From: a virus
Strand: one strand, 5' to 3'
Length of the DNA stretch: 32,378 nucleotides
IMG/VR virus record: IMGVR_UViG_3300030329_004210
Location: 1-32,378 of that record
Below are positions 1 through 32,378 of the stretch, piece after piece. The number at the start of each line of letters is the position of its first letter. The first letter of the stretch is position 1. A model generated the notes under the pieces. It ran no database searches. It had not been told where the DNA came from and was given only the letters and a program-made list of their open reading frames with translations. The translations under genes and the position numbers were made by a program.

Positions 1-2260
1 CCTGAGCTGCCTCTATGCCCTCACCAGATCGACGCGCCTCCTCCAGTCCAGCCATAGCTGCCTCGAGAATCTGAACTCTCTCTGGAACCTCGGCAGGTGC
101 CTCGACAGGCGCCTCGCCTCGCCCTGGCGGCACGTCCTCGTCGATAAACGGTGGCGGCTCCCTGTCAGACACGATGTCTTCAGCCAGGTTCATGCGGCCA
201 ACTGCGTCTTTGCCCTCTGGACCCCTGTTTATGAGCGAGTCCTCAATCTCTGCCACACGGGCAATGGCGACCTCGTCGCCACCGTCAGCCCGTCGAGTCA
301 CCTCCACCCACTCCGCAGCCTGCTCTTCAGGGAAGACGCTTCGCGCAATCTCCATCCTCGACTGTGGTCTGGCTGCTGGCGCAGCGGGTGCTGCTGGCGG
401 CGGTGGTGGTGGCTCGGGCGCACCGTAACCCTCCGTTGGGGGAGTGTCTTTCGGTGGCGGCTCGTCAACCATGCCTATGTCACGGCGAGCTATTCTCTGA
501 CCAGCCTCGTCAGCCAGGTTTGTAATTGCTGCCTTGGCGACAGCTGGATCATCGATGACTTGGCGAACAATATCGCCAATCGCCACGCTCTTGTTTGCCG
601 ACAAGTCAATGAGCCATCGCTGGACATACGCCTGCTTTGATGGGCCAAGAGAGCCCCACAGGGCTCGAGATATCTCAGGAACCAGGATGCCAATGGCCGC
701 ATTCACGGCATCTGGCGCCAAGCCGGAGAGCGCAACAGTTCCAATGCCAGCGTTGTTTAGGGAGCGCACGATGCGCTGGCCCCACTCAACGCCTGTCTTG
801 ACGCCCTTTGGCGTCGGCATCTTTCTTCCTTCTGGCGTTTGGTAAGAAAAGCCCTCTGCCTCTGGCTTTCGGAAGATGCCCTCTGTCGCCTGCTCAATCC
901 TGTCCAGTTTCTCTACCAGACCAGGGTGCTTTTTCAGGATAGCTTGGGCACCCCGATTGCCAGCCTTCGCCATCCTGCCGAGCCCTTTTACGAAGGGAAG
1001 GAAGACCATTGCGGTGCTTACGGGACGAGCCTTGAGCATCTTGAGGCCATCACCAGTGCCGAGCATCTTCAGGGACGCTGCCGTGGCGCCCATGCCCCCG
1101 GTGATCATGTTCTTCCAGAGCTCTCGCGACTCTCTAAAGTCTTTGGCGAATGAGTCGCGTAGGTTGGTCTGCGCTCTTCCGCTTCCCGTCAGGCCAAGCA
1201 ACGATATGGCCAACTGGACGACACCCTCCTGAACCTCTGCGACATCAGAGCGAAGGTTCGCATACCCCGACTTTCCCATCCGCGACTCAATGTCACGCTC
1301 ATACTCGTCGAAGATTTTCATCGTTGCCGGAGAGAATTTGCCCTCGCTCGAGTCCACCCTCATGTTCAGGTCGACTCGCTCGCCTGGAGTCAAAATGTGG
1401 TCGGAGATTTTACCCTCCAACAGTTCGGGCATCTTGACGCCAGCGACCTTCTCGGGCAGGCGAATGCCGCCCAATGGCGGCGACTTTATTTTTATTGTCG
1501 ACCAGTCTGGCGCACCCTTGGACCTGGCGGCTCGAGCGCGTTTGTCATTCTCGAGCGCCACCTTTGCGACGAGGATATCTTCGCCAAACAGCTCGCCCGC
1601 ACCCTCGCGCAGACCGGCGATGGCGCCAGCGGTGCCAGCGGCAATGCCAGCGATGCCGCGACCAGCTCTTCCCACGCCATCTGACGAAGGCTCCCTCATG
1701 CCGCCTTTAGATATTACATGCTGCCTCTGGACGGCCCTCTTTGCCGGCTGTCTAGCCATCTCCTCCTTTACGGCTCCGACCACTTTAGTTGGCACTGCCG
1801 CCGCGCCTCTGGCGACCTGACCGGCAGCATCCGCTGCCATGGAGACCGGGTCAGTGACATCTTTCGGGAGGGCAAGACCGCCCACGGTGACCGGCTCCTT
1901 TCGTTTCGATGGGCGAGTAAGTGCCCCGATAACCTCTTGTGCCTGCGCCGCCGCTCCGCTCTTTATCTGCCGCTTGCGGAGGATTGGCCTTAAGGGCACG
2001 TCGAGCATCGGCAGAGTGATGTCTTCCTCACGCTTGCCCAGCAAGCCGCTCACTCTCTGCAGTGCCTTTCCCTCGGACACACCCATATCTCGCCAGCGGA
2101 TGACTTGTTCACGCAGTGTTAGTGGCCTCTGTGGGTTGGCGTCACCGGCAGATAGAAACTCTTCGACAGACGCAAAGTCGTCAATATACGTTGGGGCGGT
2201 GGCGCCTCGACTGAGGTCCACCTGGCGAGACTGTGCCGGTGATAGTGCTGGTTTCGCCAT
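1..2260 (-). CDS. Giant internal virion protein candidate, C-terminus cut by left edge
   Basis: An open frame runs from ATG at 2260 to the left edge without a stop, giving at least 753 residues that begin MAKPALSPAQSRQVDLS. The start has GGGGA about 8 bases upstream and lies 3 bases after the stop of the preceding gene. The protein is rich in Ala, Gly, Arg and Glu, with a Gly/Ala-rich segment at about residues 197-233 (GRGIAGIAAGTAGAIAG), a second hydrophobic stretch near residues 430-450, and a Pro/Ala linker at about 615-635 followed by an acidic, Pro-rich part. No enzyme motif was recognised. Being last in the late operon after two other coiled-coil proteins, and very long, it resembles the internal or ejection proteins of short-tailed phages. 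That role is inferred from size, composition and position only. A tail-fibre or polyprotein role is possible. Confidence 0.7.
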   Translation of the reverse strand, partial: MAKPALSPAQSRQVDLSRGATAPTYIDDFASVEEFLSAGDANPQRPLTLREQVIRWRDMGVSEGKALQRVSGLLGKREEDITLPMLDVPLRPILRKRQIKSGAAAQAQEVIGALTRPSKRKEPVTVGGLALPKDVTDPVSMAADAAGQVARGAAAVPTKVVGAVKEEMARQPAKRAVQRQHVISKGGMREPSSDGVGRAGRGIAGIAAGTAGAIAGLREGAGELFGEDILVAKVALENDKRARAARSKGAPDWSTIKIKSPPLGGIRLPEKVAGVKMPELLEGKISDHILTPGERVDLNMRVDSSEGKFSPATMKIFDEYERDIESRMGKSGYANLRSDVAEVQEGVVQLAISLLGLTGSGRAQTNLRDSFAKDFRESRELWKNMITGGMGATAASLKMLGTGDGLKMLKARPVSTAMVFLPFVKGLGRMAKAGNRGAQAILKKHPGLVEKLDRIEQATEGIFRKPEAEGFSYQTPEGRKMPTPKGVKTGVEWGQRIVRSLNNAGIGTVALSGLAPDAVNAAIGILVPEISRALWGSLGPSKQAYVQRWLIDLSANKSVAIGDIVRQVIDDPAVAKAAITNLADEAGQRIARRDIGMVDEPPPKDTPPTEGYGAPEPPPPPPAAPAAPAARPQSRMEIARSVFPEEQAAEWVEVTRRADGGDEVAIARVAEIEDSLINRGPEGKDAVGRMNLAEDIVSDREPPPFIDEDVPPGRGEAPVEAPAEVPERVQILEAAMAGLEEARRSGEGIEAAQ

Positions 2261-2263
2261 GCT

Positions 2264-3943
2264 CTATTCCCCGGTTTTCCCGGTTTTCTTGGGTTTCCCG
2301 AAAATACCAGACAGGACGGTTTTCTTATTCTTGCCCTCCAATTTGGCGAGCTCGGCCTTGAGCGGCGCTGTGATCGCGTCGATTTGATTCACATAACTTT
2401 CTTTTGTAGCAGCAGATTGCTTGAGTTTGATAATGAACTTCTTGTCCAACCTGCGTGAAACTTTTTCATCAATCTTGACCTTGGCCCCCGCCGATTCGGA
2501 GGCTGCTTTCGCCCGCAACTTATCTAACCCCAAGATTTGATTCTTTAGAGTTTTAATGCGATCAGCCGACTTCTTTTGGGCGGCAGTTGGTTTCCCCTCG
2601 GCGTCCTTTTTTCGTTTTTCTGCCAATTCATTTGCGGCTTTCTCCCTGGCCTTACTCTCCTTGATCCTCTGCCTTTTTAGGTTGTTGTCCAGTTTCTCCT
2701 TGGTCTTTCGGACCTTCTCCATCGCCTCATCAATGCGAGCCTTCACCTTGGCGCTTGTGGCCTGAGCCCTGGACTTCTGGAGGTCTTGCTCTGCCTTCTC
2801 CAGGGCCAAACGGTTCAACTCTAGTTTGCGGATTTCAGCGGCAGCATCACGGACATTTTTCGCCTCTCTTCCTGAAGCAAGCGCCTTGGTCGCACGAACC
2901 CTAGCCCTCGCTGCATCCTGCAAAACCTTTGTGTGTGCCGTCCGCTCCACCTGAGTGGCGGTTTTTTCTCTCTGCGTCTTCAACCTTTCGGCCTCAAGTG
3001 CGCTCTGCGGAACAAACCGCTTTGTGTGCTCGGACAGTTCCTTGCGAGCTCGGTCAATGTGGGCTCCACTGAATATCTCACCGATGGTTTGCGGGTGAAC
3101 GCCAATGCCTCCAGACCTGTCGAATGCGCTCATAACCCGGTCAAGCTGCTTCTGGTCTGTCGCCAGCGCAGCCATGCGCCTGAGTTCATCGAAGCTGTAC
3201 TTGCCTTCGCGCTCGACGGCAGCAGCACCAGCTTGCTGCAACTGTGCCTCAGTCAGTGCGCGGGGCCTCATGCGCTCTGCATATGAGGGCATCTGACCGC
3301 CAACCGTTGATGGTTGCGGTCTGGCGACCATTGGGGGTGCAGCGGTGGGAACAGGCGGCGCCGTAGACTCTTCAATATCCATGAATCCGCTCAAGTCGAT
3401 GTCTTCCTGTGTTTGTGGCCGGGGCGTGTCCAGAACGCTCCTAAGAGCTGCCCTCTGCTGCTCACCCTCAGATTGGCTCGTGACGAACCGGCGCTGGCTA
3501 TCGGTAAGACCTGGCAGTCGCTGCCCGCCCTCTCGCGCCGCGATGCTCTGGCGTCTGCGCGCTTGAGCCGCCTGCTCGGTAGCGCCACCAAGTTCACCGG
3601 CATAGTTGGGTGCGATGCCCCTGCTCTTACGCATGGCGTCGTACTGAGCCCTGTCTTCCGTACCAACAGCAACACCCTTCTGTCGCTGCGCCTTTAACCT
3701 TGCTCGAGCTGCCTGCTCTAGTGCTGCACGCTGCTTTGGTGCGTCGGTGTCCGTTAGCTTGCTGACCCCAGCGGCAGCTGGGCCAAAGAAGTCGGACGCA
3801 AGGCTAAGTGTCTTTAGGATGGCGCCAATGCTCTGCGCGTTCTGAGCGACCTCTCGCAACTCCTGCCCAGCAGGGCGTTGTGGGCGAGGGATGATTTGTC
3901 GCTGCTCAAACGCAGAGGTGTCGATCGGTATAATGCGTGCCAT
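2264..3943 (-). CDS. Coiled-coil internal virion protein candidate
   Basis: This is a 559-residue protein with ATG at 3943 and AGGAAA 6 bases upstream. The first half is low in structure (Pro, Gln, Ala-rich, residues about 1-250). From about residue 300 to 540 it is almost entirely charged helix, with dense Lys/Arg/Glu/Ala heptad-like sequence (for example AREKAANELAEKRKKDAEGK), so a long coiled coil is very likely. The C-terminus is basic (GKPKKTGKTGE). It sits between the 272-residue Gln/Ala-rich protein and the giant left-edge protein, so the three may be delivered together as internal or ejection proteins. There is no signal peptide, membrane segment or catalytic motif. Function is unknown; the virion role is inferred from operon position. 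Confidence 0.75.
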   Translation of the reverse strand: MARIIPIDTSAFEQRQIIPRPQRPAGQELREVAQNAQSIGAILKTLSLASDFFGPAAAGVSKLTDTDAPKQRAALEQAARARLKAQRQKGVAVGTEDRAQYDAMRKSRGIAPNYAGELGGATEQAAQARRRQSIAAREGGQRLPGLTDSQRRFVTSQSEGEQQRAALRSVLDTPRPQTQEDIDLSGFMDIEESTAPPVPTAAPPMVARPQPSTVGGQMPSYAERMRPRALTEAQLQQAGAAAVEREGKYSFDELRRMAALATDQKQLDRVMSAFDRSGGIGVHPQTIGEIFSGAHIDRARKELSEHTKRFVPQSALEAERLKTQREKTATQVERTAHTKVLQDAARARVRATKALASGREAKNVRDAAAEIRKLELNRLALEKAEQDLQKSRAQATSAKVKARIDEAMEKVRKTKEKLDNNLKRQRIKESKAREKAANELAEKRKKDAEGKPTAAQKKSADRIKTLKNQILGLDKLRAKAASESAGAKVKIDEKVSRRLDKKFIIKLKQSAATKESYVNQIDAITAPLKAELAKLEGKNKKTVLSGIFGKPKKTGKTGE

Positions 3944-3952
3944 GTTGTTTTC

Positions 3953-4771
3953 CTAGTAGCCAAAGTCCCACTCAGGGGGTAGAGGTTTAGGAGGTTGTCG
4001 TTTTGGAGAGTTCCACGGCCATTCTAGGGAGGAAAAGTCAATGGCGACTCCATGACCAATGTCACCAGATTCAGAATATTGTTTTGGAAGTTCTTTGGTT
4101 TGAATTTTATACGCAATGTGCCGCAGCATTCTCTCCATTTTAGGGTCAGTGTCCTTGAAGGTGCTGGCATAAGACCTGATCCGAGCCGCCGCCTTCTTGT
4201 CACTGTCCCAAAGCACGCCGACCTCATCGTCAATAATCGTATTGACCTCGTCGATCGCTGGCTGTGTATTTCTCCCGTGCTGCTCGGCCATGTCAGGCAG
4301 TTTCTCCTGTACCTCAGTAACCTGCTGCTCTTGGACGACAACGTCATCCTCTGCACCGGCAACAGCCTGCTCCGCAGCCGTCATCTCCCTGCGCTGACCA
4401 GCCCTCAACTGCGCCTCTGCGGCTTGCTGGCGAAGTTTAGCCTCCTCTTGCTGTCGAGAGGTTTGCTCGGCAATTTGAGCGCCAGCGGATATGCGTGCCG
4501 TTGCTCCCGAAAACGGTGATGCCGAGACCCCCTGGGCATAGAGTTTTCCGGCCTGCCTGCTCATCTCCTGCTGCGCTGCCTGCCCTTTCAGGGCAAGGGA
4601 CTCCCTCTCGGACGCCTGCGAGCCACCCAGAACCCCCAACCGGCTGCGCGCCGCATCAAGCTGCTTTCTCTTTAGTTCGGCAAGCTGCTCTGCAGAGCCA
4701 ACTGTCTTCTTTCGTCTCTTCTGCGCCTCTGTCAGTGGCGTTCCTGCTGGTTTTATATTCTGAGTTGCCAT
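3953..4771 (-). CDS. Gln/Ala-rich virion protein candidate
   Basis: This is a 272-residue protein with ATG at 4771 preceded by AGGGA at about 7 bases. Residues about 14-180 are Ala/Gln/Glu/Arg-rich and helical in character (TSRQQEEAKLRQQAAEAQLR), with few hydrophobic residues. The C-terminal 40 residues are Pro- and Trp-rich (SSLEWPWNSPKRQPPKPLPP), ending in WDFGY. This composition is common among short-tailed-phage internal virion proteins. It lies 9 bases after the 585-residue virion gene and 9 bases before the 559-residue coiled-coil gene, so the three are probably co-transcribed. No family was recognised with certainty. Confidence 0.75.
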   Translation of the reverse strand: MATQNIKPAGTPLTEAQKRRKKTVGSAEQLAELKRKQLDAARSRLGVLGGSQASERESLALKGQAAQQEMSRQAGKLYAQGVSASPFSGATARISAGAQIAEQTSRQQEEAKLRQQAAEAQLRAGQRREMTAAEQAVAGAEDDVVVQEQQVTEVQEKLPDMAEQHGRNTQPAIDEVNTIIDDEVGVLWDSDKKAAARIRSYASTFKDTDPKMERMLRHIAYKIQTKELPKQYSESGDIGHGVAIDFSSLEWPWNSPKRQPPKPLPPEWDFGY

Positions 4772-4780
4772 AATAAATCC

Positions 4781-6538
4781 CTAGAGAGGCACGTCCGTCG
4801 AAGACCCTGCAAGAGCCTTCTTCCCAATGATGTACACCCAAAAGCCATTGTATCCAACGTAGATTTCTCCATTAGATTGGATTCCACCAACAGCAGGGGC
4901 GCCAGACCAGAGCAGCCCACTTGCGTCACCAAATGACCAACGCACTTCAATAAACTGCTCACACCCCTCGGTCTTGGGTGTCCCCGATACATTTGAGACG
5001 TTGCCGCAGCTCGTCCTCGCTGTTGTCGAGCCAAAGAGGTTGGTGGTTTTCCCAATGAAGAAAGGCTTGCCCTGATCAAAGTACCCAGATCCAAGGTCTG
5101 TCGCGCCATCCCTAACAAGAGGAATGCTCAACAGCTCGTAGTCCCACGGCTCATCACTATCCCCACTCAAAAGACCGCCCTCGCGCGATTTTATCTGATC
5201 GATGGTTATTGCCGATTTGGGGTTTGCCCCACCACTTGGAGTCCACTTTCCATAGGCAACTTGCTGATAGTCAAACAGGTCGCCCATAAAACCAGTCCCA
5301 ATACCAACACCAACCTCACTTATAAAAGTGTGGGACGTCGGGTGGACCGCATCGTTTGTGAACCCAGGGGCAGCATAGCTTACTGCCGCGATGACGTGGT
5401 GTACAACAAACGGGTATTGAATCGGTATGATTCTCCGGTCACATGTTGGCTCATCCTCATCAACACCAACATAGGGAAGGCTGCTGGCATCACCAATGGT
5501 GTAGCCGGGAGCCTCTGCGTAACTACTAATGTACCGCTGGGCCGTGAAGTTCGACCACATGGGAACCGCAATCACCTCGTAGCAGCTGTCATCCTTGATT
5601 TCTTCTGTCGGGGACGGGGTGCTGTCCTTTCCGTATCCACCACTCAAGCCGTCGACAAACACGTTGTCAAGGCGATGAATTGATAGTTGCACGCCATCTG
5701 CCGTATCGGCGGTGATGGTGTCTGTTCCTGCGGGAGAGCCAATGGTAATCGATGGGCCGGTCTGCGCCCCATTGTGCGTAGGTTGATTCTGCACACCCGC
5801 TGCAGCCTTGTCTCTTTCCACGAGCTCGTGGCGAAACTTCAGAGACATCTGGAGGGACGGGAGTGCCGACTTTACCGTCCCGTTCAGCAGTTTGGGGGCG
5901 TGAATCATCAGCAAGTAACTGCGGAACGGGTCGATTGACTTGTTTATCTTGTCGAGTGTTGCCGGGTTGTTTCGATATGTTGTGCCACCAAACAGCGCAG
6001 CTCCGCGCAAGGAAAGGGAGAACACCTCTCGAGTCGGGACATGTCCTGCCGAGGCGTTCAGGGCGATGACGGGCTTCTCCATTAGAGCCACCTCAATATC
6101 ATACGCCTCCATGTTCTGGTAATTCAGAAAACCATCCCTAAGACCCTTGTTCCCGCCACTCAAAAACTGATAATCAGTGATGGTTGCCGCCTCGCTTCGC
6201 TGATCGAAGGAGATGTTAAACTCCTCCAAGACGACAGACGGAACCACCGTGCTCCCTCTCTGCTCAAAAAACTCCTGAAGCGGCGGCAACGTAAAGGGTA
6301 TGGAATATTCGTATCGCAAGGGGTTGTCTAGGTCGGTTGCGTGCGCCAGTGGGAATGCCGTGCTGTCAACGCAAGGGATATTGAAGTTCAGGCGAAACGA
6401 ACCGCCCTCAACATCAATCTGCTCCGACTCGATATTGACGTTCTCCAGCTCTGACTTCACCGCAGCAAGCGGAGTGAAGACGTGCTGTGTCGTCAGCTTG
6501 ACGCCACGAGTCAGGTTTTCCTTGGTGACCTTCGCCAT
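4781..6538 (-). CDS. Virion/tail structural protein, unknown family
   Basis: This is a 585-residue protein with ATG at 6538 overlapping the stop of the upstream gene by one base (TAATG). It is rich in Gly, Ser, Thr, Asn and aromatic residues with short alternating hydrophobics, which suggests beta-sheet-rich structure, and it has no signal peptide. An early block (residues about 20-130) contains MAKVTKENLTRGVKLTTQHVF and FTLPPLQEFFEQRGS. The last third contains paired Cys and many Trp/Tyr (FIEVRWSFGDASGLLWSG). Position downstream of the nozzle and tail genes makes a tail, fibre or decoration role likely, but no recognised fold or enzymatic motif supports a specific name. Confidence 0.75.
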   Translation of the reverse strand: MAKVTKENLTRGVKLTTQHVFTPLAAVKSELENVNIESEQIDVEGGSFRLNFNIPCVDSTAFPLAHATDLDNPLRYEYSIPFTLPPLQEFFEQRGSTVVPSVVLEEFNISFDQRSEAATITDYQFLSGGNKGLRDGFLNYQNMEAYDIEVALMEKPVIALNASAGHVPTREVFSLSLRGAALFGGTTYRNNPATLDKINKSIDPFRSYLLMIHAPKLLNGTVKSALPSLQMSLKFRHELVERDKAAAGVQNQPTHNGAQTGPSITIGSPAGTDTITADTADGVQLSIHRLDNVFVDGLSGGYGKDSTPSPTEEIKDDSCYEVIAVPMWSNFTAQRYISSYAEAPGYTIGDASSLPYVGVDEDEPTCDRRIIPIQYPFVVHHVIAAVSYAAPGFTNDAVHPTSHTFISEVGVGIGTGFMGDLFDYQQVAYGKWTPSGGANPKSAITIDQIKSREGGLLSGDSDEPWDYELLSIPLVRDGATDLGSGYFDQGKPFFIGKTTNLFGSTTARTSCGNVSNVSGTPKTEGCEQFIEVRWSFGDASGLLWSGAPAVGGIQSNGEIYVGYNGFWVYIIGKKALAGSSTDVPL

Positions 6539-6909
6539 TATTTCTTCTTCTTCGACTTCGACTTCGACTTCGACTTAGCCTTAGCCTTGGTCTTAGCCTT
6601 TGGCTTTGTCATTTCCTTTGTTGCGTCGGGAATGTTGTATCCAAATGCAGCTTTGTCCGCAGCTGAACTTTCGATGTGGCCCTTCATGGCGCTCTCTGCC
6701 GCCCCATCGTCGACCACCTCCACAATGCGCCGAACAAACGACTCTGGGCCGTACTTGTCCCAGTCTCCCTGCATCGCCTTATTGGAGCACTCTCCTGCCG
6801 CCATACTTCCGATGGCCTTATCCATGACGACACTAACATCATCACCTGCCATTCCGATGAACACTTTATTGCTCTTCTTGTTAATCAACGCATAGATTGT
6901 CTTAGCCAT
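6538..6909 (-). CDS. Degenerate GIY-YIG-like protein with Lys/Ser tail
   Basis: This is a 123-residue protein starting at ATG 6909, which overlaps the upstream stop (TAATG). Residues 5-92 follow the GIY-YIG nuclease layout: IYALIN (5-10) for the GIY strand, VFIG (16-19) for YIG, a helix, DWDKYGPESFVRRIVEV, a Glu at 72 where the family has its metal-binding Glu, and a closing GYN (90-92). The Arg normally found in the helix after YIG is not visible: that stretch reads DDVSVVMDKAIGSM. Residues about 100-123 are a low-complexity Lys/Ala/Ser tail, encoded by repeated CTTCGA units near 6541-6580. GIY-YIG enzymes cut DNA; without the Arg this copy may only bind. Its place inside the tail operon is unusual. 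The family assignment rests on motif reading by eye. Confidence 0.6.
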   Translation of the reverse strand: MAKTIYALINKKSNKVFIGMAGDDVSVVMDKAIGSMAAGECSNKAMQGDWDKYGPESFVRRIVEVVDDGAAESAMKGHIESSAADKAAFGYNIPDATKEMTKPKAKTKAKAKSKSKSKSKKKK

Positions 6910-7838
6910 TACTCTATCTCCTCGAGGGCCGTCACGGCCCAGGACCAATACTGCCCTTGATAAGTGTCGCCATCGCCCCATCCTGACGAGGTACCTGTGT
7001 ACTCTGGAATAAGAAAGCTCAATCGAACCCGAGCGTTCTCGTGAACGGGCACATTTAGATTCTGGTCATCAAGCCACATACCGCCAGGGGTCTTTGTTCC
7101 CCCTGAGTTGGCGGGGTGCGCCGGGCTCATGTCTGTCGCGGCACGCGATGTGACCGATCCGTTGACGCCACCCAGGTTGGAGAAGCGTCTGGAATCAAAC
7201 CGAAAGTTTATCCGGTGGTACTCGATGTCATTTAGCTTTCGCAACTCTTGGGTGACTGGATTGTCAACGCTCAACTCAACAGCGAAGTCCACCAGCGTTC
7301 CATTGGCTATCTTGTGGTCTGGCTGTCCAACCCCCGCATACACAAGGTCATTTGAGTACGCCACACCATCGACGTGAATAAACACAGAAACCCCAATAAT
7401 AATAGAAGGTCTTGTGAATGGTATAGCTGACGTCCAGACAAACTGATCCGGCTGATAGCCCACATCAATGCGCTCAGGGTCAATATCATCATTGAACGTC
7501 CCCTTCATGCGATATCTGTTCTGGAAGCCATTTGGCGGCGTTACCAGCGCATCTGAGGCATTGTTTGTGGTGGTTACTTTCCCGTTGTACACGTTCATCC
7601 ACGGGAACACGTCCTGAACCCCAACATCATCACTCAGTACGGTGCCACCTGCCTTTACTGGCATAGGCATATAGCCGCCTACATATTGAGTCTGAAAGAA
7701 GCGCCTCTCAAGATCTCCAATCTGTACCGCATTGACGCGATTGACAATGTCATCGAGAGCACCCTCAAGGCGATTGCCGTCGATGGTTGTTCCATCGGCA
7801 AACTGCTCTCTTGTGAGACGTCGTACAGAGCTGCTCAC
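6909..7838 (-). CDS. Tail structural protein, unknown family
   Basis: This is a 309-residue protein with a GTG start at 7838, GGAG 6 bases upstream, overlapping the preceding gene as GTGA. The first 50 residues look helical (EQFADGTTIDGNRLEGALDDIVNRVNAV), and the rest is Gly/Asn/Asp-rich and beta-like, ending WSWAVTALEEIE. An N-terminal helix followed by a jelly-roll-like body is typical of small phage tail or spike-attachment proteins. It sits between a beta-helix-like protein and the GIY-YIG-like gene in the tail part of the operon. No motif fixes the function. Confidence 0.72.
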   Translation of the reverse strand: MSSSVRRLTREQFADGTTIDGNRLEGALDDIVNRVNAVQIGDLERRFFQTQYVGGYMPMPVKAGGTVLSDDVGVQDVFPWMNVYNGKVTTTNNASDALVTPPNGFQNRYRMKGTFNDDIDPERIDVGYQPDQFVWTSAIPFTRPSIIIGVSVFIHVDGVAYSNDLVYAGVGQPDHKIANGTLVDFAVELSVDNPVTQELRKLNDIEYHRINFRFDSRRFSNLGGVNGSVTSRAATDMSPAHPANSGGTKTPGGMWLDDQNLNVPVHENARVRLSFLIPEYTGTSSGWGDGDTYQGQYWSWAVTALEEIE

Positions 7839-8461
7839 GTCGTCTCCGCAATGGTTGTGACGTTATTGTGCGTCCTGCCCGTCATGTTACTGCACCCAAT
7901 AATATAGACGTTCGCCGCAGCCCCGGCGTTATCTACGACAGAGCCCGCCGTCGTCATTGCCGGAGCAAAGGTGCATCCAATAAAATGCGCCTTCGATCCG
8001 CTCGCAATGTTCACCGCATTTGTAGCATGATTAGCTGATTTCTCAAAAACACATCTTTCAAAGATGACGGTTGCTCGAGTTGTGGTGATATCAACCAAGA
8101 CATCTTGGTTGTTCGTTTCGTCAGCGGATGTGAAGTGAACGCCAGAAAATGTGATGTTCACGGCCCCACCAGACTCAGACTCCACCACAACCTGGCGATT
8201 GACGCGCGCTCCCGGTGCGCCAGCTATCACCGTCATGTCGCGACCCAACTTCATCCCAGGATGATTCCCGCTGCCAACGAAAGACCTGTTGCCAGATAGC
8301 TTCGCCTCTGACTGGACATCACCGCTCAATAGCACCGTCTCTCCCAGAGAGCTCACAACCCGAGCCACGGACTCCCTGATGCGACGATTCTCCGCATCCA
8401 CACCGTCCTCAAAGAAGGTGGAGAGTTCGCGGACGAGCTGGTGTCCTGGAGCAAGACTCAT
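7835..8461 (-). CDS. Tail protein with parallel beta-helix character
   Basis: This is a 208-residue protein with ATG at 8461, AGGAAGGG upstream, overlapping the end of the nozzle-like gene by 4 bases. Residues about 10-50 form a short charged helix (FFEDGVDAENRRIRESVARVVSSL). From about residue 75 the sequence has repeating short strands with turns, such as VNITFSGVHFT, VIFERCVFEKSA, AHFIGCTFAPA and VYIIGCSNM. This F-x-x-C/V-x-F ladder pattern is seen in pectate-lyase-like right-handed beta-helices of phage spikes and adaptors. It is short for a full spike, so a spike-like base or fibre-linking protein is plausible. No catalytic residues are evident. Confidence 0.7.
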   Translation of the reverse strand: MSLAPGHQLVRELSTFFEDGVDAENRRIRESVARVVSSLGETVLLSGDVQSEAKLSGNRSFVGSGNHPGMKLGRDMTVIAGAPGARVNRQVVVESESGGAVNITFSGVHFTSADETNNQDVLVDITTTRATVIFERCVFEKSANHATNAVNIASGSKAHFIGCTFAPAMTTAGSVVDNAGAAANVYIIGCSNMTGRTHNNVTTIAETT

Positions 8462-11259
8462 CTACCCTTCCTCCTCCTGCTGCCTGCGGGTCTCAAAACA
8501 GCCTTTATAGACCCTATGATCAGCTTTTCAGCCCGGTTCCTCAAATGCCCAAACAACATCCAACTAAAACTATCGCCCTTGACGGACTCGGAGATGGACA
8601 AGACATCGTACTCCTCGTTATCAATGAGATAGTTTCCCTCGGTGGGCTGGCTGCGGTTGCCCCATGTCGCGGCTGCAACGCCAGACAAACTGTCCACGTT
8701 GTTGAACGTCTTATGGCGAAGGTTCGCTGCGCTATCTTGTATGCGCGTCCTGATGCCGTCGATGTATGTTCCGGCGACAAGAGGTGTCTTCGAGTGCGCC
8801 TCTTGTATATCGTCAGTATAATCAATGATTTGGCTGACCCAGTCCTTCCAGTCCGAGCCCACAATGGCGTTTATCTGTCCGTGACGCCAGGTCACGCCCT
8901 GTTGTACTGTTCCTCTCCCATGCGATAGGAAGCGAGCGTAGATACCCCGAGTCTTTACCTGGCCATCAACATCAAGACCAACTTGAGGGCTCTTCATGCA
9001 CCAGTCGATAGACTGTGCAACATCGTCGTTGGAGTGCCGATTGTTTACACTCGCGTACTCCCAACTGTAGAGGCCCATGTTCCGTGAGACAGCTGTGTAG
9101 TCGGCCATGGTGGCGACGGTGGGGGTGATGCCCATCGACATGGTCGTGTTCGTTGGGGGAACTGTCGTGCGCTTGAACGGCAAGTACATGATGTCGTTCT
9201 TATAGTCCCTGTTGCAATTCATCACCGCATAGTCCGTGCCGCCAACATTTACGTCATAGCTGAACGAGCCGCCAGCCCCATAACGATAAGCGCCCGACCA
9301 GCGGAGTTCAATGAGGTGGGATGCGGCGGTAAATGTTACTTCAGCACTTCCCGCCTGCTTTGTTCCTGGTGAAAGCCCCCACCCAGGTCCCGTCGCTATT
9401 CTGGTTGGCGGCAGGAGAACATCGATCTGATCTGACCCACTTCTTGTCACCGGCTCCCAATGGACATCATCAAAGGTAAACACCAGGTCCATGTCCAGAA
9501 CCGCACCAGCAACCGTTGCCGTTGTGTCTGGAACCATGCGAAGGGGGAACAGGACAACGCCATTGGCCGTTTGACCGGACGGCAGCTTGTACCCATCTGG
9601 CATTTCGATTGGCTCATCTAAAAAGAAGTAGCCATCTTTTGTTGGTGAGACTCCAGAATGCTTCTTGTAATAACCGGCCATTGTCCGGTTGTCCTCAGAT
9701 ACATCAACAGTCCTGTCCAAAGACCCGCCAACACCCAGCTGCAGCACGTAGTACGAATAGCTCTTCGCGTTTAGGTCGTTGTCTGCAGCAGAACCAGAAG
9801 AGTAGTTCACCGACACATCGACAGGCGTATAGGTCTCCACAGACCCTACCACAAACACCTCCCCCTCACGGGAAGTAACCCAAGGATTCTCTATATTTGC
9901 GGTCGCACCCACCGTGTCTACCGTGGGAGAAATACACGTCTCAAGCGGCCAGATTGACCAGGAGTTTCCGTTCAGGCACAATAGTGCGTTTTGATTCGGC
10001 AATCCAATGAATAGGTTCTTTGTCGACGGCTCGTAAGCCATGCTCACAAACCCCTTCTCCTTGAGGTCGTATGTGATCCTGGGCTGCGGGGTTACCGCCA
10101 GGGTGGTAGAACCTGAATCGACATAATACGATGTCATTGGCGAACTAATCTGATCATCGAACAGCGGCTTAATATCTTCCGACAGGGTCTGAACGGACAT
10201 GGACCCATCGGTGAAGTAAACCCCATTAGAGTCCATCCAGAACAAAGCCTGCTCACCCTTGGTCATGGCCGATGGCGACAACACCCCAACTCGATCGGAG
10301 AGCTGCGTGAGTCGACCGCCAATCGACAGGGCGCCAACCGGCATAACATAGTGAAACAGTTCGCTTTCTGTGAATATCAGCAATGCGCCGCCAATCTCCT
10401 CAAGAGCCACAATGGGCTTGTCGCTCGGCACCGTAATGAAGTTGTCTGTGATGATGGACGCTGGACGACCAGAGTCACTGAAATAAACCTCTCTACCAAC
10501 GGCCATGACCAGGCGAAAGTCCCTGGTCATGACCGCATCGACGGGCGAAGGAAACGAGGCAGTATCCATGTACTGGTACTCGTCGGGGAACAGCCCGTCT
10601 GTTGGGTGTACCACCCATATCAGGCTAGACTCACTATATGGAGTCTTCCAGTCGTTAGTTGCAACCCCGTCCGTCTGCTTTCTTCTTCCCTTGTAAAAGG
10701 TTGCCGGATTATATCCGTACATGCCCATGCTATCATTTCCAAAAATGAGCATGTCCCCAAACTCTGCAAAAAAAACAGACTCCTCTAGGGACCGAGGATA
10801 ATTCTCATAGTTCTTTCGCGAGTCAGTCTCGTAGACGCCATGCCAGTGGGGCATCGGAAACACCGCCTCATTGAACTGAGAGGTGTGAATGTGGATCACA
10901 TGCTCCCACCTGCTCCTGGTCGTAACATCGAAGATACTGACAAAATATAGATCTCTCCAGCTGCCGTGCCCAGCCTCTTCCCCCGTGAACGCTCGACCAG
11001 ACATCACAGAGATAACCTGAACATCCCCAAAGTCGGTCAGAACAGAGTAACTGCCAAGATGCTTCGTGTATCCATAGCCACCAGATTGACCTGTTGTCAG
11101 CCCAAGCCCGGTGTCAAACTGACCAATCTGACCAAAGCCACGACGAACCGCCCAAGTCTGTTGAGTAACCTCTAAATTCTGGACATAAGACCCCTTATCA
11201 ACCCGGTTGGCGTTCAACCCAGGAGATATGATCTCAATCTCAACACCACGGACGGCCAT
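8458..11259 (-). CDS. Nozzle/beta-propeller-like tail protein
   Basis: This is a 933-residue protein with ATG at 11259 and AAGGGG about 8 bases upstream. The first 450 residues contain repeated propeller-like blades, including DRVGVLSPSAMTKGEQALFW followed by MDSNGVYFTDG, and KGFVSMAYEPSTKNLFIGL. This 'RVG..SP...., F.. .DGVY..DG' signature is widespread in the tail-nozzle or tail-stabilisation proteins of short-tailed phages, which form the lower end of the tail tube. The C-terminal half is beta-rich and less conserved. It is the largest complete gene in the window and lies directly after the lysis block and before smaller tail proteins. The role is assigned by motif memory and context, not by alignment. 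Confidence 0.75.
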   Translation of the reverse strand: MAVRGVEIEIISPGLNANRVDKGSYVQNLEVTQQTWAVRRGFGQIGQFDTGLGLTTGQSGGYGYTKHLGSYSVLTDFGDVQVISVMSGRAFTGEEAGHGSWRDLYFVSIFDVTTRSRWEHVIHIHTSQFNEAVFPMPHWHGVYETDSRKNYENYPRSLEESVFFAEFGDMLIFGNDSMGMYGYNPATFYKGRRKQTDGVATNDWKTPYSESSLIWVVHPTDGLFPDEYQYMDTASFPSPVDAVMTRDFRLVMAVGREVYFSDSGRPASIITDNFITVPSDKPIVALEEIGGALLIFTESELFHYVMPVGALSIGGRLTQLSDRVGVLSPSAMTKGEQALFWMDSNGVYFTDGSMSVQTLSEDIKPLFDDQISSPMTSYYVDSGSTTLAVTPQPRITYDLKEKGFVSMAYEPSTKNLFIGLPNQNALLCLNGNSWSIWPLETCISPTVDTVGATANIENPWVTSREGEVFVVGSVETYTPVDVSVNYSSGSAADNDLNAKSYSYYVLQLGVGGSLDRTVDVSEDNRTMAGYYKKHSGVSPTKDGYFFLDEPIEMPDGYKLPSGQTANGVVLFPLRMVPDTTATVAGAVLDMDLVFTFDDVHWEPVTRSGSDQIDVLLPPTRIATGPGWGLSPGTKQAGSAEVTFTAASHLIELRWSGAYRYGAGGSFSYDVNVGGTDYAVMNCNRDYKNDIMYLPFKRTTVPPTNTTMSMGITPTVATMADYTAVSRNMGLYSWEYASVNNRHSNDDVAQSIDWCMKSPQVGLDVDGQVKTRGIYARFLSHGRGTVQQGVTWRHGQINAIVGSDWKDWVSQIIDYTDDIQEAHSKTPLVAGTYIDGIRTRIQDSAANLRHKTFNNVDSLSGVAAATWGNRSQPTEGNYLIDNEEYDVLSISESVKGDSFSWMLFGHLRNRAEKLIIGSIKAVLRPAGSRRRKGR

Positions 11260-11262
11260 TGG

Positions 11263-11421
11263 CTACCCCTTGTCGGCAGTAACATCCCCTGGAGCTGACG
11301 TCTCGCTCGCGTTGTCGGGCATCTCTACGCCATCATCAGCCTTGGGGTCGGCAGCTTTGTCAGCAACCTTTGTACACCCAATCATCACAAGAATAAAAAA
11401 CAAAAACAAAACCAATCTCAT
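11263..11421 (-). CDS. Small lipoprotein in lysis block
   Basis: This is a 52-residue protein starting at ATG 11421, with GGAG 6 bases upstream and an ATGA overlap with the preceding gene. It has a short positive start, a hydrophobic signal (LVLFLFFILV) and a lipobox-like MIGC at residues 13-16, after which the mature part is short, acidic and Ala/Asp/Pro-rich. This is the profile of an exported, lipid-modified small protein. Beside an endolysin and overlapping small genes, an outer-membrane spanin-type role is possible, though the mature sequence carries no typical Pro-rich spanin segment. It could equally be an exclusion lipoprotein. Confidence 0.65.
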   Translation of the reverse strand: MRLVLFLFFILVMIGCTKVADKAADPKADDGVEMPDNASETSAPGDVTADKG

Positions 11422-11669
11422 CTGGATCTCCCAGTTCTCGCATAACACTTATCTAGGGCCACTTTGAGAGCGGCCTCCACCTGTATCCTGTGGTGCATCC
11501 AGCCAGCAGTAACGCGATATGACCCATCCTCAAGCCTGGTCACCTCACCCCTCTCCACCACTATGGTCCTCTGTTGTGATGCCCCCCGACAACAAGTCAT
11601 CATCGAAAGCAGCCCAAGCAGCAGCAACATCAACATGACTTTCCTTTGCCAAGGCATTAGATACACCAT
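11418..11669 (-). CDS. Small membrane or lipoprotein, overlapping gene in lysis block
   Basis: This is an 83-residue reading from ATG 11669 (MVYLMPWQRK); ATG 11657 is an alternative. A strong hydrophobic segment follows (VMLMLLLLGLLSMM), then TCCRG, which could be a poor lipobox (Met-Met-Thr-Cys), then a soluble part with GEVTRLEDGSYRVTAGWMHHR. It overlaps the previous gene by 125 bases in another frame, the arrangement known from Rz/Rz1 spanin pairs, and its hydrophobic start followed by Cys resembles an o-spanin. The overlap and the membrane segment are seen; the spanin role is inferred. The start codon is uncertain because Shine-Dalgarno matches are weak. Confidence 0.55.
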   Translation of the reverse strand: MVYLMPWQRKVMLMLLLLGLLSMMTCCRGASQQRTIVVERGEVTRLEDGSYRVTAGWMHHRIQVEAALKVALDKCYARTGRSR

Positions 11670-11796
11670 CAACCCGTTCCCTGTATTGCGCCTCAATGCG
11701 CCTACTCCTGGCCTCAATCGCCAATTCAGCAAGAAATGGCGCCAAAGAGCGAAGCACCAGGGTTAGCGCCTCAAGAAGAGCTCTTATCGTCCCCAC
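11545..11796 (-). CDS. Small helical protein, candidate i-spanin partner
   Basis: This is an 83-residue reading from GTG 11796, with AAGGAAA just upstream and the start inside the end of the holin-like gene. It begins VGTIRALLEALTLVLRSLAPF, an amphipathic or membrane-tending helix, and continues as charged helix (AELAIEARSRRIEAQYRERV), ending acidic (FDDDLLSGGITTEDHSGG). A hydrophobic N-terminus followed by a charged helix, with a lipoprotein-like gene overlapping in another frame, resembles the i-spanin/o-spanin layout. The N-terminal segment contains Arg and Glu, so it is not a clean transmembrane helix. Function remains unproven. Confidence 0.5.
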   Translation of the reverse strand: MGTIRALLEALTLVLRSLAPFLAELAIEARSRRIEAQYRERVDGVSNALAKESHVDVAAAWAAFDDDLLSGGITTEDHSGGEG

Positions 11797-11968
11797 TTTC
11801 CTTAGCCTTGCCGACAACCAACGCAGCCATCTCAACGAGCTTGTAGATCTTGGCAACCCACTTGTCGTCCTCTGGTGTTGGAGTCATGGCGGTAATGGCA
11901 GACGCCAGGGCATGTGCGCCCAACGCGATAGCTGTAATGTGCTCCCAGTTTTCTACGATATAGCTCAT
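11771..11968 (-). CDS. Holin-like small membrane protein
   Basis: This is a 65-residue protein starting at ATG 11968, overlapping the endolysin stop as ATGA. The sequence MSYIVENWEHITAIALGAHALASAIT is hydrophobic, followed by TAMTPTPEDDKW, a second hydrophobic helix (MAALVVGKAK) and a charged, Ser-ending tail. Short proteins with an N-terminal 'ENW..I.A...AHALA' helix and a 'TPTP.DD' turn next to endolysins are common in phages and usually annotated as holins, which form the membrane lesion that releases or triggers the endolysin. The identification rests on this pattern and on adjacency to the endolysin. Confidence 0.65.
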   Translation of the reverse strand: MSYIVENWEHITAIALGAHALASAITAMTPTPEDDKWVAKIYKLVEMAALVVGKAKESGDDKSSS

Positions 11969-12660
11969 TGTTTCCTCTCAAAATGCATGTCGTCCCCGGC
12001 ACCAACTATGCCTGCGACCTTTTTGGTGCCCTTTTGGGATCTCCAACGACCACCCCATGTCCATCCAGCTTCCTCAAAAACCTCAACAAACTTCATGTTT
12101 TGCCGCATAAGAGACGGCTCCCCGTTCGGCTTTACGCCGCCCCAAGGATTGTGAGCTGGGTCGAAGTCTACCGCAATGCCCCATGAATGATAGCTTAGTT
12201 TTGAGTCCTCCTTTGCGCGCATCAATCGAGGATTGAACGTCTGCACAGAGGTCGGCTCGTATCCAGACGCATCGCAAGCCTTCTTAAAAAGTTCAACGAA
12301 CTCGTCTCCGACTAGGCGGTGAAGTCGCCGCTTGCGCCCATCATGCAGGACAAACGTCTTGATATTCTTTTTGATCCAATCGGGGTCTGCCTTCACCCTA
12401 CGATCTCTAGGGTTTGGCTCCCACTCCCACGAGAACGAGCCGTAGATGCGCTTCACGGCGCTCCTGCCCTTTGGGATGGGGGTCACCACGGTCTCCGGCG
12501 CCTTCCACTGCTCACACAAAGCCTCGGCGCTTTTAGGTCCCCATCTCCCGTCAGCCTTTAGTCCAAGTGTTTCTTGCGCGAACTTGACGACGCGAACAAT
12601 CTCATCCCAGGACACGGTGTTGTCCTCAACCTTTCTCCTCATCCAGTCCCTGGCCCTCAT
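11965..12660 (-). CDS. Endolysin: peptidoglycan-binding domain plus M15 peptidase
   Basis: This is a 231-residue protein with ATG at 12660 in ATGA overlap with the upstream gene. Residues about 18-52 match a peptidoglycan-binding type 1 repeat (VKFAQETLGLKADGRWGPKS). The C-terminal half is an M15/VanY-like metallopeptidase: SYHSWGIAVDFD (157-167) supplies His158 and Asp165, and GDDMHFE (222-228) supplies catalytic Asp and His226, the expected zinc site. Such enzymes cut D-Ala-containing peptide bonds in peptidoglycan and cause host lysis at the end of infection. There is no signal peptide, so export probably depends on a holin, for which neighbouring small membrane proteins are candidates. 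Confidence 0.9.
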   Translation of the reverse strand: MRARDWMRRKVEDNTVSWDEIVRVVKFAQETLGLKADGRWGPKSAEALCEQWKAPETVVTPIPKGRSAVKRIYGSFSWEWEPNPRDRRVKADPDWIKKNIKTFVLHDGRKRRLHRLVGDEFVELFKKACDASGYEPTSVQTFNPRLMRAKEDSKLSYHSWGIAVDFDPAHNPWGGVKPNGEPSLMRQNMKFVEVFEEAGWTWGGRWRSQKGTKKVAGIVGAGDDMHFERKQ

Positions 12661-12962
12661 TTCTTCAGTGCATCCTTCCAGCCCTCAAGCTGGCCCAGTC
12701 TTGACTCGATCGGATTTAGTCTGTTGTGTCCCTCAGTCACGCGGTTTCGGATATCTCGGCTCTCGTGAATTAACTTGTCATCGAGATCGTCCATTCTGGT
12801 GCCGAGCGTTATCACCTGGGCCGTCAACGAATCTACCATAGAGCACAGTTTTGCGTCTTGGTGACGCATCTTATTGTAAATGCCCAGGGCAGACACAACC
12901 ACTGGGCCAAGGACGGACGCAGCAATAACAAGGTCTTTTATGGTAAATGTCATGTCCGACAT
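12657..12962 (-). CDS. Membrane-anchored coiled-coil protein in lysis block
   Basis: This is a 101-residue protein starting at ATG 12962, whose first base overlaps the previous stop (TAATG), with AGGAAAGG about 8 bases upstream. An N-terminal transmembrane segment (residues about 8-29, LVIAASVLGPVVVSALGIY) is followed by charged helix with heptad-like spacing (SMVDSLTAQVITLGTRMDDL). This one-helix anchor plus coiled coil fits an i-spanin or a holin/pinholin accessory. It is immediately upstream of the endolysin. The topology is visible, but the function is not decided by any motif. Confidence 0.62.
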   Translation of the reverse strand: MSDMTFTIKDLVIAASVLGPVVVSALGIYNKMRHQDAKLCSMVDSLTAQVITLGTRMDDLDDKLIHESRDIRNRVTEGHNRLNPIESRLGQLEGWKDALKK

Positions 12963-13204
12963 TACGCATGCCTTTCCTCGTGAACGCGCATCCACGTCTT
13001 CATCTCATGAATATTATTGTGCATGTGCTTCCGGCTGCTCTTTGCCGCCTCATGCATCTCGTCGTGTCTCTTTATGAGCACCATCGCAACGTCAAGTCGG
13101 TGGTCTATTGAGCGGAGTAGGCCCGACGCTCGCCACCCGATTGCAGCCATCGTAAACATGAAGCCAACAATGGCCACAAAAGCGGAAGCCTCTTGCCAAC
13201 TCAT
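12962..13204 (-). CDS. Small membrane protein, holin candidate
   Basis: This is an 80-residue protein with ATG at 13204, 3 bases after the adaptor gene. The N-terminus has one hydrophobic helix (residues about 7-26, AFVAIVGFMFTMAAIGW), followed by a charged helical part rich in His, Met and Lys (KRHDEMHEAAKSSRKHMHNN). It resembles the next gene in architecture, and the two may have arisen as related membrane-anchored helices. Being upstream of the endolysin in the same operon, it is a candidate holin or anti-holin, but no family was recognised. Confidence 0.6.
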   Translation of the reverse strand: MSWQEASAFVAIVGFMFTMAAIGWRASGLLRSIDHRLDVAMVLIKRHDEMHEAAKSSRKHMHNNIHEMKTWMRVHEERHA

Positions 13205-13207
13205 GTA

Positions 13208-13867
13208 TCACCAATTCTGCCCGTCAATGACAATTGCTCCTGCCTCGGGAACTCGACCGACAGCCAAGTATTCCTGAAACTCAACAACCCTCCGTCCAAG
13301 AAGGGATGCGAGCTGCTCGTTGGTGGCGCTGTCTCTAACCGCATACTGGTCATACGCCAGCAGGGCTATAAGGTCATGAAATGACTGGTAGTCATCAATG
13401 AAATCTGCAGCTGCAGAAAAGTCCACAGTTGGCTCTGGCACATATGTAAGTCGAAGCGTTTCGGTCAGCTTCGTCGGAAAATATAGTGTAGTGTTTTCAA
13501 AGTAATAGAGTCCACCGCCAATAACAATCGTCTCGAGCATTACCTCTCTCGTGCCTGCGGCGGTGTAGAAAAGCGAGACTTCATTGTTGCTGTCTAGCAG
13601 GGACACTGTCAGAAGTTTGTGCATCCTGGTGACCGCAGTCGGCCCGAGCAGTTTTACCGCGCCCGTCGCAAGATCGTAACTGTTGGCGTTTGAAAGGGAG
13701 ATGTCCACCTGCTCCGCATAGGCACCCGGCATCAGGGTGTTCACGTATCTGCGAAACTGGCGATAACCTATATCAAGATATGTCTTGACGTTGGCGTCGG
13801 TCAGAAAGGTCTTGTCCGCTTCGTCAGTATATCCGCGAAACAGGGCGGCAACTTCACCAGTGTTCAT
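13208..13867 (-). CDS. Head-tail adaptor protein
   Basis: This is a 219-residue protein, ATG at 13867, in ATGA overlap with the portal gene. It begins MNTGEVAALFRGYTDEADKT followed by a helical stretch (LDIGYRQFRRYVNTLMPG), then a beta-rich middle (YYFENTTLYFPTKLTETLRL), and ends with a helix and VEFQEYLAVG. Short-tailed phages encode such an adaptor directly after the portal; it docks below the portal dodecamer and links to the nozzle. Position after the portal and size (about 200 residues) support this. The precise family is not certain. Confidence 0.72.
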   Translation of the reverse strand: MNTGEVAALFRGYTDEADKTFLTDANVKTYLDIGYRQFRRYVNTLMPGAYAEQVDISLSNANSYDLATGAVKLLGPTAVTRMHKLLTVSLLDSNNEVSLFYTAAGTREVMLETIVIGGGLYYFENTTLYFPTKLTETLRLTYVPEPTVDFSAAADFIDDYQSFHDLIALLAYDQYAVRDSATNEQLASLLGRRVVEFQEYLAVGRVPEAGAIVIDGQNW

Positions 13868-15705
13868 GCTGGCCCCCTCACTCCCTGAATTGACTCAGCC
13901 TCTGACTTCATCTGCTGCAGATCCATATCCTCCCCGGCAATCTGCTCTCTAGCATCAACGCTCTCTGTCAGGGATATGGTCTCAGCAACCTCAGACGGCT
14001 TATCCTGACGTGGGAATACTTTCTGCTGCTGGGCCATCGCGTATTCTTCTTGGGGCTGGCCAAACGTCGTGATGCTCACATAGATGTCCCGAATGTAGTT
14101 TTGCCGATCGGGTGGCATTCCGTAGTACGCCTCCGACCGAATAAACTGCCCAAAGACCTCAGCAAACGATGACAGGTCGTCTTCTGGGAAAATCTCAATT
14201 CGCAATCCAGACTTAGCAGCATCAAGCATGTCCATCGCGTGTGAGAGGGACTGCATCTTGTCGAGCGCAAAGGTGTTTGCACTGCGGAAACTGAGCTCCT
14301 TCATGGCCTGCTCAGGCTCAATCAGTTTGGCCTCAAGCAAGTCCATGATCCTCATGTCCCGGTCCTGTGCCTCTTTCCTGAACAGCGAGCCCGCCTCAAT
14401 ATGAATCTCAGGGGTCTGCACCAGAGACGTTCCCTTGAGCTCTTTGTGGATAACGGCACCAGCATTATCCATCATCCTAATCATGCGTGGCTCAGTGTAA
14501 TACGCCTTCATCAGGACCAGGACCACTTTCGCCATTTCCGCGACGGCCCTCTCGATGTCCTGCATGGTTGAGTCTAACTGACTCGAATCTTGGGCAGCTA
14601 ACGCCTCAATCGCTTTTCCACTTGTGATGCCAACGGCGCGCTTTCCGAGAGATGTGTTGTGGACGCCAGCAACATCCATCATCTCGTTGTGCAGCTGCAT
14701 CACGTTCTCGCCAACATAGCCAGGCAGCGGTGGTGCCGCAACTCTCTCTGGCTTTCCACCAGCGGCGTTGTAATAGATGTTCTCGCCCACCCGGTTCTGG
14801 ATTCTACTGACGCCCGACGTTTTGGGGATGAGCCAAACAGGATTGGACATCAAACGGACATTGAGCATCTGCTGGCTGCGCGAACGGTTGTACTGGTTCT
14901 GAAGGTCAATCAGTCCGCTGACCAAGCCGGTGCCCCATATCCTGTTGGGTATCTTGGTGTACCGAATAAACTGAATGGGCGTCAGGTTTCCTGGGCACGT
15001 TCCCTTATACAAATAGGTTTCACCCACAGAAATTGCATACTTGCCATTATGCCAGTGGGTCTCAAACAGCTCTACACGTCCCTCTGGAACCTCAACACCA
15101 AGTTCATCGTTCTGTGCGGAAGAGACCGCATCTATGGCCTCTGCGTGCTCGGGATATGCTGACTTTAGGTCTTTGCGTCTGACGATGGACCTAATTGAAA
15201 CCCAATCGCTTTCATCCCAGCTCGTAGCATTCTTCTCGAAAAAGATATCGTATGGGCGCACCACATTTGTGATGATCCTGTTCTCCTCCTGACTATAAAA
15301 TGTGTGCAAAGCCACATTGCCAGTGGAAAGAAGCCAGCCGATGGCGTCCTGAATAACATACTTAATCTTCGCGTTGGACCAATAGTAGTGGAGCGCCTGC
15401 TCGGAGGCTAGCGCCCTTGTGATGTCCTCCCAGGAATTGCTTGCGGGAAGAACCGCGACACTTGGATATGCGGTATCAAGTCTGGCCAGCACAGTCCGAT
15501 AGATTCCGATAATTCGATTTACCGTGACTCTCTCAGATCGATATCGCTCACTAATGCTGAACCTTTTTCTGCTCGTGTCCCAATCAAGGTGCTGCTTACC
15601 CTCTAGATAGAGGATGCACAAATCCCAGACGCGAGATGTCGACCTCCTCTGAGACGCACTGCTTTGAATGATTGATCTAATCTTCTTTGGGTACTCAAAC
15701 GCCAT
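13864..15705 (-). CDS. Portal protein
   Basis: This is a 613-residue protein. The chosen start is ATG 15705 (MAFEYPKKIRSII), because upstream codons overlap the preceding small gene. Residues about 15-60 contain the helical clip region with YLEGKQHLDWD. The middle carries VRPYDIFFEKNATSWDESDW and the stretch IPNRIWGTGLVSGLIDLQNQ followed by YNRSRSQQMLN, a hallmark of portal proteins ('G.G....L..LQ..YN..RS..'). SGKAIEALAAQDSSQLDST and the C-terminal helical/Gln-rich barrel part follow. It forms the dodecameric ring at one capsid vertex for DNA packaging and exit. It lies between capsid-side small genes and the adaptor, as expected. The protein ends acidic and Gln-rich. Confidence 0.88.
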   Translation of the reverse strand: MAFEYPKKIRSIIQSSASQRRSTSRVWDLCILYLEGKQHLDWDTSRKRFSISERYRSERVTVNRIIGIYRTVLARLDTAYPSVAVLPASNSWEDITRALASEQALHYYWSNAKIKYVIQDAIGWLLSTGNVALHTFYSQEENRIITNVVRPYDIFFEKNATSWDESDWVSIRSIVRRKDLKSAYPEHAEAIDAVSSAQNDELGVEVPEGRVELFETHWHNGKYAISVGETYLYKGTCPGNLTPIQFIRYTKIPNRIWGTGLVSGLIDLQNQYNRSRSQQMLNVRLMSNPVWLIPKTSGVSRIQNRVGENIYYNAAGGKPERVAAPPLPGYVGENVMQLHNEMMDVAGVHNTSLGKRAVGITSGKAIEALAAQDSSQLDSTMQDIERAVAEMAKVVLVLMKAYYTEPRMIRMMDNAGAVIHKELKGTSLVQTPEIHIEAGSLFRKEAQDRDMRIMDLLEAKLIEPEQAMKELSFRSANTFALDKMQSLSHAMDMLDAAKSGLRIEIFPEDDLSSFAEVFGQFIRSEAYYGMPPDRQNYIRDIYVSITTFGQPQEEYAMAQQQKVFPRQDKPSEVAETISLTESVDAREQIAGEDMDLQQMKSEAESIQGVRGPA

Positions 15706-16063
15706 TCGCTCGACCTTTTTTGTATTTGTCGTACAGCGACCGTGAGTGAAGGGCTGCGCCCATGCCCTGTCGCAGGGCACCGTGCGCGTCACCTTGAGCG
15801 CCTTTCGCTAAAGCCCTTCCACCCATTTCCCCGGCATGGTAAGCGGCTGGGATTGCGGCGTAGTTCTGGGTGGCAAGGGCGGCCAGGGATGCAATGATCC
15901 CTCCCAACTGACCGGCCCCCTCCTCAGTGCTCTGACCCTCTCTCTCCTCTCTCTCTCTCCGTCGCCTAGCCAACTCCTCTCGAGCAGCCCTCTCTCTCGT
16001 CGCCATATAGTCCGCAGACCCGACAATGTTTGGTGGCGGCATGTAAATAGGGTTCTCAGCCAT
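15695..16063 (-). CDS. Small Ala/Gly/Arg-rich virion-associated candidate
   Basis: This is a 122-residue protein with ATG at 16063, overlapping the preceding membrane protein by 8 bases and the portal start by 11 bases. It has a Pro-containing start (AENPIYMPPPNIVGSADY), a very charged helix (RERAAREELARRRREREERE), then an Ala/Gly-rich mildly hydrophobic segment (GGIIASLAALATQNYAAIPA) and a basic end (YDKYKKGRA). No family was recognised. Position between capsid and portal genes suggests a minor structural or assembly protein. The tight overlaps support that it is a real gene. Confidence 0.65.
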   Translation of the reverse strand: MAENPIYMPPPNIVGSADYMATRERAAREELARRRREREEREGQSTEEGAGQLGGIIASLAALATQNYAAIPAAYHAGEMGGRALAKGAQGDAHGALRQGMGAALHSRSLYDKYKKGRANGV

Positions 16064-16217
16064 CCGACATGTCCTCCCATGGCCCCGACATGTCGGTGAC
16101 CGGGATCCGCTCCATCAGGAGCTGCCTCTCCTCTTCTTTCCTCTTCATGAAAGTGAAGATGAGAAAATTGCAGTGGAGCAGGGTGAGGGCAACCATACCT
16201 AACATAATATCAAGCAT
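16056..16217 (-). CDS. 53-residue single-pass membrane protein
   Basis: This small gene reads from ATG 16217, with a G-rich run (GGGGGC) about 5 bases upstream, to a stop at 16056 that overlaps the next start by 8 bases. The sequence opens MLDIMLGMVALTLLHCNFLI, one clear membrane segment, then a basic cluster (MKRKEEERQLLMER) and an acidic tail. A longer upstream extension is possible but would run over the capsid stop. Short single-pass proteins like this are often unannotated in phages. The role is unknown; a membrane or virion accessory function is possible. Confidence 0.5.
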   Translation of the reverse strand: MLDIMLGMVALTLLHCNFLIFTFMKRKEEERQLLMERIPVTDMSGPWEDMSDG

Positions 16218-16264
16218 GGTTGCCCCCACGCACACAGAGGAGGTGTGGCTCCCCCACAGTAGCA

Positions 16265-17704
16265 TTACGGCAGTTCGATGCCAACCAGAATGCCGTTGTT
16301 GTTGGGCTTGGAACACACCAACTGGTAGTACCAGCGGTAGAAACCTTCCCAGGCATCCTTGCCAGACTCGCGACTCAAGACAGAGCCGTCGTCGTCAGCA
16401 AAGCCACCCGACTGGAGCTCAGCCATCTTCCAGGTGTCCGTCTTCAGGGCAACCCACATGCCTCGAGGGCAGTGACGACTCACCTTGAACGGAATGCCGG
16501 AATATCCGAGGCCATCAACCTTGAACCCGGCATCGCCGGACTGGATCGGTTGCTGCACGTTCATCTGAACGTTCGCCTGCAGCAACCCGATGTACTTCTG
16601 CCGCATGGTCGGATTGATAATCCAAACATTCGGAGTAGCCCCCGACATGAGGAAAATCTCATCGAGAAGGTTCTGCAGCCGAGCCAGCGTGAGCGGTCCT
16701 GAATTTCCGTTTCCAAGCTCCTGCGTGAACACCGTTGACTGGAGAATCTTCGCATCACCAGACGCATCATCGCGGACGATGTTGAACAGCGACGTGTCGG
16801 CCAGGTTGGTGAAGATGCCCGAGGGCTCGTTGGCGAACGAGACCGTGGTGCCAAAGTTTGCGGGAACACCGTCTTCCAACTGCACCGTGCTCAAACGAAC
16901 CGCAATCGCCACGCCGTCATCAACGGTCGCCGTGGTGAACCCCTGTCCAGCAGCAGCCAAACTGACGGGAGTCAGTTCAATTTCGCCAGCCGCCTGCTTC
17001 GCCGAGGTTGCCGAGGAAACGCAAATTCCCTTCGCAGTAGCAGCGCCGCCGCCAGTAACATCAATCACCGTGTAGTCGTCGAGACGAATCAAATCAACAT
17101 TGACCCACGTATTCGTGGTCGCCTTGACGACGCTGGCAAACGGAAGGTAAGACCCGCTGTACTCCCAGTCCATACTGTTGCTGTTGGCGGCACCGCCGCC
17201 AACAAAGGCGCCAGTGGTGAGCAAACTGGCTCGTCGCTGATTGAGGAAGCCGACAACACCGCCGCCCATGAAGAAGGTCTCGTTGGCGAGGTTTTTGACA
17301 TCCTCGACCAAGCCTTCCATCTCGCCATCGAGGGCGCCGACGAAGCTGTTCTTGCCACCCTTGCGAGCACTGGCAATCGCCGGACCCGTCAGCGAGAAGC
17401 GACCGTAAAGGAAGCTCGACGTGCAGGTAATGCGATCGTACTGCTGCCGACCGGAGTCGGGCAGGTCTGTGCTGGACGTTGTGTCAGCCTCACCCCGATA
17501 GCCAACACCCGTATTTCGACCGATCTTCAGGGGAATAACCACCTGCTTACCGGCCCAATCGAAACTGCCCTTCTCGAACATTTCGACGGCCATGACCTCG
17601 TTGTTAAGCTGGTTCTGAACCGGCCCCAAATAAAACTCTTTGAGCACCTTGTTGATGCTGTTGACGGTAGTGTTAATAGTACCGCCCGGAAAAACGTCTG
17701 ACAT
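16265..17704 (-). CDS. Major capsid protein, HK97-fold type
   Basis: This is a 479-residue protein, ATG at 17704 with AGG about 9 bases upstream. The N-terminal part contains NSINKVLKEFYLGPVQNQLN and EMFEKGSFDWAGKQVVIPL, which is characteristic of a large group of phage coat proteins with an N-arm followed by the start of the HK97 fold. Later come a Gly-rich loop (FFMGGGVVGFLNQRR), an inserted beta domain in the middle, and a C-terminal part with APNVWIINPTMRQKYIGLLQ-type P-domain sequence and VSRHCPRGMWVAL. It forms the capsid shell. It directly follows the scaffold gene, the usual order. Length suits a coat with an inserted domain. Confidence 0.88.
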   Translation of the reverse strand: MSDVFPGGTINTTVNSINKVLKEFYLGPVQNQLNNEVMAVEMFEKGSFDWAGKQVVIPLKIGRNTGVGYRGEADTTSSTDLPDSGRQQYDRITCTSSFLYGRFSLTGPAIASARKGGKNSFVGALDGEMEGLVEDVKNLANETFFMGGGVVGFLNQRRASLLTTGAFVGGGAANSNSMDWEYSGSYLPFASVVKATTNTWVNVDLIRLDDYTVIDVTGGGAATAKGICVSSATSAKQAAGEIELTPVSLAAAGQGFTTATVDDGVAIAVRLSTVQLEDGVPANFGTTVSFANEPSGIFTNLADTSLFNIVRDDASGDAKILQSTVFTQELGNGNSGPLTLARLQNLLDEIFLMSGATPNVWIINPTMRQKYIGLLQANVQMNVQQPIQSGDAGFKVDGLGYSGIPFKVSRHCPRGMWVALKTDTWKMAELQSGGFADDDGSVLSRESGKDAWEGFYRWYYQLVCSKPNNNGILVGIELP

Positions 17705-17728
17705 TTTCTTTACCTATACCCCGGCAGG

Positions 17729-18547
17729 CTACCAGCCTGCCTTTGAAAGCCATTGTCTGGCCGCAGAGCTCGCATCCTTCAGGGTCTTCGGTCTGGCGTC
17801 GTCTGCCCCAAGCATCTCGTTTCCTCCGCTTGAGCCAACCGATGGTGGTCGTGGCGGCGGTGACGCCGCCTCCACCTGGTCAGATTTCGTACCCTTTACA
17901 TGTCGAGCCAGCGCGGCCTCTTCAATCGATGCGACGAAAGCTGCGTAATGTTCAGCCACCTCGCGTATATTAACCGCTGGATCTTGAATAACCGCCTGTA
18001 GAAGAAGTTCCTCTGGAACCTCGGGGAAGTCGGAGCGCGCAGCTCCAACTTCCTTTTTCAAATCTACTTGGGCCTGGGCAAGTTCAAAGTTGGCGAGCCG
18101 CTCTTCAATCGATTGAATACGATTGTCCTTCGGGCTCTCCACCCCATCATCACCCAACAACTCATCGAGCCACCCGTCATCCGACGACTCTTCAGCCGAA
18201 TCAGACGCCTTGGGCTCTGGAGACTTCTTCGTGCTCAACTGCCGCTGAAGCTCTTCAATCTGCGAGCGGAGAGAATCTCTTTCCTCTATCGCAGACTTTC
18301 TTTGAGAGTTGATGGTCTTGAACCGCTCATACGGAACCTTGTGACCGCTCTCTTCCTCATCTACCTGAGATGCCTCTTCAGTTTCGGAAGCCTCAACAGC
18401 TCCCTCCTCTTCCGTTGCCTCTGCAGACGCTTCAACTGGCTGTTCTTCCGAGGTAACAGGGTCTTCCACCCCCGATGGCTCTTCGCTCTCTGGCGCACTC
18501 AGAGCCTCCTGAATGCGCCCCCTTTCCTCTACACTTAGCAATCCCAT
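17729..18547 (-). CDS. Capsid scaffolding protein
   Basis: This is a 272-residue protein, ATG at 18547 with AGGTG upstream. The first 70 residues are extremely Glu/Ser/Ala-rich and acidic. Residues about 70-110 are a coiled-coil candidate (NSQRKSAIEERDSLRSQIEE). A second helical stretch covers about 145-215 (IQSIEERLANFELAQAQVDL), and the C-terminus is basic and helical (SSAARQWLSKAGW). Acidic, coiled-coil, Cys-free proteins encoded just upstream of the coat gene are the normal scaffold, which templates procapsid assembly by binding coat through its C-terminal helix. Family-level similarity was not checked. Confidence 0.82.
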   Translation of the reverse strand: MGLLSVEERGRIQEALSAPESEEPSGVEDPVTSEEQPVEASAEATEEEGAVEASETEEASQVDEEESGHKVPYERFKTINSQRKSAIEERDSLRSQIEELQRQLSTKKSPEPKASDSAEESSDDGWLDELLGDDGVESPKDNRIQSIEERLANFELAQAQVDLKKEVGAARSDFPEVPEELLLQAVIQDPAVNIREVAEHYAAFVASIEEAALARHVKGTKSDQVEAASPPPRPPSVGSSGGNEMLGADDARPKTLKDASSAARQWLSKAGW

Positions 18548-18605
18548 TATGACACCTACTCAAGTTTCACGGCTTTGGGGCCGAGGTTAGTCAGGTGGGA
18601 CTTTC
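18548..18605 (-). other. Short spacer between terminase and scaffold
   Basis: This 58-base gap is among the larger ones in the late operon. On the minus strand it contains a short possible stem (CGGC, loop CCCAAA, GCCG) and the ribosome-binding region of the scaffold gene. There is no T-run, so a terminator is not supported. A weak promoter or processing site cannot be excluded. Confidence 0.3.
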
Positions 18606-20228
18606 TCACATATTATCAAGGATTGACAAGACTTCTCTTTGAATGTCCCATCCGTCATCATGTTCAGCAAACTCTTCTGAATTGCTGTCAAAGCGAGCCC
18701 CATTCGCCAATTCCCATTCAATTATCTCCCTGACGCCCCTGGGTCTTACCTTTTTCTTTTCGGAAACTAGCGACTCAACCTGCGTGAGACCCTCCAGCGC
18801 CAGGGCTGTCGCCATGATCATGTCGTCGTGCGCGCCTTCCTCTGCCTGCGGCTTGCCCTTTTGGTAGACAAACGTGTTGACCTCGCTCTTGAGTCGATCG
18901 TCGTTTATCTGCAGCCATCCCTTCACCACAAACTCGTGCAACCTAGAGACAAGCAGTGGGCGCGTACCTCGATTGGTGCTGAATCCCAGTTTCTCCGACC
19001 AGCGATTGCCTATCTTGTCATACGAGGTGCGGCGATAGAGGTTCGCGTACATGTTCTCAACCAGGTACTCGATTACACTGAGTCCATAGCTGTTGCTCTC
19101 GACCACAGCGAGCGACCCGTATCGCTTGCACTCCTCGTAAACCTTCGCAGAGAAAGTTCTCGGCGGTATGCGCCCATAGTACGACGAGACAATCCTCGGC
19201 TTTCCCTTGTCTGTGACGTCCATCGTGACGTATGACGAGAAGTCTCCATCGACCGACCCGCTCGCAGTGTCCACCCCGGTGAGATAGATGGAGAACTTCT
19301 TTGGCTTCTCGTACTCCCTCTTGCCGCAATACAGGTGCTCATTTTCCTTTGCGATGCGAATGGCCGGAAAGGATATCGGAAAGAACTTGTCGCCGCTGGT
19401 GACGAAGGCGACCTCGGCGTTGATTGGAAACTCCTGATTGAACAGTCTCCAATTACCCGCCAGTTTATGGCGCCAGGTGTTGGTGACCCACCACATCTGA
19501 GCTCTCGAGAGCGAGTGCTCCTCGGCGTATTCCTCGATGAACTTCGGGATGCTCTTGGGCTCTTTCTTGCTGATTAGCTTCGAGTCGATCGTCCAGGGGA
19601 TAAATATCTTGTCATACCCATCCTGCTCCACCCACAGTCTGTGGGCGTCGTTCAGCCCGTTCGCGGTCGTCTCGCGAACGACGATGGCGCTATCTGGCAC
19701 CGAGCCCATAATCGACGCCATCGTGTTCGGCAGGTCCGAATAGAACGCAAACTCAGATAGGTGCAGGGCCTGACTGGTCGAGCCTCGAGCCGAGTCAGAG
19801 TTTGCTGTGGTACACATGATTCGCGAGCCGTGCGAAAACGTCATGGTGTCCGCGCTCTTGCCCTCCAGGCCCAGCTGCAAAAACTCGGGCAGGTTCTCAT
19901 AGAACCTCTTGTAAATCCTGAAGATTTCCTTGGCGCTCGACACCTTGTGGGCGACAACCATCACCGAATAGTTCGGTGTAAACAGCGCACGATGGAAAAA
20001 CCGTGCAGCTGTATACGTCGATGAGCCCAGTTTTCGGGCCTTCAAGTTGTATATATTCGCTGAGTGCGGAGCTCTATCGAACGCATCTCCCAGCATCTTC
20101 TGGGCCGCGTTCGGTCGCAGGGTGACGAGCCGTCCCTGCTTGTTGACAATCTTGACGTACTTTCGCGAGAAGTATTCAAAGTCCGTCGCGCACCTGCGTA
20201 TCTCGCGCAGTCGCTTCGCTGGCTTCAC
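18606..20228 (-). CDS. terL: Terminase large subunit
   Basis: This is a 540-residue protein starting at GTG 20228 in GTGA overlap with the small basic gene. The ATPase half shows a Walker A-type KARKLGSST (63-71), a Walker B-type LHLSEFAF (155-162, Glu159 catalytic) and a coupling motif TTAN (188-190 region). The nuclease half shows GVDTASG (Asp320), VVESN (Glu377) and AHDDMI (Asp468/469), the three acidic sites of the RNase-H-like fold. It pumps DNA into procapsids and cuts concatemers. Lys-Leu in place of the common Gln-Leu in the Walker A loop is a small deviation. Genes upstream on the same strand may encode its small partner. Confidence 0.93.
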   Translation of the reverse strand: MKPAKRLREIRRCATDFEYFSRKYVKIVNKQGRLVTLRPNAAQKMLGDAFDRAPHSANIYNLKARKLGSSTYTAARFFHRALFTPNYSVMVVAHKVSSAKEIFRIYKRFYENLPEFLQLGLEGKSADTMTFSHGSRIMCTTANSDSARGSTSQALHLSEFAFYSDLPNTMASIMGSVPDSAIVVRETTANGLNDAHRLWVEQDGYDKIFIPWTIDSKLISKKEPKSIPKFIEEYAEEHSLSRAQMWWVTNTWRHKLAGNWRLFNQEFPINAEVAFVTSGDKFFPISFPAIRIAKENEHLYCGKREYEKPKKFSIYLTGVDTASGSVDGDFSSYVTMDVTDKGKPRIVSSYYGRIPPRTFSAKVYEECKRYGSLAVVESNSYGLSVIEYLVENMYANLYRRTSYDKIGNRWSEKLGFSTNRGTRPLLVSRLHEFVVKGWLQINDDRLKSEVNTFVYQKGKPQAEEGAHDDMIMATALALEGLTQVESLVSEKKKVRPRGVREIIEWELANGARFDSNSEEFAEHDDGWDIQREVLSILDNM

Positions 20229-20425
20229 GCCTTCTTCGCCCTACCAGCCGCCGACATCTCGGCAAACTTCTTCTTGCCATACTTCTTACGACCGATAAAC
20301 GCCGCCAGAGCTGGCGACATGCCGCCCTTCACCATGGCAGCAAACCGCTTACCGCTACCAGGTTTCGATGTCTTCTTCGCGTGTTCGTACATTTTTTTCG
20401 CCGCTGCGGCGCGTGCTCCAGCCAT
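20225..20425 (-). CDS. Small basic protein next to terminase
   Basis: This is a 66-residue protein starting at ATG 20425, with AGGGGA about 7 bases upstream; an earlier in-frame codon exists but has no site and overlaps the preceding gene. It is strongly basic (many Lys, Ala, Gly): MAGARAAAAKKMYEHAKKTS then GMSPALAAFIGRKKYGKKKF and AEMSAAGRAKK. The 'ALAAxIGRKKYGKxKF..M.AAGR' segment is recurrent among small phage proteins encoded near terminase or structural genes. It may bind nucleic acid. No function is established. Confidence 0.7.
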   Translation of the reverse strand: MAGARAAAAKKMYEHAKKTSKPGSGKRFAAMVKGGMSPALAAFIGRKKYGKKKFAEMSAAGRAKKA

Positions 20426-20435
20426 GTCGTTTCCC

Positions 20436-20930
20436 CTATGCCTCGATAACGGTATCTGCCGCTGGCAGAATCCAGTCGCCAACGTATTCTGTAAGGAACC
20501 TTTTTCGATCTTTCTTCTCTGTGTCGACGTGCATCATGTGGTGCGCGGTCGTCATAAACGACACCAAATCCGTAATAAACTGCACACCCTTCTCATCATC
20601 GACCGACTTCAGCTCTGCCGACCCGATGTCGTTTTCCTTCATCAGCGACAGGAACCGCTCCATCACCTGCCTGGTCGCCCTGTGCCTCGGGTTCAGGGCC
20701 GCATCGTGGTGGTGTTTCAGCAGGTCGACCGCGCTCTGAACCTCCATCCGCGAGACAACGTATGTCGCCTTCAGGTTCTGGACGGGGTCCATCGCCTCGG
20801 GACTAAAATACAGAACATCCATCGACGCCTTTATCTGGCAGAGCATATCGACCAGCATCCCCTCGATAATCTCTCGAGGTGGACTCGCCTTATAGATGTC
20901 CTTAGAAGTAGCAGGCACAGTACACCACAT
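20436..20930 (-). CDS. Unknown protein upstream of terminase
   Basis: This is a 164-residue reading from ATG 20930 (MWCTVPATSKDIYKAS). A TTG at 20972 would add 14 residues but increases overlap with the previous gene, so the ATG is preferred; even so, its start overlaps the preceding gene by 29 bases. It is mostly helical: IIEGMLVDMLCQIKASMDVL, VSRMEVQSAVDLLKHHHDA, ATRQVMERFLSLMKENDIGS, and ends DWILPAADTVIEA. No motif was recognised. Position two genes before the large terminase makes a packaging accessory or small terminase role conceivable, although it has no clear HTH. Confidence 0.6.
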   Translation of the reverse strand: MWCTVPATSKDIYKASPPREIIEGMLVDMLCQIKASMDVLYFSPEAMDPVQNLKATYVVSRMEVQSAVDLLKHHHDAALNPRHRATRQVMERFLSLMKENDIGSAELKSVDDEKGVQFITDLVSFMTTAHHMMHVDTEKKDRKRFLTEYVGDWILPAADTVIEA

Positions 20931-21309
20931 CGAGCGTCTCGTAGCCGAGCGCGTCTTCTGAGGGTTGAACAATCTTCAGGGTGATTCGGGTATTTTGTTC
21001 AACGAAAATACCCTTGCCGTTGGCGGCAGCCCCAAAGTGGTTCGTTCTGTCGGTATTGAACGTCTTGATGAACATCCCCGACGCATGTGTGGGCATCATC
21101 GTGACAGCCTTTGGCACCTTCTCACTCATCCCCATGGCAACCAACACCGTGTTCACCGCGTCAAACAGGTTCTCTGTGTTCGTCGTCGCAGGCAGCATAA
21201 GAATCGCGAACTGCTTCTCGATGACAAAAAACTCGCTGCTCTGTCGGGCCATCAAATCGATGCCCGTGGCATTGGCGATCACACTCGTAGCTGGAATACG
21301 CTCCGTCAT
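20902..21309 (-). CDS. Unknown protein, first gene of the late operon
   Basis: This is a 135-residue protein read from ATG 21309 (MTERIPATSVIAN), which has a strong GGGAGGG site about 7 bases upstream. It has a mixed alpha/beta composition, with FFVIEKQFAILMLPATTNTE, LFDAVNTVLVAMGMSE and VTMMPTHASGMFI, and a C-terminus YETLDVVYCACYF. No recognisable family. As the first gene after the repeat-rich spacer on the leftward strand, it marks the start of the late transcript. It could be a small virion protein or regulator. Confidence 0.65.
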   Translation of the reverse strand: MTERIPATSVIANATGIDLMARQSSEFFVIEKQFAILMLPATTNTENLFDAVNTVLVAMGMSEKVPKAVTMMPTHASGMFIKTFNTDRTNHFGAAANGKGIFVEQNTRITLKIVQPSEDALGYETLDVVYCACYF

Positions 21310-21395
21310 ATCAACCCTCCCGGTCGTTGTGGAGTGATAACACGCCGCCGACGAGGGTGGCAAGTTTTTCTGGAGAGAGCTGGAGTTCGATGAAT

Positions 21396-21413
21396 CCTGA
21401 CCATCCGGTCAGG
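21396..21413. other. Perfect 7-bp stem-loop beside repeat cluster A
   Basis: CCTGACC, loop ATCC, GGTCAGG is a perfect inverted repeat 3 bases before the first GGGGTACTTT copy. On the minus strand it lies about 90 bases upstream of the first late gene. There is no T-run on either side, so it is not a typical terminator. It may be an operator, an origin hairpin or a packaging recognition site. Confidence 0.6.
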
Positions 21414-21416
21414 TTA

Positions 21417-21451
21417 GGGGTACTTTGGGGTACTTTAGGGGTACTTTGGGG
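21417..21451. repeat. Repeat cluster A, three GGGGTACTTT copies plus a fourth GGGG
   Basis: Copies start at 21417, 21427 and 21438, and a fourth GGGG stands at 21448, giving 10, 11 and 10 base steps, about one helical turn. Four GGGG runs with loops of 6, 7 and 6 bases also meet the usual G-quadruplex pattern on the plus strand. In-phase repeats of this kind are typical of iteron or multi-site protein binding. Confidence 0.85.
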
Positions 21452-21472
21452 TGGCGAGCAGTGTCACGATCC

Positions 21473-21496
21473 GGGGTACTTTAGGGGTACTTTGGG
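21473..21496. repeat. Repeat cluster B, two GGGGTACTTT copies plus GGG
   Basis: Copies start at 21473 and 21484, followed by GGG at 21494; the steps are 11 and 10 bases. This cluster has one G run fewer than A and C, so a complete quadruplex from the cluster alone is less likely. It lies 21 bases from the end of cluster A, two helical turns. Confidence 0.85.
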
Positions 21497-21566
21497 AACT
21501 GGACTTAACTCCTGAATATCATTACACTAAGTATCGTTTTTGGGGTAGATAGAGCCGTTTTTTGTG

Positions 21567-21598
21567 ATCTTACTTCATATTTTTTTTATTATTAAAAC
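21567..21598. other. AT-rich stretch between repeat clusters
   Basis: This stretch is almost only A and T, including a run of eight or more T and ATTATTAAAA, in an otherwise GC-richer region. It is flanked by clusters B and C. An AT-rich segment beside iteron-like repeats is the usual arrangement of a DNA-unwinding element in an origin. It could also simply hold promoter sequence for the leftward operon. Confidence 0.5.
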
Positions 21599-21625
21599 CT
21601 GGCGGCTATGCACACTTTTGTCCTT

Positions 21626-21638
21626 AAGTACCCCTAAG
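21626..21638 (-). repeat. Single inverted copy of the repeat unit
   Basis: AAGTACCCCTAAG is the reverse complement of CTTAGGGGTACTT, matching the extended repeat unit seen in clusters B and C. It is isolated between clusters B and C and next to the AT-rich stretch. An inverted site could allow looping between clusters by a bound protein. Confidence 0.7.
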
Positions 21639-21698
21639 CGAGCTTCGATACATAACCGAGTAATGGGTATCGGTGTGATATCGTTGGAGTTTTTGCTT

Positions 21699-21734
21699 GG
21701 GGTACTTTAGGGGTACTTTAGGGGTACTTTGGGG
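21699..21734. repeat. Repeat cluster C, three GGGGTACTTT copies plus a fourth GGGG
   Basis: Copies start at 21699, 21710 and 21721, with a fourth GGGG at 21731; steps are 11, 11 and 10 bases. Loops of 7, 7 and 6 bases between four GGGG runs fit the G-quadruplex pattern. This near-duplicate of cluster A about 280 bases away shows that the array, not only the unit, is repeated. Confidence 0.85.
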
Positions 21735-22100
21735 CGCTAGTGGGGTGGGCTGGCCCCAGGCTGGTTGGTTTGGGGGCTGAACGTTTGTTTAGTGGTGGGG
21801 TCAGCTGACACCAGCCTTGTCGGAAAAATTGAACGCCGCCAAAAAACCATAAAGAAAAATAAAAAAGGGGGGAGGGTCTTCTTCTTTTTTTTCCAGAGGG
21901 GGGTGCCCCTTTCACGCACGATTTCCGTAGCGAGGAGCGAAGCGACGAGCGTGGCTTGTGTGGGTACCTCTTAGATCGTCAACGTCACCGTCTACGCATA
22001 GGCTCGTTCCAGCGCGGCTTATCCGGGTAGCATATGAGCGCCATACGCTCCAGCTCCGCTAGCGTATATCTATTTTCTATATATGCATTCGCTAGCGTGT

Positions 22101-22116
22101 AGGCGCGTAAGCGCCT
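22101..22116 (-). terminator. Perfect hairpin just after the HTH gene
   Basis: AGGCGC, loop GTAA, GCGCCT is a perfect 6-bp GC-rich stem starting 5 bases beyond the stop of the minus-strand HTH gene. On that strand no T-run follows; on the plus strand a CGATTTTATTT follows. It may weakly terminate or protect the HTH transcript, or act as a terminator for opposite transcription. Confidence 0.4.
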
Positions 22117-22121
22117 CGATT

Positions 22122-22736
22122 TTATTTCTCGAGGTCGTACACGATTTGTTCAAGCGTCGGCGGTTCTGGTTTCTTCGGCGGTTCTGGCATCGCGTCGGCT
22201 TCATCGCGCAAACTCTCGAGCAGGGCCAGCGTCGTCTCGGATTCGTCTACGTTTCCGCTCTTGCTTTCGTTCGCAGTTATACGCGCAAGTAGGGTCAGCG
22301 CTCCGAGTTTGACCTTCGCTCTCGGTGCGTGCGGTGCTTTGCGGTCGTCGTCTGGTAGTTCTGTGATGAACGCGACGATCGCACGCTTGACGTCTGCAGG
22401 CGTTGCCGCGCCTCCTCCGTCCTTCATGATCTCAAGCGTTTGGGATAGTCGCGCGCGCGCTTGGTTCGTCGGTCGGGTCGTCAATCCGGCGATACGGTGA
22501 CGTTTGAACCGCCGCCGCCACTTCGCCACGGTTTGCCACGATACCTTCACCCGGCTTGCGGTTTCGTTCAGTTCGATGTTGTGGGCCGCGTCCAGAACGA
22601 TTTGCGCTCTCACTCGGAGGTCTGAGTTCAGGCGGTGGTCGTTGGAGATTCTCTCCAATTCTTCTTCCTCTTCGCTAGAGAGAAGAATGTGTTCTCGAGT
22701 TTGGTAGTTCTTCTTGTCTGCGACTGGTTCGTTCAT
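22122..22736 (-). CDS. IS630-type HTH protein, candidate small terminase or regulator
   Basis: This is a 204-residue protein, ATG at 22736, with no good ribosome-binding site. Residues about 42-88 match the N-terminal HTH of IS630-family transposases (RAQIVLDAAHNIELNETA, then TVAKWRRRFKRHRIAGL and a TTRP end). The rest has no DDE catalytic triad and is too short for a transposase; it contains KVKLGALTLLARITAN, similar in style to the central part of some small terminases, and ends in a Pro-rich tail. It is on the terminase strand and separated from the late genes by the G-rich repeat region, so it may bind those repeats as a small terminase, an initiator or a regulator. The HTH is clear; the role is inferred. 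Confidence 0.68.
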   Translation of the reverse strand: MNEPVADKKNYQTREHILLSSEEEEELERISNDHRLNSDLRVRAQIVLDAAHNIELNETASRVKVSWQTVAKWRRRFKRHRIAGLTTRPTNQARARLSQTLEIMKDGGGAATPADVKRAIVAFITELPDDDRKAPHAPRAKVKLGALTLLARITANESKSGNVDESETTLALLESLRDEADAMPEPPKKPEPPTLEQIVYDLEK

Positions 22737-22824
22737 TACAGAATCAAAGCAACAGCTACCGTCGATTGCAAACCCAATCAGCGCAAACGCAACGCAGCTC
22801 TAGGTTGCTTCCTGAAATAAAGAC

Positions 22825-22836
22825 ACAATATATTGT
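22825..22836. promoter_or_regulatory. 12-bp palindrome abutting a -35 box
   Basis: ACAATATATTGT is a perfect palindrome that shares its last T with the -35 hexamer of the following promoter. It lies in the divergent spacer between the HTH gene and the rightward genes. This is a typical operator position; the binder is unknown, the adjacent HTH protein being one candidate. Confidence 0.5.
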
Positions 22837-22863
22837 TTACATTTTCGGAAAAGTCCGTATAAT
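22836..22863 (+). promoter_or_regulatory. Sigma-70-like promoter for the rightward operon
   Basis: TTTACA (22836-22841) and TATAAT (22858-22863) are separated by 16 bases. The -10 is a perfect match and the -35 differs at one position. The expected start is near 22870, only about 13 bases before the first ATG, so the GGAGG at 22871-22875 would be close to the 5' end. This would make it a strong early promoter with a very short leader. Confidence 0.75.
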
Positions 22864-22882
22864 TTTGGCTGGAGGTAAGAAA

Positions 22883-23161
22883 ATGACAATCAACCGACTA
22901 GCGCAGACCGTTTACAATAACATCTCATGGGCAGGGGTCACGTTGCCGGGCCTTTTGAAAGGCGCACAGTTCAAGACCATCACCGGTGATCCGGTCATAC
23001 CGGGCACGCCTAGTGAAATCCTCGCAGCGATCATCGTCTTGACTGAGAAGGATCTCGCGTTTGCATACGAGGAGCATGGGCACGTTTTCTTGTGCCGCTT
23101 CCGTCGACCCGAATTGACGCCGATCACCCTATCTTTGGCGGTTGAGGGGGTCCAGTCATGA
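22883..23161 (+). CDS. Unknown early protein
   Basis: This is a 92-residue protein from ATG 22883, with GGAGG 7 bases upstream; upstream codons in frame precede the promoter and are rejected. It contains TINRLAQTVYNNISWAGVTL, PGTPSEILAAIIVLTEKDLA and a beta-like end. No motif was recognised. As the first gene of the rightward operon it is probably expressed early, where small phage host-takeover proteins are common, but no such role is shown. Its stop overlaps the next start. Confidence 0.65.
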   Translation: MTINRLAQTVYNNISWAGVTLPGLLKGAQFKTITGDPVIPGTPSEILAAIIVLTEKDLAFAYEEHGHVFLCRFRRPELTPITLSLAVEGVQS

Positions 23162-23421
23162 TGGACAAGAAACTCTTTAGCCGGTGCCCGTGTCCCGATT
23201 GCACGGGCACCACCTGGCCCGCCGATTATCAATCATGTAAGTGCCACGAGTGCGCGATCATGCAACGCAACGACCACTATTCGTGCGAGACCTGCCACGG
23301 TCCCGAGGGCATGCCGCACCGGGACTCTTGCCCGTGTTGCGCCTATGATCCGCAATGGGACGTCGTGCGACGTCTGATCCGTGAAACCGTCGCGCTTCGC
23401 AGCGCTCTCCCCCTTTCCTAG
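23158..23421 (+). CDS. Cys-rich zinc-ribbon-like small protein
   Basis: This is an 87-residue protein, ATG at 23158 overlapping the previous stop as ATGA. Cys pairs occur at CPCPDC, CKCHEC, CETC and CPCC, with His nearby (CHGPEGMPHRDSC), which suggests two zinc-binding knuckles. The C-terminal part is a helix (DVVRRLIRETVALRSALPL). It is one of three small Cys-rich proteins in this operon. Possible roles include nucleic-acid binding or host-protein interaction; none is demonstrated. Confidence 0.65.
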   Translation: MMDKKLFSRCPCPDCTGTTWPADYQSCKCHECAIMQRNDHYSCETCHGPEGMPHRDSCPCCAYDPQWDVVRRLIRETVALRSALPLS

Positions 23422-23434
23422 TCGAGGTGAAACC

Positions 23435-23887
23435 ATGAGACTGAAACCGATCACACTCAGGGCGGCGAATGCCTTCATAACGGCGAATCATCGCCACCAC
23501 AAAGCAGCTCGAGGTTGCTTGTTCTGCATCTCGGTAATCGACGACGACGATCAGATCCGCGCGGTCGCCATCGTCGGGCGTCCGGTTGCACGTCGTTTGC
23601 AGGACGGTTGGACGTGCGAAGTCGTGCGACTCGCCAGCGATGGCACGCGCAACGCTTGTTCGATGCTGTATGGCGCGGCAGCACGCGCAGCAAAGGCAAT
23701 CGGCTATCGTCGAATCTTCACCTACACGCTAGGAAGCGAGCCGGGAACGTCATTACGCGCGTCGGGTTGGACCTTGGACGCGGCGAGCGCCGGCGGCGGC
23801 GAATGGAATTGCAAAGCGAGGCCACGAAAGACGGGGCTGTACCCAACAGAAAAAAAGCAGAGGTGGATGCGATGTTTGACGCGATGA
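23435..23887 (+). CDS. XF1762-like protein, GNAT-style
   Basis: This is a 150-residue protein from ATG 23435, with GAGGTGA upstream. It begins MRLKPITLRAANAFITANHR and continues VAIVGRPVARRLQDGWTCEV, then NACSMLYGAAARAAKAIGYR and TYTLGSEPGTSLRASGW. This is the pattern of the XF1762 family of phage and mobile-element proteins, which looks like a GNAT acyltransferase fold (a strand ending near GRPVARRL and a helix around NACSMLYGAAARA). The substrate is unknown. The C-terminal end overlaps the next gene by 16 bases. Confidence 0.78.
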   Translation: MRLKPITLRAANAFITANHRHHKAARGCLFCISVIDDDDQIRAVAIVGRPVARRLQDGWTCEVVRLASDGTRNACSMLYGAAARAAKAIGYRRIFTYTLGSEPGTSLRASGWTLDAASAGGGEWNCKARPRKTGLYPTEKKQRWMRCLTR

Positions 23888-24723
23888 TCTACAGGGGCAA
23901 TGGCATCGTCGCCATCGCCACAATCAACAAGGGTAATAAAAAGACGGGGCAGGTGGTCGGGCTGACCATCGCCCCCGAGTCGACCTGGCAGGAGATGCAA
24001 GCGTTCAAGGGTGGAAGCCTTGCGCGTGGCGCGGCGTACACTCGCAGCGTCAAACCGCAGATTGAGACGGTGTGCGGTTCTTGCCCGTTCATCGCCACGG
24101 GCAAGTGTTACGTTCAGCACAACGCGCAAACGGCATCACAACCGGCGGCGAACCTGGCACGCGCGATCGAGACCTGCGAAGGCTTCGACGCGGACGCGTG
24201 GCGGTTGACGTTGACGCTGGCGAAGCGATACCGGATCGATCGGGTTCGGTCTGCAGTCGCGGGCGACTTGGCCGCGTTGCCTGCCGATGTGGCGTTGGCG
24301 ATCCTCGAGATTGCCAAGCGTCGAGGGTTCAGGATGCTGGGTTACACGCACGAGGCGCAAGCGGTACACCTACAATCGACGCATATGCTCAGCGTTCACA
24401 GTGAAGCGGAAGCGCGACGTGCAATCGCTCTCGGTTGGCGCGTTTTCCTCGTTGGTGATCCGCTCGCAACGCGAGTGCCTGCCGGCTTCATGATCTGTCC
24501 ATCGTCGGATGAATCGATCGCGCTACGTGGTCGCGGCCTGCCGTGTCACGCCTGCGGCGCTTGCGATGGTGCAAGGCGCGATGATGATCGGCGCTCGTCG
24601 GTGTTCGTCGTTCGTCATGGCGGCGGCGATTCGTCGCGCAAGCGAGCAGCTAAAAAACGGAACGGAAACGTAGCGATCGAGGTGCTCAGCGCATCGGGTC
24701 GCGTTGTTGGTTTGATTGGATAA
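23872..24723 (+). CDS. Cys-motif phage protein of unknown function, possible metal or Fe-S site
   Basis: This is a 283-residue protein; the chosen start is ATG 23872 with AGAGG about 8 bases upstream, as the open frame before it only shadows the XF1762 gene. Conserved-looking elements are CGSCPFIATGKCYV (Cys68, 71, 79), AVAGDLAALP (128-137), LGYTHEAQ, LSVHSEAEARRAIALGWRVF and a C-terminal CHACGACDG (Cys225, 228, 231), plus Cys209 in ICPSSDES. The same order of elements, with GDPAALP-type and YTH-type motifs, occurs in a large phage family of unknown function (I recall it as DUF7227). The Cys clusters may bind a metal or Fe-S cluster. Reaction unknown. Confidence 0.7.
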   Translation: MFDAMIYRGNGIVAIATINKGNKKTGQVVGLTIAPESTWQEMQAFKGGSLARGAAYTRSVKPQIETVCGSCPFIATGKCYVQHNAQTASQPAANLARAIETCEGFDADAWRLTLTLAKRYRIDRVRSAVAGDLAALPADVALAILEIAKRRGFRMLGYTHEAQAVHLQSTHMLSVHSEAEARRAIALGWRVFLVGDPLATRVPAGFMICPSSDESIALRGRGLPCHACGACDGARRDDDRRSSVFVVRHGGGDSSRKRAAKKRNGNVAIEVLSASGRVVGLIG

Positions 24724-24742
24724 ACACTTGGAGGTGTGAACG

Positions 24743-24973
24743 ATGACAGTACAGGAATCCTGCCGCGCGTGCGGCCATACAGCGGAAACCCTACAAGCCG
24801 ACCTGTCGCGATTCGGCTGGCCCAACGTCGAGTGTACCAGCTCGTGGTGCTGGGGCCTCGGCGAGGCGCCTGGTGCGTGCGGCATGACCTCGCACGGCTG
24901 CGAAGCTGCCGATTGTGATGACCATGGAATCGACGCAATGCCAGATCGCTGGGAGGAGGTGGATCGTGTCTGA
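24743..24973 (+). CDS. Cys-rich small protein
   Basis: This is a 76-residue protein, ATG at 24743 with GGAGG 8 bases upstream. It starts ESCRACGHTAETL and has Cys at several more positions (ECTSSWCWGL, GACGMTSHGC, ADCDD), with an acidic C-terminus. It resembles a zinc-ribbon in its first half but the second half is unusual, so a folded zinc or disulfide-stabilised small protein is possible. It overlaps the following gene by 8 bases. Function unknown. Confidence 0.65.
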   Translation: MTVQESCRACGHTAETLQADLSRFGWPNVECTSSWCWGLGEAPGACGMTSHGCEAADCDDHGIDAMPDRWEEVDRV

Positions 24974-25223
24974 TGAATTTATAAAAATCGGCGACGTCGT
25001 ATGGTGGCGAGGCGCATACGGCAGGCAGCTAGGTAGGTTGGCTCGAGTTGTGGACCTGACAAAGACCGCTGCTCCCAAAGACAAGTTTGGTGAGCGCGTG
25101 AACTGGGCTCTGTGGGAGCTCGTGGAGGCGAACCGAATTTTGGCGACGGTCACACCAATCGACGACGACGGCCAGCCGATACATTGGGCCTATGGGTTCC
25201 AACTGCGGAGGTACTCAAAATGA
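24966..25223 (+). CDS. Unknown small protein
   Basis: This is an 85-residue protein read from GTG 24966, with GGAGGAGG about 9 bases upstream; an earlier in-frame ATG would overlap the previous gene more and is not preferred. It begins with a beta-strand-like FIKIGDVVWWRGAYGRQLGR and continues LARVVDLTKTA and HWAYGFQLRRYSK. Its IGD-V-W opening resembles the start of the next gene (DVSIGDIVSFEQKT), so the two may be related small SH3-like barrels. No function is assigned. Confidence 0.62.
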   Translation: MSDEFIKIGDVVWWRGAYGRQLGRLARVVDLTKTAAPKDKFGERVNWALWELVEANRILATVTPIDDDGQPIHWAYGFQLRRYSK

Positions 25224-25585
25224 AGAGCCATCTAGATGTGTCGATTGGAGACATCGTGTCATTCGAGCAAAAGACTGCCAAGGTTCTTGGCCTTTCTTAT
25301 CGGGACGGTCGACAGGCTGCCGTTGCGACTTGGGCTGACGTGGCTCGAGGAAAGATACAGTTTTACCTAGCTGTAGTTGGGGTTGGATACGTGCGCGCCA
25401 GCTCTCTGTCCATAAAACTGCCGTCGCAACTTTATGATTGCTATGATTGTGGACTATTTATCGAACCCGACGAGGAGCCCGACGGCCTCTGCATAAGCTG
25501 TCGATCAGCACTACCCTGTGGGGTGTGCGATCAACCCGATTGCAAAGAATGCGAGCGATCTGTCGGTCTGGAGGTGTTGAAATGA
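25220..25585 (+). CDS. Small barrel-like protein with C-terminal Cys cluster
   Basis: This is a 121-residue protein, ATG at 25220 with GGAG upstream, overlapping the previous stop as ATGA. The first 70 residues look like a small beta barrel (SIGDIVSFEQKTAKVLGL, ATWADVARGKIQFYLAVV), and the last 40 hold several Cys pairs (CYDCGL, CISC, CGVCDQPDCKEC), a zinc-ribbon or knuckle candidate. It overlaps the start of the DNA methyltransferase as ATGA, suggesting coupled translation. Function unknown. Confidence 0.63.
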   Translation: MKSHLDVSIGDIVSFEQKTAKVLGLSYRDGRQAAVATWADVARGKIQFYLAVVGVGYVRASSLSIKLPSQLYDCYDCGLFIEPDEEPDGLCISCRSALPCGVCDQPDCKECERSVGLEVLK

Positions 25586-26739
25586 AAATTGGCAGTTTGT
25601 TTAGTGGTATCGGTGGTCTCGACTTGGCGTGTGAACGTCATTTCGGGGCTGACGTGGCATGGTTTGTCGAACAGAACGAGTATGCGCGGCGCGTGCTCGC
25701 CAAACGCTGGCCCGACGTGCCTATCTATGATGACGTGCGCGAGGTCACCGCAGAAAACCTCGAGCCAGTCGACGCGCTCTGCGGCGGCTTTCCCTGTCAA
25801 GACCTGTCGTCGGCTGGCACGCAAGCTGGCCTGGTCGACGGCGAGCGGTCGGCGTTGTTCTTTGAGATGGTGCGACTCGCTGCCGAATTGCAGCCACGAT
25901 ACCTCGTCATTGAAAACGTTCAAGCCCTGCTATCGAAGTGGCAACCCGAGGTCGAACGTGCGCTTGGCGACATCGGCTACGGCTTGACGTGGGTCCGCGT
26001 TGCTGCAGCTCACACAGGCGCGGTTCATCTCCGCTGGCGCGTGTTCATCCTCGCAGAGCGAGGCCGCGAAGGTCACCGGGTGATTCGGGCTGGCAAGGCG
26101 CCGCAACCCGGTCGCTGGCCAACCGCAACCGCTGGCGACGCGAAGTCGTCTGGCGGTCGCTATGCGCCCGGTTGCAAGGCACATGTCGGTTTGTCGCTGA
26201 CTGATGCGGTGCGAGCCGATAGGCCGAAAGTGAAGGGGGGCGACCGCTGGCCGACGCCGAACGCCGGGGTGTTCAACGACGGCATGACGCTCGAGGCATT
26301 CCAAGCAAGGCGAGACCGTCTCAAGAAGCTGTACAAGAACGGCAACGGCGCCGGGATGCAACTGACGGTTGCGGTGAAGCGGTGGCAAACACCAACGACA
26401 CAGGACGCATCCAACAATGGTGGTCCAGCACAACGGAGCCGAAATTCACCGCCCCTGAACGTCGAGGCTGGCGGCAAACTCAGCCCGTCATTCGTAGAAT
26501 TATTAATGGGATTTCCGCTCGGCTGGACTGACCTCGAGTGTGACTCACCGCAACCGCTGCCCTTTCCAGCTCCCATGATCAAGGGTCAATGGGGCGAGTC
26601 GCCACAGTATGAGCATGAACCGCCGCGCACGGTCACGGGCAAGCCGCCGCACCGGACAGCTAGACTGCGAGCGTTAGGCAACGCGGTGGTACCGGCTCAA
26701 GCCCTTCTGGCGCTCAAGATGGCAACAAATAAGACCTGA
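25582..26739 (+). CDS. C5-cytosine DNA methyltransferase
   Basis: This is a 385-residue protein, ATG at 25582 with GGAGGTG upstream. It shows motif I (LFSGIGGLDLA, residues 6-16), motif IV with catalytic Cys72 (GGFPCQDLS), motif VI (ENV, 111-113), motif VIII-like HLRWRVF, and motif X (ALGNAVVP, about 364-371). It transfers a methyl group from SAM to C5 of cytosine in a recognition sequence that cannot be read from the sequence. The target-recognition part carries three RW-x-T units (near 178, 222 and 267). No restriction enzyme is adjacent, so it is probably an orphan methylase protecting phage DNA. Confidence 0.92.
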   Translation: MKIGSLFSGIGGLDLACERHFGADVAWFVEQNEYARRVLAKRWPDVPIYDDVREVTAENLEPVDALCGGFPCQDLSSAGTQAGLVDGERSALFFEMVRLAAELQPRYLVIENVQALLSKWQPEVERALGDIGYGLTWVRVAAAHTGAVHLRWRVFILAERGREGHRVIRAGKAPQPGRWPTATAGDAKSSGGRYAPGCKAHVGLSLTDAVRADRPKVKGGDRWPTPNAGVFNDGMTLEAFQARRDRLKKLYKNGNGAGMQLTVAVKRWQTPTTQDASNNGGPAQRSRNSPPLNVEAGGKLSPSFVELLMGFPLGWTDLECDSPQPLPFPAPMIKGQWGESPQYEHEPPRTVTGKPPHRTARLRALGNAVVPAQALLALKMATNKT

Positions 26740-26743
26740 TTCC

Positions 26744-26775
26744 TTGACATAAATAGCTGTGTCTGATAATCAGAC
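26744..26775 (+). promoter_or_regulatory. Promoter with palindromic operator over the -10
   Basis: TTGACA at 26744-26749 is a perfect -35. A GATAAT at 26765-26770 would serve as -10 with a short 15-base spacer. GTCTGATAATCAGAC (26761-26775) is a perfect 15-bp palindrome (7-base arms, central A) that covers the -10, so binding there would block transcription. The SSB-like gene starts 36 bases beyond. The repressor is not identified. Confidence 0.68.
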
Positions 26776-26811
26776 CAGACAACCGCGCTAAACGCGCATA
26801 GGAGGTGCATT

Positions 26812-27396
26812 GTGGCACTGTTTAACAAAGCTGCTCGCGAGAGCATTGGCAACAACGGGACGGGGTACGTCAAGGTCGGTCTTGGCGAGACTCTCTGCTT
26901 GAAGATCAAGGATGTCCACGAACCTGAGCAGGCGTCGAACGCCAACGGGAGCTGGGAGGTCGTGCCGATCGACGCTTACGTTGTGTCGAAAAAAGACGCG
27001 AACGGAGCTGTCACGGTCATCGAGGAAGATCGACGCTGGTCACCAGCTAGCAAGAACCTTCCCAAGCTGATCGAGTTGGATGACAGGCTGGCCGCTGAGG
27101 GCAAGTCCATGAAGGACGTTGTCATTGAGGTGACCTGCAAGGGCATCAAGAACCCGCATACCGGCAACACCTATCACACCTACGTGTGTAGGGTCGCGCC
27201 TGGTCAAGGCGAGTCGGATGGCGCGAATGACGTCGACCACGTCGCGGCGCTCGAGGCCGCTCAGAGCGAGGGCGACCTGCGCGAAGCGTTCGCCAGCGCC
27301 TGGAAGTCAACCGCCGACGAGAGTGTTCGCGGCCATTACAAGGCCGTGTACGACGCTCGCAAGGCTCAATTTGCTGACGGCGACCTGCCGTTCTAA
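26812..27396 (+). CDS. SSB-like protein with acidic C-terminal tip
   Basis: This is a 194-residue protein starting at GTG 26812, with AGGAGG 6 bases upstream. The first 130 residues are beta-rich (GTGYVKVGLGETLCLKIKDV, VIEVTCKGIKNPHTGNTYHT), in keeping with an OB-like fold, although this is not certain from sequence alone. The end, QFADGDLPF, is the acidic tip typical of single-stranded DNA-binding proteins, which recruits partner enzymes. It is the first gene after a regulated promoter and precedes an exonuclease and a helicase, the usual recombination/replication setting. ssDNA binding is inferred. Confidence 0.65.
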   Translation: MALFNKAARESIGNNGTGYVKVGLGETLCLKIKDVHEPEQASNANGSWEVVPIDAYVVSKKDANGAVTVIEEDRRWSPASKNLPKLIELDDRLAAEGKSMKDVVIEVTCKGIKNPHTGNTYHTYVCRVAPGQGESDGANDVDHVAALEAAQSEGDLREAFASAWKSTADESVRGHYKAVYDARKAQFADGDLPF

Positions 27397-27406
27397 GGGG
27401 GCGACG

Positions 27407-28654
27407 ATGGACAGGGTCAAACTTCCAGACCACTACATCGTGCTCGACATCGAGTCGACCGGGCTTGACGTTGCGAATGATCGCATCGTTGAGCTCGGTC
27501 TGCTCGAGGTCCGACGTGGGCGCGTTCTTCGCGAGTGGTCGTTCCTACTGAACCCGCAACGAGACATCAATCCGATGGCCCAGCGCGTTCACGGCCTGAG
27601 CAACGCTCGCGTTGCGTCATGCCCCAAGTTCGCCGAACGGGCCGAGGAAATATTGAAGTGGGTCACGCCGCCACCGCCAGTGGTCGCGTACAACGGCGAC
27701 CGATTCGACCGGCCCATGCTCGAGGCTGAGTTCGCCCGATGTGGCATCACGATGCCGCAGACCGCTTGGGTGGACCTACTCCCTATCGCTCGCAAGGCGT
27801 TGCCCCTGAAACGTTTTCGCCTAGTCGACGTCGCGGCGCACTTCGACATCTCGGTCGACGGCGCCCACCGTGCAGCTAAAGACACGCGCATCCTGATGAA
27901 CGTGCTCGAGGGTATGCGTGGCATGGTCGCAAGCGAACCGCAACCAGAGTTGCCCTCCGCAGTGGCACCAACCGGGATTGTCTCCAGGGCTCTGCAGGAC
28001 TTGGCGCCGCTAGCTGCTGAGTCGCGCAGGTGGGCGAACGCTGCCCTTGAGCTGGTTTGCTCGACTGATGAGGACCATGACAGGTGCGTCAAGGCCGTCA
28101 TCGCGCTCAAGGATGCAAGCAAACGCCTAGAAAAGCTACGCAAGACGCACACTGCGCCACTGCATGAAAAGAAAAAGGAAATTGACACTGCGTTTCGCGA
28201 GGGTGCGCTCGCCCCTATCAAAGAAGCGTTGGCTCACATCGAGCAGGTTCAGCAGCCGTACCTACACAAGAAGCACCTCGAGCGCAAAGAGGCGTTGCTA
28301 GCTGCAGAGGAGGCCGCTGCCGCCGTGGCTGACGCCGAGGGCGCCAAGCAACGCGACAAGGGGCTTAGTGAGCAGGCGTCGAACGCCTACGCTGATGCGG
28401 TATACAATGAAGAGGTTGAACGGCGCAATCGCAAGGCGATGGAGTCTGCAACGACTCAGACCGATCTCGGTCTCGCGAAGGTTAAGGTGAAGTATAGGGT
28501 TGAGGTGATTGACGAGGCGCAGGTGCCAGCAGAGTACTTGATGGTCGACGTCGCCAAGATCGCAGAACTAGCAGAACGACTCGATGGAGATGTCACTATC
28601 GCTGGGGTGACCATCGAGCCGATTTATACCCAGCATACGAGGAGGGCGCGATGA
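27407..28654 (+). CDS. DEDDh 3'-5' exonuclease fused to a phage coiled-coil domain
   Basis: This is a 415-residue protein, ATG at 27407 with AAGGGGG upstream. Residues 10-170 form a DnaQ-like exonuclease: VLDIESTG (Asp12-14 region, Glu16), VHGLSN, YNGDRFDRPML (Asp101), and GAHRAAKDT (His154, Asp159), the DEDDh set. From about residue 185 to 415 comes a different part: a long charged helix (ASKRLEKLRKTHTAPLHEKK and AEEAAAAVADAEGAKQRDKG) and a C-terminal domain KVKYRVEVIDEAQVPAEYLM ending in a GVTIEPIY strand. That second part resembles stand-alone phage proteins found with recombination genes, so this looks like a fusion. The exonuclease is firm; the fusion partner is by pattern only. Confidence 0.85.
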   Translation: MDRVKLPDHYIVLDIESTGLDVANDRIVELGLLEVRRGRVLREWSFLLNPQRDINPMAQRVHGLSNARVASCPKFAERAEEILKWVTPPPPVVAYNGDRFDRPMLEAEFARCGITMPQTAWVDLLPIARKALPLKRFRLVDVAAHFDISVDGAHRAAKDTRILMNVLEGMRGMVASEPQPELPSAVAPTGIVSRALQDLAPLAAESRRWANAALELVCSTDEDHDRCVKAVIALKDASKRLEKLRKTHTAPLHEKKKEIDTAFREGALAPIKEALAHIEQVQQPYLHKKHLERKEALLAAEEAAAAVADAEGAKQRDKGLSEQASNAYADAVYNEEVERRNRKAMESATTQTDLGLAKVKVKYRVEVIDEAQVPAEYLMVDVAKIAELAERLDGDVTIAGVTIEPIYTQHTRRAR

Positions 28655-29097
28655 GCGTTTTTTGGTGTACAAAGGATGAGGGGAGCGATGTGCTCGCCAT
28701 CGTCAGCGAGGAGTTCAAGGGTAAGCGTCAAGCCAACAAGGTCCGTGACCAGGTTGTTGCTGACGCCGATGACAACAGCATTGTGATGATGGTCGAGGTG
28801 CTCGAGATGGGGCGCGTCGAGGTCAAGCGGGCGTTTGTGCCGATGGTCAAGCCCAAGGTCGCCAAGGTGGTGACCGTCGAGGAGCAGCAAGCGGCGATGG
28901 ACATCGTTGGCGAGACTCCTGAGCGTCGAGTTGAGGTCGATGAGGACATGACCTTGCGCTTTTACGAGGGCGACCAGGCATGGAAGATGTCCTGCTCGTC
29001 GCCAGCTAGCGCACAGTCAACCGCCGATCGACTTCAGGCGGCGATTGATGACGGCCAGGATGTCAGTGAGATCACCAAACTGATGATGCCCGTCTAA
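28651..29097 (+). CDS. Unknown protein between exonuclease and helicase
   Basis: This is a 148-residue protein, ATG at 28651 in ATGA overlap with the exonuclease stop. It has alternating strands and helices: MSVFWCTKDEGSDVLAIVSE, then VEVLEMGRVEVKRAFVPMVK, and a final helix (AQSTADRLQAAIDDGQDVSE). No catalytic motif was recognised. Its stop overlaps the helicase start by one base (TAATG), so it is translated with the replication/recombination genes and may assist them. Confidence 0.65.
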   Translation: MSVFWCTKDEGSDVLAIVSEEFKGKRQANKVRDQVVADADDNSIVMMVEVLEMGRVEVKRAFVPMVKPKVAKVVTVEEQQAAMDIVGETPERRVEVDEDMTLRFYEGDQAWKMSCSSPASAQSTADRLQAAIDDGQDVSEITKLMMPV

Positions 29098-30545
29098 TGG
29101 AGCTCCGACCCTTTCAACGTGATTTGGTCGAGCGACTGCGGCGCGTCCACCAAGACCACCACGGCATCGTCTTGCAGCTACCTACGGGCGCTGGCAAGAC
29201 GGTGCTGGCGGTCGAGGTGTGCCGGATGATTCATTCGGTACATGGGCGCGTTGCGGTCGTTGTTCATCGTGATGAGCTGGTCTCGCAATGGCTCGAGACC
29301 GCCAAGCGGTTTGGCATACGGGCTGGGGTGGTAGCTGCCAAGTGGCCGCGCAACTCAGACCCGTGGGCGCCGCTTCAGATTTGTATGGTTCAGACGCTGG
29401 CTCGGCGCAAGAAGCCGCTGCCCTGGACTCCAGACTACCTGCTGATTGACGAGGCGCACCTTGGCGCCGCCGAAAGCTACCTCAAGGTGATTCGGCGCTG
29501 GCCAACCCCGCGACGACTCGGATTGACGGCAACGCCATGGCGGCTTGACGGTGGCGGCTTCCCGTGGGCTACTGCCCTGATTGAGGGTCCGTCGATTCGC
29601 GACCTGGTCGCGGGCGGCTACTTGGTGCCGTTCAAGACGTACTCAATTCCAATGCTCAACTACAAAGACCTGCGCGTGCGTATGGGTGAGTTCACTGCAG
29701 CATCCCAGTCGCAGCAATACGAGTCGCAACCGCTCGTCGGTGGAGTGTCTGACAACCTGCGTAAGTATGCTGGCGACAGAAGCGCCATTGTCTTTGCCTC
29801 GTCAGTAAAGCACTCCAAGGCGCTGGCCGCTGAGATAGGTACGTGGACAACGGTCGAGCACCTTGACGGCGAGACCCCTACCGTCGAGCGCAAAGCTATC
29901 TTGGGAAGGCTCGAGTCTGGCGAGACCATGGTGGTCTGCAACGTCGGCGTTTGCACTGAAGGGCTTGATGTACGCCGCGTCAGCGCCGTCTCTGTAGCTC
30001 GCGCAACCCTAAGCCTGTCTTTGTGGCGGCAAATGGCTGGCAGGGCCTTGAGGACGCTCGAGGGCAAGAAGGATGCCGTCATTCTTGATCATGGTGGGTG
30101 CGCCTTGCGTCACGGCAACCTTGACTACCCCATGGAGTGGAACATTGCTGCTCGCGAGAAGAGAAACAGCGAGTCAGAGAGGGTTCCGAGGGCTCGGCTT
30201 TGCGCCAAGTGTGCAGCTGTCATGCCTGGTCACGCCACGGTGTGCTCTGTTTGTGGTGGCGAGCTCTTGTCGAAGGAGCGCCGTGTGCGCCTGGTCAAGG
30301 GGGAGTTGGTGGAGTTGCCGCCTGAGTCTGCTCCGGTGTTGTCACCAGATGGCAAGATGAAGAGGGTCAGGCCATGTCCACCGGGAGTTGGCAAGAAGGA
30401 GTGGGAGGAGGTGGAGCGGTCGCGCATACGATCGGGCCGACACTGGAGGTGGTCATACCACCAGGTTGGTGTCAAACCGCCTGGGGTCCAGTTCTCCCGA
30501 CCAGCAAGCACAATGGCGCAAAGGTGGGCAAGACGATGGGCGTAG
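29097..30545 (+). CDS. SF2 DNA helicase with C-terminal zinc ribbon
   Basis: This is a 482-residue protein, ATG at 29097. Motifs: Q-like LRPFQRDLV, Walker A LPTGAGKT (28-35), motif Ia around VHRDELVSQW, DEAH box LIDEAH (116-121), motif III LTATPW (143-148), and motif VI QMAGRALR near residue 315. After the helicase core is a zinc-ribbon candidate CAKCAAVMPGHATVCSVC (about 363-380). This layout is common in phage SF2 helicases used for replication or recombination. The C-terminal end is basic (SRIRSGRHWRW) and likely binds DNA. Its last bases overlap the next gene. Confidence 0.92.
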   Translation: MELRPFQRDLVERLRRVHQDHHGIVLQLPTGAGKTVLAVEVCRMIHSVHGRVAVVVHRDELVSQWLETAKRFGIRAGVVAAKWPRNSDPWAPLQICMVQTLARRKKPLPWTPDYLLIDEAHLGAAESYLKVIRRWPTPRRLGLTATPWRLDGGGFPWATALIEGPSIRDLVAGGYLVPFKTYSIPMLNYKDLRVRMGEFTAASQSQQYESQPLVGGVSDNLRKYAGDRSAIVFASSVKHSKALAAEIGTWTTVEHLDGETPTVERKAILGRLESGETMVVCNVGVCTEGLDVRRVSAVSVARATLSLSLWRQMAGRALRTLEGKKDAVILDHGGCALRHGNLDYPMEWNIAAREKRNSESERVPRARLCAKCAAVMPGHATVCSVCGGELLSKERRVRLVKGELVELPPESAPVLSPDGKMKRVRPCPPGVGKKEWEEVERSRIRSGRHWRWSYHQVGVKPPGVQFSRPASTMAQRWARRWA

Positions 30546-31264
30546 TAGAGCGAGGTCCAGGTTGGGAGTTGCGTCTCGGCAGGTGGCAGGATGTCTTGTC
30601 TGGTGTCGAGTGTGATGCGGTCATCACCGATCCACCGTACAGCTCAAGGACCGCTCGAGGTCAGCGCAGCAACGAGAAGAACGTTGGCTTGGAGTGGAGT
30701 GGCGGCAAGCGTAGCACCATAAACTATGGTCACATCACCGATGTCGACGCGGAAGAGCTGGTTGAGATGGCTGCGGCAGCGAAGTGGTTGTGTGTATTTG
30801 GCGACCACATCTGCGCTCGCTGGCATGAAGAAAAGGCTCTCGCTGCCGGTCGATATGCCTTCGCCCCTATCCCTTGGTGCAAGCCAGATGCTGCTCCGAG
30901 GATGGCCAACGATGGACCCCCAACAAGTGCCGAGTGGCTTATGGTCTCCAGGCTACGCAACAAGGCAGCTATGGCCGCGATAACTAAGCAGCCGAAAGGC
31001 TACTACGTCGTGGGTACGCACCGCGACAGGGCCGATCAGGTTGTCACCGGGGGCAAGCCGGTTTTGTTGATGCGACAGATTGTTCGCTCATACTCCCTGC
31101 CGGGAGACCTCATCGTTGACCCTTACGCTGGCGGGGCAACAACGCTGCTTGCTGCCGTCATTGAAGGTCGCAAGGCCATTGGTGCCGAGCGAGACCCTGA
31201 GACATTTGCCAAAGCTGTCAAGCGACTGCGTCGGGGATGGACGCCGGAGTTATTTCCAGAATGA
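30536..31264 (+). CDS. DPPY-type DNA methyltransferase (N6-adenine or N4-cytosine)
   Basis: This is a 242-residue protein; the chosen start is ATG 30536 with AAGGTGGG upstream, since earlier in-frame starts lie deep within the helicase. It has motif IV as TDPPYSS (31-37) near the N-terminus and motif I as DPYAGGATT (195-203) near the C-terminus, the order of the beta class. AERD near 218 probably contacts SAM. It would methylate an exocyclic amine of adenine or cytosine in a target not deducible here. It is the second DNA methylase in the region, with no nuclease partner of restriction type beside it. Confidence 0.88.
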   Translation: MGVVERGPGWELRLGRWQDVLSGVECDAVITDPPYSSRTARGQRSNEKNVGLEWSGGKRSTINYGHITDVDAEELVEMAAAAKWLCVFGDHICARWHEEKALAAGRYAFAPIPWCKPDAAPRMANDGPPTSAEWLMVSRLRNKAAMAAITKQPKGYYVVGTHRDRADQVVTGGKPVLLMRQIVRSYSLPGDLIVDPYAGGATTLLAAVIEGRKAIGAERDPETFAKAVKRLRRGWTPELFPE

Positions 31265-31608
31265 GTAAAGAAAACGTCATACAGCAGCGCATTCGCATGG
31301 CTCTCGGCTCGCTGCCCACGGTGCTGGTTCAGCGGCGCAACGTCGGCACGTTCTACACGCGAGACGGAAGGCCGCAACGAATCGGAACGCCTGGTGAGGC
31401 TGACCTCCAGGGCATCATCGACGGGCAGGTGTGCGCTCGGTGCGGCCACAAGGTCCATCCGCTGCCCTACGCGCTCGAGGTAAAGACTGCCACGGGCAGG
31501 CAATCGAAAGTCCAGAAGAACTGGCAACAGAACGTATGGGAGCGGCGCGGAGGTCTGTACGCCATCGTCCGCTCGGTGGAAGAGGCACTCAAGGCAGTGG
31601 GGTTGTGA
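31261..31608 (+). CDS. VRR-NUC-type nuclease with inserted zinc knuckle
   Basis: This is a 115-residue protein, ATG at 31261 overlapping the methylase stop. It shows the VRR-NUC signature: GEAD (45-48), ALEVKTATGRQSKVQKNW (71-88, with Glu73 and Lys75), then a helix with W93 and GGLYAIV. Between the Asp and the ExK lies CARCGHKVH (58-66), a C-x2-C-x-H-x2-H set that could bind zinc and is not usual in the minimal domain. VRR-NUC enzymes often act on branched or flapped DNA; this is a single-domain phage version. It follows helicase and methylase genes in one operon. Confidence 0.82.
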   Translation: MSKENVIQQRIRMALGSLPTVLVQRRNVGTFYTRDGRPQRIGTPGEADLQGIIDGQVCARCGHKVHPLPYALEVKTATGRQSKVQKNWQQNVWERRGGLYAIVRSVEEALKAVGL

Positions 31609-31826
31609 TGGTTGAGAGCACAAGAAAGGTTCTTGGTGAGTTTATGTTGGAGGCCAGACGTCGTCGACATCTGTCTAGGGAGGAGCTGGCCTATAGGGCG
31701 AATGTTCACCAGAACACGGTTGCAAATTGGGAGAATGGCGACGGACTCACGCTGGATGGTTTTGTTCAGTGGTGTGACGCGCTGGGAATGTTGGCGAGCG
31801 AAGTTCTTCGCAAGGTAGGGAGATGA
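31608..31826 (+). CDS. Xre-type HTH protein
   Basis: This is a 72-residue protein, ATG at 31608, sharing one base with the previous stop (TGATG). It is essentially a single helix-turn-helix: LGEFMLEARRRRHLSREELA, then YRANVHQNTVANWENGDG and a third helix (LDGFVQWCDALGMLASEVL). Such proteins bind DNA as dimers and control transcription. It and the next gene are both small DNA-binding candidates, which may set early/late timing. Its target is unknown; the palindromes at 22825 and 26761 are candidates. Confidence 0.78.
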   Translation: MVESTRKVLGEFMLEARRRRHLSREELAYRANVHQNTVANWENGDGLTLDGFVQWCDALGMLASEVLRKVGR

Positions 31827-32065
31827 TGGCGAGAAACAAAACATTAGAGTCTTTGATCAAGACCTTTGGTAATATTTCAAAGACGGCTCAGGCACGGGAT
31901 ATGAGGGGCCGGAAGATTATTTCGCGCAGCTACCTCCATGAGTGCCTGAGATTACAGCGAATTACGTCTGCCAAGCAGGCTCTTGAGCTCGTCAGGGCAG
32001 CTGACAAGATTCACCCTGGCCGATGGCCGGATAGTCGCGCTTGGGCGCTTATGGGGTTGAAGTGA
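31823..32065 (+). CDS. Small HTH-like protein, YdaS/Cro-like
   Basis: This is an 80-residue protein, ATG at 31823 in ATGA overlap. LESLIKTFGNISKTAQARDM resembles the first two helices of a YdaS/Cro-like HTH and SYLHECLRLQRITSAKQALE the recognition-helix area, ending IHPGRWPDSRAW. The fit is moderate. It may be a transcription regulator paired with the preceding Xre-type protein. Its stop overlaps the next start (TGATG). Confidence 0.6.
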   Translation: MMARNKTLESLIKTFGNISKTAQARDMRGRKIISRSYLHECLRLQRITSAKQALELVRAADKIHPGRWPDSRAWALMGLK

Positions 32066-32378
32066 TGTTTGAGCGTAAGATCAGCAAGAACGGCATCGAA
32101 CTGCAGCCCGATCCAACGGATGCGGCAAACATCGTCGTGGCTAGCGTCAGCGGCGGCAAAGACTCGACGGCGATGTCTCTGTGGCTCACGGAGCAGGGCA
32201 TCGAGCATCGCCGCGTCTGCATGGATACCGGATGGGAGCACCCCGAATGGGGCGACTATATCGAATACCTGCAAGAACAGCTTGGACCGATCGAGATGTT
32301 GCAGTCAGACAAGGGCGGCATGGTCGATCGCATCCGTCACAAGGGCATGTTTCCGTCGCGGATGCGCCGATGGTGTAC
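32065..32378 (+). CDS. PAPS-reductase/PP-loop protein, cut by right edge
   Basis: The first 104 residues are present from ATG 32065. The PP-loop SVSGGKDSTAMSLWL (residues about 28-42) and CMDTGWEHPEW with later FPSRMRRWC are typical of the phosphoadenosine-phosphosulfate reductase family, which also includes DndC-like enzymes of DNA phosphorothioation. The C-terminal part, which would tell these apart, lies beyond the window. Phages frequently carry such genes; the role is not known here. In this operon, after two methylases, a DNA-modification role is conceivable. Confidence 0.85.
   Translation, partial: MFERKISKNGIELQPDPTDAANIVVASVSGGKDSTAMSLWLTEQGIEHRRVCMDTGWEHPEWGDYIEYLQEQLGPIEMLQSDKGGMVDRIRHKGMFPSRMRRWC

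Follow-up and report, generated by a model that had tools for sequence, protein, structure and literature searches.

A control region of an uncultivated tailed phage carries nine sites for the unit GGGGTACTTT, eight exact and one an inverted near-copy, and a sister phage retains the same nine-site layout at the same place and with the same spacing. The conservation seen is that expected of sites for a duplex-binding protein and exceeds what a quadruplex would need; from this comparison of two genomes the array is very probably a multi-site docking strip for a sequence-specific protein on duplex DNA. As to what such a protein would do there, we tentatively read the array as an iteron-type replication origin of the phage, a reading to which we give somewhat less than an even chance, with control of the late operon as its main rival.

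The window analysed here is the whole of IMG/VR record IMGVR_UViG_3300030329_004210, a phage fragment of 32,378 bases. Its late genes, on the minus strand, encode a P22-like portal, a major head protein and the large terminase, and its early genes, on the plus strand from about 23.2 kb, encode a Mom-like protein, methyltransferases, an exonuclease and a helicase. A non-coding stretch of ~800 bases (about 21310-22121) separates the first late-operon gene (20902-21309, minus strand, 135 aa, ATG at 21309 with GGAGGG upstream) from the gene of a 204-aa helix-turn-helix (HTH) protein (22122-22736, minus strand). This is indeed the main non-coding stretch, as the preliminary description had it, but it does not form the boundary between late and early genes, since both flanking genes lie on the minus strand and the early/late strand switch is located further right, near 22740-22900. 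A sigma-70 scan called a candidate early promoter, TTTACA-N16-TATAAT, at 22836-22863 on the plus strand (11/12 consensus letters). No coding explanation for the array was found: stops interrupt most of the frames in 21400-21900, and neither a gene nor a shared frame could be recognised. Among the early genes, the Mom-like DNA modification protein (23381-23887; PHROG 1384, E 1e-34) is 97% identical to that of the sister, and a C5 methylase and an N4/N6 methylase are also encoded. At the window edge (32060-32378), an open frame with an SGGKDS motif, PAPS-reductase-like by eye, coincides with a break in synteny, the sister having a helicase-primase in that place.

Eight exact copies of GGGGTACTTT lie on the plus strand within 21417-21730, in clusters of three, two and three. 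Cluster A (21417-21451) holds units starting at 21417, 21427 and 21438 followed by a terminal GGGG, cluster M (21473-21496) two units at 21473 and 21484 followed by GGG, and cluster C (21699-21734) three units at 21699, 21710 and 21721 followed by GGGG. Within clusters the steps are 10, 11, 11, 11 and 11 bp. These exact-match positions confirm the eight direct copies, three clusters and 10-11 base steps first reported for this region. The helical phasing proposed at the same time holds within clusters, but not between all of them, M being 0.33 turn and C about -0.14 turn off A. An inverted copy had also been noted, at 21626-21638; it is present, but at 21625-21634 on the minus strand, as an isolated unit GGGGTACTTA with one mismatch. 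Under a first-order model, ~0.02 copies of GGGGTACTTT would be expected in the window, and in 60 simulated 32-kb windows no 10-mer ever exceeded three copies within 320 bp. No exact copy was found outside the array in either the window or the sister genome.

The sister phage (IMGVR_UViG_3300025141_000274, 39,026 bases) was found by terminase search, its terminase being 88% identical. Conservation in close relatives had been set beforehand as a test on which the proposal could fail; the array is kept in the sister, where 87 of the 90 unit positions are identical (97%), compared with 143 of 224 in the spacers (64%; Fisher p = 4e-11). Spacing differs by one 1-bp indel over 314 bp, with the distances from A to M (35 bp) and from C to the inverted copy (74 bp) the same in both phages. 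The linker base between units is free, as seen in cluster C, where it is A in the window and C in the sister while the unit is unchanged. This contrast between units and spacers, together with the retained spacing, supports the iteron-type protein binding put forward in the preliminary description. The sister was the only close relative found to carry the array. A DNA similarity search with the array region against annotated phages and plasmids gave no match, and further relatives sought through the HTH protein, the first late gene, the helicase-primase and the helicase returned the sister only, with one further contig (L133) showing a 32% helicase match. Of all loci fetched, the window and the sister alone have at least three units, counted with up to one mismatch, at steps of 10-11 bp.

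The G-rich units also gave rise to the proposal that the array is quadruplex-competent. On both strands of the window, the only matches to (G4N1-7)x4 are 21417-21451 and 21699-21734, that is, clusters A and C (loops of 6-7 nt); these hold the window's highest G4Hunter scores (1.74 and 1.69), and both are kept in the sister. If a quadruplex were the functional element, A and C would fold on the plus strand as a roadblock or structural signal and only their G runs would matter. The motif itself stands, but as the driver of conservation it does not: non-G loop letters are conserved at 51 of 54 positions against 143 of 224 in the spacers (p = 1.4e-6), M and the lone inverted copy are retained though neither has four GGGG runs, and the helical steps of 10-11 bp are kept. 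Because loop letters, lone copy, M and helical steps are all conserved, duplex protein binding is favoured and a quadruplex element seems very improbable; the ability to form one looks, by this comparison, like a by-product of the unit sequence. A G-rich iteron can thus resemble a quadruplex element, and comparison with a single sister genome can tell the two readings apart.

Several unrelated conserved blocks, AT-rich tracts among them, lie within the same ~560 bp as the array. A 28-bp block GGGGTAGATAGAGCCGTTTTTTGTGATC (21542-21569, plus strand) is identical in both phages and begins with a half unit. The most AT-rich 40-mer of the window (21558-21597, 88%) is a candidate unwinding element, of which the sister has a weaker counterpart with only 68% AT. 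A poly-pyrimidine/AT block at 21835-21877 (GACCCTCCCCCCTTTTTTATTTTTC, given as minus-strand sequence) is identical at 41 of 43 positions. Adjoining cluster A is a dyad, CCTGACC-ATCC-GGTCAGG (21396-21413), which occurs once per genome in both phages. Towards the late operon there is a conserved late-promoter candidate, TTGCCA-N17-TTATCA (21335-21363, minus strand), with a good -35 and a poor -10, which the sigma-70 scan did not call. Identity between the two phages is 95% in the spacer between M and A, 97% in A, 95% in the dyad and 89% in the leader up to the ATG. Between cluster A and the late-promoter candidate sits a further 10-bp unit, CCAGCTCTCT, with one copy in the window (21368-21383) and some three in the sister, which is 21 bp longer there. 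The leader RNA folded no better than shuffles (z -1.4), and Rfam gave weak, implausible matches to the region, below the gathering score only.

Similar words were sought in other genomes. When viral contigs were scanned for GGGGNACTTT at steps of 10-11 bp, the matches were the sister, contig L143 and 13 contigs from one unrelated group of phages (L134-L142 and L144-L147). The latter have GGGGAACTTT/GGGGAATCCT arrays on both strands, with a step of 10 bp. In the members translated, the GGGGAACTTT arrays lie inside a replication-initiation gene, the product of which matches PHROG 16167 at its N-terminus (E 6e-32), and they are a likely origin of that group, which combines GGGGAA units with a different initiator family, absent from the window and the sister. 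On another unrelated contig (L008), a GGGGTACTTT pair with an 11-bp step (7529-7549) has the same orientation as in the window and precedes the first gene of a terminase operon by about 105 nt, lying between that operon and a small possible DNA-binding ORF. By analogy, the first parallel would speak for an origin and the second for late control; both were found by searching with a GGGGTACTTT-type unit, so that the similarity in sequence is partly selected. One could go further and take GGGGNACTTT one-turn arrays as a recurrent origin code, reached by unrelated phages with different initiators, namely a P4-family helicase-primase here and an O-like initiator in the L134-L147 group. The same letters would then serve duplex recognition and single-strand structure, with the G-rich strand possibly forming a quadruplex after the duplex has been opened by the initiator. 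We consider such a code very improbable. Separately, six hairpins, GTGTACCCC(C)-loop-(G)GGGGTACAC, are scattered among the small early genes (1140-5751) of a distant relative (L126, IMGVR_UViG_3300030106_005739), which contains GGGGTAC 13 times, where 2 are expected.

We favour a replication origin because the sister encodes a P4-family helicase-primase, because AT-rich DNA lies inside the array, and because the GGGGAACTTT arrays occupy an unrelated initiator gene. The helicase-primase is the product of the last early gene of the sister (TIGR01613, 286.7 bits against a cut-off of 108.7; D5_N); no such gene was detected in the window, whose end comes before the position where it would be expected. 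The alpha protein of P4 binds origin repeats through a winged-helix domain (PMC4234260). We infer the binder, the unwinding and the initiation at the array as follows: the initiator, most plausibly this helicase-primase or its partner, would bind the GGGGTACTTT iterons and load cooperatively on one helix face at clusters C, M and A; once bound, it would bend the DNA there and melt AT-rich sequence within the array or next to it; and replication would then begin between the late arm and the early arm. Direct repeats that are nearly identical and share a helical register, as looked for in an origin, are present, with the phase between clusters only partly kept. Phages with only the structural module in common lack the array, which also speaks for an origin. 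Against it count the weaker AT-rich tract of the sister, the single relative with the array, the failure to find the helicase-primase gene in the window, the differing units and initiator family of the L134-L147 group, and the one-turn steps of 10-11 bp, which are known from Xis/Cox/Apl-type operators and are less typical of replication iterons. GC skew flips at the array but tracks the coding strand, and was dropped as origin evidence since it is confounded by gene strand.

Control of the late operon, the main rival, seems possible though less likely than an origin. A phage or host regulator on the phased sites would bend or loop the DNA and thereby activate or repress the late promoter. Consistent with this, cluster A starts 108 nt upstream of the ATG of the late operon, and conservation is nearly continuous from M through the dyad and the promoter candidate to the ATG. 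The good -35 and weak -10 of that candidate would also fit, a weak -10 being common in activator-dependent promoters, as would the L008 pair upstream of its terminase operon and the gap between A and the promoter candidate, which is longer by 21 bp (two turns) in the sister. However, this difference derives from the 10-bp tandem unit, which makes the phase argument weak, L008 is a single case, and the promoter candidate is some 260-400 bp away from cluster C and the inverted copy. The adjacent HTH protein (HTH_28/HTH_23, with an IS630-type N-terminal domain) is a candidate regulator, yet it is 59% identical between the two phages and its recognition helix has changed (SWQTVAKWRRRF against SRARVHRWRGRF) while the sites have not. 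Fold prediction for this protein was of low confidence overall, with weak paired-domain-like matches only. A small early protein, p80, was considered as a Cro-like binder, with a predicted model that spoke neither for nor against it.

Two further functions were weighed, both far less probable than those above. The location of the array just upstream of the terminase genes would suit a pac site at which the small terminase starts headful packaging, a mode suggested by the P22-like portal and the probable circular permutation of the sister contig. This is unlikely, as judged by four phages with a 45-47% identical terminase and a recognisable portal and capsid: none of them has such an array, nor was an array of another unit found at the same place, and they showed no HTH relative and no detected helicase-primase relative. 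Because these terminase-sharing phages lack it, the array does not travel with packaging. Moreover, p178, located beside the terminase and conserved with it, makes a better candidate for the small terminase and has no tie to the array. Thus, among the functions first envisaged for the region, an origin and a late-gene switch stay live, whereas packaging is disfavoured. A role in recombination, the array providing integrase arm sites or operators for an excisionase of the Xis/Cox/Apl type, has the merit that excisionases bind direct repeats spaced 10-11 bp apart (PMC7498355). Scanning bacterial and archaeal genomes, one per species, gave 46 two-copy GGGGTACTTT matches (L074-L119), 41 of them at a 12-bp step, with a P4-type tyrosine integrase encoded at 19 of the 46 loci, mostly immediately beside the pair; the 12-bp pairs, often just upstream of these integrases, are likely arm-type sites. 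Here, however, the step is 10-11 and not 12 bp, and the array heads the late operon instead of adjoining an integrase gene. Tyrosine integrase (PF00589) is absent from the 39-kb sister and none was seen among the window proteins scanned. These negative searches make an att site unlikely; integrase arm sites were rejected on this ground and on that of the step, and recombination as a whole is highly improbable.

Taken together, the array marks what is probably the control region of an uncultivated phage genus, and GGGGTACTTT provides a short, testable binding word for a phage protein. If the array is an origin, it would link a concrete iteron sequence outside P4 with a helicase-primase of the P4 family.

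Several known systems resemble the array in part. P4-type integrase arm sites share a very similar word, GGGGTACTTT in tandem, but have a 12-bp step, usually two copies, and a position directly upstream of the integrase gene. The arrays of the L134-L147 group match at 9/10 letters (GGGGAACTTT), with a 10-bp step, clusters and opposite-strand copies too; in contrast to the present array, they lie inside the coding region of a replication-initiation protein absent from the window and the sister. From the P4 origin the array differs in the sequence of its unit. The helicase-primase gene was, moreover, seen in the sister and not in the window, and its binding to the array is putative. Common to both are the P4-family primase-helicase, encoded by the sister, and repeats located away from that gene (PMC4234260). 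As in the L134-L147 group, lambdoid origins lie inside the initiator gene, that of lambda with 4 iterons in the O gene next to an AT-rich tract (PMC7466680). The array resembles these in having several direct repeats of nearly the same sequence with AT-rich DNA close by (PMC7466680), but its nine short sites, most of them in three separated clusters, occupy non-coding DNA, and the window and the sister showed no O-like initiator. Operators of 186 Apl, P2 Cox and lambda Xis share the one-turn direct repeats of 10-11 bp and the intergenic control region (PMC7498355). Unlike them, the array is accompanied by no tyrosine integrase that we could find, the adjacent HTH protein is of IS630 type, and no placement between lytic and lysogenic promoters is known for the array. 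Because regulators of the excisionase type bind direct repeats of 10-11 bp (PMC7498355), the architecture of the array is already known; what is new is the unit, together with the phage genus in which it occurs.
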